Assembly: GCA_003225005.1 (NCBI GenBank)
Contig: QIAN01000097.1
Coordinates: 1 to 64,000 of the forward strand
Direction: 5' to 3'
DNA length: 64,000 bases
DNA from: Acidobacteriota bacterium
Lineage (GTDB): Bacteria > Acidobacteriota > Terriglobia > Terriglobales > Acidobacteriaceae
Shown: one piece after another, positions 1 to 64,000 of the stretch
Position numbering within the stretch: the first letter of the stretch is position 1
Layout: each line of letters starts with the position of its first letter
Translations under genes and position numbers: made by a program
Notes under the pieces: generated by a model
Told to the model about the DNA's origin: nothing
The model's input: the letters and a program-made list of their open reading frames with translations, nothing else
The model's database searches: none

Positions 1-28
1 GCCGTGTTTTTTTGCGCCGTGAGGTTGA

Positions 29-352
29 TTACTTCAGCACGCTCACTCGCCGCCACATCGGCGCCGCGCGCACGCGCGACACATCGCCCGCCGCCATCAG
101 CAACTGCACCTCATAGGCTTCCAGTGACTGGGCTGCTCCGGATCCTTCCGGCCACCACACGAATCGTCCACGCGAAAGACGCTTTTGGGCCAGCCAGTAT
201 CCCTGGCCGTCATAGCTGAGCAGCCGGATCGCGGTCCCGCTGCGGCTCCGAAACACGAACACACAGCCGGAAAAAGGATCCTCTGCCAGTTTCTCCTGGC
301 ACAGTTGCGCTACAGAGTCGATCCCTTTTCTTCCACAGAGCGGTAGAATCCG
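29..352 (-). mobile_element. IS66-family TnpB (Orf2-like) fragment
   Basis: The minus-strand frame ending at a TAA at 29-31 matches the IS66 accessory protein TnpB. It has an RKG-x-D core followed by DPFSG-x-x-FVFRSRSG and then the KRLSRGRF-W region, in the usual order. The family consensus (RKGFDGL...DPFSGHLFVFRNRRGD) is known to me from IS66 elements. The recognisable homology begins near 352 with no obvious start codon of its own and runs into a broken acetyltransferase frame, so the left part of an IS66 element appears to be inserted in, or recombined with, that gene. The transposase gene (tnpC) would lie to the left, outside the window. Terminal inverted repeats cannot be judged from this edge. 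Confidence 0.75.
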
Positions 353-569
353 GCCATGCCGGCGGGCTGTCCGTTGATGAATGCTGCCAGCACGAAGTCT
401 TCGCCGGAACCGAGACCACGCCGGGCGGCCCCGGACTGCGGAGTGGTCAGTCGGTGGGCGCCGGCCGAGGCGGAAAAAGCCAGCGGCTCGGTCGCTCGGT
501 CTCGAGGGCTTCGAGACGGAGATGCCAGAATGGTTCGGCGTCCGGGGCGGTCAGGGTGCGGATTTGCAT
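310..569 (-). pseudogene. GNAT-family N-acetyltransferase, frameshifted and truncated
   Basis: An ATG at 567-569 lies 8 nt downstream of the yceH stop and opens a typical GNAT N-terminus (MQIRTLTAPDAEPFWHLRLE), but that frame stops after about 40 codons. A single frameshift near 482-495 restores a frame that reads LAFSASAGAHRLT and then GEDFVLAAFINGQPAGMAGF, which is the beta-strand core of a GNAT fold ahead of the acetyl-CoA loop. The acetyl-CoA-binding RGxGxG/A segment is absent, because sequence resembling IS66 TnpB takes over near 350 and the frame ends at 310-312. The gene is therefore broken twice: by an indel and by truncation at the element. The tight spacing suggests it was once co-transcribed with yceH. 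Confidence 0.6.
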
Positions 570-577
570 GTCTGAGT

Positions 578-1264
578 TTAGCTGGACTGCGTTCGGAAGC
601 GTTCCAGTTGTTGCTTGAGGTCTGTGACTTCTTTACGGAGGGTCGCGACTTCGTCTTCCAGGTGGGTTATGCGGTCGCCATCGGTGGATGGAATGGCGGC
701 ATTGGTGACGGGATACGGGGGCGAGGGCGCCCGCGCCACACTGGCATCTGCCATGCCGAGGTCTTTCGTATCGCCGGAGAGCAGGTGCATGTAGCGAGAT
801 TCTTTGGTGCCGGGTTGTCGTGGAAGAACTCTTGCCAGCGGAGGATCTCTCTGCATGAGACGCTGCAGGGAGGACTGCACTTCGGTGAGATCTTCGAAGC
901 GCTGCATACGTTCGGTGCGAGCGCGGAGCTCGCCGGGCGTCTGCGGACCGCGCAGCAGGAGGACGCAGAGCATGGCAGTCTCTCCGCGGGTGAAGTTGAA
1001 CATTTCTTGCAGGCGATGCTCGTATTTGGTGACCCGGCTGTCGGCACTGCTCGCGGGTCCAGCCAGATTCTTGTTGTGGAGGCCGTCGAGCGCCTCACGC
1101 ACCGCTGCTTCATCGAGCGTCATGACCGGGTCGCGATTGTTTTTCTGGTTGCAGGCGTTGACCAGTGCGTTTAGGGAGAGAGGATAGTAATCCGGTGTGG
1201 TGATATCTTTTTCGACGAGGGCGCCGAGAACTCGGGCTTCGACACTGTTCAGGAAGATGCTCAC
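578..1264 (-). CDS. yceH: YceH family protein (DUF480)
   Basis: The 228-residue protein has the YceH/DUF480 layout of two winged-helix-like domains. The first is the N-terminal segment LNSVEARVLGALVEKDITTP with the DYYPLSLNALVNACNQKNNRDPV stretch, and the second is around GETAMLCVLLLRGPQTPGELRARTERM. The C-terminus is a short coiled coil (about residues 195-225, LEDEVATLRKEVTDLKQQLE). The family has no firmly assigned biochemical role that I know of. Between the second domain and the coiled coil there is a Pro/Ala-rich linker encoded by a GC-rich palindrome-like element at about 716-752 that resembles one inside thiE at 7721-7748. The broken acetyltransferase follows immediately downstream. 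Confidence 0.85.
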   Translation of the reverse strand: MSIFLNSVEARVLGALVEKDITTPDYYPLSLNALVNACNQKNNRDPVMTLDEAAVREALDGLHNKNLAGPASSADSRVTKYEHRLQEMFNFTRGETAMLCVLLLRGPQTPGELRARTERMQRFEDLTEVQSSLQRLMQRDPPLARVLPRQPGTKESRYMHLLSGDTKDLGMADASVARAPSPPYPVTNAAIPSTDGDRITHLEDEVATLRKEVTDLKQQLERFRTQSS

Positions 1265-1327
1265 CAGGAGTTACGAACCTCGGTTACAGACTAACTCATG
1301 GATACCGCAATACATGCAGGAAAGAAA

Positions 1328-1357
1328 GAAGCCGACCATTGAGGGATGGTCGGCTTT
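1328..1357 (-). terminator. Intrinsic terminator after the 1379-2290 lipoprotein gene
   Basis: A perfect 9-bp stem, GCCGACCAT at 1331-1339 with ATGGTCGGC at 1346-1354, closes a 6-nt loop. Read on the minus strand it is followed by a pyrimidine-rich TTCTTTCTTT tract. It sits 25 nt past the stop of the upstream lipoprotein gene and ahead of yceH, so it probably separates the two transcription units. Confidence 0.75.
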
Positions 1358-1378
1358 CGGCGCATGGTCCGAAGATGT

Positions 1379-2290
1379 TCACTGGGCGGGCGTTTCAGGA
1401 GCGGCTGTCTCCTTCGGTGCCTCCTGGGGCGCACTCGCTACCACCTCGGGCGCTCCCGCGGGAGTGATCTTCACTGTGGCCAGGATCTTTTCCAGCCTGC
1501 TGAAGACTTTGCCGTGATCTACGTGTTTGGTAGCAGTCTCGGTGCCGCCTCCGATCGTGCCAACCTTTAACGCGAACTCGTAGCAGGCGCCATTTTTAAA
1601 GACGTGGAAGTATTTGGCGTCGCTCTCCTTGCTGCCTTCAGCAGCGACAGCCTCCGTAGATTGCAGCTCTAGCTCGCCCAGCATGAGCTTCGAGGAAGCC
1701 GCGTTCGCTCGAGTTCCAGAGTCCGCCGGCGTCTTGGGATCAGGCTGAGGCACGGAGAACTTACCGCAGTCCTCCGCACTGAGGTTTTTGTTTACGCTCA
1801 CGTTGAACACTCCCCATTCGAAATCTGTGCCGGGAAAAGAGGTTGCGGGAAGAGAGACGGCGGCCAACGCTGTTCCGCCCGGTTGCGTGAAATCCATGGG
1901 GACAAGGCCGGATGAGATCTGTTCGTTGGCGGCATCACCGGTTTCGAGCGCGTACTTGCGCGGATACTCAAACGACACGCCATAGGTTTTGTCGGAGTAC
2001 GTCACCGTGGAAGGCCGCTTCCTGGCGACTTTCTTCGGAGCTTTCTTCGCAGGTTCGGGCACGCTCGACGCCGGCAGCAGATCGGTACTGACAGCGGGAT
2101 TCGCGCTCTGAGTAGTCGGAATCTGATTGCTGGACGCTGGTTGAGGTCTGTCTTTGGAGCAGCCAACTGTGATCGAACAGACAACGAGCAGCGCGGCGAA
2201 CAGCAGCGTGCTTGCGTTTTTCTCCCACGCGATGGAGTTGTGGGTTCCTACGATTCTGCTTACAGAATGGAAACGGTTGATATGTGCCAT
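1379..2290 (-). CDS. Putative secreted lipoprotein of unknown function
   Basis: The 303-residue protein has a hydrophobic segment at about residues 28-44 (LLFAALLVVCSITVGC) ending in a plausible lipobox cysteine, followed by a Ser/Pro/Thr-rich linker with a short Lys-rich stretch (KKAPKKVARKR). The body (about 95-285) begins with a YGVSFEYPRKYAL-type segment, as seen in secreted proteins of the PsbP/DUF1795-like type. I recognise the style but not a named family. The C-terminus is Ala/Pro/Glu-rich. It likely sits on the outer face of a membrane. The start is uncertain because the hydrophobic segment lies about 28 residues in, and a shorter start is possible. A clean intrinsic terminator follows at 1328-1357. 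Confidence 0.6.
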   Translation of the reverse strand: MAHINRFHSVSRIVGTHNSIAWEKNASTLLFAALLVVCSITVGCSKDRPQPASSNQIPTTQSANPAVSTDLLPASSVPEPAKKAPKKVARKRPSTVTYSDKTYGVSFEYPRKYALETGDAANEQISSGLVPMDFTQPGGTALAAVSLPATSFPGTDFEWGVFNVSVNKNLSAEDCGKFSVPQPDPKTPADSGTRANAASSKLMLGELELQSTEAVAAEGSKESDAKYFHVFKNGACYEFALKVGTIGGGTETATKHVDHGKVFSRLEKILATVKITPAGAPEVVASAPQEAPKETAAPETPAQ

Positions 2291-2599
2291 GTTCGGTCAC
2301 CTCCTGCTGCGTAGCAGCACTGATGAGAGTGCACGAGGTGCGCCACGGGCCCGATCGCTGATTTTGTTGAGGTTATCGCCATGTCGCAAGAAACATGTCG
2401 TGAGCAGCCGACACGCTGTGGGTTGAGGGACGCAGTTCGGGAGCCACCGAATGCCTGAAGCGCTCAAGCAGATTGAGGAGCGTTGAGCATAGTTTTTTGT
2501 GGAGATTGTGGCCGTCGGACATACGCGCGGGCGGTATAGTGGGCCGTGTTTGGAAGGTAAAAAGGAGGTTCCGATTTATGACCAACGCGCCTGCTTGTA

Positions 2600-2959
2600 G
2601 TGGTGGCATTTGCCGTGGGTGCAAGTTGCCTGTATGCGGCGGAGAAAAATGTTATTTTGGAGGGCACGCTCGTCTCCAGCGCCTGCTATCTTGAGAGCGA
2701 CAACCGTCCAACTGGAAATGACATGGGAGGAAGAAGGGCTTGCGGTACCGAGTGCTTGAAACGCGGCGATCCAGCCGGATTGGTGACCAAAGAGAAAGAG
2801 TTTCACATCCTGGTCGCCCCTTCTCTGGCCCTCGCACTGTACGTGGGACTGCAGGTTCGCGTGACCGGTACAGACCACAATGGCACCATTGGTGTGGAGA
2901 AGGCAGAAGTCGCGAAAGACGGTAATTGGGAGGAAATAGACCTCAAGTCCAAGATGTGA
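2600..2959 (+). CDS. Small secreted cysteine-containing protein, likely frameshifted at its start
   Basis: From the GTG at 2600 the frame gives 119 residues: a hydrophobic leader ending AAEKN, then VILEGTLVSSACYLESDN and RRACGTECLKRGDPAGLVT. The rest resembles small secreted acidobacterial proteins with an OB-like beta core (VRVTGTDHNG). The best ribosome-binding site (AAAGGAGG at about 2560-2567) and ATG (2578) lie just upstream but in another frame. Removing one C from ATGACCAACG would join that ATG to the frame and give a normal signal peptide (M-T-T-R-L-L-V-V-V-A-F-A). The gene therefore has either a one-base insertion (mutation or sequence error) or uses the weaker GTG start with a shortened leader. 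Function is unknown. Confidence 0.55.
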   Translation: MVAFAVGASCLYAAEKNVILEGTLVSSACYLESDNRPTGNDMGGRRACGTECLKRGDPAGLVTKEKEFHILVAPSLALALYVGLQVRVTGTDHNGTIGVEKAEVAKDGNWEEIDLKSKM

Positions 2960-3295
2960 CGGCGTCTAAGTCGCCAGCGCATGCGTCGACTGGTCCGCCT
3001 ACCACCTGATCATTCCTTCCGAGGCTGTCCCGTCGAAGCTCTGCTTAGGCGGCGATTTCTGTCGTAATCTTTCAAACAAATCGATCGCGGCTTCATCTGG
3101 TCTCCCCCGAAAATCGATAAGGGAATATCGTCGACCCGTTTTTCTCGGCAAACGTTTCTACCAGGTAACCATGTAGAGCGAGTTGCAGTTTTCGACGCGA
3201 CGGCACAGTTGTCTGCAGGGCCACGATCGCGCCTTGGTTCACTTATAAAAGGGCGCAACATACGGGTTATGTTCTTGAGAACATAAGATGAACAC

Positions 3296-3539
3296 TTAGT
3301 TGGCGAGCTTCCTGTCGAACATCCTGCCTTTCGTACCTTTCTTCTTGGAATAGGCAAGACCCCAGTCGTAGGTCTTGCGTCCCCACAGGATGGTGTCGAT
3401 CGAAGGGGTAGAACGCGCGCATGCCGTAATCGACTGTGCGCGGTCGGCGATTTAGCCATTCGACATCGCCGTCTGGCCTGGCGATGTAACCGTCGGCGCT
3501 GATTGCGATGTAGACGATGATCTTTCGCCGTGCTTTCAT
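3296..3539 (-). pseudogene. Decayed DHFR/RibD C-terminal-domain-type reductase
   Basis: From the ATG at 3537-3539 the frame reads MKARRKIIVYIAISADGYIA-RPDGDVEWLNRR, the start of the dihydrofolate reductase/RibD-C superfamily used by many small DHFR-like proteins. Near 3400 the reading shifts by one base and continues as SIDTILWGRKTYDWGLAY, the expected next motif, up to a TAA at 3296-3298. The C-terminal half of the fold is missing or unrecognisable in the following 300 bases. About 80 of the usual 170-180 residues remain, so I call it a degraded pseudogene. Confidence 0.6.
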
Positions 3540-3826
3540 GACACAATCTCCGACTCGCTCGCGAATTGACGCTGAAACCGCTGCGAATTCTGCGGATACG
3601 ACGGGCGCAGCGCACGCAGCCACACTACCAATAGTGGCGTGCTGAAACAACCGGATAAGCAGAAGGCAGCTAGAAGCGCGGCGTGGCGCTGCGAGAAACA
3701 AAAGCAGATTCCTCGCCTCTCGCCGCTGGGCCGGCTGCGAAGACACGACGACAACAGACACCACGCGGCGCTGAAGCGTTTCCCTTCCACGGTGCTGTTC
3801 GCATTTGTGAGCGGTCCCGCGCTGTT

Positions 3827-4693
3827 TTACACGGCGGCCATACGGCGAATCAGATCTTCCTGCTCCGCTTTGCTTTCTGCACCGATGGTCATGGCGTCGA
3901 GCACACCGAGATTTAATGCGTATTTGAGCGCTTCATCCTGACGATTGCGCAGGTCGCCTTCGCCGAGAATCTTCATGCCAACAATTCCCTTTCCGCTGGC
4001 CTTCATCTCGCGTAGGACGCTCACTACGGTTGCGGGATCGGCGTCCATGTGCGAGCCAATGGGATTGATGCGGACTAGGTCGACTTCTACCCATGGTGAC
4101 TTGGCTGCGGCGCGCAAGGCCTCGATGCTGTGGCAGGAGCAGCCATGGGCGCGGATGATTCCTTTTTCTTTCGCCTCCGAAAGAACGTCCATGACCGGTT
4201 GGTAGCGGCTGGTCCAGTCGCCTTCGGTGAGGCAGTGCATCAGGCAAACGTCCAGGTAATCGACTCCCAATTCGCGGCGGAAACGGTCGAGGTCGGCGCG
4301 AGCAGACTGGGCGTCGCGTGCCCAAGTTTTCGTGAGGAGGGTTACTTTGTCTCGATGAACGTGCTTGAGCGCTTCCCCGACGTGGGGATGACTTCCATAG
4401 GAATCCGCGGAATCGAAGAAGCGCAGGCCCTGGTCATAGCCGTTGAGCAGCAGGCCGGAAAGCCCTTGAATGCCGAGCCCCGTTTGATGCGAGCGGTGGC
4501 CGACGCCGACGGTGCCGGTTCCCATGGCGAGGCGGCTGGTCTTGATGCCGGTTTTGCCGAGAATAATGGTGTCGGCGGCGTTGAACTTTGTGGGCAGGCT
4601 CGGGATCGGAAACGGGAGTGCGGAAAGTCCCTTCGAGCCGAGCCAGGCTCCTAAGCCGGTCGCAGTGCGGAGAATAAATTCGCGGCGTCGCAT
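3827..4693 (-). CDS. Aldo/keto reductase with twin-arginine-type signal
   Basis: The start at 4693 is chosen because AGGAGG lies five bases upstream; longer versions lack a site. The 288-residue protein begins MRRREFILRTATG, a Tat-like leader followed by LGAWLGSKGLSAL, so export of a folded cofactor-bearing enzyme is likely. The body is an aldo/keto reductase TIM barrel: TSRLAMGTGTVGVG, the catalytic-Asp/Tyr region RFFDSADSYGSHPHVGEAL, the Lys region VTLLTKTW, and DYLDVCLMHC. These imply NAD(P)H-dependent oxidation or reduction of a carbonyl or alcohol. Substrate cannot be told. It stands alone between a decayed gene and the divergent holin-like gene. Confidence 0.8.
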   Translation of the reverse strand: MRRREFILRTATGLGAWLGSKGLSALPFPIPSLPTKFNAADTIILGKTGIKTSRLAMGTGTVGVGHRSHQTGLGIQGLSGLLLNGYDQGLRFFDSADSYGSHPHVGEALKHVHRDKVTLLTKTWARDAQSARADLDRFRRELGVDYLDVCLMHCLTEGDWTSRYQPVMDVLSEAKEKGIIRAHGCSCHSIEALRAAAKSPWVEVDLVRINPIGSHMDADPATVVSVLREMKASGKGIVGMKILGEGDLRNRQDEALKYALNLGVLDAMTIGAESKAEQEDLIRRMAAV

Positions 4694-5040
4694 AGGTCCT
4701 CCTGCGAGGGTTTGGAGATATGGTAGCTCTTTCTTGGACGTCGCGGCGAGTTTGTAGTGATCGTGGCGGAAGTTACGGGTGGCGTCTAATTGGCATTTCA
4801 CTACGGTGGCGCTGCACGCAAGGTCCCCTTTCGACTTCGCTCAGGGCAGTCTTTCGCTCCGCCTGAAAAACGGTAACGCTCAGGATGCCGCCGACAGGGA
4901 TAGATCGTTCGAGTCCAAACTCTGCGACAGCCCGGAGTTGGTTTGCGGTTGAGTAGGTGTCGGCATATAGTCGTCCTGAACATTGCTGGGTTGTTGGAAG
5001 GTTCTCTGCCGAGGGTACAGATCCATCTCGAGGAAACGCT
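4694..5040. other. Divergent intergenic region without a recognisable gene
   Basis: This region lies between the aldo/keto reductase start and the holin-like gene. It should hold both promoters. It contains a stretch of the form CTTTCGACTTCGCTCAGG common as dispersed repeat sequence, but I see no convincing coding frame or RNA gene. Confidence 0.4.
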
Positions 5041-5397
5041 ATGCGAATGCTTCTGAACTGGATTCTTAGCGCGTTGGCTGTGTGGATCGTCTCGCGAGTT
5101 GTGCCGGGGATTTATGTGAGCGGCCCGGTGGCGGCGCTAATCGCCGCACTGGTGATTGGATTCATCAATGCAACCATTGGCCTGCTGTTAAAGATTCTTA
5201 CCTTCCCTTTGACCTTGCTCACGCTGGGACTGTTTTGGTTCGTCATCAATGCCTTGATGCTTGAGTTTGCTTCGGCGCTGGTTCCGGGCTTTCAAGTTCG
5301 CGGATTCTTTGCCGCTTTCGTGGGCGCGATCGTTTTAAGTTTGGTGAATATGTTGCTGAAGTGGCTGGCGTTTCCGCTGGATGCGCGACGCGATTAG
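5041..5397 (+). CDS. Phage holin family IV / YvlD-like 4-TM membrane protein
   Basis: The start at 5041 follows a GAGG site (about 5030). The 118-residue protein is almost wholly hydrophobic, with four predicted membrane segments (about 4-22, 28-52, 57-80, 88-112) and the motif FINATIGLLLKILTFPLTLLTLGLF typical of the Phage_holin_4_2 (YvlD-like) family. These are chromosomal proteins in many bacteria with little functional knowledge; despite the name there is no lysis cassette here. It has no close same-strand neighbours. Confidence 0.85.
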   Translation: MRMLLNWILSALAVWIVSRVVPGIYVSGPVAALIAALVIGFINATIGLLLKILTFPLTLLTLGLFWFVINALMLEFASALVPGFQVRGFFAAFVGAIVLSLVNMLLKWLAFPLDARRD

Positions 5398-5485
5398 CAG
5401 CAAGAAGTCAGCCCTCAGCATTTAGCCACGACCTGCCGGCGGATATTTTTCTTCCGACGTGCGCAATCCTCTATTGGCGCGGAGA

Positions 5486-6343
5486 TCATGGTTTCGTGCT
5501 TCCCCGCTTGCTGGGCTTGATTGACTCCCAATCTTTGTCGCTCAGGGCGCGGCCGAGGTTGCTGAATTCTCCGGCGCCTTGCAGAAATTCTCCTCCATCC
5601 ATGCGGATGACTTCTCCATTGATGTAGCAGGAGCCGTCGCTTACCAGAAATGCGGCCAGATTGGCCAACTCTTCGACGGTGCCGAAGCGGTGGAGCGGGT
5701 TGCGATCGAGAGCGAGTTTTTCAAGTTCAGGACGCGGCAAGAGCCGGGAGAAGGCTCCTTGCGTGGGAATGGGACCGGGGGCAATCGCGTTCATGCGAAT
5801 GCCGCGATTGCCCCACTCGACGGCGAGGCTGCGAGTGAGAGCCTCGACTCCGGCTTTGGAGATGGCGGAGGGGACAACGTAAGCAGATCCCGAAGGCGCG
5901 TAGGTCGCGGATATGCTGAGTACAGTTCCACGGTGGCCAGCGTTGACCCAGCGGCGTCCGCAGGCCATGGTTGCATGGAGCGCGCCCATGAGCACGATGC
6001 CGATTACGGAATCGAACGCGCGGGGAGAAAGATCTTCGGTGCGGGCGATGAAGTTTCCGGCAGCGTTGTTGACGAGTACATCGAGCGGGGCATATTTCCA
6101 GATAGCGTCGATCATCGCTTCGACGGCGTCGAGATTGCGGACGTCGCATGGAAGGGCTTGAATTGCGCCTCCGGTGGCGGCGGCGAGTTCGGCTGCGGTC
6201 TCTTTGAGGACGGATTCGCGGCGGCCGCAGATGCAGACAGTTGCACCGAGTTCGAGGAAGCGCTGAGCCATGCCTTTGCCGAGGCCCGTGCCTCCTCCGG
6301 TGATGAGGATGCGTTTGCCGTGGAGAAGATTTTTCTCGAACAT
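5486..6343 (-). CDS. SDR oxidoreductase, 2,4-dienoyl-CoA reductase (DECR) type
   Basis: The 285-residue protein has the Rossmann motif TGGGTGLG at residues 15-22 and the NNAAGNF motif. Its C-terminal half is very close in pattern to mitochondrial/peroxisomal DECR: YVVPSAISKAGVEALTRSLA, then NAIAPGPIPTQGAFSRL, then GTVEELANLAAFL and INGEVIRMDGGEF. DECR enzymes lack the standard SDR YxxxK spacing and use a lysine in the S-x-x-x-K segment seen here. The likely reaction is NADPH reduction of 2,4-dienoyl-CoA to 3-enoyl-CoA during unsaturated fatty-acid beta-oxidation, in the cytoplasm. It is transcribed alone. Confidence 0.85.
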   Translation of the reverse strand: MFEKNLLHGKRILITGGGTGLGKGMAQRFLELGATVCICGRRESVLKETAAELAAATGGAIQALPCDVRNLDAVEAMIDAIWKYAPLDVLVNNAAGNFIARTEDLSPRAFDSVIGIVLMGALHATMACGRRWVNAGHRGTVLSISATYAPSGSAYVVPSAISKAGVEALTRSLAVEWGNRGIRMNAIAPGPIPTQGAFSRLLPRPELEKLALDRNPLHRFGTVEELANLAAFLVSDGSCYINGEVIRMDGGEFLQGAGEFSNLGRALSDKDWESIKPSKRGSTKP

Positions 6344-6448
6344 GAGTGCTCCGTGCGGGTGCCGTTAGCGAATAAAAGATGTCGAGATTGTAGCGACGAT
6401 TTCAAATTGACGCTGGAGCTAAGGTCGATCCTATACGAGTGCCTGCCG

Positions 6449-6509
6449 CAGCGGCTAAAGCCGCCGTCCTCTGGAGAGAACTATCGGCACGACTGAAGTC
6501 GTGCCCTTC
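6449..6509. repeat. Dispersed palindrome pair (REP-like), copy 1
   Basis: Two adjacent inverted repeats occur here: GCGGCTAAAGCCGC at 6451-6464 and GGCACGACTGAAGTCGTGCC at 6486-6505, each built around a central (C)T(A/G)AAG. The same paired design recurs at 30033-30098, 31877-31937, 48205-48259 and 58014-58072, always between genes. Confidence 0.7.
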
Positions 6510-6543
6510 CCGATTCGTCAGCGCGCTGGTAACGCCTCGCAGA

Positions 6544-7272
6544 TCAGAAGACATCGCAGGCGATGCGGAATCCGTAATCGGCGTACTGGAATTCGGGCGG
6601 GATGCTGGAACGGGCGGAGCAGCGCGCAACCTTGATCTGATGGCGCCAGGAACCTCCGCGGGAAGCCTTGCGCTGGCCGAGCTCGAGGCCGCGTGGATTG
6701 CGCTGGGGCGACATCGAATAATAGTTGGGATCGTACCAGTCGCTGCACCACTCGTGGACGTTGTCGCAAATGTCATAGAGGCCGAAAAAGTTGGGGGAGT
6801 AACCGGCGACTGGCTCCGGGCCGTTTTGCCAGCGAGTGGCATAATCGGGACGAGACTGCGGCGGCTCGTCGCCCCAGGGGAATTGTTTCTGTTCTTCGTC
6901 ACCTCGGGCAGCGCGCTCCCACTCGGCTTCGGTGGGCAGACGGTACGCGCGGCCGGTCTGAGTTCGCAGCCATTCGCAATATTGTGCGGCATGAAACCAG
7001 GAAACGCCGGTCACAGGCTGATCGGGATGATTGAAATTCGCATCATTCCAGAAAGGTGGCGGCAGAGTTGAGGTGGCGCGCCGGAACAGTTCATATTCCG
7101 CGTTCGTGATCTGGGTGGCTGCCAGCAGGAAAGCATCGACCCAGACACGGTGGACGGGACGTTCGCAGTCTTGACCGGCGTCGCAGCCCATGAGGAACCA
7201 GCCTTCGGGGATGGGGACCAAAGATGGTTCTAACCAGATGGAAACAGCAGATTGCGATCGAGAAGCCGACAT
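6544..7272 (-). CDS. FGE-sulfatase (SUMF1) domain protein
   Basis: The 242-residue protein is a single formylglycine-generating-enzyme-type domain: VPIPEGWFLMGCDAGQDCERP, VWVDAFLLAATQITNAEYELF, VTGVSWFHAAQYCEWL, RLPTEAEWERAARG, LYDICDNVHEWCSDWY, ending RGGSWRHQIKVARCSARSS and YGFRIA. True FGEs carry two active-site cysteines in the segment after GGS; here only one cysteine (in VARCSAR) is seen and His occupies the first region. It may therefore be one of the many non-FGE members (binding or oxidase-like) rather than a sulfatase activator. No sulfatase gene is nearby. Confidence 0.8.
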   Translation of the reverse strand: MSASRSQSAVSIWLEPSLVPIPEGWFLMGCDAGQDCERPVHRVWVDAFLLAATQITNAEYELFRRATSTLPPPFWNDANFNHPDQPVTGVSWFHAAQYCEWLRTQTGRAYRLPTEAEWERAARGDEEQKQFPWGDEPPQSRPDYATRWQNGPEPVAGYSPNFFGLYDICDNVHEWCSDWYDPNYYSMSPQRNPRGLELGQRKASRGGSWRHQIKVARCSARSSIPPEFQYADYGFRIACDVF

Positions 7273-7404
7273 TTTGCCTGGGATGGCCGCTGGTCTCTTG
7301 CCGAGGTTAAAGTTTACCAGCGCCGGATGGCGAAATGGAAATCGGAAACCGGAAGAGGCGCTGGTTGGTGTTGCAGGATTTTCAGAACGGATGCGAAGCC
7401 GGGC

Positions 7405-8115
7405 CTACTGACTGCGCAGCATGCGGACGACTTCGGCGACCTGGTTTTCCTGAAAGAGGCGAATCGCGGCGATGCCTGCGGCGCCAGCATCGAGGCAGGA
7501 GCGAGCGTTATTTAGCGTGATGCCACCCAGGGCGAGGACGGGGATGTCAGCGCGGCAAGCTTCACGCAGGGTTTCGAGACCGGCGGGCAGAGAGCCGGGT
7601 GCGTCTTTTTTTTCGAAGACGGGGCCAAAGACAGCGAAGTTGGCACCATTTGTTGCCGCGCGGGCGGCATCTGAGGGAGAGTGACAGGACACCCCGATGA
7701 TCGGTTCAGATCGATGGCTTTCGCGGGCAGGAGTGCCCGCGCCACACGACCATATCTTGCGGACGCTGGATGGGGACACGTCGTCGGAGCGCAGCTGTAC
7801 GCCGTCGGCATCCACTGCCCGTGCTATGTCGGTGCGGGAGTTGATGAGAAGAATAGTTCTTGGGTTCAGGTCTCCGTTTCTGAGGTCTGATTTGTCGGTT
7901 CTCAACCTTGATTCGTCGCGAATGATGCGGATGGCCTCTTGCGCCAGCCATTCCAGTTCGCGGGCAGAAAAATCTCTTTCGCGGAGTTGAATGTATGCGA
8001 CCGCTGCACGGGCGGCTTCTCGGATCTTCTCCAGCAGGCGCCCTCGGCGCGCGGATTCGTCGCCGGCGAAGGCTTTGCGGTCGGTGATGTAACAGAGTAG
8101 GGGGCGGCGAGGCAT
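7405..8115 (-). CDS. thiE: Thiamine phosphate synthase
   Basis: ThiE joins HMP pyrophosphate and the thiazole phosphate to give thiamine phosphate. The 236-residue protein shows CYITDR at the N-terminus, YIQLRERD, ILLINSRTDIARAVDADGVQL, GVSCHSPSDA, ANFAVFGPVFEKKDAPG and PVLALGGI, all diagnostic of the TIM-barrel enzyme. It is longer than the usual 200-215 residues because of two insertions: one before ILLIN (about residues 70-85) and one after SSVRKI (about 122-135). The second is encoded by a palindromic GC-rich element at 7721-7748. Both fall in loops, so activity could be kept. No other thiamine gene is adjacent and I see no TPP riboswitch upstream. Confidence 0.9.
   Translation of the reverse strand: MPRRPLLCYITDRKAFAGDESARRGRLLEKIREAARAAVAYIQLRERDFSARELEWLAQEAIRIIRDESRLRTDKSDLRNGDLNPRTILLINSRTDIARAVDADGVQLRSDDVSPSSVRKIWSCGAGTPARESHRSEPIIGVSCHSPSDAARAATNGANFAVFGPVFEKKDAPGSLPAGLETLREACRADIPVLALGGITLNNARSCLDAGAAGIAAIRLFQENQVAEVVRMLRSQ
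7721..7748. repeat. GC-rich palindromic element inside thiE
   Basis: Positions 7723-7740 read GCGGGCAGGAGTGCCCGC, an inverted repeat followed by GCCACAC. A closely similar string (gggcgagggcgcccgcgccacac) lies at about 718-741 inside yceH, where it encodes a different peptide because it sits in another frame. This suggests a mobile or dispersed element tolerated in-frame within genes. Confidence 0.5.
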
Positions 8116-8313
8116 TAGATGCCCAGTCTAATGCAGTGGCAGCCCGCGGCCAGATTTCAGCGCGAAAGCTCCCCTCGCAAGAGCGGTCTTTCTCTTTCCT
8201 CCTTAGCTTTTGTTGGCTGTCGGCTTTCGACTCGCCTTTAGTGGTAGCGGAAGGCCGGAACACGCCGGACGGACCCGGGCCGTACTGGGCGTACTAGAGT
8301 CAAACCATGATGG

Positions 8314-9186
8314 TTACGGCCTGGTCTTCGCAATTTCGGGCACGACTTCGGGTTTCTTGGGCTGCTCGAGGTGGTAGGCGGTCAGACCTTCGCGAAGGAA
8401 TGCGAACGCGTCCTCCGGAGAGTCCACGATTTTAAATAGATCAAGGTCTTCTGGCGCGATGGTGCCAGCGTCGACAAAAGCCTGGAAGTTGATGATGCGG
8501 TTCCAGTATTTGCTGCCGTAAATCACGACCAGAATCTTTTTGGCCAGCTTGTCGGTTTGCGCAAGCGTGAGGATTTCAAACAGCTCGTCCATGGTGCCGA
8601 AGCCGCCGGGAAAGATGACCAGGGCCTTCGAAAGATAGGCGAACCAAAACTTGCGCATGAAGAAGTAGTGGAACTCGAAGTTCAACGACGGGGTGATGTA
8701 GGGATTCGGATCCTGCTCGAAGGGCAGATGAATATTCAAGCCGATGGTCTTGCCGCCGGCCTCGTGGGCCCCTAGATTGGCGGCTTCCATGATTCCTGGT
8801 CCGCCCCCGGTGGTGACGACAAAGCGGTGACGGCGGGCAGGTATCTGAGAGGACCACTTCGTCAACAGAAAGGCCAAGCGGCGGGCGTCTTCGTAATATT
8901 GAGCCATGTCTACGGCAGCCACGGCGCGCTTCACTTGCAGTTCCTGCTGGTGGAGCGGGGCTTTCGCTTCATTCTTTTCTATGGCGGTCAAGCTCTTCTT
9001 GGCTTCGGCGTGACCGGAAAAGCGGGCGGAACCGAAGAATACGACGGTATCCTGGATTTGCTCACGACGAAACCGCGACAACGGTTCCTGGTATTCCGAC
9101 AGTATGCGAAGAATGCGCCCGTCGGGACTGTTCAGAAAAGCCTGATTCCGATAGGCAAGGGGCGCTGACTTCAGTTTTTCAGTCAT
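8314..9186 (-). CDS. LOG-family (TIGR00730-like) Rossmann protein
   Basis: The protein of about 290 residues contains the two signature motifs of the LOG / so-called lysine-decarboxylase family: TTGGGPGIMEAANLGA and FPGGFGTMDELFE. Characterised members are cytokinin riboside 5'-monophosphate phosphoribohydrolases that release nucleobases from nucleotides; the exact substrate here is unknown. This is a longer form with an N-terminal extension of about 110 residues before the first motif (RILSEYQEPLSRFRREQIQ, VVFFGSARF). I prefer the ATG at 9186 (MTEKLKS) to an upstream start at 9252; neither has a strong ribosome-binding site. Confidence 0.8.
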   Translation of the reverse strand: MTEKLKSAPLAYRNQAFLNSPDGRILRILSEYQEPLSRFRREQIQDTVVFFGSARFSGHAEAKKSLTAIEKNEAKAPLHQQELQVKRAVAAVDMAQYYEDARRLAFLLTKWSSQIPARRHRFVVTTGGGPGIMEAANLGAHEAGGKTIGLNIHLPFEQDPNPYITPSLNFEFHYFFMRKFWFAYLSKALVIFPGGFGTMDELFEILTLAQTDKLAKKILVVIYGSKYWNRIINFQAFVDAGTIAPEDLDLFKIVDSPEDAFAFLREGLTAYHLEQPKKPEVVPEIAKTRP

Positions 9187-9296
9187 GCAAAAATTCTCGT
9201 TCGGCAAACTTGCCGGCCGTCTTCCGCGACTTTCAGAATACTGCAGCGACAACGACAGCGGCAGTGGGAATCCGGATGCAGCACATTACTTTGGGG

Positions 9297-9665
9297 CTAC
9301 TTGTTTTCGTGGTAGTGAAGAGCCTCCCAGAAGCCGATCCAGATGTCCAGCAGTCCCAAGCCGCTGCAAAGACCGCGGAAGAAGCCGCTGGAGACGAAGG
9401 TGCGAAGGTTGGGAAACATGAGCAGGAGAGAGTTGTCAGTCCATTCCGGCGTCCAAGGCAAGATGACAAGCAACACTCCAGCGACCGCACTGATCAGGAC
9501 AAATAGAAAGACGGAAACACGGTGCAGCCAGAGTTGAAGTCCAGTGTGTTTCTGGCCGAGCGGAAGCGGCGGATCAAGGATCGCAGTGTGAGTTCCGGAA
9601 GTTTGCGCTGGGCCGGGCGTAGACGGATCGTCAGCCCGGTTTTCGCGGGGATCGGGCTCGGCCAT
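9297..9665 (-). CDS. Small two-TM membrane protein of unknown function
   Basis: The 122-residue protein has a Pro-rich hydrophilic N-terminus (residues 1-40), a membrane segment about 48-70 (RVSVFLFVLISAVAGVLLVI), a WTPEWTDNSLLLMFPN loop, and a second hydrophobic segment about 93-113. The last residues are HYHENK. I do not recognise a named family. It lies between the TPR protein and the LOG-family gene on the same strand and may be co-transcribed with them. Confidence 0.6.
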   Translation of the reverse strand: MAEPDPRENRADDPSTPGPAQTSGTHTAILDPPLPLGQKHTGLQLWLHRVSVFLFVLISAVAGVLLVILPWTPEWTDNSLLLMFPNLRTFVSSGFFRGLCSGLGLLDIWIGFWEALHYHENK

Positions 9666-9772
9666 TAAGCGCCCCTCTGCGGTCGAAAGGACGGGAATGC
9701 GTTCGGGCGAGATTTCGAGTGCGCTTCAACGGCTGGCAGGCAAAAGTTAGGGATGAAAGCCATCAAACTATT

Positions 9773-12700
9773 CTACGACTTCAGGACCTTGATGCGCTCG
9801 GCGACGTCGCGATAATCAATGTTGCTGCCGTAGACCTGAGTGAAGTGCTTGAGAGCAGAAGGTTTGTCGCCCGAAGTCTCGTAGGCGGCTCCCAACTCGT
9901 AGTGCAGGGCGACGCGCGTATCTCCGTCGATGCTGGGAACGCTGAGAGCCTTGTCGTACCAGCGGATAGCGGCTTCTGGAACTCCCTTATCGAGGAAGCA
10001 CTGGGCCAGCCAGGTGTAGGTCTGCATGATCTGCGAAAAGGCGTGACCGCGCTCCACCGACTGGCAAGCCTTCTGCAATTCGCCGATGGCCTCATCGAGA
10101 AGTCCCATTTCACGGAACGCGATCCCCAGATTGTAGTGTGTCTCCGGATCTTCGTCCGCGGAAGCAAGATCGGCTTCCAGATCCTGTTTGAGTTCGCCGA
10201 ACATCTCAGCCAGATCCACGCCCGCATCCTCGGCGAATGGAGAGGATTTGGCTGCGCCCACCGGCATCGAATGGGCGGTAGAAGGTTTTGGCGGTGGCAC
10301 GGTTGCAGCTCTGGCCGGTGCTGTCCCTGCTGCTGCTGCCGCAGCCATAGGAGCGCTGGCAGGCGGGGCGACTGCTGGCGGCGCGGCTGGTGGCGGCGCT
10401 TGGGGTGCAACGGCGGAAACAGGTTCAGGTTCAGCGACCGGAGCGCCCTTCAAGAAATCATCGCCCAGCGAAGCTTCCAGGTCGGCGACGAGCTCACCCA
10501 AGGCCGGCGCCTCAGCGGAAGGGTGCTCAACCGGAGCGGCCGGCTCGAGGTGAGGTTCGATTGTTTTAGCGCGTTGCTGCCTCTGATGCTGGTCAGCTAA
10601 GGTCGCGTCGGCATCGTGCTCGACCGCGCCCGGGAGAAAGCTGTCGCCCAGGGAAGACTCGAGATCGGAGACAAATTCCTTCAGAACGCCCGGCTGTTTG
10701 ACTCTGACTTCGGGTTCAACTTCCGCTGCCGACGCGGCTACTTCGGGTGCGGGTTCCAAAGCCGACGGAGTTACTTCGCTGGCGGGCGCGTCCTCGAGAG
10801 AAACGGTGATCTCTTCTGCGCGCAGGTCCGCGCTGGGGATGTCCTCGGCTGCAATTTCCTCGATGGAATCGGGAACACCTAATTCTTCTTCGTCGGCAGG
10901 GGCCTGACTAGCGGCCTCGATTTCGGCGCGCAGGGTAGCCAGCAAAGCCCGGTCATGAGTCAGAGTCTGCAGCTTGGCGAATGCTGCCGATGCCTGATCA
11001 GACATGCCGTGGCCAAGATAGAAACGTACCTCCTCGACGGTCTCTTCCGACTTCTCGTCGTGAGTGTCGGGGCTGGCATCGGCGGCGGGGAGATCGTGGT
11101 CGCCCACAGCGTCGCTGATTTCAACCGCAGCGATCTCTGCGGCCGGCGGGTCTTCTTCAACCGTAACCGAGTCTTCCCATTCTGAAAGCAAATCGAGTTC
11201 GTCCACTGCCGGAGCAGATTCATTCGAGGGCTCTGCGGGCTCCGCAACGATGGCAAATTCAGTTTCAGCGCTGCTGCGTGCATGGGCAGCTTCATGAACC
11301 GGTGCCGGTGCAAATGCCGGCCACGGGACTGCGGCGGCTTGCGCCGCCGCAGTTCCCTCAGGCGTTATCTCCGTTAACAAAACGTCTTCTGCCACAGCAG
11401 CCTTCGAGGTTGAGGATCGCTGTTCATAACGTTCCGCAAGCTCGCCGTAACCGGTGGCTTCTTCGGGATATCCCGCCTCCGAGTAGATATTTTGCAGGGT
11501 ATGACAGCAGACCGCAGCTTCAGCGAATCGGCCGGCGCGAGTATGCAGAGCGGCGAGACGCTGGTTCAAACGCAAATCGTTGGGAGCCTGCGGCAGCACT
11601 GCTACGAGAGGTCCCAAAGCTTTAGCAGGAATGTTGTACGAGATAAAGAGTTCGGCGTCGGTGAGCGCGGAGCGGACAGCCAGCGCGACTTCATCGGAAT
11701 AGTGCTGGTGAACGGGAGGAGTGGTGGCCTCCAACTCGTCCACGATAACGGCAGCTTCTTCCGGAGTGATGAGGTTTACACCCGCGGCAGTCCCTCCGAG
11801 CTGTGCTACCACCTGCTGGTAGTTCGCCATGTGCAAGGGGTTCTGAGGCTCCACGGTTGCCAGCTTCTGATACAGATCACGGGCGCGTGGCAGGTTGCCG
11901 GACTGGACAGAAGCGTGCGCCAACAATTCGTATACCTCGGTGACGTGAGTGTTGTCTCCGGCCTTAAGGAAAAGAGCCAGCAATTTCTCCAGAGAAGCAG
12001 GGTTTTCGCGGACATGACCGATGATGGAGTGCAGGCTCTCCAGCGCCTTCGCTGAGTTTGTGGAGAGCAGCCGCTCGGAGTGTTGATCGTAGACCAGCAG
12101 CGCGTTCTCATATTGGCCGGCCTGCATCAGAGCGTCGGCGAAACCTGAGATCGCGGCCAGGTCGTTGTGAACAGTCAAAAGCTTATGGGCCAGCGTGCCG
12201 GCATCGGAGAGGTGTCCCACGTGCAGGTAAGCCTTGAGCAGGTCACGCAGGCCCTCTGGTTTGGAGTCAATATCGCCGACTTTTTGCAGACAAGTGATAG
12301 CCGCTTCGGCATCGCCTGATTCGAGCAGATTCCGACCGTGCATCAGCAGCGCATAACTGTTGGCGGGATCGAGGGTCAGCATGCGCTGCAGCACCTCCTC
12401 GGCGCCGGCCAGCGACCCCTTTGACCGCATGGTTTCAGCGACTGCGGAAAAAATCTGCCAAGCCTCGGTCTTCTTGCCCGAGCGGACATACACTTCCGCC
12501 AACCGGACGCGCATGGCCGTGTTCTCCGGATCCATTTCTAGGATCTTCTGAAAAATGCGGACTGCGTTTTCCAGCTCGCCGGCTTTCAGGAATTCGTCGG
12601 CCACCTGCAGATACTGAGCGCGGGCATCATTGAAGAGACCCTGTTGAGTGTAAAGCTCTGCCAGCTTCAGCACGCACTCAAGCGAAGGCTTGAGCTTGCT

Positions 12701-12967
12701 GATCTTCTTGTACATGGCGATAGCCTTGACCGTGAATCCCTGGGTGGCATAGGCATCGCCCACACTCTTAAAACAGGCCGTGGCCTTGTCGTTATCGCCC
12801 ATGCGGGCGTAGAGGTCTCCAACGGTGTTACTCACCGTGAGATCCTTGGTATCATTCTTGAGGATCTTGTCGTACTCAGCGATGGCATTTTGCAGCTTGC
12901 CCTGCTGGACATACTTCTCCGCAGCGCTGAGGACCTTTTGTTTGTTGAACCCGAAACCGAACGCCAT
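9773..12967 (-). CDS. Large tetratricopeptide-repeat protein
   Basis: From the ATG at 12967 (MAFGFGFNKQKVLSAAEKYV) the protein has 1064 residues. Residues about 15-470 are successive TPR units (AIAEYDKILKNDTKD, NDKATACFKSVGDAYATQG, ARAQYLQVADEFLKAG and further), with more near 560-620. The middle (about 640-960) is an acidic, Ala/Pro-rich low-complexity stretch in which a short module recurs (ELVADLEASLGDDFLKGA and FVSDLESSLGDSFLPGA). The C-terminus (about 985-1064) returns to TPR (YNLGIAFREMGLLDEAIGELQKAC). No signal peptide is seen. Such proteins scaffold protein complexes, but the partner is unknown. The upstream 250 codons of open frame lack coding character and are not included. Confidence 0.8.
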   Translation of the reverse strand: MAFGFGFNKQKVLSAAEKYVQQGKLQNAIAEYDKILKNDTKDLTVSNTVGDLYARMGDNDKATACFKSVGDAYATQGFTVKAIAMYKKISKLKPSLECVLKLAELYTQQGLFNDARAQYLQVADEFLKAGELENAVRIFQKILEMDPENTAMRVRLAEVYVRSGKKTEAWQIFSAVAETMRSKGSLAGAEEVLQRMLTLDPANSYALLMHGRNLLESGDAEAAITCLQKVGDIDSKPEGLRDLLKAYLHVGHLSDAGTLAHKLLTVHNDLAAISGFADALMQAGQYENALLVYDQHSERLLSTNSAKALESLHSIIGHVRENPASLEKLLALFLKAGDNTHVTEVYELLAHASVQSGNLPRARDLYQKLATVEPQNPLHMANYQQVVAQLGGTAAGVNLITPEEAAVIVDELEATTPPVHQHYSDEVALAVRSALTDAELFISYNIPAKALGPLVAVLPQAPNDLRLNQRLAALHTRAGRFAEAAVCCHTLQNIYSEAGYPEEATGYGELAERYEQRSSTSKAAVAEDVLLTEITPEGTAAAQAAAVPWPAFAPAPVHEAAHARSSAETEFAIVAEPAEPSNESAPAVDELDLLSEWEDSVTVEEDPPAAEIAAVEISDAVGDHDLPAADASPDTHDEKSEETVEEVRFYLGHGMSDQASAAFAKLQTLTHDRALLATLRAEIEAASQAPADEEELGVPDSIEEIAAEDIPSADLRAEEITVSLEDAPASEVTPSALEPAPEVAASAAEVEPEVRVKQPGVLKEFVSDLESSLGDSFLPGAVEHDADATLADQHQRQQRAKTIEPHLEPAAPVEHPSAEAPALGELVADLEASLGDDFLKGAPVAEPEPVSAVAPQAPPPAAPPAVAPPASAPMAAAAAAGTAPARAATVPPPKPSTAHSMPVGAAKSSPFAEDAGVDLAEMFGELKQDLEADLASADEDPETHYNLGIAFREMGLLDEAIGELQKACQSVERGHAFSQIMQTYTWLAQCFLDKGVPEAAIRWYDKALSVPSIDGDTRVALHYELGAAYETSGDKPSALKHFTQVYGSNIDYRDVAERIKVLKS

Positions 12968-13480
12968 ATAGGTACGAACTCCAGCCCCTGGTCTTATCGC
13001 GGAAGCTACGAACCATTCCGGGGAAGCATCCCCGGGAAAACGTCTACGGCAATCCCGGATGCGGTCGAGATGGCCGATCGGACAAGGCCAATTGTACGGC
13101 TGGACATGGCAAATCGCATGGTTACTAAGGGTTACCAAAAGGGAGTGTACAAGTGGGTTACGAAGGGAACATGTGGCACGTAAGCATGCGACTCCGCCAA
13201 GATGGCCTGGTAAGGACAAGGTGGAGACTAGCTAATCAGCAATGCACCCCATGAATTACGGAGTCTCAGGAGAAAAACACGGATCCGATGGCTGTTTCCA
13301 GAGAGATTCTGGACGATTCACAGGCAATCCGCGGCCATTCCATGCGCTAGGAGTTGCGTGAATGCTGCAAATTGCTGAGTCGAGAAAGATCCCAACTTCG
13401 GTTGGGCTTGGCTTCCCGGGAGAGTGTACCTTGGAAACCAAGAAATTCTAGACCTAAGACGCAAGGAACAATTTCTCAAT
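12968..13480. other. Divergent intergenic region between the TPR and AhpD-like genes
   Basis: About 510 bases lie between two divergent genes and should contain both promoters. An AAGGA site at about 13462-13467 precedes the AhpD-like start. I see no convincing gene in either strand. Confidence 0.4.
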
Positions 13481-14047
13481 ATGACATGGATCAGAACCAT
13501 TCCGGCTTCAGAAGCTGATGAGAAACTCCGCCAGGCCATTGCTGACCAGAGGCTCGTGTATCCCAAGGAATATGCGGATCCGGTGCATCCGGACGAAAGT
13601 GGCGGGTCGTCAATCGTGGGATCGCACACGCTAATTCCCGACGCGCTCTATCACGCCTTCAGTACGTTTGGAGTGCTCCTGTCGCCCGACCTTCCGCTCA
13701 ATCGGCGGCAGCACGAGATGATCACCACGGTGGTCTCGGTGACGAACCGGTGCAAGTATTGAATCGAGTCACACGCAGAGTTTCTGCGTAGGGTGACACT
13801 GGACAAAGAGCTGGTCGCGGCGCTTGACAAGGACTACACGACCGCGCCGATCACATCGCAGGAGCGGGTGATGCTTGACTACGTAGTCATGGTGACCCGG
13901 GACGCAACGAAGGTGCGGAAGGATGACATAGAAGCATTGCGCACGGCCGGATTCGATGACCGCGGCATTCTGCAGATTACTCTGATTGCTTCCTGGTTCA
14001 ACTACATCAATCGGGTGGCGGATGCGCTGGGCGTGGGGAGAGAGTAA
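13481..14047 (+). CDS. AhpD-like / carboxymuconolactone decarboxylase family protein, candidate selenoprotein (in-frame TGA at 13760-13762)
   Basis: Reading through one TGA gives a single 188-residue protein in one frame. [17 protein letters not shown] opens it as in the peroxidase-related CMD family, followed by [29 protein letters not shown]. The redox motif is then N-R-C-K-Y-(TGA)-I-E-S-H: Cys91, TGA codon 94, Glu96, His98. The frame continues [19 protein letters not shown] and ends [19 protein letters not shown]. In AhpD-like proteins the motif is CxxC...H and the second cysteine is catalytic, so TGA falls exactly where selenocysteine could replace it. A strong stem-loop follows at 13768-13797. 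Sec-containing AhpD-like proteins are known as a class. The likely role is a thiol/selenol-dependent peroxidase or reductase. The alternative is a nonsense mutation, but both halves are otherwise intact. Confidence 0.75.
13768..13797 (+). promoter_or_regulatory. Candidate bacterial SECIS stem-loop
   Basis: Immediately after the in-frame TGA (13760-13762), GTCAC (13768-13772) pairs with GTGAC (13793-13797). ACGCAGA (13773-13779) pairs perfectly with TCTGCGT (13783-13789). The triloop is GTT (13780-13782) and there is a 3-nt bulge, AGG. Seventeen nucleotides separate the TGA from the loop and the loop begins with G, in keeping with what I recall of the bacterial SECIS model (apical loop a short distance downstream, a G in the first two loop positions). 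The stem is inside the coding sequence, as expected in bacteria. Confidence 0.7.
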
Positions 14048-14101
14048 CGTTCATACCAGCAGGATCGCCTCCGAGTGGTCATTCATCCCCAAAGGTCGCT
14101 T

Positions 14102-15202
14102 TTATTTGTTCTTTTCACTCCCAACCTTGTGACGAAGATAGGCCTCGATTTCCGTCCTGCCTGCGTGTCTCGCCCAGTCGGCCGGGGTAGCCTGCCACAG
14201 GATATCCTTCAAATCGAGTCGCGCACCGCGTTCGACGAGAAGTCGGACGAGTTCACTATGGCCGGCCCCAGCGGCCTGATGCAACGGTGTCGTATGGGAA
14301 TGGCCCCCGACCGGGTTATATCGATTGGGATTTTCGCCCGCGTCCAGCAACAGGCGAACGATCTCGACATGACCAAACTGCGCGGCCAGCGCGAACGCCA
14401 AGTGGCGATCCTCACTGTTGGTACCCGGAAGCAACCGGCAGGCCTCCTCGATGCGTCCCCGAGCCGCCGCCACAGGCAGATCAATCCGACCGCCGCGCCC
14501 GATCAAAGCGTTCAGCGCTTCCAACTCGCCATGCAAGGCCGTAGCGTGGATCGCGCTGTTGGGATCCGCTCCGTAATCGCAAAGGAGATGGATTAACGGA
14601 AGTTGCATGCCACATTCCCGCGGCACACTGCCAGTCGAGACAAGCATAAGCGTCTCGTTCAATGCTGGTTCTCCGCCAGCATCAAGAATGACGTTGGCCA
14701 CCCGAACAATGTTGTCCGGCAAAATGCCGTGGCGAACCGGATTCTCTGCTACAAATTCCAAAAGTGTCGGATTCCGAAAATAGTTCCCGCCTTCGAAGGT
14801 GACGTGCTGATGCACAAGGTTCGGATGTTGATGCAGGTGGGCACGCAACCCAGCCACGTCACCTCGATCGAGGAGGTCCACCGCGCGGCGAAATGTTGCG
14901 TCTTCAATTCGCTCATGATGAGGCAAATTCAGTTGATCTGAGAGCGCTGGTCTTTCAATATGCGCTTTCAATCTCGCCCAGCTCGGAAATCCATACTCGC
15001 GAGCGATTGCGAGCTGTGCACCACTTAGGCTTAGGTGGGAGTCGAAGATTGCAACGTCCGTGGCCCTACCGAAACGCGGGTGAAATTCCCTGATCCGCTG
15101 GGCTGCTCCTGGAGTGCGGGCGGTATGCTCCTTCAGCAAGTCCTTCGCTTGATACTTGAGATGATCGAGATTCGGATTCGAGGGGAGGCGTCTTACTGGC
15201 AT
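14102..15202 (-). CDS. Ankyrin-repeat protein
   Basis: The 366-residue protein starts MPVRRLPSNPNLDHLKYQAKDLLKEH, an N-terminal segment shared by many environmental ankyrin proteins, followed by SLSGAQLAIAREYGFPSWARLKAHIE. Ankyrin repeats occupy about residues 100-355, including LIHLLCDYGADPNSAIHATALHGELEALNALIGRG, HLAFALAAQFGHVEIVRLLLDAGENPN and TTPLHQAAGAGHSELVRLLVERGARLDLKD. No signal peptide or enzymatic domain is visible, so it is probably a cytoplasmic protein-binding module of unknown partner. Confidence 0.85.
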   Translation of the reverse strand: MPVRRLPSNPNLDHLKYQAKDLLKEHTARTPGAAQRIREFHPRFGRATDVAIFDSHLSLSGAQLAIAREYGFPSWARLKAHIERPALSDQLNLPHHERIEDATFRRAVDLLDRGDVAGLRAHLHQHPNLVHQHVTFEGGNYFRNPTLLEFVAENPVRHGILPDNIVRVANVILDAGGEPALNETLMLVSTGSVPRECGMQLPLIHLLCDYGADPNSAIHATALHGELEALNALIGRGGRIDLPVAAARGRIEEACRLLPGTNSEDRHLAFALAAQFGHVEIVRLLLDAGENPNRYNPVGGHSHTTPLHQAAGAGHSELVRLLVERGARLDLKDILWQATPADWARHAGRTEIEAYLRHKVGSEKNK

Positions 15203-16157
15203 GACGAACTTCCTTTCGTATGCCCGAGGTCCGCATCTATGGGCAGAAAGTTAGTTCGTGAAAAAGAATTGTTGCGATCAGGTGGACTTCTGTCCTTTCC
15301 GCGGACCAGATGCGCCCTTTGCGCTGCCGTGATGTTATCACCAGGGCAGAAAAGTCGGCACCACGGTCACACCAGCCCACACCAGCCCAACGTCCAGCAG
15401 GTCCTAGGTTTGCGCCCAATTCAGAGCTTTTTTGCAGGATAGCCCCTTTGCTTCAGGGTTCCGGCGCGTAGCGTCTGACTCCTGCACATGTTATGGGTCC
15501 TTACGGGCCTTCCGCTCGATAATCTGGAAAAATATTCATTGAAAATTAACCCCCTGTCAACACTCCTGAAACGTTTCGGCAACCAATTTCTCTTAGACTC
15601 CTCTTGTCCCGATTTACTGCACGCCATTTCCCAAGTACTGCGCGGTTCGCCCGGGTCATCGCGGTCGAAGATCCCATCCTCGGAAAGGGCCTTGCCGCGA
15701 TGGTCTCGGGTCTGAATTTGAACAACGAGGTGTTCGAATTCTACCAGGGCAGTTCCCAGTTTCCGATCAGCGCGAGTACTACAAGCCGACGGACACCTTT
15801 TGGACTTCGGTGGGAACTGGGACGCGAGAAATGAAGTAGCCCGGAAACCTAACCGTGACCTCAAAGATTGCGTGCGTCCCACCTTCGCCAGCCGCGAGGT
15901 CGAATCTTGACCGAAAGATAAGCGCAACAGTGTTGACCGCACCGATTGACGCCTCGGGTGGTCGGTCGTGCGGAAGCTATCCCGCTTCCCCACGGCCTGA
16001 GTGACAGCCGCGACTCTTCCGAATAATCGGCCGACCGAACAGCGCCGGAGATCGGTGCTCCTTCTCCCCTAGGATTGTTGAGTAACGTTTCCCGTCTGTA
16101 GGCGGCTAAACTTGCATACAGAGGCAAGGCTCAGCTGGATTTCTCGCCGCCCCCCTT
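15203..16157. other. Long intergenic region, possible gene remnants
   Basis: About 950 bases lie between the ankyrin gene and the synthetase fusion. A stretch at about 15650-15830 reads on the plus strand as VIAVEDPILGKGLAAMVSGL and, in another frame, as YYKPTDTFWTSVGTGTREMK with a stop. This could be a frameshifted remnant, but I cannot name it. A short direct repeat (CACACCAGCCCA type) occurs near 15368-15390. No intact gene or RNA is recognised. Confidence 0.35.
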
Positions 16158-18710
16158 ATGGCCGAATCGTTAGCAGAATTCTTCTTGGCGAACTTCCGTG
16201 CGCACCGCAACGAACCCGCGTATGGGCAGCGGTGCGGGTACCGGATGGAGTGGTGGTCCTATGGCCAAGTCGTGGATGGGGCTTTTCGCTTCGCCCGGGA
16301 ATTAGAGGCGCGTGCAATCGGTAAAGGCGACCGCGTCATGTTTTGGGGCGAGAATTGTGCTCAGTGGGTCGCGGCTTTTTTCGGATGCGCGCTGCGCGGG
16401 GCGATTGTCGTCCCGATGGATAATGGGGCATCCGCCGATTTCGCGACACGGGTTCTGTGCCGGGTCGAGGGCAAACTGTTGGTTTGTTCAAAACGGCACG
16501 CTCACGGGCAGGCCGGGGGGATCGGTCCTGCGCCGCCTACTTTGGTTCTGGAAGATTTCGCGCAAGAGCTCGGTCATCATTCTCGATTGCCCGTTCCGAA
16601 CGCCGCTGTTGATCGGGACGACATCTTGCAAATCGTGTTTACATCAGGCACGACAGCCGACCCCAAGGGGGTGGTGATCACGCACGGCAATGTGCTGGCC
16701 AACATCGAGCCTTTCCAGCAGCGGACGGGTGCTTACCTCAAGTATGAGCGGTGGGTGCATCCCATTCGATTCTTGAACCTGCTGCCGCTGAGCCATATCT
16801 TCGGACAGTTTCTTGGGATGTTTTTGCCACCGCTGCTCGGAGGTGCGGTCATTTTCCAGGAGGAGCTCAAGCCATCGCAGATCGTCCGCACCATTCGGCG
16901 GGAGCGAATTTCAGTGTTGGTCAGCGTGCCGCGAGTGTTGCAGTCGCTGAAGGATAAAGTGGAACGCGATCTGGAAGATGAGGGGAAACTGGATAACTTT
17001 CGCGGCCGTTTCCGCTTGGCCGAGGGCAAACACTTTCTGCGCCGGTGGTGGATGTTCCGGCATATCCATCGCCGGTTCGGCTGGAAATTCTGGGCTTTCA
17101 TTTCGGGCGGCGCGGCGCTTGATGGGAATACTGAAGAGTTCTGGGGACGCCTGGGCTACGCCGTGATCCAGGGATACGGATTGACGGAAACAACTTCGTT
17201 GATCAGTGTGAACCATCCTTTCCGGCGGGGTAAGGGATCGATCGGGAAAGTGCTTCCTGGGCGTGAAATCAAGCTGGCTGAGGATGGTGAGATTCTGGTG
17301 CGTGGGGCGGGAGTGGCTGCCGGCTACTGGGATGGACGCGCCCAACAGACAGTTGGCGACGAGCACGGCTGGTATCGCACCGGCGACATTGGCGCACTGG
17401 ATGTAGCCGGCAACCTCTATTTCAAGGGACGCAAGAAAGATGTGATCGTCACTCCGTCCGGGATGAATGTTTATCCCGAGGATCTCGAGGCCGCGATGCG
17501 GCGCCAACCTGAAGTGAAGGATTGCGTCGTGGTTGGGATCGAGCGAGACGGAAATGCCGAGCCCTGTGCGGTGGTTATTCCGCGCGACGACGCTGGTTTG
17601 GAAGCGGCAGTGCAGCGTGCAAATCAGTCTTTGGCGGAATATCAACGCGTGCACAGATGGATCGAGTGGCGGCAACAAGACTTTCCCCGCACCTCCACGC
17701 AAAAGCCGCGGCGGAATTTGATTCAGCAGGCAGCCCAGGCGCAGATCTCGCAACCGCCGGTGCAATCCGACAGTGCCGGCAGAGCCGAAATTAGCCCGTT
17801 GGCCGAGCTCATCGCGGGTATCACAGGACGTACCGGAGCCAGGGTGAGTGCTGAATCGAATCTCGATTCAGACTTGGGCCTGGGCTCGCTGGATCGTATG
17901 GAATTGCTGGGCGCTTTGGAAGATCGCTATCAGGTTGATCTCAGTGAAACCGGCTTCGGGGCGGCACACACGGTGGGGGATTTGGAGCGAATGTTGCGCG
18001 CCCAGGCGGCGGAAAGGCTCGTGCATCACTATCCGCGTTGGGCCCTGCGCTGGCCGCTGACCTGGCTGCGATTTCTTGCACATTACCTGCTGATGAGGCC
18101 CGCCATTGTACTGCTGGGTTGGCCTCGAATCGAAGGGCGCGAGAATTTACAGGGATCGAGCGGGCCTGTTCTCGTGGTCTCAAATCATGTTGCTGGTGTA
18201 GACGTGGGATTCATACAGACCGCTCTGCCGGTACGTTTCCGTCATCGGCTGATTACAGCTGCGGGCGGCGAGGCGCTCGAAGCCCTGCGCACGCCTGCGT
18301 CCGATAAAGGATTGCTCGGAAGAATTTACGACCGTGTGCAATGGACTCTCGGAGTTTCGCTGCTCAATCTGTTTCCGCTTCCACGTCAAGCCGGTTTCCG
18401 CCAAAGTTTTGCTTATGCCGGAGAGGCGGTGGATCGCGGCCATAGCGTGCTGGTTTTTCCGGAAGGCCGTCACACGGTGGATGGAAACATAAATCCGTTT
18501 CGCGCAGGAATTGGGCTGCTGACGAAGAATCTCGGCATTCCCGTTCTCCCCATGCGGATCGATGGGCTGTGGGAAGTCAAACAAGCAGGCAGACGATTTG
18601 CCGCGCCTTGGAAAATTCGCATCCGTATGGGCAGGCCTTTACGCTTCGAGCAGGATATCGATCCCGAGCAAATCGCGCGGCAGCTGCAGAGAGCGGTGGA
18701 AGAACTTTAG
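16158..18710 (+). CDS. AMP-dependent acyl synthetase / ACP / 1-acylglycerol-3-phosphate acyltransferase fusion
   Basis: The 850-residue protein carries three lipid modules in order. Residues about 1-520 form an AMP-binding long-chain acyl-CoA/acyl-ACP synthetase: P-loop TSGTTADPKG at 162-171, QGYGLTETTSLIS, WYRTGDIG and KGRKKDVIVTPSGMNVYP. Residues about 545-625 form an acyl carrier domain with the phosphopantetheine motif LGLGSLDRME (Ser577). Residues about 650-850 form a PlsC-type acyltransferase with NHVAGVD (His677, Asp682) and FPEGRHT. It could activate a fatty acid, load it on its own ACP and transfer it to a lysolipid, as Aas does in Escherichia coli, but in the reverse domain order and with a built-in ACP. 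Probably membrane-associated. It is transcribed alone and followed by a tandem repeat. Confidence 0.85.
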   Translation: MAESLAEFFLANFRAHRNEPAYGQRCGYRMEWWSYGQVVDGAFRFARELEARAIGKGDRVMFWGENCAQWVAAFFGCALRGAIVVPMDNGASADFATRVLCRVEGKLLVCSKRHAHGQAGGIGPAPPTLVLEDFAQELGHHSRLPVPNAAVDRDDILQIVFTSGTTADPKGVVITHGNVLANIEPFQQRTGAYLKYERWVHPIRFLNLLPLSHIFGQFLGMFLPPLLGGAVIFQEELKPSQIVRTIRRERISVLVSVPRVLQSLKDKVERDLEDEGKLDNFRGRFRLAEGKHFLRRWWMFRHIHRRFGWKFWAFISGGAALDGNTEEFWGRLGYAVIQGYGLTETTSLISVNHPFRRGKGSIGKVLPGREIKLAEDGEILVRGAGVAAGYWDGRAQQTVGDEHGWYRTGDIGALDVAGNLYFKGRKKDVIVTPSGMNVYPEDLEAAMRRQPEVKDCVVVGIERDGNAEPCAVVIPRDDAGLEAAVQRANQSLAEYQRVHRWIEWRQQDFPRTSTQKPRRNLIQQAAQAQISQPPVQSDSAGRAEISPLAELIAGITGRTGARVSAESNLDSDLGLGSLDRMELLGALEDRYQVDLSETGFGAAHTVGDLERMLRAQAAERLVHHYPRWALRWPLTWLRFLAHYLLMRPAIVLLGWPRIEGRENLQGSSGPVLVVSNHVAGVDVGFIQTALPVRFRHRLITAAGGEALEALRTPASDKGLLGRIYDRVQWTLGVSLLNLFPLPRQAGFRQSFAYAGEAVDRGHSVLVFPEGRHTVDGNINPFRAGIGLLTKNLGIPVLPMRIDGLWEVKQAGRRFAAPWKIRIRMGRPLRFEQDIDPEQIARQLQRAVEEL

Positions 18711-18718
18711 CAACTGAA

Positions 18719-18753
18719 GTCGCGAAGTCGCGAAGTCGCGAAGTAGCGAAGTA
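18719..18753. repeat. Tandem 8-bp repeat
   Basis: Just after the synthetase stop, GTCGCGAA is repeated three times exactly (18719-18742), followed by a fourth copy with one change (GTAGCGAA, 18743-18750) and a partial fifth. The array is non-coding and prone to slippage. Confidence 0.8.
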
Positions 18754-18761
18754 AGGTCCGT

Positions 18762-18801
18762 CATCTCCGACAGCTCATCGTACTGCCGGAGATGGGGGTT
18801 T
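18762..18801 (+). terminator. Possible terminator between the synthetase fusion and the diguanylate cyclase
   Basis: CATCTCCG (18762-18769) pairs with CGGAGATG (18787-18794) across a 17-nt loop and is followed by GGGGTTTT. The long loop makes it a moderate-quality terminator. Confidence 0.4.
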
Positions 18802-18887
18802 TACCATCTCCGAACGGCGAATCAGGGAGCGCAGACCCGAACCCGATCAATCAATTACTCTTCGTCGAAACGGCGGAGATAATTCTT

Positions 18888-20243
18888 ATGGATTCTCTCG
18901 CCCCGGAAAAGGCTCCTCTGGTGGATGTCTGGACGAAAAAAACGTTGACGTCTCTGCTGACACCTGGCGGCTGGGTGCTGCTCGGCATGGCCATCATCCT
19001 GCATACCGGCGTCGTCAGCATCCCGTTGCCGGTCGTCACCTTTCTTTATTACGGGGCTTTTACAACAGGACTTCTGCTCGCCTGGCGATTCCATTCCAGC
19101 CGCATCTTCTTCGCGCTGCTCCTGCTATTTCTTGCCCAGAAAGCACTCACGTTTTTTCTCGCCGGACACATTCCTGAAGCCGGGACGGGCCGCATGGCGC
19201 TTGAGAGCATCGGTCTGCTATTACCGGTGAATTTCATTCTTCTCTCGCTGGCCATCGAGCGAGGATTCAGCTGGTCCAGCAACACTCCGGCTGGTCTCCT
19301 GCTGTTTGTGGAATCCACCGTGGTTGCCGTCTTGTGTCGGCCCGGCCCGCGAGACCCGGTATCGGTTCCCTCTCATGCATTGCATCACGCGGTCACGACT
19401 GTTCCATTGCCGACATCTGCATGGCTTGCATTTTCTGCGGCGATCATCGTCCTGCTCGCCCGCTTCTTGCTTTTTCGAAAACCCGCGGAAAGCGCGCTGC
19501 TCTGGTCTCTGGCGGCTGCCTTTCTGGCCTTGCACTTCGGAGGCGCAGGAAAGGTATCTCTTGCGTACTACGCAGCCGGCACCCTTATACTCGCGATCTC
19601 CATCGTCGAAACCTCGTACCTGCTGGCCTATCACGACGAGTTAACCGGTCTGCCTTCCCGGCGCGCCTTCAACGACACGCTCGAGCGCCTCGAGACACCC
19701 TATTCCATCGCCATGGTCGACATTGATCACTTCAAGCGATTCAATGACACCTACGGACATGACACGGGCGACGAGGTCCTACGGCTTGTGGCCGCCAGGC
19801 TGGCTCGGGTCACTGGTGATGGAGACGCTTATCGTTGCGGCGGAGAAGAATTTGCTGTCGTGTTTCCCGGCAAGACGACGCCAGAGGTCCTCGACCACCT
19901 CGAGCATCTAAGGACAATCATCGAACAGTGCACATTTCGCACACGCATCGCCGACCGGCGCCAAATGCATCGGGGAGCCGACCGACGCAACCCGCTCAGT
20001 CGGGGACGGGCTCATACCGGTCCCGCCATACGCCGGCTCGCTGCGGGCAGTAACTCCTCGCCTCTCTCTATCACTGTGAGCATTGGTGTTGCCACCTCTG
20101 CTCGGGCGATGCCGAATACCGATCAGGTAATTCGGGCTGCGGATAAAGCCTTGTATCGAGCCAAGTCGAACGGCCGGAACCGCGTTGAACCGGCGTTGGT
20201 CTCGCGCCGGCCGGCTCGCGCTAAAGCCGCCGACATCGCGTGA
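18888..20243 (+). CDS. Membrane-bound diguanylate cyclase (GGEEF)
   Basis: The ATG at 18888 follows a CGGAG site. The 451-residue protein has about six to eight membrane segments within residues 25-240, then a GGDEF domain starting DELTGLPSRRAFNDTL, with VDIDHFKRFNDTYGHDTGDEVL and the active loop GGEEF at 318-322, so synthesis of cyclic di-GMP is likely. No standard RxxD inhibitory site is visible upstream of GGEEF. A basic insertion of about 45 residues (RRQMHRGADRRNPLSRGRA) separates the GGEEF loop from the final SITVSIGVATS motif; it is unusual and may be a flexible loop. No partner gene is adjacent. Confidence 0.88.
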   Translation: MDSLAPEKAPLVDVWTKKTLTSLLTPGGWVLLGMAIILHTGVVSIPLPVVTFLYYGAFTTGLLLAWRFHSSRIFFALLLLFLAQKALTFFLAGHIPEAGTGRMALESIGLLLPVNFILLSLAIERGFSWSSNTPAGLLLFVESTVVAVLCRPGPRDPVSVPSHALHHAVTTVPLPTSAWLAFSAAIIVLLARFLLFRKPAESALLWSLAAAFLALHFGGAGKVSLAYYAAGTLILAISIVETSYLLAYHDELTGLPSRRAFNDTLERLETPYSIAMVDIDHFKRFNDTYGHDTGDEVLRLVAARLARVTGDGDAYRCGGEEFAVVFPGKTTPEVLDHLEHLRTIIEQCTFRTRIADRRQMHRGADRRNPLSRGRAHTGPAIRRLAAGSNSSPLSITVSIGVATSARAMPNTDQVIRAADKALYRAKSNGRNRVEPALVSRRPARAKAADIA

Positions 20244-20345
20244 AACCAGAAGTACCGAAGACGTTAAGCAGAAATCGAGTGACATCTCTGCAGCGGAAAA
20301 ATACCGCGGAAGGAAATCAAATGCTAGATCGGTTCACGCCTATCG

Positions 20346-20411
20346 GCTGAAACGTTTGCCCGGACCATCAATTCAGGGCGGGATTTGCGATGGTCCGGGC
20401 GCGCACGTTTA
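20346..20411. terminator. Strong hairpin between the diguanylate cyclase and a small zinc-finger gene
   Basis: GCCCGGACCAT at 20358-20368 pairs perfectly with ATGGTCCGGGC at 20390-20400 over a 21-nt loop. The flanks AACGT and ACGTT (20351-20355, 20404-20408) extend the palindrome. It lies between two convergent genes and may serve either strand as a terminator, though no long U-run follows. Confidence 0.45.
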
Positions 20412-20433
20412 GCAACCACCACGGGCTGTGCGG

Positions 20434-20595
20434 TCAGCCCGCAGGGTTGGGTGGGGTTGCGCGTTTCCGTCCGCTGCCTCCGCACGCGGGACACTTAACG
20501 CGGATAAATGCAACGCCTTGAGACTTGCCGCCAATGTCCACCGGCTTCGCAAGGTATCCAGTACCGCCGCAGTCTGGGCAGCTCTCCGGATCCAT
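20434..20595 (-). CDS. Small CxxCxGxG zinc-finger protein (DnaJ-type repeats)
   Basis: This 53-residue frame starts at an ATG (20595) preceded by GAGG at a good distance. It contains two DnaJ-type zinc-binding motifs, C-P-D-C-G-G-T-G (residues 6-13) and C-P-A-C-G-G-S-G (35-42), spaced by 21 residues, and a basic Pro-rich tail. Four cysteines in this layout would bind one zinc as in a half DnaJ cysteine-rich domain. Such mini-proteins occur alone in bacteria with unknown partners. A stem-loop lies past its stop. The gene is short and the call rests on the motif pair and the ribosome-binding site. Confidence 0.6.
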   Translation of the reverse strand: MDPESCPDCGGTGYLAKPVDIGGKSQGVAFIRVKCPACGGSGRKRATPPNPAG

Positions 20596-20936
20596 CGCCC
20601 CCCTCGTGTGGCTGGATTTTCAACGACGTTTCGCTGAAAGCCGCAACAAACTCGTTCACGTTACGAATCACGAACAAAAATCTGGCCGACGCCGCTAAGC
20701 GGTATTGCTGAATCGGGCCAGCGCTCAGAGCAAAAAAGAGCCTAATACCAGGATGGCCCAACGATGCCACGGCTGAGACCGTCGCACTTCTTAAAACAAT
20801 CACGCAACAATGGTTTTGTGGTGCACCTGACCCGGATAATGGAGGGGATGTCGCAGGTCTCGGCGGCGATGACGTAGCCGGCTATGAAGCCGATGACTGA
20901 TGCCGAAGCCCTGTCCTCGTTCGGCAGACAGCGAGT
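20596..20936. other. Intergenic region without a recognised gene
   Basis: About 340 bases lie between the zinc-finger gene and the end of the PQQ dehydrogenase remnant. Minus-strand frames are open in places, but none has a family I recognise. It probably contains the promoter of the zinc-finger gene. Confidence 0.35.
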
Positions 20937-22969
20937 CTAGTTCTTGGCCTGCGCCTTCTGCTGTTCAGCGTTGTAGGCCTTCCAGGCCTGGTCGATTACG
21001 TAGGCGTGGACAGCGTCGGCCTCTTTGGTCGTCATCTTCGCGTTAGGGAAGGCGAACTTTGGAGGATTGGCGAAGCCGGGCATTCCTTTGTCCCAGTGAG
21101 TGCCTGCGAGGACGATGGCGTACCACTGCTTGTGCACTTCGGGCGGGGCGTAGCGGAGATCGGGGACGGCGCCGTTGCGCACCCAGGCGCCGCTGCCGTC
21201 GATGTCGGGGGAGTGGCAACCGTCGCAGACGAATCTTCTGTAGATGTGCTTGCCCTCTTGAATGGTTTCGGCGCTGGCGGTTTGTGGCGGAGGCTTGGGC
21301 ACGGGCGGAACGATGTCGGGCGGCGTGGGGAATGGCGTGGTGGCTCCGAGTTTGAAGGCGAGCAGACGGGCCGGACCGCGCTTGGATTCGGGCGTGGCCA
21401 TGGTCCAGGCGGGGGCGAAAAGGCGCGAGCCTGAGCCCCATCCTACGGGGGTGAGCACGTATTGCTCTCCGTTTACAGTGTAGGTGACAGGAACGGAGTC
21501 GATGGCAGAGCCGGTTTTGATGGACCAGACTTTTGCTCCGGTGTCGGCGGTGTAGGCGGCGAATTCTCCGCTGCCCTGTCCCTGGAAACTGACCATCGAG
21601 TGGATTGGGAAACCGGGTCCCATGCGATCAGTCTGCCTTGGGAGCCTTTCATCCATTCGTTGCCGCCGTCGGGATCTGCTTGCATGGGGGATTGACGATC
21701 GGTGGCAGGAATATAGATCAGGCCGCTGAGCGAGCTGTAGCTCATGGGCCACCAGTTGTGAACGGTCCACTGTTTGCCCCCGCCGGCAGAGGCGGGGACT
21801 TCGATGGCGCGTCCGAGGTGGAGATCGTAGGAATTTGCCCAGGATAGTTTGACCAGCGGATTGGCGGAGAGAAGTTTACCGGTCTTGGCATCGAGGATGT
21901 AGAAGAAGCCGTTTTTGGGGACGGTCATGGCGACGTGCCGTTTCTCACCGTCGATGACGAGGTCGGCCATGACGATGTGATTGTTTTCGGTCTGCTGGCC
22001 GGGAGAGCTGGTTTGGAAGTGCCAGGCATATTCTCCCGTGTCGGCGTTGACGGCGATGATGCATCCGGCGAAGAGGCGGTCGCCGGACGTTTTGATGTTC
22101 TCGAACTCGCCGTAGTCGACTCCCGCGCCGGCGGTGCCGAAGATGACCTGATCGGTGACGGGGTCGTAGGTGATGGCGGTCCAGACGTCGCCGCCGCCGA
22201 TCTTCCAGGAATCTTTTCCTGACCAGGTCTTTGCGGCCATCTCAAGAGCTTTGGTCTCGAAGGGCTTGGCGGGGTCTCCAGGGACGGTCCAGAAGCGCCA
22301 GACTTCTTTGCCAGTGTCGGCATCGTAGGCGGCGAGCGCGCCGCGAACACCGTCGTCGGAGCCGTTGTAGCCCATCAGGATTTTTCCCTTGGCAACGTGC
22401 GGCGCACCGGTGATCCCGGTTTGATTGGGCTGACAGACGGTGGCCTGCCACACTTGTTTGCCGGAAGTGGCGTCGATGGCGATGAGGCGGCAGTCTCCGG
22501 TGCCGATGTAAACTTTGCCATTCCACACCGCGACGCCCGCGTTGGTGCGTGCGGAGTATGAGCCGTTGATGGCCTGATCAAGGCGTATTTTCGGATCGAA
22601 CATCCAGAGCTGCTTGCCGGACGCGGCGTCAACGGCGTAGACCTTCGACAGCGGGGCGCTCACATAGGCGATTCCATCCACGATTATGGGCTCAGAGACT
22701 ATGCCCATACCGCTGTCGATGTCGAGAGACCAGGCCAAGCCTAGGCCGGAAACGTTCTTGGCGGTAATTTGCTTGAGCGGGCTAAAGTGCTGGGCGTCGA
22801 AGGTGCGTCCGTTGAGCAGCCAGTTGTTGCCTTCTGTGGCGTCGGAGGCTACTCGCGACTCGGTTACGTCACCTGCCTTGGTCGGGCTGTCGGCTGACGA
22901 GCGAAGGGCCAGGATAGCTGCAATAGGGAGACATATCGTGGTTACACACATGAACTGCCAATTTTTCAT
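20937..22969 (-). pseudogene. PQQ-dependent quinohaemoprotein dehydrogenase, internal deletion and frameshift
   Basis: From the ATG at 22969 the frame gives a signal-like leader (WQFMCVTTICLPIAAILAL) and then an eight-bladed PQQ propeller: WLLNGRTFDAQHFSPLKQIT, GIVSEPIIVDGIAYVSAPL, LWMFDPK, IGGGDVWTAITYDP and MSYSSLSGLIYIPATD. At LIAWDPVSQSTRWSV (near 21600) the frame is lost. Sequence in another frame resumes at FQGQGSGEFAAYTADTGAKVW and runs to a C-terminal cytochrome c domain with C-D-G-C-H. Homologues have roughly 20 residues (a GPWNGG...TAGNLV type stretch) between these two points, so a deletion of about 60-70 bases not divisible by three is inferred. The intact enzyme would be a periplasmic alcohol or sugar dehydrogenase passing electrons to its haem. 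Confidence 0.75.
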
Positions 22970-23329
22970 GATGCGGCACCCATGGGGAAGCTGAATTTTC
23001 GCGAAATGTAATTTCCTGCGCAAAGAATGTGTCACGGCCGGCATTATCCAGACCGACCACCGAAGATAAGTGACCCGAGGCGACCCTCGCAAATGGCTAA
23101 TTGGGGCGAAAGGCCAAGATCTTTTTACCCAGATTCTATTTTTTAACACGTTTTTCACATTTCTCGCCTATTCTTCTTGGAACCAAAAAGAATTTGTTCG
23201 TTTCCCAGTCGAGTTTGCGGACCAGCCGTGGGCGTATCACCAGAACATCCGTGTCGAACGAGAATGGTTTCAAGATATGCAACACCCTGAAAGTTGGAGT
23301 AGGCGCTATTTTCAACAGGAGGCTCAGCG
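22970..23329. other. Divergent intergenic region, AT-rich
   Basis: About 360 bases lie between the PQQ dehydrogenase start and the TonB-receptor fragment. The middle (23120-23200) is unusually T-rich for this genome and probably contains promoters. An AGGAGG site at about 23317-23322 belongs to the following ATG. No RNA motif is recognised. Confidence 0.4.
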
Positions 23330-23530
23330 ATGCGTAAGTCTCTATACGTGTTCTCTCTAATCGCGCTGATGTGCAGCACTATGTGGGTAATGCCACTCGA
23401 CGCGCAGGAACGTAGTGGTTGGATCACGGGCAGTGTGGCGGATTCCGGCGGTGGAATTCTGCCGGGCGCGCGCGTGGAATTGCAGCCGGCGAAGAGCGAA
23501 ACGCGGACACTTTTGGGGTTCCCAAACTGA
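23330..23530 (+). pseudogene. Truncated N-terminus of a TonB-dependent-receptor-like (carboxypeptidase-regulatory) protein
   Basis: The gene starts with a perfect ribosome-binding site and a signal peptide ending LDAQERS, followed by GWITGSVADSGGGILPGARVEL, the opening strand of the carboxypeptidase-regulatory-like plug extension that begins acidobacterial TonB-dependent receptors of about 1000 residues. After 66 residues it stops. From about 23491 the DNA instead encodes, in another frame, the tail of a metallophosphoesterase. The outer-membrane barrel is entirely absent, so this is a gene fragment left by a deletion or recombination. Confidence 0.6.
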
Positions 23531-23616
23531 TTCTGCACGCGAACAGCTACGAGTGGTGTTTTCTTCCTGAAGCTGGAAAGACGTTTACGGATTCAGGACA
23601 TGGCACATGCCTCTGA
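23491..23616 (+). pseudogene. C-terminal remnant of a metallophosphoesterase family protein
   Basis: Codons from about 23491 read E-E-R-N-A-D-T-F-G-V-P-K-L-I-L-H-A, then NSYEWCFLPEAGKTFTDSGH and a TGA at 23614-23616. I recognise this as the typical end of secreted metallophosphoesterases (…RNADTFGVLKLTLH…F-V-P…G-x-x-F-T-D-S-G-x-G-x-C). The catalytic domain is missing and the fragment is joined to the start of a TonB-receptor gene. Confidence 0.5.
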
Positions 23617-23632
23617 TCGGGGAGATAAACAT

Positions 23633-24232
23633 CTAGTCAGGCTTTTTCGGCGTCAGGTCACAGGCTTTCCTGACTTCTGCGAGATCAAGCCCGGCCGGTG
23701 AAAACTCCGCGATGCGAGGACCGTTGCGGGTTCTGAGTTCCACTTTGAAAACTTGGGCGCCGATCAGCTCGCGGGTCGTGCCTTTGTCCATCAAAAGAAA
23801 GTGACCGCGCACCCAGTTCCAGCCATGATGGCTGTGGCTGTTGTCGACGCGGACCAGAACCTCCATCTGGGGCTGTCCCCAGAAGCCCGGACGATTAGGC
23901 GGACCGAGCCTTACGCCAGGATTGAACTCGCTCTGGTGAAATTTTGCATTCTCGCAGAAGAGTTCGACCCGGGGCCTATAGTCGGGATCCTCGCGGAAGG
24001 AATTGTCGGCGAGGAGTTCGAAGCGGACCCTTTTCGCTGCGGTCATTTTGTCTTCGGATTTGAACTCCACCCATTTCCCGCCGGCGTTCATACCATCATT
24101 CTCATCTTCGTAAGGGCTCATGGCGCCGCTTTGAGCAAAGGCAGAAACGGCTGCCAGGCAACTGATGATCGAGCAGAGGATAAATGCGATTCCAGGAGAC
24201 GGTTTGGATGCGGCAAAGAAATGCGGCTTCAA
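23633..24232 (-). CDS. Secreted protein of unknown function
   Basis: A TTG start at 24232 is proposed because CGGAGGA lies just upstream and it gives a normal signal peptide (IAFILCSIISCLAAVSAFA, cut before QSGAM); longer forms add residues without coding character. The mature part of about 165 residues contains KWVEFKSEDKMTAAKRVRFELLADN, PRVELFCENAKF and VLVRVDNSHSHHGWNWV, which suggests a beta-sandwich protein. I do not recognise the family. It is followed on the same strand by other small secreted proteins, with which it may share a theme of cell-surface function. Confidence 0.55.
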   Translation of the reverse strand: MKPHFFAASKPSPGIAFILCSIISCLAAVSAFAQSGAMSPYEDENDGMNAGGKWVEFKSEDKMTAAKRVRFELLADNSFREDPDYRPRVELFCENAKFHQSEFNPGVRLGPPNRPGFWGQPQMEVLVRVDNSHSHHGWNWVRGHFLLMDKGTTRELIGAQVFKVELRTRNGPRIAEFSPAGLDLAEVRKACDLTPKKPD

Positions 24233-24365
24233 GGCTCCTCCGAAAATTGATACGTCCACTATATTGAACCCGGCAAGTGGGCGAAAAGTTGCCTGGAATG
24301 TTCCACGAAATAGCCCTACCAGCGGGAACTGGTCGGGATGGCCCAATCTGCCCGACCAGAAAATG

Positions 24366-24755
24366 CTATTTCGTAGTAATTTTCAAGTCGATGTAAACCT
24401 GTGAGCGGTCATCGAACTGGCTGACTGACTTGACGTCGCTTTTGCGTCCCTCGTATTGGGCGTAGACCTCGTAATCCACGCTGGTGGTGAGGGCAGGAAA
24501 CCGATAGGTACCGTCAGGACCCACGATGTAAGTCTTTACGGCGCGAGTGCGATTGTTGGTCAGGTAGACGACGGCATTGGGGAGGGGATTGTCCTGACGG
24601 TCTAGAACTTTTCCGAGGAGCAGGCGACCGACTGGTTTGTTTTTTTGAGCCGAGGCTAATCCGGTGACCGCTCCTACGGCGAACAGCAAAGCACAAACCA
24701 CGGCGGAGGCCTTCTTCCCGGAGAGTTTTCTGCTCGTGAGAATCTCGCAAGTCAT
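24366..24755 (-). CDS. Small secreted carboxypeptidase-regulatory-like domain protein
   Basis: The 129-residue protein has a signal peptide (AVVCALLFAVGAVTGLASAQ) and one Ig-like carboxypeptidase-regulatory domain: GRLLLGKVLDRQDNPLPNAV, VYLTNNRTRAVKTYIVGPDG and YRFPALTTSVDYEVYAQYEG. Such domains are beta-sandwich modules on the cell surface or periplasm. It is the middle of three similar minus-strand secreted genes between 23633 and 25279. Confidence 0.7.
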   Translation of the reverse strand: MTCEILTSRKLSGKKASAVVCALLFAVGAVTGLASAQKNKPVGRLLLGKVLDRQDNPLPNAVVYLTNNRTRAVKTYIVGPDGTYRFPALTTSVDYEVYAQYEGRKSDVKSVSQFDDRSQVYIDLKITTK

Positions 24756-24823
24756 GGTTTTGTTCCCGGCAGGACGGAAGGGTTACCAAACCGTCTCGAT
24801 TCGAAAGCCAGCCAATGAACAGT

Positions 24824-25279
24824 CTACCTGGTTAGATGCAAGCCAATGTCGACCCGCTCGTCATTCTCAACATGGACGGGAATCTCACGAACCAGATGCC
24901 AGGGCTTTCCGTCCGGAGATTTGAAGTCCTTAAGGTCGGCCCAGACCACATAATCCGCCTTGCCCGCGCGGACGCGCTGGGCGAACTCGCCGGTGTGATT
25001 GGAATAAAGCTCCCACTTCGGCCGTTTGTCCTGAGCGCGGCGAATCTTGACCTTGACGCCGTAAATGGGATGATCGTCAGGACCCCAGACGGTGCCAAAG
25101 ATGAGCGCGTACGGCTGGTCCGGCCTAAGTTGTGTGGGCGTCGCCGGGATGCCGATGGCAATCCGGGCATGGGTGAGCAATGCCGGAAAGAATAATACGA
25201 TCAGGAGGAAAAAGCAGAGAGAAGAGAACCGCAGGGGGGACTTAGGAATAGTCACCGTCTTCGCTTTCCTCTTCATCAT
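24824..25279 (-). CDS. Secreted carboxypeptidase-regulatory-like protein overlapping the LysW-like gene
   Basis: The gene is read from tandem ATGs at 25279/25276 with a GAGG site a few bases upstream. It has about 150 residues, a hydrophobic leader (SSLCFFLLIVLFFPALLTHA) and a beta-sandwich domain: YALIFGTVWGPDDHPIYGVK and WELYSNHTGEFAQRVRAG. Its start lies inside the end of the LysW-like gene in another frame (38-base overlap), implying translational coupling. Function is unknown. Confidence 0.65.
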   Translation of the reverse strand: MMKRKAKTVTIPKSPLRFSSLCFFLLIVLFFPALLTHARIAIGIPATPTQLRPDQPYALIFGTVWGPDDHPIYGVKVKIRRAQDKRPKWELYSNHTGEFAQRVRAGKADYVVWADLKDFKSPDGKPWHLVREIPVHVENDERVDIGLHLTR

Positions 25280-25442
25280 CGTCGTCTTCCTCGTAACCCT
25301 CACCCACAGTCTTGAGCTCCAAGGGATTGGTGGTCACGATTTCGAAATCAGTTCCGCATTCGGTACAAGATACGACCTCACCCTCGTCGACTTCTTCTTC
25401 ATCAATGTTGAGATTATTTTCACACTCTGGACAAAGGACCAT
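25242..25442 (-). CDS. LysW-like zinc-ribbon carrier protein homologue
   Basis: The start at 25442 has GGAGG six bases upstream. The 66-residue acidic protein begins MVLCPECENNLNIDEEEVDE and continues VVSCTECGTDFEIVTTNPLE: a four-cysteine zinc ribbon with the fold of LysW/ArgW, the amino-group carrier for lysine or arginine synthesis in Thermus and archaea. LysW needs a C-terminal glutamate in an EDWGE tail to be loaded. Here the tail is a run of acidic residues ending SEDGDYS, and none of the lysX/Z/Y/J/K genes is nearby. It is therefore LysW-like, with its carrier function doubtful. Confidence 0.7.
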   Translation of the reverse strand: MVLCPECENNLNIDEEEVDEGEVVSCTECGTDFEIVTTNPLELKTVGEGYEEDDDDEEESEDGDYS

Positions 25443-25594
25443 AATTGCCTCCACTCCTAATTAAGCCCCCTGATAATATTTAGATTCTCTCTCGCCGGAG
25501 GTCAAGCGCCGGGGGGCCGGATGCTCGATTCTTCCGCCAGTCCGGAATCGATGGTTCTCTTATTAGTCTCGCATACGAAACCGAGGTCAGCGTA

Positions 25595-26986
25595 ATGATT
25601 CATATGTTGAAGCGGGGGTTGCTTATTGCGCTCACAATCTGGGCCGCCGTCTCAGCGCAGGCACAGGGGAGCGCAAGCACCGGGAAACACGACGGTGCGC
25701 CGGCGGATGGGCGGATCGCGGCCGCCCTGGGGCAGGTTTCCGCCGAACGCATTCAGGCTGATATCGAAAAGTTGGTGAGTTTTCACACCAGAGTCACTCT
25801 GTCGGCCCAGGATCAGGCTTCGATTGCGATGGGGCGGGGGATCGGAGCGGCGCGGGAGTGGATCAAGTCCGAATTCGAGCGGTATTCGAGGGAGTGCGGC
25901 GGATGCCTGGAGGTTAGAGCCGATTCGTTCACCGAGGCGCCGGGAGAGCGCATCCCGAAGCCTACGGAGATCACGAACCTTTACGCCGTGCTGAAGGGAA
26001 CGGACCCGGAAAACGCGAAACGTATGGTGCTGGTCACAGGCCATTATGATTCGCGCAACAGCGACACTCTCGACATCGAGAAAGCTGCGCCCGGGGCCAA
26101 TGATGATGCCAGCGGGACTGCCGTGAGTCTGGAATGTGCGCGGGCGCTTAGCAAGCTGAAGTTTCCGGCGACCATCATCTTTCTAACGGTGGCGGGAGAA
26201 GAGCAAGGGCTGAACGGCAGCCATCACTTCGCGAAGTCAGCGAAGGATCAGGGTTGGAACGTCGAGGCGGTGTTGAACAACGACATTGTGGGCGGTGACA
26301 AGAGTGCAGAGCAGGACCGCACGGTGGTGCGCGTATTTTCCGAGGGCTTGCCGGCGGCGGCCTCCGAGCGGGATATTCGGCGCATCCGCGGACTGGGCGG
26401 AGAGAACGATTCGGCGTCGCGTCAACTGGCGCGATATGTCACGGAAGTGGGGCGCAGCTATGAAATCGGTGTGAAACCGGTGATGATATTTCGCCTGGAC
26501 CGTTATTTACGCGGTGGCGACCATTCTTCATTCAACCAACAGGGATTCGCGGCGGTACGCTTTACCGAGTGGCGCGAGGATTTCCACCATCAGCATCAGG
26601 ATGTGCGCACCGAGAATGGCGTTGAATATGGCGATCTGCCGAAGTTCGTCGATTTTGAATACGTAGGACGCGTAGCGCGACTGAATGCCGCGACACTGGC
26701 ATCGCTGGCTTCGGCGCCGGCGCCGCCCGCGAATGTGCGCTTGCAGACCAAAGACTTGGAGCATGATTCCTCGCTTACGTGGGAAGCCTCCCCGGGGGGC
26801 TTGGCGACGGAATACGAGGTCGTATGGCGGGCGACGACGAGCCCGGAATGGGAGCATGTCCAAAATGTTGGCCAGGCTGCGCGCGCAACCTTGAAGATCT
26901 CGAAGGATAATGTGATTTTCGCGGTCCGGACGATCGACAAAGACGGGCACCGCAGTTTGCCCGTGGCACCAGTGCCGGAACCTTAG
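25595..26986 (+). CDS. Secreted M28-family metallopeptidase
   Basis: The 463-residue protein has a signal peptide (GLLIALTIWAAVSAQA) and an M28 di-zinc aminopeptidase domain. The zinc ligand motifs are visible: VTGHYDSR, APGANDDASGTA, VAGEEQGLNGSHH, NNDIVG and GGDHSSFNQQG. The last about 90 residues form a fibronectin-type-III-like module (PPANVRLQTKDLEHDSSLTWE, YEVVWRAT), common in secreted peptidases for binding. It probably cleaves N-terminal residues from peptides in the periplasm or outside. It is transcribed alone. Confidence 0.85.
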   Translation: MIHMLKRGLLIALTIWAAVSAQAQGSASTGKHDGAPADGRIAAALGQVSAERIQADIEKLVSFHTRVTLSAQDQASIAMGRGIGAAREWIKSEFERYSRECGGCLEVRADSFTEAPGERIPKPTEITNLYAVLKGTDPENAKRMVLVTGHYDSRNSDTLDIEKAAPGANDDASGTAVSLECARALSKLKFPATIIFLTVAGEEQGLNGSHHFAKSAKDQGWNVEAVLNNDIVGGDKSAEQDRTVVRVFSEGLPAAASERDIRRIRGLGGENDSASRQLARYVTEVGRSYEIGVKPVMIFRLDRYLRGGDHSSFNQQGFAAVRFTEWREDFHHQHQDVRTENGVEYGDLPKFVDFEYVGRVARLNAATLASLASAPAPPANVRLQTKDLEHDSSLTWEASPGGLATEYEVVWRATTSPEWEHVQNVGQAARATLKISKDNVIFAVRTIDKDGHRSLPVAPVPEP

Positions 26987-27105
26987 GCCTGAGGATCCGC
27001 CGCCGCGAAGCTTGCGGAGCACAACCTGATAAGATAGACAGAGTCATCCTCGGCGGCTTTTGAGGTTATTCCCTGCTGGCAACTAACCCCGACAGTAGCA
27101 ACTGA

Positions 27106-27954
27106 ATGTATCGCGGACGCACAATGTCGTTGAGCTTTCCGCCGTTCACGCGGTGGGTCAAACGGCTGATCATCATTTGCGCTGCTGTCTATTTCCTCAA
27201 AGTCGTGTTTGAAAGAATAGCGCCTCAGATAGAAGGGGCGTTGGAACTCTATCTTGGTTTGGTTCCTGCGGCGGTCGTGCACTATGGATTCATTTGGCAG
27301 CTCGTCACCTATTCTTTCCTCCACGCCGGCTTGACCCACCTGTTACTCAATATGCTGACGCTCTGGATGTTCGGATCTCAGGAGGAACAGGACTGGGGTT
27401 CGCGCAAGTTTCTCGAGTTCTATTTTTTCTGCGTGATTGGAGCGGCGCTGGTAACCGTGGGCGTCTCCTACACGGGCCTGCCCGGCCTTTCGCCCTTGAG
27501 CCCTACCATTGGCGCTTCGGGCGGGATATACGGCCTGCTGATCGCGTTCGGAATGCTTTACGGTGACCGAGAAGTCCTTCTGTTTCCGTTTCCGTTCTCG
27601 ATCAAAGCGAAATACCTGGTGGGCATTATTATCTTTGTGGTCGTGGTCGCAACCTTCCAGCCGTCCCAGGGCGGAGTCGCCAACTTTGCTCATCTGGGCG
27701 GATTATTCTTCGGGTTCATTTACGTGAAATTCGTGCGGGGCCGCGGGCTCCTGTTCGGCCTTTCGGAACGCTACTTCAGCACGCGCAACCGGTACTACCG
27801 CTGGAAGCGCAAGCAAGCGGCGAAGAAGTTTGAGGTCTACATGCGCCAGCATGACCGCAAGGTTGAGTTCGATGAGCACGGCAACTACATCCCCCCGGAT
27901 GAGGCAGACTCGCACAAGACCAATGGCGGGTCGAAGTCGGGCTGGGTGAATTAG
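27106..27954 (+). CDS. Rhomboid-family intramembrane serine protease
   Basis: The 282-residue protein has six hydrophobic segments and the rhomboid motifs: HLLLNMLTLWMFG (the HxxxN oxyanion region), the catalytic serine in TIGASGGIYG, and the catalytic histidine in FAHLGGLFFGF. It would cleave membrane proteins within or near the bilayer. The C-terminal 80 residues are basic and cytoplasmic (RYYRWKRKQAAKKFEVYM, then NYIPPDEAD), as seen in many rhomboids of this group. A second start, at 27124 (MSLSF), is possible; neither has a strong ribosome-binding site. Confidence 0.85.
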   Translation: MYRGRTMSLSFPPFTRWVKRLIIICAAVYFLKVVFERIAPQIEGALELYLGLVPAAVVHYGFIWQLVTYSFLHAGLTHLLLNMLTLWMFGSQEEQDWGSRKFLEFYFFCVIGAALVTVGVSYTGLPGLSPLSPTIGASGGIYGLLIAFGMLYGDREVLLFPFPFSIKAKYLVGIIIFVVVVATFQPSQGGVANFAHLGGLFFGFIYVKFVRGRGLLFGLSERYFSTRNRYYRWKRKQAAKKFEVYMRQHDRKVEFDEHGNYIPPDEADSHKTNGGSKSGWVN

Positions 27955-28041
27955 AACTGACGGGGCGGAGGCCGCGAGATTCGTCGAGGCGCCGCGTGCT
28001 AGGTCGTGCCTATCCGCGGCCAGAGGTTCGAAGCAAGGTCT

Positions 28042-28713
28042 CTACGGCAGCAAGTTCTGAAATTCTTCCGAGACTGTTCGCGGCAGTTCCTCCCGCTTCG
28101 ACTTTCCTTTGAATCCTAAGTCGTGGCCTGTGCCTGCTACGGGTAACAACTTCGTTTTGGCGGGGATCAGCTTTAGCGCTTGCTCGATTTCTTGAAGCGA
28201 GCCGAAGGGATCGCGCGTGCCCTGCACGAAGAGCGCGGGCGTTTTCAAATTGAGGAAGTGTTGCGTGCGCCACCGTTCGGGTTTTCCCGGCGGGTGCAGC
28301 GGATAGGACAGCAGGAGGAGCCCTGCCGCGAGATCGGGTTCGTCCGCGCTGAGCATGCTGGCCTGGCGTCCTCCGTAGGAATGGCCCCCGACGAACAGAC
28401 GACCTGGCACTATTGTTTTCAGCGCGGCGACGGCATTTTTCAGGCCTGCGCGATCACGCTTGGCGTCGCCCGGACCGGGTGGTCCGAAGGACCTGGCCTG
28501 GCGGTACGGCAAGTCGTAGCGCAGTACTGTGAAGCCCGCATCCGCAAAGACCCCGGACAACGCGGTCAGCAGCGGGGATTGGCAGTTCGATCCGGCGCCG
28601 TGCGTGAGGACGAGACCATCGCCCGAGGGTTTCCCAGGACGGTGGAGAAATCCACGAACGGGTGGATCGGCGGTGAGATCGGTGAATGTTTCCGGATTGG
28701 AGATGGTGGACAT
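28042..28713 (-). CDS. Alpha/beta hydrolase (KANL3/TEX30-like)
   Basis: The 223-residue protein is an alpha/beta hydrolase: GLVLTHGAGSNCQSPLL with the oxyanion loop, the nucleophile elbow GGHSYGGRQ, the acid region PALFVQGTRDPFGS and the histidine in VAGTGHDLGF. The order and the HGAGSN motif are those of the KANL3/TEX30-type dienelactone-hydrolase-like family; the substrate is unknown. It starts 12 bases after the stop of the CPBP protease gene, so the two are probably one operon. Confidence 0.8.
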   Translation of the reverse strand: MSTISNPETFTDLTADPPVRGFLHRPGKPSGDGLVLTHGAGSNCQSPLLTALSGVFADAGFTVLRYDLPYRQARSFGPPGPGDAKRDRAGLKNAVAALKTIVPGRLFVGGHSYGGRQASMLSADEPDLAAGLLLLSYPLHPPGKPERWRTQHFLNLKTPALFVQGTRDPFGSLQEIEQALKLIPAKTKLLPVAGTGHDLGFKGKSKREELPRTVSEEFQNLLP

Positions 28714-28725
28714 CTCGGAGAAGGT

Positions 28726-29595
28726 TCAGCCCTCCGCCGGGAGAACGCCATTGCTGGCCAGAGCAGCAGTTGCGTCCCGAGCAGTCTTCGCCAGACGAAC
28801 ATAGGCCAGGATTGCCAGCACGGTAAAGACAGCCGCCTGCGCGAGATGGATCCAGAACCAGACATCCGCGCCATTTTCCGCGAGCAGCCCGCGGGTCGCG
28901 TCACGCGGCCAGATCAAGGTGAAGAAGATCAGCAGGCCGAAGAAATGCACCGGGATATTCGGCACAATCGAATTGGCCAGGTGAGCCGTCGTGCCGAACA
29001 TTACTCCTACGAAAAAATACACGAGAAGCTTCGGCCACAGGAATCCTTGCGTTGGGCCATGAACCAGCGAAAACAAAATCGAAGAGATGATGACGGCGGT
29101 GGGAGCGCGAAACTGCCTTTCGAGAATTACCTGGCAGTAGCCGCGGAACGCGGGTTCTTCCGTCAACGGGGCGGCCAGGGACGCCATCCCGATCGTTAGC
29201 ACCACGGTTCGCAACGGATCGTTGGAGAAGTCCGGGACCGCATTTCCCGGCATTTTCACGAGTTGGGACAAAACGATCCAGTACCCAGCCAGGGCGACCA
29301 GGGAGAGACCCCCCGCGACTTGCGCCCAAGCAAATACCGAGCCCGGCACCGGGTTGGCCCGCAAACACAAGCGCCGCGCCGCGGATGTACTGCGCGGCCA
29401 CCACCTGCCGCCGAGATACTGCCACATCAGCCACAACAGAACCGCCATCACCGGGACCGACCACGGGATCCCCGGGGTGCTTGCGAGGTTAACGGTGGCC
29501 AGCGTCGCCCAGACGCCGGCGCCGAAAACGGTAATTCCGAAGCCCAAGAGAGCGGACGAAGCCAGCGCGCGCATTTGACTTGAGACGTGCTCCAT
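28726..29595 (-). CDS. CPBP-family intramembrane metalloprotease
   Basis: The 289-residue protein has about eight membrane helices and the CPBP (Abi/Rce1-type) motifs: LTEEPAFRGYCQVIL (EExxxR), FSLVHGP (second motif, with His) and VPNIPVHFFG (third motif). Members are glutamic-type CAAX-prenyl-protease-like enzymes, and some confer bacteriocin self-immunity. It precedes the hydrolase gene closely on the same strand. The specific substrate is unknown. Confidence 0.85.
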   Translation of the reverse strand: MEHVSSQMRALASSALLGFGITVFGAGVWATLATVNLASTPGIPWSVPVMAVLLWLMWQYLGGRWWPRSTSAARRLCLRANPVPGSVFAWAQVAGGLSLVALAGYWIVLSQLVKMPGNAVPDFSNDPLRTVVLTIGMASLAAPLTEEPAFRGYCQVILERQFRAPTAVIISSILFSLVHGPTQGFLWPKLLVYFFVGVMFGTTAHLANSIVPNIPVHFFGLLIFFTLIWPRDATRGLLAENGADVWFWIHLAQAAVFTVLAILAYVRLAKTARDATAALASNGVLPAEG

Positions 29596-29672
29596 ATGGT
29601 TTGCCTCACGATCTCACCTGATGCTCCAAAACCCCGCTGACTCAGGTTCTCGGTCGAGCACGTGCTCCGATG

Positions 29673-29966
29673 CTAAAGCCCTGCTTCCTCCAACCTTTCG
29701 TGCACTTTCAGAACTTGGATTTCATGGCCCAGTTTGGCCCATCAGCGATGCACTTTGGGATCTTCATGAGCGTTGCGCAGGTCTTCCTCAGACTTCCAAT
29801 AGCGCAGCAGCACGTATTGCTGATTGAGTGAGTCGCGGAAAAGGAAATCGCGACTGTATCCGGAGGTTTCGAGAACAGACTTGGGTTCGCGCAGCGTGGC
29901 GAGAGCTTCCTGCTCTTCGCCAGGCAAGAGCTCGAAGATGGCGAGGGAGAGAATTTCCTGAGACAT
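29673..29966 (-). pseudogene. Antibiotic-biosynthesis-monooxygenase-like (ABM) protein with an in-frame TGA
   Basis: The frame starts MSQEILSLAIFELLPGEEQE and gives an ABM/EthD-like ferredoxin fold (YVLLRYWKSEEDLRNAHEDP, KVHR). A TGA at 29742-29744 interrupts it after 74 residues. The same frame continues WAKLGHEIQVLKVHERLEEA to a TAG at 29673-29675, giving 97 residues, the normal family length. The conserved continuation shows the TGA is inside the gene. A TGG-to-TGA or similar point change is the simplest reading. No well-placed stem-loop like the one at 13768 follows, so I do not call selenocysteine. The 74-residue truncated protein might still be made. Confidence 0.55.
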
Positions 29967-30032
29967 TTGTAAAGCCGAATCTTGCGCATCCCGCCATTGA
30001 ACGGGCTGCGCCGCACCCCCCCTTGAATCATG

Positions 30033-30098
30033 AACGCGGCGGCCCTAAAGCCCGCGTAATTCTATACTTTACGCGGCGCTGAAACCCCGTTCTTCCAC
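30033..30098. repeat. Dispersed palindrome pair, copy 2
   Basis: GGCCCTAAAGCCC-type and ACGCGGCGCTGAAACCCC-type half-palindromes flank an AT-rich spacer (taattctatacttta) in the gap downstream of pyruvate kinase. The layout matches 31877-31937 upstream of the same gene, so pyk is bracketed by two copies. Confidence 0.55.
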
Positions 30099-30170
30099 GG
30101 CACGGGAGTCTTCCGCAGGCTGCAAAGTCGCTCTCCCCAGGACTGAAGAGGGTTCGCAAGCCACGCCAGT

Positions 30171-31748
30171 TTAACGTTTTCGTGAAGGCGTGTGCAAAGA
30201 TTTCTTGCGGCTTGCGGAAGTAACTGGTGGGAGTGCGGCCGGAGTAGCGGAAGCTTCCTCGGCGGTGACTGTGTGCAAGCGAAGGAAGTTCGTGGATCCC
30301 GAAGCCTGGCGAGTGCCAGCGACAACTCCCAACACGTCGCCGGACTTCAGCAGGCCGTGGCGCAGAAGGTCGCGTTCTGCCGTGTTGACCATCTGCTCGG
30401 CAGACAGCGCCTGGCGGCAGCGCATGGGCTGGACTCCCCAGAAAAGGTGGGTGCGGCGGGCCACGGACTCAACATGGGTAAACGCGTAAATGACCGCTGG
30501 AGGACGGTATTTGGAAATCATGCGGGCGGTGTTGCCGCTTTCGGTAAAGACGGCGATGGCGCCCATGGGAAGGTCTTCGGCCGCGTGGGCAATGGATTCG
30601 CAGATGGTTTCGGCGATGGAAAGACCGCGACGGTCGCGGCGTCGGGGCTGCGTGAACTCGGCCATGTTGCTCTCCGCTTCGATGATAATGCGTGACATGA
30701 TGGCCACCGCCTCCCGCGGATACCGTCCGCTGGCGGTTTCGGCGGATAACATCACGGCGTCAGTTCCGTCGAAGACGGCGTTAGCTACGTCGCTGGCTTC
30801 GGCGCGCGTGGGGCGTGGGTTCTCAATCATCGACTCGAGCATTTGCGTGGCCGTGATCACCGGCTTGCGCCAGGCGGCGGCACGGCGGATGACATGCTTC
30901 TGAATCACCGGAACTTTTTCCGGCGGAACTTCTACGCCCAGATCACCGCGCGCCACCATGACGCCGTCCGCGACTTCAAGGATTTCCTCGAGATGGTCAA
31001 TGGCCTGCGGTTTTTCAAGCTTTGCGATCACAGGGACGTCGCTGGCGTGGCGCGTGATGATTCGTTTTCCCATTCGCACGTCGGACGCGGACCGCACGAA
31101 CGAAAGCGCCACCATGTCTACTCCGTGTTTCAGCCCGAACTCGAGATCTTTGCCGTCTTTTTCGGTCAGCGCCGGGATAGAGAGTGCGGCACCGGGCAGG
31201 TTGATGCCCTGCTGTTCAGCCAGAAGTCCGCCGTTTACAACGTCGCAAACTACCTCTTTGCCGCGAACGGTGCGGACGCGCAGCTCTATCAGTCCGTCGG
31301 AAAGCAAGATTCGATCGCCGGGTTTAACTTCGTCCGCCAGACCGATGAAGGTGGTGGAAATGCGGGTCGCAGTGCCGGCGATGTCGCGCGGCGTGATCAT
31401 CACGACCGACCCGGTGTCAATTAACACAGGCTCGTGACGCCCCAGGCGGCCGGTGCGGATCTTGGGGCCTTGCAGGTCCTGAAGTATGCAGATCGTGCGA
31501 CTTTCTTTTGCTGCAGCGCGGCGTAGACGCTCGATATTGCGGGCATGCTCTTCGTGAGATCCGTGGGAAAAATTCAGGCGGGCGACGTCCATGCCGAGGC
31601 GCAGCAGGTCGCGTATGGCGGCCTCAGAGTGACAGGCTGGGCCGATCGTGCAGATGATTTTGGCGCGGCGTCCCACGGAAGCGGGGTTGCGTGATGCGGT
31701 ATCGGATGGCAACTGTGGCTCTGATTTGTTCAATAGCTTCCCAATCAA
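30171..31748 (-). CDS. pyk: Pyruvate kinase
   Basis: The enzyme converts phosphoenolpyruvate and ADP to pyruvate and ATP at the end of glycolysis. The 525-residue protein shows KIICTIGPACHS, RLNFSHGSHEEH, LQDLQGPKIRTG, the metal and substrate motif VARGDLGVEVPPEKV, the activation loop TATQMLESMIENPRPTRAE and DGTDAVMLSAETASGRYP. The C-terminal regulatory domain follows (about 375-490), with an extra basic tail of about 25 residues (TSASRKKSLHTPSRKR) beyond the usual end. It appears monocistronic, with dispersed palindromes on both sides. Confidence 0.95.
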   Translation of the reverse strand: MIGKLLNKSEPQLPSDTASRNPASVGRRAKIICTIGPACHSEAAIRDLLRLGMDVARLNFSHGSHEEHARNIERLRRAAAKESRTICILQDLQGPKIRTGRLGRHEPVLIDTGSVVMITPRDIAGTATRISTTFIGLADEVKPGDRILLSDGLIELRVRTVRGKEVVCDVVNGGLLAEQQGINLPGAALSIPALTEKDGKDLEFGLKHGVDMVALSFVRSASDVRMGKRIITRHASDVPVIAKLEKPQAIDHLEEILEVADGVMVARGDLGVEVPPEKVPVIQKHVIRRAAAWRKPVITATQMLESMIENPRPTRAEASDVANAVFDGTDAVMLSAETASGRYPREAVAIMSRIIIEAESNMAEFTQPRRRDRRGLSIAETICESIAHAAEDLPMGAIAVFTESGNTARMISKYRPPAVIYAFTHVESVARRTHLFWGVQPMRCRQALSAEQMVNTAERDLLRHGLLKSGDVLGVVAGTRQASGSTNFLRLHTVTAEEASATPAALPPVTSASRKKSLHTPSRKR

Positions 31749-31876
31749 AGCTTGGATTTTGAGATTGACAGGACCGATTCAAACAACTTCGCGACCGGGA
31801 CGGATTACTATGCAGATCCAAATATCGGCAACTTCCGCCCAATCTTGAACAGAATTATGGATAACTAAAGACGCCC

Positions 31877-31937
31877 ACCAGGGCTAAAGCCCGCATTTTA
31901 ACCGGCATCTTACGCGGAGCTGAAGCGCCGCTTTTCC
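31877..31937. repeat. Dispersed palindrome pair, copy 3
   Basis: GGGCTAAAGCCC at about 31880-31891, an AT-rich spacer, and GCGGAGCTGAAGCGCCGC at about 31914-31931. This is the same two-part design as copy 2, on the other side of pyk. Confidence 0.65.
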
Positions 31938-31980
31938 CCGGTATTGCCTGTTCCCGCCGCATTGTGGCCCCGGCAAGTGG

Positions 31981-32943
31981 TTAAGGCGCCCCATCCTTCT
32001 GCGAGGACATTTGCAGCTCTTTCCCCAGCATGGCGCGAGGGAACAGCATGGCGTTGAATTCCGCGCCCACGAGCACGACCAGAGAGATCATGTACATCCA
32101 GACGAGCAGAGCGATGGCCACTCCTAGCGAGCCGTAGATGACACTGTAATCGGCGTAGTGTTGGAGGTACCAGCCGAAGAGGGCGGTTGACGTGAACCAC
32201 AAAGCGGTGGCCAGTGTGGCGCCGGGAATTACGCTGTGCCAAGGTTGAGTGCGCGGGACCGCGTTGTGATAGATGAGCGCAATCACCGCAATGCTGGTGA
32301 GCGTTGCGATCACCCACCGGGTGGCCGTCCAGAGAACCAGAATGTAAGCGCTGAACTCGTGCCCGATGTAGAACAGGATGCGGGTCTCGATACGGCTGCC
32401 AAAGGCCACGAGCAGGGTAGCGAACGTCATGGGAAGGCCGGCGAGAATGACCAGCTCGAATGCGATCAGCCGCTCCTTCACCAATCCCCAAGTTTTGGGA
32501 AGTTCGTAACAGCGGCGGAAGCCTTCCATCCAGGAGATCATTACGCCAGAAGCGGTCCAGAGGGTAAGCAGTGAGGTGAAGAAGAGCAAACCAACGGAAC
32601 GCTGAGTGGCGCCTCTGAGATAGATCATGGCGGTGTTGCTGCCCGCAGGCAGAATCCGCGACAGGGCGTAGGAAATTTCCCGCACATACGGTTGGCCCTT
32701 GCTCGACGTGGCCAGGACCGAACCCAGAACCAGTAAGGTGGGAAAAAACGTAAGAATGGAAGAATATGCGGAAGCTTTTGCAATAGCGAACGCGTCATGC
32801 TGAAAGGCACGCCAGAAGGCCAGCCGCAGAAGGCGCAGAAAACGCATCATCGCTGACCCTAGAGTATGGCGGGGGGCCTCCGCCCGCAAAGAAGGAAGAG
32901 CACCGGGTTCCTCAATGTGCAATCGCTTAGGGTTAGCGTGCAT
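31981..32943 (-). CDS. YihY/BrkB-family inner-membrane protein
   Basis: The 320-residue protein has six hydrophobic segments and the family motifs: FAIAKASAYSSILTFFPTLL, RGATQRSVGLLFFTSLLTLW, SWMEGFRRCYELPKTWGLVK, and the C-terminal YGSLGVAIALLVWMYMISLVVLVGAEFNAM. YihY/BrkB proteins are widespread integral membrane proteins once misnamed ribonuclease BN; their function is unsettled. The first 30 residues are poorly supported and MMRFLRLL (about 32852) may be the true start. It lies just beyond the rpoC terminator. Confidence 0.85.
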   Translation of the reverse strand: MHANPKRLHIEEPGALPSLRAEAPRHTLGSAMMRFLRLLRLAFWRAFQHDAFAIAKASAYSSILTFFPTLLVLGSVLATSSKGQPYVREISYALSRILPAGSNTAMIYLRGATQRSVGLLFFTSLLTLWTASGVMISWMEGFRRCYELPKTWGLVKERLIAFELVILAGLPMTFATLLVAFGSRIETRILFYIGHEFSAYILVLWTATRWVIATLTSIAVIALIYHNAVPRTQPWHSVIPGATLATALWFTSTALFGWYLQHYADYSVIYGSLGVAIALLVWMYMISLVVLVGAEFNAMLFPRAMLGKELQMSSQKDGAP

Positions 32944-32956
32944 CGGCTATTGGATG

Positions 32957-32994
32957 GCAAAAAAGGTTTCGGGGGCGATACGGTCCGCCCCCGA
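32957..32994 (-). terminator. Intrinsic terminator of the rpoB-rpoC operon
   Basis: Reading the minus strand, a perfect 9-bp stem (TCGGGGGCG with CGCCCCCGA, 32969-32977 and 32986-32994) and 8-nt loop are followed after four bases by a run of six T residues. It sits 17 bases after the rpoC stop and is a textbook Rho-independent terminator. Confidence 0.92.
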
Positions 32995-33010
32995 TTCGCG
33001 CTTTTCCGGC

Positions 33011-37198
<4,188 letters not shown>

Positions 37199-37425
37199 GG
37201 TGTTCCTCCGCTTCCTGCGGTCGTGCGCCACCGCGAGCGGCTCTCAAAATCAGTTCCTGGTTCCGATTCTCAGCGCTCAGTAGAACCGGTTCAACTCTTG
37301 CCTTTCATGCGGCATCGAGAGCTCATGCCGCAGTGGCGGATGTTTCAAAAATCCATCAGTAGTCTTCAGCAGCTGCATCGCCGTATCCGACGTAGCCAGC
37401 TAGTCTCTCCAACCACGTGGCTCGA

Positions 37426-40362
37426 TTAATCTGCTGCTGCGCTGGCCGTGGGCTTCTTTTCGGTTGCCTTGATCAGTTCCACATCGAGGCAGAGCGACTG
37501 CAGCTCGCGGATCAGCACGTTGAACGATTCGGGCACGCCCGGCTCCATGGCAGCTTCGCCCTTGACGATGGCCTCGTAGATCTTGGTACGGCCGTATACG
37601 TCGTCGGACTTCGCCGTCAGCAGCTCCTGCAAGATGAACGCAGCGCCATAAGCCTCAAGGGCCCAGACTTCCATTTCTCCAAAGCGCTGTCCCCCGAACT
37701 GCGCCTTGCCTCCCAGCGGCTGCTGGGTGATAAGCGAGTACGGTCCGATGGAGCGTGCGTGAATCTTGTCGTCCACCAGGTGCGACAGCTTCAGCATGTA
37801 GATGTAGCCAACCGCAACCGGCTGTTCGAACTGATCGCCAGTCATGCCATCATACAAACTGGTCTTGCCCGAGGTCGGCAGGCCGGAGCGCTCCAGCAGC
37901 GCTTTGATCTCGCCTTCGCGAGATCCGTCAAACACCGGCGAACCCATGAAAACACCCTCCGTCAAAGTTGGAGCAACCGATTCCAGCTCTTCGTCGCTCA
38001 TGTCGGCGATGATGTCGGCGAGCTTTGTGTCCTTGAACAGCACCTTCAACTCGCGCCGAATAGCTTCTGTACGAGTGTTCTCAGCCAGCAGTTGTTTGAT
38101 CTTCTCGCCCAACGCAAAGCCTGCCCAACCGAGGTGAGTTTCGAGAATCTGGCCCACGTTCATACGGCTGGGTACGCCCAGAGGATTGAGCACGATCTCT
38201 ACCGGAGTTCCGTCCTCGAGGTACGGCATATCCTCTTCGGGCAGAATGCGGGCAATCACGCCTTTGTTTCCGTGACGGCCGGCCATCTTGTCGCCCACGC
38301 TCAGCTTGCGCTTCATGGCGATGTAGACCTTGACCAGCTTGATCACGCCTGGCGGAAGTTCGTCGCCCTTGGTGAGTTTCTCCTTCTTCTCGTTGACAAT
38401 CTTCTTGAGCACGTCGATCTGACGCGAGGTCATTTCCTCGATCTCGTCGATCTGCTCGTTCACCCGCGGGTCTTTGTCGGCGTACTTGATACGCTTCAAG
38501 TTGCGGGTTGAGATGCGCTCAATGGCATCGCGATCAAGCACTGCACCTTTGGTAAGCAAGCGCTTATTGGTGCGCTCGTCGTGTAGGTCGGCCTGCACTT
38601 CCTTGCCGCCCAGGATGTTTTCCAGACGCTTCAACCGCTCATCGGTGAGGATTCGAATCTCGTCCGAGAGGTTCTTCTCCAGTTTGGCGATCTGCGTGGC
38701 CTCGATGAACTTGGCACGCTCGTCTTTCTCCTGGCCCTTACGGGAGAAGATTTTCACGTCAACGATAATGCCTTCAATGCCCGGCGGGCAGTAAAGCGAT
38801 GCGTCGCGCACGTCGCCGGCTTTTTCGCCGAAGATTGCGCGTAGCAGCTTCTCTTCCGGTGTCAGCTGGGTTTCGCCCTTGGGCGTGACCTTGCCCACCA
38901 GGATGTCGCCCTGCTTGATGCTGGCGCCGATGCGGATCACGCCGGCTTCATCAAGGTTACGCAACATGGACTCGCTAACGTTGGGAATGTCGCGCGTGAC
39001 CTCTTCTGGACCGAGCTTGGTGTCGCGGGCTTCAATCTCGTACTCCTCGATGTGCAGCGAGGTGTAGTAGTCGTCCTTTACCATTTTCTCGGAGACCAGA
39101 ATCGCATCTTCGAAGTTGTAGCCGCGCCAGGGCATGAAGGCCACGAGCACATTGCGTCCCAGGGCCAACTCACCCAGGTCGGTGCAAGGGCCGTCGGCAA
39201 TGACCTGCCCCTTGATCACGCGCTGTCCCTTGTGAACCACCGGCTTTTGGTTGATGCAGGTGTTCTGGTTGGAGCGCTTGAACTTAGTGAGCTGGTAGAT
39301 ATCGCTGCCAACTTCACGCGATAGCTGCATGGGATGGTGTTCGCCTTCGACGCGCACGATGATGCGCTCGGAGTCGACCGAGTCCACGATGCCGTTGCGC
39401 CGGGCCAATACCACTGCGCCGGAATCGCGCGCCGTTACGCCTTCCATACCAGTGCCCACGATGGGAGCCTGTGCGCGCAGCAAAGGCACGGACTGGCGTT
39501 GCATGTTCGCGCCCATCAATGCACGGTTGGCGTCGTCATGCTCGAGGAATGGAACCAGGGACGCTGCCACCGAAACCAGCTGTTTCGGGCTGACGTCGAT
39601 GTAGTCCACTTCGTCGCGGTTAACCAGCACGAAGTTGCCGGCCTTGCGTGCGTTGACCAGTTCGGCGGTGATGCGCCCCTTCTCGTCGAGGTTGACGTTG
39701 GCCTGCGCGATGGTGTGACGATCCTCTTCCCATGCGGATAGATAGAACGAGAAGGGCTCAATCTCGACGGGCTTCTTGCGACGTTCCCGCAGATCGGCGT
39801 TGACCTTTTCAATTTCATGCTTCTCCAGGTGATCGCCGACCTTGTAGTCGCTGTCGCCGGTGTTGACCACGGTGACATAGTCAACTACGCGGCCGTTCTT
39901 GATCTTGCGGTAAGGCGACTCGATGAAGCCGTAGTCGTTGATACGCGCGTAGCAACTCAACGACGAGATCAGTCCGATGTTTGGACCTTCCGGGGTCTCA
40001 ATCGGGCAGATACGTCCGTAATGGGTGGGATGCACGTCGCGCACTTCGAATCCAGCACGTTCGCGCGACAGACCGCCCGGCCCAAGAGCCGAGAGACGCC
40101 GCTTGTGCGTGATCTCGGAGAGCGGGTTGGTCTGGTCCATGAACTGCGATAGCTGAGACGATCCGAAAAATTCGCGGATCGCAGCCATCACCGGCTTGGC
40201 ATTGACCAGGTCGTGCGGCATAGCCGTCGACATCTCCTGGTAGACGCTCATCTTTTCCTTGATGGCGCGTTCCATGCGGACCAGGCCGATGCGGAACTGG
40301 TTTTCCATCAGTTCGCCTACAGCGCGAACCCGGCGGTTACCCAGGTGATCGATGTCATCCAC
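37426..40362 (-). CDS. rpoB: RNA polymerase subunit beta, C-terminal two-thirds (after an internal amber codon)
   Basis: This frame is the direct, in-phase continuation of rpoB after a TAG. It begins with the GTG of the conserved stretch [20 protein letters not shown] and runs 978 residues. It contains the rifampicin-binding region ([31 protein letters not shown], with the sensitive-type Asp, His and Ser residues), the active-site motifs [20 protein letters not shown] and [10 protein letters not shown], and the C-terminal [20 protein letters not shown]. No Shine-Dalgarno sequence precedes the GTG, so independent initiation is unlikely. Either the TAG is a sequence error or mutation, or it is read through. 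Confidence 0.9.
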
Positions 40363-41889
40363 CTAGCCAATGTTCTTGCGCAGCTTCAGGAGGTAACCGA
40401 TGGTGCCGTAGAAATCATCAGGATCGAGGGTGCGCTTGTCGAGGCTGGTCGCGTCCTGGTTCTCGAACAGCTTGATGTTGAACTTCAAGCGGCCCACCCG
40501 CGAGAAATCGTACTTCCGCGGATCGAAGAACATGCCGTGGAACAGGGCTGTGGCGGTGTCCAGCGTCGGCGGATCGCCGGGGCGCAGTTTGCGATAGATT
40601 TCGATTAAGGCTTCCTGCGGAGTCTTTACCGAGTCGCGCTTCAGGGTCTGGCTGATAACTGTGCCCACGTCGTCGCGCTCCGGGAAGAAGACGTTCATCT
40701 CGACCACGCCCGAGTCGAGGATCTTGGAGACCTTGTCTGCGGTCAGCTCGCTATTGGCCTCCAGCAGAACTTCGCCGGTGGTCGTGTCGACTATATCGCC
40801 AGCCGCCCATGCTCCTTCGAGATCGGTCAGATCGACTTCAATTTCGGTGACCTTCGCCCTTTGGATGTCCTTCAGAATCTGGGCGTTGATCTTGCGCCCC
40901 GAGTGAGCGATTTCCTCGCCCGACTTGTTCTTGATACTGTGGGCCAGCTTCATGCTCAGCAGGTTGGTTGGCTTCTCGCTGGCCGGGTCAAGCGTCCAGA
41001 ATAGCCTCTTGTCGCGGACAACCAAGCGATCAACGGTGTAGAAGGTGCGGAGGATGTCTTCGCTGGAACGCAGGCCAAGCGCGCGCAGGAAGATCGTCCC
41101 CAGAAATTTGCGCTTGCGATCGATGCGGACGTAGAGAACGTTCTTCTGGTCGTACTCGAATTCGACCCACGAACCGCGGTACGGAATGATCTTGCCCAGG
41201 AAGTAGGTGCGGTTGTTGGCGGTCTCGAAGAACACGCCCGGAGAGCGGTGCAACTGGCTTACAATGACGCGCTCGGTTCCGTTGATGATGAAGGTGCCGT
41301 TCTGCGTCATCAGCGGAACGTCACCGAAGAAAACTTCCTGTTCTTTAATGTCGCGGATAGAACGGTTGCCGGTCTCCGCGTCCTTATCGAAGATGGTCAG
41401 CCGCATGGTGACCTTGAGCGGCGCGGAGTAGGTCATGCCGCGCTCTTCGCACTCGGCCACGTCATACTTCAATTGCAGTCCCACTGGGTCACCGCACTTA
41501 TTGCAGAAGTCTGGAGTGTTGGCGTTGTACGTTCCGCACTTCGAGCACAGCACTTCCCCCGGATGAAACGGGTCGGTGATAACGGTATTGCCGCAATTTT
41601 TACAAGTGGTGCGCAGGTGATGCAGCCCCTTGAGGTGGCCGCACTTGCACTCCCAGTTACCAATGGCGTAATCCACAAACTCAAGTTGTGATACGTTGCG
41701 GAAGTCGGTGATCGGAAATACCGACTGAAACACCGCCTGCAAGCCGCCGTCTTCGCGCTCGCTGGGCAGCTTGTCCATTTGGAGGAAGCGGTCGTAGGAA
41801 CGCTTCTGCACCTCAATCAGATTCGGGATCTGAATGGTGGCCGGAATTTTTGAAAAATCAAAACGTTTGCGGAAGGTATTGTTCTTCAT
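40363..41889 (-). CDS. rpoB: RNA polymerase subunit beta, N-terminal third (ends at an internal amber codon)
   Basis: This frame begins MKNNTFRKRFDFSKIPATIQ and carries the beta-subunit protrusion and lobe regions (CKCGHLKGLHHLRTTCKNCG, a zinc-ribbon-like insertion with four Cys that may bind zinc, and GTFIINGTERVIVSQLHRSPG). After 508 residues it meets TAG (40363-40365) at [20 protein letters not shown]. Related proteins have an ordinary residue there; a CAG-to-TAG change of a glutamine is the simplest explanation. The combined length of 1487 residues is normal for this phylum. The stop lies inside a universally conserved, essential domain, so a truncated product would not work. Confidence 0.9.
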   Translation of the reverse strand: MKNNTFRKRFDFSKIPATIQIPNLIEVQKRSYDRFLQMDKLPSEREDGGLQAVFQSVFPITDFRNVSQLEFVDYAIGNWECKCGHLKGLHHLRTTCKNCGNTVITDPFHPGEVLCSKCGTYNANTPDFCNKCGDPVGLQLKYDVAECEERGMTYSAPLKVTMRLTIFDKDAETGNRSIRDIKEQEVFFGDVPLMTQNGTFIINGTERVIVSQLHRSPGVFFETANNRTYFLGKIIPYRGSWVEFEYDQKNVLYVRIDRKRKFLGTIFLRALGLRSSEDILRTFYTVDRLVVRDKRLFWTLDPASEKPTNLLSMKLAHSIKNKSGEEIAHSGRKINAQILKDIQRAKVTEIEVDLTDLEGAWAAGDIVDTTTGEVLLEANSELTADKVSKILDSGVVEMNVFFPERDDVGTVISQTLKRDSVKTPQEALIEIYRKLRPGDPPTLDTATALFHGMFFDPRKYDFSRVGRLKFNIKLFENQDATSLDKRTLDPDDFYGTIGYLLKLRKNIG

Positions 41890-42469
41890 CGTCCAGAAAC
41901 TCCCAATCTCTCGCGCAGCGAGGGCCGCGGCAAACCTGCGGAATGTGGGGCGCTTGTCGCGCCGCGGCGGTTACCCGTTCGTGGAACTCGTTAACGCAGA
42001 ACCTAAAAAGACGACGGGGCGCCTGCGGGGACAGGTCTTCCCGCAGACGCCGTCGAAGGCGTTTCGTCCTTCTTGATTTGAATTCTTTCGCGCCAGTTTT
42101 TCTTCGGCCTGTTTCCGTCCCGCCTGCCTGCGGGACAGCGCCCAAAACTTGCCTCGAAGCTTACGCTCGCCTGCCAGTTCGGAATGCAGGATCGCGCCCG
42201 GATTGTGCAGCCAGAGGAAGCGACCTTATATAGATGCTAACATCGCCGCCCCGGCTTCACAACTTAAAAACTCGAACATTTTCTGAGACTTGCACAGGAT
42301 CTGGTGCGAGTCCGCGCTACGAGGGCACGGTGCTGCCAGACCTTCGCGTACAACCCTCAGGACGACGCCAGCGGGACTCTTCGCTCTCGCCCGCAGATCC
42401 TTCGACTCGGCTACCTCTTTGTGGCCTCGCTGGTTAGCGGCGCGCGGCTCAGACGCCGCGCACACTCCG
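41890..42469 (-). promoter_or_regulatory. rplL-rpoB intergenic region with hairpins
   Basis: The gap of 580 bases is long for this junction. On the minus strand a GC-rich hairpin (GCGCGGC/GCCGCGC, 42442-42461) comes just after rplL. Two further hairpins follow: GTCCCGC/GCGGGAC at 42117-42136, and CTGCGGG/CCCGCAG at about 42026-42050. A TATATA box lies near 42228-42234. The arrangement suggests partial termination or RNA processing and possibly an extra promoter for rpoBC, as known for the beta operon elsewhere. No convincing gene is present. Confidence 0.45.
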
Positions 42470-42856
42470 CTACTTCACTTCAACAGTCGCGCCGGCATCC
42501 GTGAACTTCTTCTTAATGGTCTCCGCTTCCTCCTTGGAAACGCCCTCTTTGACGTTCTTGGGCGCTCCGTCCACCAGTTCCTTGGCTTCTTTCAAGCCCA
42601 GGCTGGTGACTTCGCGGACGGCCTTGATCACGTTGATCTTGTTAGCGCCCACCTCTTTCAGGACGACGGTAAACTCTGTCTTTTCTTCGGCTGGAGCGGC
42701 CCCGGCTGCCGTGCCGCCGCCACCACCGGCGATCATCACCGGAGCCGCGGCTGCCGCCGACACACCCAGGCGCTCTTCCAGCTTCTTTACCAGCTGTGCC
42801 GCTTCCATCAGCGACAAGCCTACGATTGATTCTTCCAACTGTTGCAGGTCCGCCAT
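42470..42856 (-). CDS. rplL: 50S ribosomal protein L7/L12
   Basis: The 128-residue protein begins [20 protein letters not shown] (the dimerisation domain), has the Ala/Gly-rich flexible hinge ([20 protein letters not shown]), and ends with the factor-binding domain ([38 protein letters not shown]). It forms the ribosomal stalk with L10 and recruits GTPase factors. It follows rplJ in the operon, leaving 228 bases between them. Confidence 0.97.
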
Positions 42857-43084
42857 TGTGATTTCTCCAATTTTTCCGGTAACGACGCCGTTACGCGCGT
42901 CATTACTGAGTTATCAGTTTGTTGATTTCGTTATCGATAGGCCGGGTTTCCAGTGCGACTAGGTCAATTTCCGCCGCGCCAGACGACGCAAGCGGCCAGA
43001 CCGCGCAACCCCCGACTTGTGATAACCAAATCTGTTCGGGCAGTTTTCGCTACCCCGAAACTCTTTAGCCAGCAAGGACGAGTG

Positions 43085-43633
43085 CTACACCCCCGCTGCA
43101 GCGCTATCCGCAAATTTCTTCTGCTGCACGCCCTGATCCACAACGACCGCTAGATTGCGTCCGACTGCGTTCATCACAGTGACCAAGCGCTGCGCCGGAG
43201 CGTTGATCAGGAACAATAGCTTCGACATCAACTCGCCCTTCGAAGGCATGGAAGCCAACGATTCGATCTCCTTGATGGAGATCACGCGGCCCTCGACCAC
43301 GCCTACCTTGAAGGTGAATTCCGGCGTGTCCTTGGCGTACTTGGAGAGCGCTTTTGCCATGGCCACCGGGTCGCCGGAGGTATAGGCAATGGAGGTGACA
43401 CCGCCGAGGCCCTTGAGCGCCTCTTCAACCTTGGTCCCCTTAGCCGCGAGTTGGGCGAGCGTGTTTTTTACGACCTTGTACTTCGCGCCCGCGCCGCGCA
43501 AAGTCTTGCGCAGCTCGTAGTCCTGGGCGACAGTGAGCTTGCTGTAAGTCGCCACCACCATGCTGGACACATTCTTCAGGTCGGCGTTCAGCTTTTCGAC
43601 TTGTTCTTTCTTCTTTGCTTTCGTGACTGGCAT
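43085..43633 (-). CDS. rplJ: 50S ribosomal protein L10
   Basis: The 182-residue protein begins MPVTKAKKKEQVEKLNADLK and contains TYSKLTVAQDYELRKTLRGA and YKVVKNTLAQLA, typical of L10, which anchors the L7/L12 dimers. It normally autoregulates its operon by binding an mRNA leader; the gap 43634-43727 upstream would hold that leader, but I do not assign its fold. A C-terminal tail of acidobacterial type (QKKFADSAAAGV) ends the protein. Confidence 0.96.
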   Translation of the reverse strand: MPVTKAKKKEQVEKLNADLKNVSSMVVATYSKLTVAQDYELRKTLRGAGAKYKVVKNTLAQLAAKGTKVEEALKGLGGVTSIAYTSGDPVAMAKALSKYAKDTPEFTFKVGVVEGRVISIKEIESLASMPSKGELMSKLLFLINAPAQRLVTVMNAVGRNLAVVVDQGVQQKKFADSAAAGV

Positions 43634-43727
43634 TGCTTAAATCCTCTTGATCTTTTTCAGTTACGAGCAGTACCGCTATTCCGTGTGACCGGCGCTTGGC
43701 CATCCCGCCGACCTCTAGGTCGGTCAC

Positions 43728-44435
43728 TTACGCCTTGGCTGCGGCCTCGATCGGCGCGGTATCCAACAAGATGCCGGGCCCCATGGTCGAACTCAGGGTG
43801 CAGCCCTTGATGTACTTGCCCTTGGCCACTGAGGGCTTGGCTTTGATCACGTTGGTGATCACCACGGTAGCGTTTTCGATAAGTTTGTCCGGGGTAAAGG
43901 AAATCTTACCCACGGGCACATGCACCAGCGCGGTTTTGTCGGTGCGGAATTCCACTTTACCGGCTTTCACTTCCTGCACCGCCTTGCCCACGTCAAAAGT
44001 GACGGTACCGGTTTTCGGGTTGGGCATCAGGCCCTTGGGACCAAGAATTTTCCCCAGGCGCCCCACGGATTTCATCACATCTGGCGTGGCGATCAGAGCA
44101 TCGAAGTCAGTCCAGTTTTCTTTGGTGATCTTTTCCACCATCTCTTCGCCGCCCACGTAATCGGCGCCCGCCGCCTCTGCTTCTTTCACTTTGTCACCGC
44201 TGGCAATGACTAGGACCTTCTTCGATTTACCCAGACCATGCGGCAGAACCACCGTGCCGCGCACCATCTGGTCGGCGTGTTTGGGATCCACGCCCAGACG
44301 CAGCGTGATCTCGACCGTTTCATCGAACTTGGCGAATTTAACCTTCTGCAAGAGGGGAACCGCGTCCTCGAGAACGTACGGACGCCTTTCGACGGCTTCT
44401 CTTGCTTTGGTGATGTGCTTTCCTGCTTTTCTCAT
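43728..44435 (-). CDS. rplA: 50S ribosomal protein L1
   Basis: The ATG at 44435 has a good GAGGGAAAG site and gives 235 residues starting [20 protein letters not shown]. Motifs of L1 are clear: [60 protein letters not shown] and [21 protein letters not shown]1 lies at the ribosomal E-site stalk and can repress the rplK-rplA mRNA. It starts about 100 bases after rplK. Confidence 0.96.
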
Positions 44436-44535
44436 TGCGCTTTCCCTCGTCTCCCACCACTCGCCGTTTCTCTTGGTGAGCCGTGGTGATTTCGACTGCA
44501 AACGTAGCAAGCTAGGGTCTCCACAAATCTTCCCA

Positions 44536-44967
44536 CTACCCTACAACCTCAAGACCCATCGATCGCGCACTGCCGCGAATGCTCTTGATCGCGGTCTCGA
44601 CTGAGGCAGCATTCAAATCCGGCATTTTCTGCTTTGCGATCTCTTCCACTTGCTTGGCGGTAACTTTCCCAACCTTGTCCTTGTTGGGTGTGCCCGATCC
44701 CTTCGCGATACCCGCAGCTCGCTTAAGCAGAATCGAAGCCGGCGGAGTCTTGGTGATGAAGGTGAAAGAGCGATCGCTGTAAACGGTCACCACGACCGGG
44801 ACAATCAGCCCTTCCAATTCCTTCTGGTTGGTGCGGGCGTTGAATTGTTTGCAGAACTCCATGATGTTGATCTGCGCCTGACCAAGCGCCGGTCCTACTG
44901 GAGGAGCCGGAGTGGCTTTGCCCGCGGCAATCTGTAACTTGACGGAACCTGTAGCTTTTTTTGCCAT
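44536..44967 (-). CDS. rplK: 50S ribosomal protein L11
   Basis: The 143-residue protein begins [20 protein letters not shown] and has [20 protein letters not shown] and the C-terminal [12 protein letters not shown], all standard for L11. It binds the GTPase-associated 23S rRNA region. It follows nusG with a short gap and heads the L11-L1 pair. Confidence 0.97.
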
Positions 44968-45023
44968 AGTCTTCTCGCCGGTCTGTCCTCCGCCGGTCTA
45001 TCCTTCGCCGATCTATCCTTCGC

Positions 45024-45674
45024 TTACGCCACTTTCTCCACCTGGTTGAACTCCAACTCAACCGGGGTCGAGCGGCCGAAAATTGTTACCATCACTTTCA
45101 AGGTCTCGCGATCTTCGTTCACTTCATCCACTATGCCGGTGAAACTGGCGAAAGGACCTTCGGTGATGCGCACCGACTCGTTCTTCTCAAACTTGACCTT
45201 AAGCTTGGGCTTCTCGCGGCTGTCGGCTACTTTGTAAACAATGTGCTGAACTTCCTCGTCGGAGAGCGGCGTCGGCTGCTGGCCCGTACCCACAAATCCC
45301 GTGACGCGCGGCGTGGACTTCACCACGTGCCATACGTGATCGTCCATGTCCATTTCGACCAGCACGTAGCCAGGATAGAACATGCGCTCGGAGGTGTACT
45401 TCTTCCCCCCACGGACTTCAGTGACAGACTCGGTCGGAATCAGCACTTTGCCAATCTTGTCCTGCAGGCCGAAGGCCTGTACGCGCGACTCCAGTGACTC
45501 CTTCACCTTGCGCTCGAACCCGGAATAGGAGTGGATGATGTACCACTTCATGTTCGGATTGCGCGGCGCCTCAACTACAGGCGTGCCATCGGCGTTAGGA
45601 GCCGGCTGCGACCCTTCGTCCGCTCCGCCTGCTCCGGCTTCTTTTTTCTCTTCGTCCTGCATAGAGTGCGCCAA
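45024..45674 (-). CDS. nusG: Transcription termination/antitermination protein NusG
   Basis: The 216-residue protein has a hydrophilic N-terminal extension of about 40 residues ([20 protein letters not shown]) before the NGN domain ([40 protein letters not shown]). It ends with a KOW domain ([20 protein letters not shown]). A TTG at 45674 is supported by a GGAG eight bases upstream; the ATG at 45662 is an alternative. It couples RNA polymerase to the ribosome or Rho. It is in the usual secE-nusG-rplK order. Confidence 0.95.
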
Positions 45675-45716
45675 ACCTTCAGCTCCAGTCGTTCCGATAA
45701 TCGTCGTTTCCGGTTT

Positions 45717-45992
45717 TCAGCGGGTCTTAAAATAGTCGAACAGAAATTTGACTCCGCTGGCGATGAGATTATCGATAATCGCGAAGTAGACGGCGAAAAT
45801 GAATACCGTAATCACCACCACGGCGGTGGTCGCTCGGACCTCTTTCCATGAGGGCGCGGTCACCTTGCGCATTTCGGTGCGCACGTCGTTATAGAAAGTT
45901 CTTACGCGCTCAGGCCAGGATTTGATGCGGTCGCCAAAATTCCCACCGGCCGCTGCGATTGAATTCGCCATCTTCTTCGTCTCAACTCCCAT
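45717..45992 (-). CDS. secE: Preprotein translocase subunit SecE
   Basis: The 91-residue protein has the SecE amphipathic motif (RTFYNDVRTEMRKVTAPSWK-EVRATT) followed by one membrane helix (VVVITVFIFAVYFAIIDNLI). It stabilises SecY in the translocon. It lies between tRNA-Trp and nusG, its usual place. Confidence 0.93.
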   Translation of the reverse strand: MGVETKKMANSIAAAGGNFGDRIKSWPERVRTFYNDVRTEMRKVTAPSWKEVRATTAVVVITVFIFAVYFAIIDNLIASGVKFLFDYFKTR

Positions 45993-46025
45993 TGCTCACC
46001 GAGCCCTCTGCGTACTCTCCAAATC

Positions 46026-46101
46026 TGGCAGGGGCGGAGGGATTCGAACCCCCAAGTCCGGTTTTGGAGACCGGCAGTTTAACCGTTGAGCTTACGCCCC
46101 T
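46026..46101 (-). tRNA. tRNA-Trp (CCA)
   Basis: The minus strand folds as a cloverleaf: acceptor AGGGGCG with CGCCCCT, T-loop GGTTCGAATCC, and anticodon loop CTCCAAA giving CCA. The 3'-CCA is encoded. It sits between rpmG and secE, a common arrangement. Confidence 0.95.
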
Positions 46102-46159
46102 AAATAGTGGTCAGTTGCCAGTGGCTAGTCGCTGAACACCGACCAGTGAACACTAGCCA

Positions 46160-46312
46160 CTACTTCACTTCTTTGTGCGGCGTATGCTTGCGGCAACGGC
46201 GGCAGAACTTCTTCAGCTCCAACCGTTCCGTCATCGTCTTCCGGTTCTTGGTCTTCGAATAATTCCGCTCTTTGCAATCACCGCACTGCAACGTAATGAT
46301 CTCTCGGGGCAT
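46160..46312 (-). CDS. rpmG: 50S ribosomal protein L33
   Basis: The 50-residue protein reads [26 protein letters not shown] and then [19 protein letters not shown]. It carries two CxxC pairs, so it is the zinc-binding (C+) form of L33. It lies between tuf and tRNA-Trp in the same direction. An inverted repeat (AGTGGCTAGT / ACTAGCCACT, 46120-46161) overlaps its stop and may process or attenuate the transcript. Confidence 0.93.
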
Positions 46313-46415
46313 GAAAACAGCTCCTAGCGCTTAAGCTTCTAACTCTAAACCCGCATCCTGAGGCGACACGCTTTACGTTCGCCGAAGGAACTGGGCGCAC
46401 GTTCGGCGCGCTTCC

Positions 46416-47603
<1,188 letters not shown>

Positions 47604-47645
47604 AAAATTGCAGTGCCTCGCTGGTTTTCGTTCTCGGTATCTCGC

Positions 47646-47987
47646 TCAGTAATACTGATACAACTTCTTGAACTTATGCCGCAGATGAGCGTCTGTCTCT
47701 TCGATCCGCGATAGATAGAACTCGCGAATTTGCGCTTGGTCTGAGACCGTCAATGCCTGGTACAGCTTCCACGCGCCGGTCGCCGATTCAACCGGCTTGA
47801 CTGCTTCTTCCAGCGCCCGCGCCGCCAAAATCCCGTCAAAATCGCGGATACGGATGTTGGCCCGATCGAGCAGCTTCAAGAATCGCTCCGCCGCCTCCGG
47901 CAACAACGCCCGCTCAATCGCGGCCCGCAGTTGCCTGAACTCGCGTTCCTTCTCCACCTTGATGGCAGCTTGTTGGAAACTTCCCAT
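47646..47987 (-). CDS. Conserved-looking small protein between tRNA-Gly and tuf, unknown function
   Basis: From MGSFQQAAIKVEKEREFRQL the product has 113 residues, is helical and charged, and contains a heptad-like stretch (RAAIERALLPEAAERFLKLL) and FYLSRIEETDAHLRHKFKKL near the end. No signal or membrane segment is seen. A longer start at 48029 is possible but runs toward the tRNA. I know no named family. Its position inside the tRNA-tuf block suggests co-transcription and perhaps a translation-related role. Confidence 0.6.
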   Translation of the reverse strand: MGSFQQAAIKVEKEREFRQLRAAIERALLPEAAERFLKLLDRANIRIRDFDGILAARALEEAVKPVESATGAWKLYQALTVSDQAQIREFYLSRIEETDAHLRHKFKKLYQYY

Positions 47988-48089
47988 GACCGCACCTTGC
48001 AGCCCGACCATCCAGATCCCTCGCCCCAACCGCCGGAATTTCGCCAGCAGGCTGCCGCTTCGCTGACGCCTGCTGAACGGTTCAGTCTC

Positions 48090-48164
48090 TGGAGCGGGAG
48101 ACGGGAATCGAACCCGCGACCAACAGCTTGGAAGGCTGTGACTCTACCACTGAGTTACTCCCGC
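48090..48164 (-). tRNA. tRNA-Gly (TCC)
   Basis: The minus strand forms a cloverleaf: acceptor GCGGGAG with CTCCCGC, D-arm AACTCAGTGGTAGAGT, anticodon stem ACAGC/GCTGT around CTTCCAA (anticodon TCC), T-arm GGTTCGATTCC. The CCA end is encoded. Confidence 0.95.
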
Positions 48165-48204
48165 CCTGAACCAGCTATCAGCTATCAGCCGTCAGCCAAA
48201 CCTC

Positions 48205-48259
48205 AGCGGCTAAAGCCGCTCTCGCACTTCGAAGCATTCGGCACGGCGCGAGCCGTGCC
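48205..48259. repeat. Dispersed palindrome pair, copy 4
   Basis: AGCGGCTAAAGCCGCT (48205-48220) and GGCACGGCGCGAGCCGTGCC (48240-48259) lie between tRNA-Gly and tRNA-Thr. The pair has the same design as copy 1 at 6449-6509. Confidence 0.7.
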
Positions 48260-48270
48260 CTTTCAAACCA

Positions 48271-48346
<76 letters not shown>

Positions 48347-48349
48347 TTA

Positions 48350-48529
48350 TCAGTCCGAATCACCCTTCCTGTCCGGGTGCAGCACATCGTTACGTCGCCA
48401 AACGGACTTAACTGCAAACAACCCCAGCACCAGAAGAGTCCCGTAACGGAGTCTGGGCTCCGCAATTGTGCTCCAGGCCAAAACGCCCAACAGGACGTAA
48501 CAGGCCAGAGCAACGGACAAGCGACTCAT
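48350..48529 (-). CDS. Small two-TM membrane protein between tRNA genes
   Basis: The ATG at 48529 has AAAGGA seven bases upstream and gives 59 residues. There are two hydrophobic stretches (LSVALACYVLLGVLAW and YGTLLVLGLFAVKSVW) and a charged tail (RRNDVLHPDRKGDSD). It fills the gap between tRNA-Tyr and tRNA-Thr, ending three bases before the tRNA. I do not recognise it. It could be a real small membrane protein or chance coding; the site favours real. Confidence 0.5.
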   Translation of the reverse strand: MSRLSVALACYVLLGVLAWSTIAEPRLRYGTLLVLGLFAVKSVWRRNDVLHPDRKGDSD

Positions 48530-48565
48530 TACCGAATCCTTTGCAAGAAACGCTTCACTCAACTC

Positions 48566-48654
48566 TGGTGCACAGGGAAGGATTCGAACCTTCGTACCTC
48601 GCTAGGAGGGGCAGATTTACAGTCTGCTGGCTTTAACCACTCACCCACCTGTGC
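48566..48654 (-). tRNA. tRNA-Tyr (GTA)
   Basis: A class II tRNA on the minus strand with acceptor GCACAGG/CCTGTGC, anticodon loop CTGTAAA (anticodon GTA), a long variable arm (CCCCTCCTAGCGAGG) and T-arm GGTTCGAATCC. The CCA end is encoded. Confidence 0.95.
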
Positions 48655-48918
48655 AGAAATCTCCGGGCTGATCAGCCCGTGCACTCCGTGATTCATTGTC
48701 CGCGGCCTCAGCTTTGCCACGGACACGCGGTCACGAAAACCCGCAGACCTGACGCACGACTTTTACGCAACACATTTTACGCAACACAGGGAAACCAGGG
48801 ATCGCGCGCACAAAGACGCTGCGAAAAATCACTACCCGCCGCAATAGTTCCGAATGGAGTGCGTTGGAGAAACCTGTCGCGCTGCTACCGAGTCCGCTGC
48901 CTGCCGGAAAATATTTCC

Positions 48919-48994
48919 TGGAGCTGGCGAAGGGATTTGAACCCCTGACCCTCTGATTACAAATCAGATGCTCTACCAACTGAGCTACGCCAGC
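48919..48994 (-). tRNA. tRNA-Thr (TGT)
   Basis: Cloverleaf on the minus strand: acceptor GCTGGCG/CGCCAGC, anticodon arm TCTGA-TTTGTAA-TCAGA (anticodon TGT), T-arm GGTTCAAATCC. The CCA end is encoded. It is the first gene of the tRNA-tuf block. Confidence 0.95.
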
Positions 48995-49234
48995 GATTGG
49001 GGACAAGTACGCCTCTGCACGAACCTATCCGCTAGATCCCTTCCAGATGTCCGGGACAATTAGTTAAGTTATCACAATGGGAATCAGACGTGCAACCAAA
49101 CTCTCGCTATCTAAACTCTCGCTGCCGGCGGAGCAGGTCGGTTCGAAGCCTGGTTTACGGGGATTCGGAGGTTTCCGGACAGCGCCGCTGGCGGCGCGTC
49201 CGCAATGCTATCATGTCAGCCTTGACCACACTTC

Positions 49235-50287
49235 ATGCGCGTTAGACGCCCTTTCCCTATCGTTCTGGCGGTTGTAATTATCGCCGCAGCGCTGACCCTT
49301 GCCGTGCAGCTTCGAAAGCACGCTCCTCCCGAAGCTGCCCGCCTGCTGCCTGGCGCCGACGCATTTCTCTACGTAAATCTCAAGCGGGTGCGGGCCGTAA
49401 GCCCGGGCACCCAATGGCCCGCGGTCACTCACGATCCGGAATACGAGCGCTTCATTCAGCAGACCGGATTCCAGTTTGAGCGCGACCTGGATCAAGCAGC
49501 CTTTGCGGTTCACTATCCCGCGAACTGGCCCGGAGGTGGCACGGGCGGCGTAGCACCAGAGCCACGTTTCTCCGAGGTTTTGGTCGGCAAGTTTCATGGC
49601 CAAAATTTGGCCACGTATCTGAAGCAAGTAGCGCAATCGGTCGAGAACTATAACTCCGTGGATATTTTCACGGTCCCACTGGAAGGCCGAAGTTTGCGAG
49701 TCGCCGTGTTGAACGTCGATTCAATTGCAGCGTCGAATCATGGTGACCCGGCCGTAATCCGCGGCATGGTGGACCGCTCGCGCCGGCTGGCTTCCCCGTT
49801 TGGGGGGCCCGCCTTCCTTCGCCAGTATTACAAGCATGTGCAGTTCGGCAGCCTGGCTTGGGTTGCCGCCCGTGTCAATCCCGCGGCGCCTGAGTTCGGG
49901 GGATGGACTGCGCTCTTCGCGAAGCCGGCAGAAATTGTAGTTTCCGGTAGCTACCTGAGCCCGCTCCATTTGCACGCAGGGATCCTTCATTTGCGCGCGG
50001 AAGCGTACACAGCCGGTCCCGACGATGCGGTCAGCGTCGCTGACAAAGCCAACCTTTTTCTGGCATTGTTTCGCAGCGCCGAGAGTTCGGTTGGAGTCCG
50101 AGGCACTGATGCCGACGTAAAATCTTTCTTCGAAAGCGTCCACGTGCGACCAGAGCACGAGCGCGCGGTATTGGACGCCTCGGTTTCTACCCCATTCCTT
50201 CGCAAGTTGCTGGCGGAACCTGCCTCAGAGCTGACAACGCCCGGATCACCGTCCCCGCCCGAGAAGCTGCCCGCCAAGTCACGCTAG
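49235..50287 (+). CDS. Membrane-anchored protein of unknown function
   Basis: The 350-residue protein starts MRVRRPFPIVLAVVIIAAAL, one N-terminal membrane anchor, followed by a soluble domain (LLPGADAFLYVNLKRVRAVS, FERDLDQAAFAVHYP, FGSLAWVAARVNPAA). The pattern recalls acidobacterial proteins that score a 'convergence' of a stored quantity, but I know no function. It ends in a Pro/Ser-rich tail. It precedes ccdA by about 105 bases on the same strand. Confidence 0.65.
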   Translation: MRVRRPFPIVLAVVIIAAALTLAVQLRKHAPPEAARLLPGADAFLYVNLKRVRAVSPGTQWPAVTHDPEYERFIQQTGFQFERDLDQAAFAVHYPANWPGGGTGGVAPEPRFSEVLVGKFHGQNLATYLKQVAQSVENYNSVDIFTVPLEGRSLRVAVLNVDSIAASNHGDPAVIRGMVDRSRRLASPFGGPAFLRQYYKHVQFGSLAWVAARVNPAAPEFGGWTALFAKPAEIVVSGSYLSPLHLHAGILHLRAEAYTAGPDDAVSVADKANLFLALFRSAESSVGVRGTDADVKSFFESVHVRPEHERAVLDASVSTPFLRKLLAEPASELTTPGSPSPPEKLPAKSR

Positions 50288-50392
50288 CTGGCCGCGCTTT
50301 GGCTAAGACTTTGAAACAAATACGCATCCCGCGCGTCTCATCTGTGTGCCCCGTTTATGGACTGCCGAAGACAGGCAGGTACAATAAAGCTG

Positions 50393-51115
50393 ATGTCAAG
50401 TCTGCCTTTACCCATCGCTGCTTTCTTCGCCGGCCTCATTTCATTTCTCTCTCCCTGCGTCCTTCCTCTCGTGCCCGGATACGTGTCTTTGATTTCCGGT
50501 GCGGGCCTGGACGAACTGAAGTCGCCACAGGGTCAGCTCATGCGGCGGGTATTGGTGAACTCCGTGGGATTTATTCTTGGCTTCAGCGTGGTCTTTGTCA
50601 CGCTGGGGGCGATCTCCACTGAAATTGGCCAACTCGCGGCCCGATATAAGCACACGCTTTCGATAGTGGCCGGCGTGGTGATTATTCTGTTCGGGTTGCA
50701 CCTGACTGGTATTTTCAAGATCAAGGCGCTTTATGCCGACGCGCGTTTGCATAGTGTGAAAGGCAGCAGCACGCCCATCGGCGCTTTCATTATTGGATTT
50801 GCATTTGCCTTCGGCTGGACTCCCTGCCTGGGTCCGATCTTGACCGCGATCCTCACCATCGCAGGGGAGCAAGACACGGTGGCGAAGGGGATTTTTTTGC
50901 TGGCCATATATTCGCTGGGGCTGGCCGTCCCATTTCTGCTGACCTCATTGCTCATGGAGCGCTTCCTCAAGTTTTACAGCCGCTTCCGGTCGCACATGCA
51001 TGCTCTGGAAGTCGCCAGCGGAGGCTTGTTAATTGCGCTCGGCGTCTTGCTGGTCCTGGGACGCTTTACTCTGATCTCGAATTGGTTTTCGTTCCTGAAT
51101 CGTTTTGCTTTGTAG
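50393..51115 (+). CDS. ccdA: CcdA-type cytochrome c biogenesis / thiol-disulfide transporter
   Basis: The ATG at 50393 gives a 240-residue membrane protein with six helices. FFAGLISFLSPCVLPLVPGY contains the first catalytic cysteine in the SPCVLP motif, and FGWTPCLGPILTA the second (TPCLGP). CcdA/DsbD-beta-type proteins carry reducing power from cytoplasmic thioredoxin across the membrane to periplasmic partners. The next genes encode such partners (a TlpA-like thioredoxin and a DsbD-N-like protein), supporting a single redox operon. Confidence 0.92.
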   Translation: MSSLPLPIAAFFAGLISFLSPCVLPLVPGYVSLISGAGLDELKSPQGQLMRRVLVNSVGFILGFSVVFVTLGAISTEIGQLAARYKHTLSIVAGVVIILFGLHLTGIFKIKALYADARLHSVKGSSTPIGAFIIGFAFAFGWTPCLGPILTAILTIAGEQDTVAKGIFLLAIYSLGLAVPFLLTSLLMERFLKFYSRFRSHMHALEVASGGLLIALGVLLVLGRFTLISNWFSFLNRFAL

Positions 51116-51169
51116 TGAGCACAAGAATTTCCGCTCAAGAATTTGTAGTGAGTAAGAGGTCAAGGATCC

Positions 51170-51778
51170 ATGAAACGTAATCCGCTTGCGCTTGTAGTTG
51201 TGGCCTTCGTAGTCGCGTTGATGCTGTACGTGGGCCTCCACATGGCCCGCCGTTCGGGCAGATTGCCGACGCCCCGCATCACCCGATCCACGGTCGCTCC
51301 GGATTTCTCTCTTGAGTCGCTCGAGGGCAAGACCATGCGCCTGTCTGACTTCCGCGGCAAGGCTGTCCTCTTGAATTTCTGGGCCACTTGGTGCGGCCCC
51401 TGCAAGATCGAGATGCCTTGGTTTGTCGAACTTCAGCAGAAGTATGGTTCACAGGGCTTGCAGGTTGTGGGGGTAGCCATGGATGACGCCAGCAAAGAAG
51501 ATATCGCCAAGTTCGCCAAGGAGATGGGTGTGAACTATCCCGTGCTGATCGGAAAAGAAGCCGTAGGCGATTCCTACGGTGGTATCCCAGCCCTGCCCGA
51601 AACCTTTTTCATCGGACGCGACGGGAAAGTTGTGGACAAGATTCTCGGCCTGAGAGGGAAGGCAGAAATCGAAGACGCAATAAAGAAGGCGCTAAACACG
51701 CAGCCGACGGCAACGCAGGCTCGGGTTCCCCAACCGTCAGCAGCCGCACCAGCGCAAATGATGCCGCCTCAGAAGTGA
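51170..51778 (+). CDS. TlpA/ResA-like membrane-anchored thiol-disulfide oxidoreductase
   Basis: The 202-residue protein has an N-terminal anchor (LALVVVAFVVALMLYVG) and a thioredoxin fold of AhpC/TSA-TlpA type: RSTVAPDFSLESLEGKTMRL, the active site NFWATWCGPCKIEMPWFVEL (CGPC) and the cis-Pro region GGIPALPETFFIG. It acts in the periplasm and would receive electrons from CcdA next door, for example to reduce apocytochrome c thiols. The C-terminus is an unstructured Pro/Gln/Ala tail. Confidence 0.92.
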   Translation: MKRNPLALVVVAFVVALMLYVGLHMARRSGRLPTPRITRSTVAPDFSLESLEGKTMRLSDFRGKAVLLNFWATWCGPCKIEMPWFVELQQKYGSQGLQVVGVAMDDASKEDIAKFAKEMGVNYPVLIGKEAVGDSYGGIPALPETFFIGRDGKVVDKILGLRGKAEIEDAIKKALNTQPTATQARVPQPSAAAPAQMMPPQK

Positions 51779-51819
51779 CAATATGAGGCCTTCGGTGATC
51801 GTTCTACTATTAGAAAAGC

Positions 51820-52428
51820 GTGATTGATCTTCACCAACAGAGAGCTTCGAGCGGCCATGCCGAGTCGCGGCTGGCGGGATCTGTTGCAGCCAGCAGTCTT
51901 CTTGGCTGTCTTTTTGCAAGTGGAATCCTGCTGAACGGGATTTCTGGGCAAGGGCAAACCGCTGGGAAAGTGCCATCTGTGACGATGGAGCCAGTGCCCC
52001 TGGTCACCGCTACTCGCGCCAAACCGACCACTGTGAACTTAAACTTCCGTGTTCCTCGCGGCTACCACATCAATTCCAACGCACCCAAATCCGAATTCCT
52101 TATTCCAACCGCGCTCAAGATGGATCTGCCCACGGACATCATCTTGGGAAAGATCGCCTATCCCGAGGGCCAAGATGTGAGTTTTCCTTTCTCTCCCGAT
52201 GAGAAATTGAACGTTTACACCGGAGATTTCACCGTAGGCTTGGCCGTGCATCCCCTGCACTCCGTTATGCCGGGAAAGTATGTGATGCATGGAGTCCTTC
52301 GCTACCAGGCCTGCGACAATGCCGCCTGCTATCCGCCAAAGACTGTGCCCGTGAGTTTTGACGTTAAAGTGGTGAAAGAGCCGACGACCGGCCGTCGCAA
52401 TCCCGCGCAAAGTCCGCACGTGCATTAG
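51820..52428 (+). CDS. DsbD N-terminal-domain-like secreted protein
   Basis: Starting from a GTG at 51820 (start uncertain), the 202-residue protein has a hydrophobic leader (VAASSLLGCLFASGILLNG) and an immunoglobulin-like DsbD-alpha domain: VNLNFRVPRGYHINSNAPKS, then LRYQACDNAACYPPKTVPVS. The two cysteines of QACDNAACYPP are the redox pair that, in DsbD, is reduced by the gamma domain and passes electrons on. Here it is a separate protein after ccdA and the TlpA-like gene, so a split DsbD-like relay is likely. Confidence 0.85.
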   Translation: MIDLHQQRASSGHAESRLAGSVAASSLLGCLFASGILLNGISGQGQTAGKVPSVTMEPVPLVTATRAKPTTVNLNFRVPRGYHINSNAPKSEFLIPTALKMDLPTDIILGKIAYPEGQDVSFPFSPDEKLNVYTGDFTVGLAVHPLHSVMPGKYVMHGVLRYQACDNAACYPPKTVPVSFDVKVVKEPTTGRRNPAQSPHVH

Positions 52429-52509
52429 TCGATCCGCTCATCGCTGCCTCGTTTCCCCAAAACTTGCTCTGGTACATTGAGTGCACCCCTATTTCTACGA
52501 GGTGACTCG

Positions 52510-53370
52510 ATGGCGTGCACTCCTGAAGTATTGAAACGCGTCCCGCTCTTCTCGCTGCTCGACGAAGAGGAAACCTCGGTTCTTGCCGGACAAGTCGAGC
52601 TCAAGACCTTCGCTCCGCGGCAACGCATTTACAAAATCGGCGACCCCGGCGGCCAAGCCTATGTTCTGGTTTCGGGAAGAGTCCGGATCGTGACGGTCGA
52701 TCAGGATCACCAGGAGGTAGTGGTCGACGAGCCCGCCACTGGTGAGTTCTTCGGTTTTGCCTCCATGCTCGATCAGACGCTCCACCAAACCGAAGCTGTT
52801 GCGTTGGAGGAAACCGTATGCGTCGAAGTCGACGGGCAGGACATCGCCGTTTTGTTGCAACGCAAACCGCTGGCCGGCATGGACATGCTGGCGGTCCTGG
52901 GACGGCAGTTTCACGCTGCTCAGCAACTCGTGCGCGTTCGTGCCACCCGCCGTCCGAACGAGGTTATCGAGCAGGATATGACCTTTGGCGAGCGGATCGC
53001 CGACACCGTCGCACGCTTTGGCGGATCCTGGACTTTCATCATCGCGTTTGCTCTGGTCTTTGGCCTTTACATCAGCGCCAACGTGATTTTGCGCCGCTCA
53101 GCCTGGGATCCTTATCCATTCATCCTGCTGAACCTTTTTCTTTCGCTGCTCGCCGCTATCCAGGCGCCTGTGATCATGATGAGCCAGAACCGGCAAGACA
53201 CGCGGGATCGCTTGCGAAGCGAACTAGATTATGACGTCAACCGTCGTGCCGCTTCTGACATTCAAGGGCTGGCGCGCAAGCTGAATCTGATGGGCGAAAA
53301 GATCGGCGACGTGGAGGACTTGCTGCGAAAGAAACTGCCCGGAGCTACGGGCAAAGAGTCGACTCAATAG
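52510..53370 (+). CDS. Cyclic nucleotide-binding-domain protein with DUF1003 membrane domain
   Basis: The start at 52510 has GAGGTGA upstream. The 286-residue protein has an N-terminal CRP-like cyclic nucleotide-binding fold (about 8-125: LFSLLDEEETSVLAGQVELK, VLVSGRVRIVTVDQDHQE, EFFGFASMLDQTLHQTEAVA). A DUF1003 part with two membrane helices follows (about 155-225: FGERIADTVARFGGSWTFII, NLFLSLLAAIQAPVIMMSQN) and then a coiled-coil tail. No DNA-binding domain is present, so it is a membrane sensor rather than a transcription factor. The effector and output are unknown. Confidence 0.85.
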   Translation: MACTPEVLKRVPLFSLLDEEETSVLAGQVELKTFAPRQRIYKIGDPGGQAYVLVSGRVRIVTVDQDHQEVVVDEPATGEFFGFASMLDQTLHQTEAVALEETVCVEVDGQDIAVLLQRKPLAGMDMLAVLGRQFHAAQQLVRVRATRRPNEVIEQDMTFGERIADTVARFGGSWTFIIAFALVFGLYISANVILRRSAWDPYPFILLNLFLSLLAAIQAPVIMMSQNRQDTRDRLRSELDYDVNRRAASDIQGLARKLNLMGEKIGDVEDLLRKKLPGATGKESTQ

Positions 53371-53427
53371 GCACCTGAATCACAGGCGATACCCAGCCAG
53401 AGTTCAACCCATGTTGAAAGACAGCGA

Positions 53428-55164
53428 CTAGTTCCTTGGGGGCTGATTTTTCTTCTCGACTTTGGCCCAGGTATCCTTCAGCGCCACTGTCCGGTTGAAA
53501 ACTGGCTTTCCCGGTGTGGAGTCGAGATCGACGCAGAAATATCCCAGGCGCTCGAATTGGTAGCGGCTTCCGGCCGGTGCATTTTTCAGCGATGGTTCGA
53601 GTTTCGCACTGTTTCGTACTTCGAGCGACTGCGGGTTGAGATTGACAGTGAAATCCTCGCCGTCTTTCGTGTCGTTCGGGTCTTCCTTGGTGAACAGGGT
53701 CTGGTACAGCCTCACCTCCGCATCGATTGCGTGAGCCGCCGAAACCCAGTGGATGGTCGATTTCACCTTGCGCCCATCGGGAGTATTCCCACCGCGTGTG
53801 GCCGGATCGTAGGTGCAATGGACTTCGATCACTTCGTCCTTCTCGTTCTTCACTACGCCGGTGCAGGTTACGAGGTAGCCATACCGCAGCCGGACCTCGC
53901 GGCCGGGCGACAGCCGGTAATACCCCTTGGGAGGATCTTCACGAAAATCATCGCGCTCGATATAGAGCACGCGGGAAAGTGGAATTTCACGGGTGCCTGC
54001 AGTTGCGTCTTCAGGATTGTTGACCGCATCCATCTCCTCGACCTGATTCTGCGGATAGTTGTCGATCACCACCTTCAACGGACGCAGTACGGCCATCGCT
54101 CGCGGTGCACGCTTATTCAGGTCTTCCCGAACAAAGTGTTCGAGCATGGCCAGTTCGATCGAGCCATTGGTTTTAGAAACACCGATGGCTTTACAGAAAT
54201 TTCGAATCGCCTCGGGCGTATAGCCTCGTCGACGAATGCCGGAGAGCGTGGGCATGCGCGGATCATCCCAGCCGCTCACGTGCTTCTGCTCTACCAGCTG
54301 CAACAGCTTGCGCTTGCTAAGCTGCGTGTAGGTCAGGTTCAACCGGTCAAACTCGATCTGCCGCGATGGAAAGATTTCTAACTGCTCGATGAACCAGTTG
54401 TAAAGCGGCCGATGATCCTCAAATTCCAGCGTGCACATGGAATGCGTGACCCGCTCGAGCGAATCGGATTGGCCATGAGCGAAGTCGTACATCGGGTAGA
54501 TGCACCACTTGTTCCCAGTCCGGTGATGCTCCGCATGGAGAATGCGATACATGACCGGATCGCGCATGTTCAAGTTGGGCGAAGCCATGTCGATTTTTGC
54601 CCTTAGAACCCGTGAGCCGTCAGGAAATTCGCCAGCCTTCATGCGCTCGAAGAGGTCCAGATTCTCCTCCAGCGAACGGCTGCGATAGGGGCTGTCCTCG
54701 CCGGGCTCGGTTAGCGTGCCGCGGTGCTTGCGTATCTCTTCCGCACTTAAATCGTCGACGTAGGCCTTGCCGGCCTTGATCAGCTTTACCGCCCATTGAT
54801 AGAGCTGATCAAAATAGTCCGAGGCGTAAAACAGGCCGTCCCAATGGAATCCGAGCCACTTTACGTCTTCCTGGATGGAATCAACGTACTCCGTCTCCTC
54901 CTTCTCGGGATTGGTGTCATCGAAACGTAGATTCGTTTTGCCGCCAAATTCATCGGCGAGTCCAAAGTCCAGACAGATGGCCTTGGCATGCCCGATGTGG
55001 AGATAGCCGTTGGGCTCTGGAGGAAAACGGGTCTGCACCCGCGCTTCATATTTGTTGGTCTTGAGGTCGTCGAGGATTATGTCGCGGACAAAGTTCGACG
55101 GAGCGGGCGAGGGCGAAGCAGCCACAGCTTTTTCTCCAGCTTCGGTTGGATGAGATGGATTCAT
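53428..55164 (-). CDS. glnS: Glutaminyl-tRNA synthetase
   Basis: The 578-residue protein has class I signatures: [20 protein letters not shown] (HIGH-type HIGHA), [30 protein letters not shown], the [10 protein letters not shown] (KMSKS-like) loop, and a C-terminal beta-barrel anticodon domain ending [20 protein letters not shown]. It charges tRNA-Gln directly. In the reverse direction lies gltX, giving both glutamate- and glutamine-type enzymes together. Confidence 0.96.
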
Positions 55165-55342
55165 TACTGATTGATCTTACCGCAAGCAGCCCGACGCAGC
55201 CGGCACCAGGGCCCTCGGGAGCCGCAAGCTGATCAGAGCCCGAGTCGGCGTCCGCACCAGGCTTGCCGAAGCCGGCGTTTGCGCCCCCTGGGGTTAGAAG
55301 GGATTGATCAGCCGGGCGTAGTGCCGCTCGATCCGGTCGGCT

Positions 55343-56842
55343 TTATTGCACTTTACCCATTGCTTGCTCGATCCGCGCCAGGGTGGTCTCCCTCCCCAGG
55401 ACTTCCAGTGTCGCAAACAACGGCGGCGCATTCTTTCGCCCGCAAACCGCCACGCGGATGGGCTGGAACATCTGTCCCGCCTTGACTCCCAGTTCCTGGG
55501 CAGCAGCGCGGAGAGCCTGATCCAGCGCATCCTGTGCGAATTCTGTATTAGCCAACCTCTCGCGTGCTTTCCTGAGGACCTTCAGCGCCATGGCCGTGTC
55601 TCCTTTTTGCGGGATGAGTTCGGCCGGGTCGTAAGGCGAAAGTTGGTCCACGAAGAAGAAGTCAGCGGCGGTGAGCACGTCGCGGAGCAGCTTCATGCGC
55701 TCGCGGATGAGCGGCGTGATGCGCTTCATTTTGGCCGGTTCGACATTGAACCCGGCTTCGCGGACGATCGGCATCAGGCGTTGGCTCAGGTCATCCACTG
55801 CCAAGGCACGGATATGTTCGGCGTTAAGCCACAAGGCCTTGGGATCGAAGGTCTCTTCCAGAGTCTTCGCGGCCTCCCTGAAATTCACCACGGCATTTGC
55901 GCGATTGATGCCATCTAGCGAGAAGGCGTCGACCAGCTCCTGGCGAGACATCTGTTCGCGGTCATTCTTGGGCGACCAGCCCAGCAGGCAGAGGAAGTTG
56001 AGGAAGGCTTCGGGAAGGAAGCCGGCATCGCGGTAGGTCGTGACGCTGACGACGGGTCCGTGGCGGCGCTTCGAAAGCTTGGTCCCGTCGGGTGCGACCA
56101 GCAACGGAAGATGAGCAAACTGCGGCGGCACCGTGCCCGCGGCCTGGAAAATCAACACGTGTTTGAAAGTGTTGGTCAGATGGTCTTGGCCGCGAATGAT
56201 GTGGCTAATGCGCAAGTCGGCATCGTCTGCACATGAAGCCAGGTGATAGGTCGGCATGCCGTCGCTGCGCAACAGCGCAAAGTCTTCGATGTCGGCGGCG
56301 GACTTCACCTGCTCGCCGTACACTGCGTCGGTAAATCGCACCAGCTGCCCGCCCTCGCGCGGCACGCAAAAACGCAAAGCAAATGGTTCTCCCGCGGCGG
56401 CGCGGCGGTGGCTCTCGGCAGAGGAGAGGCCCCGCATTCCGGGATTGAAAAGCCATCTCTCCTCCGTGCCCGATCTCTCGCTCTCTCCGGAATGTGCAGG
56501 CGTAAAATCGCGGTAGGCAAGTCCCTTCTGGAAAATAGCTTCGGCCGTGCGGCGATGAAGCGCGATGCGCTCGGATTGCCTGTATTCTTCGTCCCACCCC
56601 AAGTCCAGCCACTTCAATCCTTCAAAAATGGAATTGACTGAGGCTTCGGTGTTGCGCTCAACATCGGTGTCGTCGAGGCGCAGAATCATGGTTCCGCCAT
56701 TGTGGCGAGCGTACAGCCAGTTGAAGATGAACGTGCGTGCACTGCCCACGTGCAGAAAGCCAGTGGGGGAGGGAGCAAAGCGCACGCGGGGGCCGATTGC
56801 AGAAATCTGTTGCCTGGCTGGAGAGCTTGACGAGGGGCTCAT
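55343..56842 (-). CDS. gltX: Glutamyl-tRNA synthetase
   Basis: The 499-residue class I enzyme has [20 protein letters not shown] (HVGS variant of HIGH), the Glu-binding [34 protein letters not shown] (KLSKR), and the C-terminal anticodon-binding helices. It glutamylates tRNA-Glu. It shares its direction with glnS; about 180 bases separate them. Confidence 0.96.
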
Positions 56843-57015
56843 TCGGGAATCCTTTGCGATGGTACGGGCGAGAGAAAAGTACCGTCAAGCGAGGCGCCGC
56901 CGCGTCGGCACAGAGCCACGGAGATAGATTCCCGGGGTCTTTTCTCGGCACCCTCTTCGCGCTCGGCAGTGTAAGATTTTAGAGCCGAAGCCTTCATCCT
57001 GGGGCCGAGGCCCGA

Positions 57016-57957
57016 ATGGCTGCCACCATCCTAGACGGCACAAAGATTGCCAACGACATCCGCGGCGAAGTGGCCGCCGGGGTCAAAACCATGGTCGCTG
57101 CCGGAGTGCGCCCCGGACTCGCCGCGGTTCTGGTTGGCAGCAATCATGCCTCCGAGATCTACGTACGCGGCAAAGTCAAAGCCTGCGAAGAGCTCGGCAT
57201 CTATAGCGAGCAACACACGCCGCCCGAATCGGCAACCACCGAGGACTTGCTGGTTCTGGTCGACGATCTCAATGGCCGCGACGATATCGACGGCATCCTG
57301 GTGCAACTGCCGCTGCCGCCGCAGGTGGATGCAAAGAAAGTCTTGATGGCCGTCGACCCCGCAAAAGACGTCGACGGATTTCATCCCATAAACGTCGGCT
57401 TCCTCTCGACGCAGCGGCTGGGACTGGTTCCATGCACGCCCGCCGGAGTCATCGAGATCCTGAAACGCAGCAATATTCCCACCGCGGGTCAGGAGGCCGT
57501 GGTAGTCGGCCGCAGCGACATTGTGGGCAAGCCCGCGGCCATGCTCCTTCTAAATTCCAACGCCACCGTGACCGTCTGCCACTCCAAGACGCGCGACCTG
57601 CCCGCTACCTGCCGCCGTGCCGACATTCTCCTGGCCGCCATCGGCCGCGCTGGCATGATCACTCGCGACTTCGTCAAGCCGGGCGCCACCGTGATTGACG
57701 TGGGCATAAATAAGATCACCGATCCGGCCGAATTTAAGCGCCTGTTCGCCGGCAACGCCAGGCGCGCGCAAATATTCCGCAGCAAAGGTTCAACGCTGGT
57801 GGGAGATGTTCATCCCAACGTGGCCGAGGTCGCGGGAGCGATCACGCCCGTCCCGGGCGGCGTGGGCCCGCTGACCATCGCCATGCTGATGTTCAACACC
57901 GTGAAAGCCGCGAAAATGCGCCGTGGCAGCGGAGTGGTGGAACTCTCGCAGATTTGA
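57016..57957 (+). CDS. folD: Bifunctional methylenetetrahydrofolate dehydrogenase/cyclohydrolase FolD
   Basis: The 313-residue enzyme interconverts methylene- and formyl-tetrahydrofolate. Visible motifs: VRPGLAAVLVGSNHASEIYV, IDGILVQLPLPPQ, DVDGFHPINVG, the NADP-binding VVVGRSDIVGKPAAMLLLNS, and GDVHPNVAEVAGAITPVPGG-VGPLTIAML. The family's catalytic lysine (in VRGK, about residue 56) is present. It is divergent from gltX. Confidence 0.96.
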   Translation: MAATILDGTKIANDIRGEVAAGVKTMVAAGVRPGLAAVLVGSNHASEIYVRGKVKACEELGIYSEQHTPPESATTEDLLVLVDDLNGRDDIDGILVQLPLPPQVDAKKVLMAVDPAKDVDGFHPINVGFLSTQRLGLVPCTPAGVIEILKRSNIPTAGQEAVVVGRSDIVGKPAAMLLLNSNATVTVCHSKTRDLPATCRRADILLAAIGRAGMITRDFVKPGATVIDVGINKITDPAEFKRLFAGNARRAQIFRSKGSTLVGDVHPNVAEVAGAITPVPGGVGPLTIAMLMFNTVKAAKMRRGSGVVELSQI

Positions 57958-58013
57958 ACAGCCGAACTGCCGAGAACGCCGAGAGTAGAACTGGTCTCAT
58001 GAACGGTTTAGAA

Positions 58014-58072
58014 GGGCACGGCTTTCAGCCGTGCCGCTGCCGGTCAACAAGAAATGGGGGCTTTAGCCGCCG
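58014..58072. repeat. Dispersed palindrome pair, copy 5
   Basis: GGCACGGCTTTCAGCCGTGCC (58014-58034) and GGGGGCTTTAGCCGCC (about 58057-58072), the same family as the other copies but in the opposite order, lie in the folD-coaE gap. Confidence 0.65.
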
Positions 58073-58192
58073 AGGGATCCTTCACTTCCTCCGTGAAGTT
58101 TATGAGAATAGTTCGGGCCTTCCGGTCTTCGTATCGCCGCGTTCTCTGCGATCTCGGCGGTTAATTTGTCTGCAGCTTTCTGGGGAGGCAAC

Positions 58193-58834
58193 TTGCTGAA
58201 AGTCGGCCTCACCGGCGGCATTGCCAGCGGCAAATCCGCCGTCGGTGAGATGTTCGTCGCCCTGGGGGCGCATCTCATTCAAGCCGACAGCATCGCGCAC
58301 CAGCTCATGCACCCGGGACAGCCGGTGTACGACGAAATCGTGCGCCACTTCGGACGCGGAATCCTCAATCTCGACGGCACCATCAACCGCCCCAAGCTGG
58401 CGGACGCGGCATTCGATTCCAAGCCAATCCTGGAGAAGAAATGGTCGCAAGTCAATGAATTGAACCGGATCGTGCATCCCGCGGTGATTCGCCGACAGGA
58501 AGAATGGATGGGCGAGATCGGGCGCCTCCATCCCCGCGCCGTAGCCATCGTGGAAGCCGCGCTGATCATCGAAGCCGGCGCTGGCCAGCGTTTCGATCGC
58601 CTGATCGTGGTCACCTGCCGCGACGAGCAACGCGTAAAACGTTTTGCCGCCCGCCACCACCTCAGCCTCGAAGCCGCCCGCCAGGAGGTCACTCGCCGCA
58701 TGGCCGCGCAACTCTCCGACCAAGAAAAAATAAAAGCCGGCGATTATGTGATTGACAACGCCGGCTCCCTGGACGGAACGCGAGCGCAGGTGCATGCGGT
58801 TTGGCAGCAGCTCGAAGCTCAAAACCCACGCTAA
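58193..58834 (+). CDS. coaE: Dephospho-CoA kinase
   Basis: A TTG start at 58193 is supported by GGGGAGG four bases upstream; an earlier TTG at 58166 has no site. The 213-residue kinase begins with the P-loop VGLTGGIASGKSAVGEMF and has GAHLIQADSIAHQLMHPGQP and the DxD-like and lid regions (VVTCRDEQRVKRFAARH). It adds the 3'-phosphate in the last step of coenzyme A synthesis. The next gene starts soon after. Confidence 0.94.
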   Translation: MLKVGLTGGIASGKSAVGEMFVALGAHLIQADSIAHQLMHPGQPVYDEIVRHFGRGILNLDGTINRPKLADAAFDSKPILEKKWSQVNELNRIVHPAVIRRQEEWMGEIGRLHPRAVAIVEAALIIEAGAGQRFDRLIVVTCRDEQRVKRFAARHHLSLEAARQEVTRRMAAQLSDQEKIKAGDYVIDNAGSLDGTRAQVHAVWQQLEAQNPR

Positions 58835-58896
58835 TGCGCCTACAATCGAAGAGCGCAGTCGAAGGAACTCACAACGAATCGCCCAGGAGCATCCTC

Positions 58897-60015
58897 ATGC
58901 GGCATTTGCTTACCCTGATATCGCTGCTGTGTTCATTTTTCCTGCGAACCCTTCCCGCACAAACCCTATCATCACCGGCAGCCAGCACCGCTCCTCTCCG
59001 AGTGGGCATCGTGGGTCTGGTTCACGGCCACGTCGACGGATTTCTCCACGACTCTTTCCCCACCCCCGAAATCCAGATCGTGGGAATCGCTGAGTCCAAT
59101 CCACAACTATTCCTGCGGTACGCAAGCCGCTACGGAGTCGATCGCAACTTGCTGTTTCCCAGTCTGGAAGAAATGCTGCAAAAGGTTCATCCGCAAGCCG
59201 TGCTCGTCTACACCAACACCTATGACCATCGCCAGGTGGTCGAAGTCTGTGCCCGCCACGGCGTCCACGTAATGATGGAAAAACCCCTGGCCGTAAGTCT
59301 GGAAGATGCTCGTGCTATCCGGGGGGCCGCAAAGCAAGGAAAGATTCACGTGGTGGTCAACTACGAGACCACGTGGTATCGCAGCAGTCGCGCCGCCTAC
59401 GATTTGGTGCGCCAGAATGGCCTCGGCGACATCCGCAAAATTGTTGTCCACGACGGCCACAGGGGACCGCAAGAGATCAACGTCGCTCCCGAGTTTCTCG
59501 CCTGGCTCACCGACCCCAAACTCAACGGCGCCGGCGCTCTCTTCGATTTCGGCTGCTACGGCGCCGATCTCGCAACCTGGCTCATGCAGGGCCGCCGTCC
59601 CGACTCCGTGACCGCGATCGCCCAGCACATCAAGCCCGATGTCTATCCCCGCGTCGACGACGAGGCCACCATCATCCTGACCTACCCCAAAGCTCAGGCC
59701 ATTATCCAGGCATCCTGGAATTGGCCATTCGACCGCAAAGATATGGAAGTCTACGGCCAGACCGGATACGCAATCACAGTTCGCCGCGATGACATTCGAG
59801 TCCGGCGCAAGGGAGCAGAGGAAGAACAACTCTCCGCCAAAGCGATTTCGGCCCCGAACGATAATTCACTCGCCTATTTCAAGGCGGTCGTCAACGGCGA
59901 AATACCACCCGAAGGATTGTCTTCCCTCGAAACCAACATTACGGTCACGGAGATTCTCGATGCCGCCCGCCGTTCCGCGGCTTCCGGCAGAACTATCCCA
60001 CTGAGTACGAAATAA
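58897..60015 (+). CDS. Secreted Gfo/Idh/MocA-family oxidoreductase
   Basis: The ATG at 58897 has AGGAG eight bases upstream. The 372-residue protein has a signal peptide (LTLISLLCSFFLRTLPAQT), unusual but known for this family in Acidobacteria. It then has a Rossmann domain (LRVGIVGLVHGHVDGFLHD, YTNTYDHRQVVEVCARHGV-HVMMEKPLA, with the catalytic-type EKP) and the second domain (GGALFDFGCYGADLA). It would use NAD(P) for sugar-type substrates; the substrate is unknown. Confidence 0.87.
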   Translation: MRHLLTLISLLCSFFLRTLPAQTLSSPAASTAPLRVGIVGLVHGHVDGFLHDSFPTPEIQIVGIAESNPQLFLRYASRYGVDRNLLFPSLEEMLQKVHPQAVLVYTNTYDHRQVVEVCARHGVHVMMEKPLAVSLEDARAIRGAAKQGKIHVVVNYETTWYRSSRAAYDLVRQNGLGDIRKIVVHDGHRGPQEINVAPEFLAWLTDPKLNGAGALFDFGCYGADLATWLMQGRRPDSVTAIAQHIKPDVYPRVDDEATIILTYPKAQAIIQASWNWPFDRKDMEVYGQTGYAITVRRDDIRVRRKGAEEEQLSAKAISAPNDNSLAYFKAVVNGEIPPEGLSSLETNITVTEILDAARRSAASGRTIPLSTK

Positions 60016-60127
60016 TTACTGCCGAACGAATGGGCTGGGTTTCCACAGATACGCAAGTTCCCGCGCCGCAGGCTCCGTACCTTAACCCTTCGCCGATCCG
60101 GGAGCGTTGACCAGCGCCACTCCCATT

Positions 60128-61612
60128 TCAAGGTAGGGGAGCAGCGCGGGGCGAGTTGGGCTCGTACGCGACCATGGCATCGGGGCACGCGAACCGCTTG
60201 GATACATGGTAGTTGGAGGCGAGAGCAGCCAACGCTGGCTGCGACCAGCGCTGTTCGCTGATGCGGGGTTTGCCAATGATCACAAGGTCGGCGGTGCTTT
60301 CTTCAAGCATTTGCTCCACTCGGCCACTCGGCCATTTGCCGCTCCGCACCAATTGGGCATACACAAAAGGGTTCGACAGCAGCACAGGCCTCCCGGTCAA
60401 GACCAAAGCCCCCACATTTTCCGAGAGTACCCGCTCATGATCGCGAATGTACGCGTAAGCCCGCGGGCACTCGTCCACAACGCCTTGGGAACTGTACAAA
60501 GCCCGATTCGCAATTCCCTCGACGGCAAAAATTACGCCGCATAAGACAATCAGTCCAGCTGTCGCGAAGGGCAAGCGGTTCATTTTTTGCAGTTCGCGCA
60601 CGCCGGTCGCGGATGAGATACAAAGCGCTGCCTCGAGTTCCAGGAAGTGGTTGCTCTCGGAGCCGACTTTCAATGCTGTTACGGTGCCCAGGATTACGAA
60701 GAAAAAATAAAGAAACGGAGGGGCCAGCCGTCGCCTGCGAATAATGCCAACCAGGGTTAAGGCAACCAGGACGGCGGTCTCGCGCAGAACCTGGGAAGCG
60801 TGAGTCCGGTAGTTTGTCCAGGAGAGAGAGTCCACATGTGTCCCAAACTGGTGAAAAAGGAATTCGCCATGGGTACTCCATTGCAACGCCGCGATTGCTA
60901 TGCCCAGTACGGCGACGCCGGCTAGCATTCCGAAGGTCAAGTCTCGCCATCGCTTGCCCCTAACAAGAATGACGACGCACGTGATGGGAGCCGCCAGGAA
61001 TGTCACCTTGCAGAGCAGCGCGCCGGCAAAAAAAAATGGGACGCCAAAATGCAGTCGCGGCAGGCGGAGAAATACCACCAATCCGCCAAGCGAAAATGCC
61101 AATCCCAGGAAATCTACTCGGAGAATTGGCGCCCACTCCTGCACCAACGGGAGCGTAAGAAAAAATGCGCCGAGGCTGATGCCCAACAGCACGCTGTCCG
61201 GCAAACCGCTAGCCAGCAGGCCGATCTCGAATGCCACGATCGTGGCGGCGACAAGACTAATGATCCGCGGACGGAAGAGCTCAGGTTTGCGGTTGCGGAT
61301 CAGACCAGCCGAAATAAGGTATGGGATGGGACCATAGCTGTTCAGCACGATTGGCCAGCTTTGGGGCACGGGATACGGTGTTAGCCCTGCAATGATTCGC
61401 ACCGCGGCGTTGAGGACGTTACCTTCCTCGTAGTCAAACTGGTAGGGCTGTCGTGCCAGCCGCAAACCATTAGCCATCGACACAAGGGCGGCGTACAGCA
61501 AACACGCGGCAACCAGTGCCGAGCAGATTGACGCGGTTCGTTTCAGGAAGGCGCTACGGCGTGTTACTCCGTGGTCTTTGATAGCGGAAGGAGCCATTTG
61601 CCCCACAGGCAA
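60128..61612 (-). CDS. Integral membrane glycosyltransferase-like protein (GT39/PMT type)
   Basis: The 494-residue protein has about ten membrane helices. The first luminal loop carries YQFDYEEGNVLNAAVRIIAG, where the acidic pair DYEEG is typical of GT39/ArnT-like dolichyl- or undecaprenyl-phosphate-sugar transferases. The C-terminal soluble tail of about 90 residues is in line with that class. The likely reaction is transfer of a sugar from a lipid carrier, but no sugar-specific motif is seen. It stands alone on the minus strand. Confidence 0.65.
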   Translation of the reverse strand: MPVGQMAPSAIKDHGVTRRSAFLKRTASICSALVAACLLYAALVSMANGLRLARQPYQFDYEEGNVLNAAVRIIAGLTPYPVPQSWPIVLNSYGPIPYLISAGLIRNRKPELFRPRIISLVAATIVAFEIGLLASGLPDSVLLGISLGAFFLTLPLVQEWAPILRVDFLGLAFSLGGLVVFLRLPRLHFGVPFFFAGALLCKVTFLAAPITCVVILVRGKRWRDLTFGMLAGVAVLGIAIAALQWSTHGEFLFHQFGTHVDSLSWTNYRTHASQVLRETAVLVALTLVGIIRRRRLAPPFLYFFFVILGTVTALKVGSESNHFLELEAALCISSATGVRELQKMNRLPFATAGLIVLCGVIFAVEGIANRALYSSQGVVDECPRAYAYIRDHERVLSENVGALVLTGRPVLLSNPFVYAQLVRSGKWPSGRVEQMLEESTADLVIIGKPRISEQRWSQPALAALASNYHVSKRFACPDAMVAYEPNSPRAAPLP

Positions 61613-61800
61613 GAACTCATCGAGTATACGGAAGTTCCCTGCTGTTTTCCCTGATCGGCACTCGTAGTTGTGACCGCTCCACCGGTATCGTTGCCGTTCT
61701 TCCTAATGATGTTGATTACGCCATTGACGGGGTGGGAGGCAGCGAACGCCGCATCAGTGTACTTACGGTGTTCGTTCTAGGAGGAGACGTTCAAGGTTTC

Positions 61801-62493
61801 TTAGTTCCGTTCACGGTTGCCTGAAGCCATGCTGCACAGCTTCGCCAGCAGGGTGGTGGCTGCCGCCTTCTTAGCGGTATCAGCCGGGCACGGCGCTCCG
61901 GCTGCCTGCCACCGCTTCACCTTCGCACCAAACTCCTCACGCGACATCGGAATAGGATCCCGACCTTCACCCGGATTCCAGCCCCACGCCACCAATTTAT
62001 CTTCCGTCAGGTGCTCGACCAGTTGATCGAGGTTGCGGTTCTTGTTCTGCTTCGGTTCCTTAATCGAACGGCAAATCTGCGCGTCGCTAAGGCCCTCCCA
62101 AATCATCGGCGTGGTTGGCGGAGGAAGTCCCCAATTGGGCGTACCGGGCGGCATGTGCGCGCCAGCGAGATTTTGGTCCTGATGGCACGTGCTGCACTTT
62201 TCGGCGGTCACCCCGTGACCTTCAGGGCCCCGGCGCACGTTCATGGTGTGCGGATGCCCGTCATCTCCTTGCCGCGGGAAGTCACCGCGCGAATGGCAGT
62301 TCATGCAGCGGGGATGCCGCAACACTGAGACAAATTCGACAAAAAGGGCTCCGTCGCTTGCCGCCGGAGTTGCGGAAGCCGTCGCCTTAGTGGCAGGCCT
62401 TTCCGCCGCGCTGATGGGATGTGAAACCGATATCGCTCCTAGCATCGTCAGAACCGCGCCAGCGAAGAGGACTGAAGTTTCGAAGTGCTTCAT
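61801..62493 (-). CDS. Secreted dihaem c-type cytochrome, partner of the adjacent molybdopterin oxidoreductase
   Basis: From the ATG at 62493 (which overlaps the upstream stop in an ATGA), the protein of 230 residues has a signal peptide (VLFAGAVLTMLGAISVSHPI) and two haem motifs, CMNCH and CSTCH. Conserved stretches are RHPRCMNCHSRGDFPRQGDD, HMPPGTPNWGLPPPTTPMIW and KLVAWGWNPGEGRDPIPMSR. The overlap implies translational coupling with the oxidoreductase, so it probably takes electrons from that enzyme in the periplasm. Confidence 0.8.
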   Translation of the reverse strand: MKHFETSVLFAGAVLTMLGAISVSHPISAAERPATKATASATPAASDGALFVEFVSVLRHPRCMNCHSRGDFPRQGDDGHPHTMNVRRGPEGHGVTAEKCSTCHQDQNLAGAHMPPGTPNWGLPPPTTPMIWEGLSDAQICRSIKEPKQNKNRNLDQLVEHLTEDKLVAWGWNPGEGRDPIPMSREEFGAKVKRWQAAGAPCPADTAKKAAATTLLAKLCSMASGNRERN

Positions 62494-64000
62494 ACAGCCT
62501 CCGTCACACGGATCGGCAGCTTGCGGATCCGCTTCCCGGTTGCGGCGAACACCGCATTCGCGATAGCCGGGGCTGTGCACGGCACTCCCGGCTCTCCAAT
62601 GCCACCCGACTTCTCATTGTTCTCCACCATGTGCGTTTCTATTTCCGGACACTCATGCATGCGCATTACCGGAAAAGTGTGGAAATTCGTCTGCTGCAGG
62701 CGCCCGTTCTCGAATGTGAGTTCCTGAAAGAGCGCAGCCGACGCAGCGAAGATTGCGCCGCCCTCCAACTGGGCTGCGATGATGCCTGGATTTACGTAAT
62801 GGCCGCAATCTACCGCGCTCACGATCCGATGCACCCGGACCTTGCCGTCCGTGACTGAGACTTCAGCCACCTGCGCGTTATAGCTCTCAAATGCGAAGTG
62901 CACGGCAATTCCCCGGGCACGGCCTTTCGGCAAGGGCTTATTCCATCCTGCTTTTTGAGCGGCGAGATCGAGCACGGCGAGGTGTCGAGGATGCTTTGTC
63001 AGCAAAGCACGTCTGAACTGGTACGGATCCTTGTGCGCGAGGATCGCGAGTTCGTCAACGAAACATTCAGTGGCGAAGCCGGTGTGCGAGTGTCCCACGG
63101 AGCGCCACCATTGAACAGGCACGCCGACCTCGGCCTGGTGATATTCGACCGCCAGATTCGGAATCTCGTAGGCAAGATCGTCAACTCCTTCGACGGCTGC
63201 CGGATCGTACCCTTTATCTTTCATCATGCCTTCGAACATGGTTCCCGCAAATATCGATTGGCCTACCAGCCGTGATTTCCAACTGACTGGGTTACCGCTC
63301 GCATCCACGCTGCCGACAATGGCATGGAGAAACGCCGGGCGATACCAACCGCCTTGCATGTCGTCTTCGCGGGTCCATACCACCTTCACCGGAGCTCCCG
63401 CCGCCTTTGCCACGTGAACGGCTTCCACTACGAAGTCCGACTGCGGCGTCGCCCGACGGCCAAACCCGCCACCCAGGAAGGTGGTATGGATTTGGACCTT
63501 CTCATTCGGAAGGCCTGCGACCTTTGCCGCGGCCGCACGGTCCACCGTCTGGAACTGCGTTCCAGTCCAGATCTCACAGGAGTCTGCTCGCAGATCCACG
63601 GCGCAGTTCAGAGGCTCCATCATCAGATGGGACAGGTAAGGCACCTCGTAAACCGCTTCGATCTTTTGCGCAGCCTTCGCCAGCGCGGCATCGGGGTCGC
63701 CGTCGCGGCGCACACTCTTGCCCGGCAACTTGGCTTGCTCCCGAAAGTGCTGCATCATCTGCCTCGTGCTGAAGGCATGCATCTCGCCTTCATCCCAATC
63801 AATGCGGACCGCGTCGCGCGCCACTTTCGCTTGCCAAAACGAGTCCGCAACCACGGCCACGCCGGAGGGCACCGCCGCGACCTTGCGCACGCCTGGCATA
63901 TTGCGGGCGTGAGAATCGTCGAAGCTCTTCACCTTTGCGCCAAAGACAGGAGCGCGGGCAACGACCGCGATAAGCATCCCTGGATTTTTTACGTCGATCC
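62490..64000 (-). CDS. Xanthine dehydrogenase-family molybdopterin-binding subunit (isoquinoline 1-oxidoreductase beta-like), 5' end outside the window
   Basis: At least 500 residues of the large subunit are visible: VYEVPYLSHLMMEPLNCAVD (substrate-pocket region), THTTFLGGGFGRRATPQSDF-type text at IHTTFLGGGFGRRATPQSDF (molybdopterin loop), VPVQWWRSVGHSHTGFATEC, VSAVDCGHYVNPGIIAAQLE and EKSGGIGEPGVPCTAPAIAN with the catalytic-type glutamate in GEPG. This is the IorB/aldehyde-oxidase-like branch that works with a 2Fe-2S IorA subunit and a cytochrome in the periplasm. The start and any IorA gene lie beyond the right edge. The substrate (an aldehyde or N-heterocycle) is unknown. Confidence 0.88.
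   Translation of the reverse strand, partial: IDVKNPGMLIAVVARAPVFGAKVKSFDDSHARNMPGVRKVAAVPSGVAVVADSFWQAKVARDAVRIDWDEGEMHAFSTRQMMQHFREQAKLPGKSVRRDGDPDAALAKAAQKIEAVYEVPYLSHLMMEPLNCAVDLRADSCEIWTGTQFQTVDRAAAAKVAGLPNEKVQIHTTFLGGGFGRRATPQSDFVVEAVHVAKAAGAPVKVVWTREDDMQGGWYRPAFLHAIVGSVDASGNPVSWKSRLVGQSIFAGTMFEGMMKDKGYDPAAVEGVDDLAYEIPNLAVEYHQAEVGVPVQWWRSVGHSHTGFATECFVDELAILAHKDPYQFRRALLTKHPRHLAVLDLAAQKAGWNKPLPKGRARGIAVHFAFESYNAQVAEVSVTDGKVRVHRIVSAVDCGHYVNPGIIAAQLEGGAIFAASAALFQELTFENGRLQQTNFHTFPVMRMHECPEIETHMVENNEKSGGIGEPGVPCTAPAIANAVFAATGKRIRKLPIRVTEAV

Follow-up and report, generated by a model that had tools for sequence, protein, structure and literature searches.

The window, by which is meant the whole 64,000-nt stretch of DNA that was analysed, carries on its plus strand an AhpD-like gene with a single in-frame TGA that is proposed to encode selenocysteine (Sec). 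The features of this locus, with the evidence on which each is based, are as follows.

13481..14047, + strand: candidate AhpD-like selenoprotein gene, 188 aa, TIGR01926 peroxidase-related subfamily (reading frame, TIGR01926 and Pfam scores, alignment)
13715..13774, + strand: predicted active-site segment with E79, C91, Y93, U94 and H98, in AhpD proton-relay spacing (alignment A1, spacing in PA0269)
13760..13762, + strand: in-frame TGA, proposed Sec, residue 94, at the second position of C-x-x-U (TGA in the best 80 of 263 relatives, Sec genes in the genome)
13773..13789, + strand: apical SECIS stem-loop, 7-bp stem ACGCAGA/TCTGCGT and GTT loop, 17 nt after the TGA (synonymous constraint, pairing, fold)
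13768..13797, + strand: extended hairpin with a lower 5-bp stem GTCAC/GTGAC and an AGG bulge, the lower stem not being conserved (fold, pairing counts)

Translation of 13481-14047 gives 188 residues with a sole in-frame TGA at 13760-13762 and a terminal TAA, in agreement with the original prediction, which had described a frame open apart from one TGA. The residues that it had placed around this codon, N-R-C-K-Y-TGA-I-E-S-H, are those obtained by translation, and they belong to the motif E-x11-C-x-Y-U-x3-H, in which the TGA occupies the second Cys position. The read-through protein matches TIGR01926 (peroxidase-related enzyme) with 104.3 bits against a cut-off of 81.8, and the Pfam family CMD (PF02627) with 37.3 bits against a cut-off of 23, both scores having been computed with C substituted for U. 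When TIGR01926 was compared with alignment A1, 34/34 members matched at E values up to 0.001, the best being 8.5e-36. In that alignment, conserved protein extends upstream and downstream of the TGA, as had been claimed from the single sequence. A mechanical ORF listing yields two pieces, 13424-13762 (112 aa) and 13793-14047 (84 aa), which is the split between fragments that had been foreseen for annotation of the gene.

Both flanking genes in the window lie in the opposite orientation, and the gene has no close same-strand partner, with nothing there that points to an operon. Among 81 loci, some of them cut by contig ends, no operon partner is common to all, and a shared operon was rejected on that ground. 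In 41/81 loci there is a large AMP-binding/acyltransferase-like gene, which with few exceptions lies downstream and whose distance varies, and in 32/81 a TPR-like gene is found upstream in divergent orientation; both genes are named from a reading of their sequences. In 8/81 loci (L069, L072, L076, L082, L086, L093, L099 and L102), the start of the gene is adjoined or overlapped by a same-strand gene resembling an amino acid permease, with the permease ending 220-299 nt before the TGA and the selenoprotein starting about 279 nt before it; the permease that was scanned, from L076, matched Pfam PF13520 with 150.8 bits. A permease gene lies downstream in two more of the 81 loci, and no permease-like gene occupies the upstream place in the window. 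The arrangement suggests that some lineages may transcribe the gene together with a transporter. Two other observations concern the window itself. Positions 13380-13480, compared with 36 relatives, hold a weakly conserved upstream patch that includes a GTGTA element and may be a promoter or regulatory sequence. At 10350-10451, inside the minus-strand ORF 9773-13219, ARAGORN called a tRNA-Thr that is absent from the Rfam search and is probably a false call.

Relatives were collected by scanning genome contigs with the read-through protein, and of the 263 found, the best 80 (71-86 % identity) were kept. All of these best 80 have TGA at the residue-94 column, in the context C-x-x-TGA-x-x-x-H, and by label they comprise 72 members of acidobacterial groups, seven of Gemmatimonadetes/Gemmatimonas and one of Latescibacterota. 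G084, a genome of the same genus, has a sequence identical to that of L023, a metagenome-assembled genome of Acidobacteriaceae, and on this ground the window is called acidobacterial. Because one of the six scan peptides had Cys at the Sec column, any bias in the scan would be toward Cys forms. Since 80 further assembled contigs have this TGA as well, sequencing error at this position is untenable. Cys is found at the Sec column in L139, one close full-length relative with a stop-free frame, and in three relatives of solved structure (the three PDB alignments shown), so that the homologues looked at have either Cys or a TGA there, contrary to the refuting case of homologues that lack Cys/Sec at that column.

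The hairpin just past the TGA had been described from the window alone, and its position and 17-nt spacing from TGA to loop were reproduced exactly by folding: the lower stem spans 13768-13772/13793-13797, the upper stem 13773-13779/13783-13789 and the GTT loop 13780-13782, with a minimum free energy (MFE) of -15.4 kcal/mol (z -3.14 versus shuffles). Codon constraint was assessed in 108 loci (the window, L023-L102 and L112-L138), 104 of them distinct and none failing, with the Cys form L139 and the distant L140 excluded by design. Codons +4 to +9 past the TGA are nearly fixed among these 104, as CAC (102), GCA (102), GAG (104), TTT (103), CTG (104) and CGT (99), and codons +3 and +10 vary freely; in the rest of the gene, pooled use of GCA, TTT and CGT is 9 %, 31 % and 7 %, respectively. 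This six-codon stretch, which encodes exactly the stem ACGCAGA/TCTGCGT and the GTT loop, ranks first of 98 windows of codons for synonymous constraint, at 2.34 times expectation against a median of 1.14. The upper stem has 7/7 pairs in 99/104 sequences and 6/7 in the other five, versus all seven in 18/2080 synonymous resamples. The upper hairpin is therefore under selection at the RNA level. The proposed 5+7-bp stem stood in part, with its upper seven pairs conserved and its lower five not: all five lower pairs form in just 26/104 sequences, and 79.0 % of lower-stem cells are paired in an alignment of 43 sequences.

Two other lines of proof for the hairpin were set aside. Mean folding energy is -12.9 kcal/mol observed versus -10.1 kcal/mol in synonymous resamples, but it is not decisive, since -7.5 kcal/mol is also reached by 78 % of the resamples. 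Covariation gave no pairs changed on both sides in 43 of 81 close sequences, because the stem barely varies. The bacterial SECIS (bSECIS) model, in the part of a 2026 review that sets it out, specifies a loop of 3-9 nt with a G within its first two positions, an upper stem of 4-16 bp, a location 16-37 nt past the UGA and an MFE of at most -7.5 (PMC13188914). The GTT loop, 7-bp upper stem, 17-nt spacing and -15.4 kcal/mol found here all lie within that model, and what had been called SECIS-like can, with the synonymous constraint, be given a firmer name. The hairpin is nearly identical across Acidobacteriota and metagenome-assembled genomes labelled Gemmatimonadetes and Latescibacterota.

The source genome (7.9 Mb in 550 contigs, 99.73 % complete) contains the genes on which Sec decoding had been predicted to depend: selB (359.1 bits, cut-off 242.25), selA (532.7 bits in two pieces of one frame, cut-off 267.9), selD (370.3 bits, cut-off 125; L103, G000:C118:7897-8817, minus strand) and, for tRNA-Sec, a gene whose anticodon is TCA (66.9 bits, gathering score 47). 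A single TGA interrupts the selD frame close to the N-terminus, with A-S-K-L after it, from which SelD itself would probably be a selenoprotein. Elsewhere in the genome, selB (1489-3387, minus strand) on contig C373 is adjoined by the gene of a Cys-type AhpD-like protein (C-R-Y-C-T-Q-H-H; L001:863-1390, plus strand). A second match to the selB model, at 46701-47567 on the minus strand of the window, scores 195.6 bits, below the cut-off, and is probably elongation factor Tu near a tRNA cluster.

A sample of 396 genomes of the phylum extends the association between the TGA and the Sec genes. In this sample, 116 genomes have a match at an E value of 1e-10 or better, and matches are listed for 110, of which 89 have a TGA match and 21 have stop-free matches only; the counts that follow are among the matches listed. 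The context C-x-x-TGA-x3-H is present in 89/89 TGA genomes (28 close, G343 and 60 distant). The selA gene is found in 83/89 TGA genomes, the Fisher p value within the 396-genome sample being 1e-12 with related genomes counted as independent, and in 8/21 stop-free-only genomes. Under stricter filters, a tRNA-Sec match occurs in 80/89 TGA genomes and is missing from 9/89, and 88/89 have selA and/or tRNA-Sec. In G266, a TGA genome that is 72 % complete, neither selA nor tRNA-Sec was found, and only a partial selB-like match below the cut-off was detected. Where the TGA homologue has at least 61 % identity (28 genomes), selA is present in 28/28. With the exception of G014 and G318, the stop-free-only genomes match at 36 % identity or less. 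G318, which has selA, holds a C-terminal remnant only (L201, G318:C17:69400-70700; residues 117-187 at 62 % identity); the 0.7 kb upstream revealed no active site, and this remnant is probably a decayed or rearranged copy.

These observations bear on several other ways in which the TGA might be understood. Were it a true stop, with the downstream part decaying as a pseudogene, a mechanical ORF call ending at the TGA and a relative reduced to a C-terminal remnant, as in G318, would be natural. Such decay, however, is at odds with a TGA shared by every one of the best 80 of 263 relatives and flanked by conserved protein on both sides, with synonymous sites nearly frozen just past it and with the association of the TGA with Sec genes across the phylum sample; conservation across genera already refutes the pseudogene, which has a negligible probability, and bears out the earlier argument that recoding is likelier than chance nonsense. 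That the UGA is read as another amino acid, for instance as Cys through a tRNA-Cys that suppresses opal codons or as Trp under an altered genetic code, would agree with the Cys at this column in the stop-free relatives looked at. Nevertheless, a canonical tRNA-Sec is present along with selA, selB and selD, the conserved hairpin is position-specific, and among 144 genomes without selA (at an E value of 1e-60) only G014 has a listed match of at least 60 % identity, with a normal Cys codon, all of which makes such a reading very improbable. Partial termination is common at Sec UGA codons, and this gives some ground for a dual product, in which termination would leave an N-terminal form of 93 residues that functions alongside the Sec form. 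U94, H98 and the C-terminal helices, though, would all be missing from the short form, conservation is strong in the C-terminal half and no sign of selection for a short form was seen, so that a functional role for it is also very unlikely. The reading as a CxxU selenoprotein is supported by the conserved TGA, the Sec gene set and the constrained hairpin, and by these the UGA at codon 94 is almost certainly read as Sec, with actual Sec insertion being deduced from the sequences. The finding is, in that respect, unusually well supported for a case made from sequence.

The AlphaFold2 model, made with 34 sequences (pLDDT 92.8, pTM 0.89), together with the PDB matches and the conserved residues, places the predicted protein in the AhpD fold with E-x11-C-x-x-C/U-x3-H. 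Alignment A1 shows no variation at E79, Y93, residue 94 and H98, and next to none at C91. The best PDB fold matches, both with a TM of about 0.82, are the peroxidase-related 2prr and Deinococcus radiodurans 6k40, which we take to be DR1765. The debrominase Bmp8 is also among the fold matches, and Mycobacterium tuberculosis AhpD is a weak fold match to the model (E 0.047). By sequence, the top PDB matches are 2pfx, 2oyo, 3c1l, 2prr and 6k40, and a C-x-Y-C-x3-H site is present in the three PDB alignments shown.

In M. tuberculosis AhpD, the attacking residue is the second Cys. In the mechanism proposed here, the UGA at codon 94 would be decoded as Sec by SelB and the genome's tRNA-Sec, under the direction of the conserved hairpin with its GUU loop 17 nt downstream, to give a small all-helical protein with an active site of E79, C91, Y93, U94 and H98. 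Most likely, U94, with the Glu/His relay to activate it, would attack as the selenolate, and the oxidized selenium would be resolved by C91 as a selenenyl-sulfide, the outcome being thiol-dependent reduction of hydrogen or organic peroxides. Pseudomonas aeruginosa PA0269 (2o4d) and M. tuberculosis AhpD (1knc) are Cys proteins, unlike the Sec protein here, and they have a Glu/Cys/Tyr-or-His/Cys/His relay of the same spacing, which in PA0269 consists of Glu36, Cys48, Tyr50, Cys51 and His55 in a protein with weak peroxidase activity (PMC3141380). D. radiodurans without the AhpD-like DR1765 is reported to be more sensitive to H2O2, and variants of the CxxC restore H2O2 resistance much less (PMC8945050). 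The D. radiodurans protein shares the fold of the predicted protein, but it has 23 % identity in the structural alignment and its reported motif is CxxC rather than CxxU. Homology, relay spacing and the DR1765 phenotype lead us to infer that the protein would reduce peroxides by way of a selenol, U94 and C91 acting as given above.

A Sec protein whose main job is not peroxide reduction, such as a disulfide reductase or adaptor for another peroxidase, or an enzyme of reductive dehalogenation, is the alternative with the most in its favour. AhpD can pass electrons to AhpC as an adaptor (PMC3141380, PMC8945050), AhpD-fold proteins include other activities, such as that of the debrominase Bmp8, and the permease-like gene directly upstream in 8/81 loci, which is unexplained by a plain peroxidase role, hints at another pathway in some lineages. 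Against it, the best sequence and fold matches are peroxidase-related, the same C-x-Y-C-x3-H stands in the three alignments shown, and the D. radiodurans AhpD-like protein is genetically linked to H2O2 resistance (PMC8945050). A main function other than peroxide reduction consequently appears rather unlikely, though worth keeping in mind, and by analogy with its Cys relatives the selenoenzyme probably reduces peroxides, a claim made with fair rather than high confidence. The explanation as a whole, led by the decoding of UGA as Sec, is considered highly probable.

The gene fits a published kind of selenoprotein, the AhpD-like TIGR01926/COG2128 CxxU protein, known since 2005. Reference 59 of the 2026 review is taken here to be the Sargasso Sea paper. 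That survey reports 27 AhpD-like CxxU sequences of COG2128 (PMC1088965), the GOS survey reports 299 'AhpD-like 1' sequences (PMC2398784), and an entry of the 2026 review reads 'AhpD-like protein, TIGR01926, CxxU' (PMC13188914). The likeness is one of model and motif, as the gene scores over the cut-off of the same NCBIfam model and has the same CxxU. Both surveys were marine, whereas the clade described here has mainly acidobacterial labels among the best 80 of 263 relatives. A 2006 genome survey gives two AhpD-like (COG2128) selenoproteins and, as a separate entry, assigns to Acidobacteria four selenoproteins from three families (PMC1794560); in the deep-Sep paper one acidobacterial genome is tested, that of Occallatibacter riparius, in which three selenoprotein genes, unnamed in the passage concerned, are known (PMC12013277). 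The literature search found no description of this clade among the part of the matching papers that it covered, the family itself being listed in PMC13188914. Two neighbouring families were considered and rejected. NF041238 (AhpD_rel_CFYUT, alkylhydroperoxidase-related (seleno)protein) is a related Sec-bearing AhpD domain, but its model is 357 positions long and the gene scores 52.3 bits against an equivalog cut-off of 175, which places it outside that family. Similarity to NF053654, the YciW-related (seleno)protein, is weak and confined to the AhpD core, with 35.1 bits against an equivalog cut-off of 310.

The single close Cys form offers a view of how the family may have changed. Among the matches listed for the 396 genomes, full-length orthologues of at least 60 % identity comprise 28 with TGA and selA, and one with Cys in a genome in which no Sec genes were found. 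The latter genome, G014 (99 % complete), encodes a full-length orthologue of 60 % identity (ORF 1309-2076 in L139), the sole close full-length stop-free relative among the matches listed, in which the Sec column holds Cys and Thr stands where the first Cys would be (T-R-Y-C). G014 has no selA match at an E value of 0.001 and no selB over the cut-off, and its only match to the tRNA-Sec model over the gathering score (47.1 bits) is a tRNA-Ser according to ARAGORN. In the tree, L139 lies inside the Sec clade, on a long branch with unresolved forks and unsettled bootstrap, and a Sec-to-Cys direction is suggested for it by these sequences. The G014 version looks like a rescue after loss of Sec, in which Cys took the place of Sec, and Thr that of the partner Cys, to give T-x-x-C. 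A more general claim, that this is a Sec-dependent AhpD subfamily in which Sec rather than Cys is ancestral, is possible but is put forward tentatively.

In the papers found, little is said about the selenoproteins of this phylum, for which the locus provides a clean, near-textbook case of UGA-Sec decoding, in an AhpD-like selenoprotein gene that ordinary annotation would cut in two at the UGA. The near-frozen hairpin in 104 relatives is a ready model for spotting this selenoprotein in metagenomes. If Sec is indeed ancestral in the subfamily, the reaction would by implication be one carried out poorly by a CxxC enzyme. The Sec forms set beside the one Cys form are a natural test of what Sec contributes to an AhpD-type active site.
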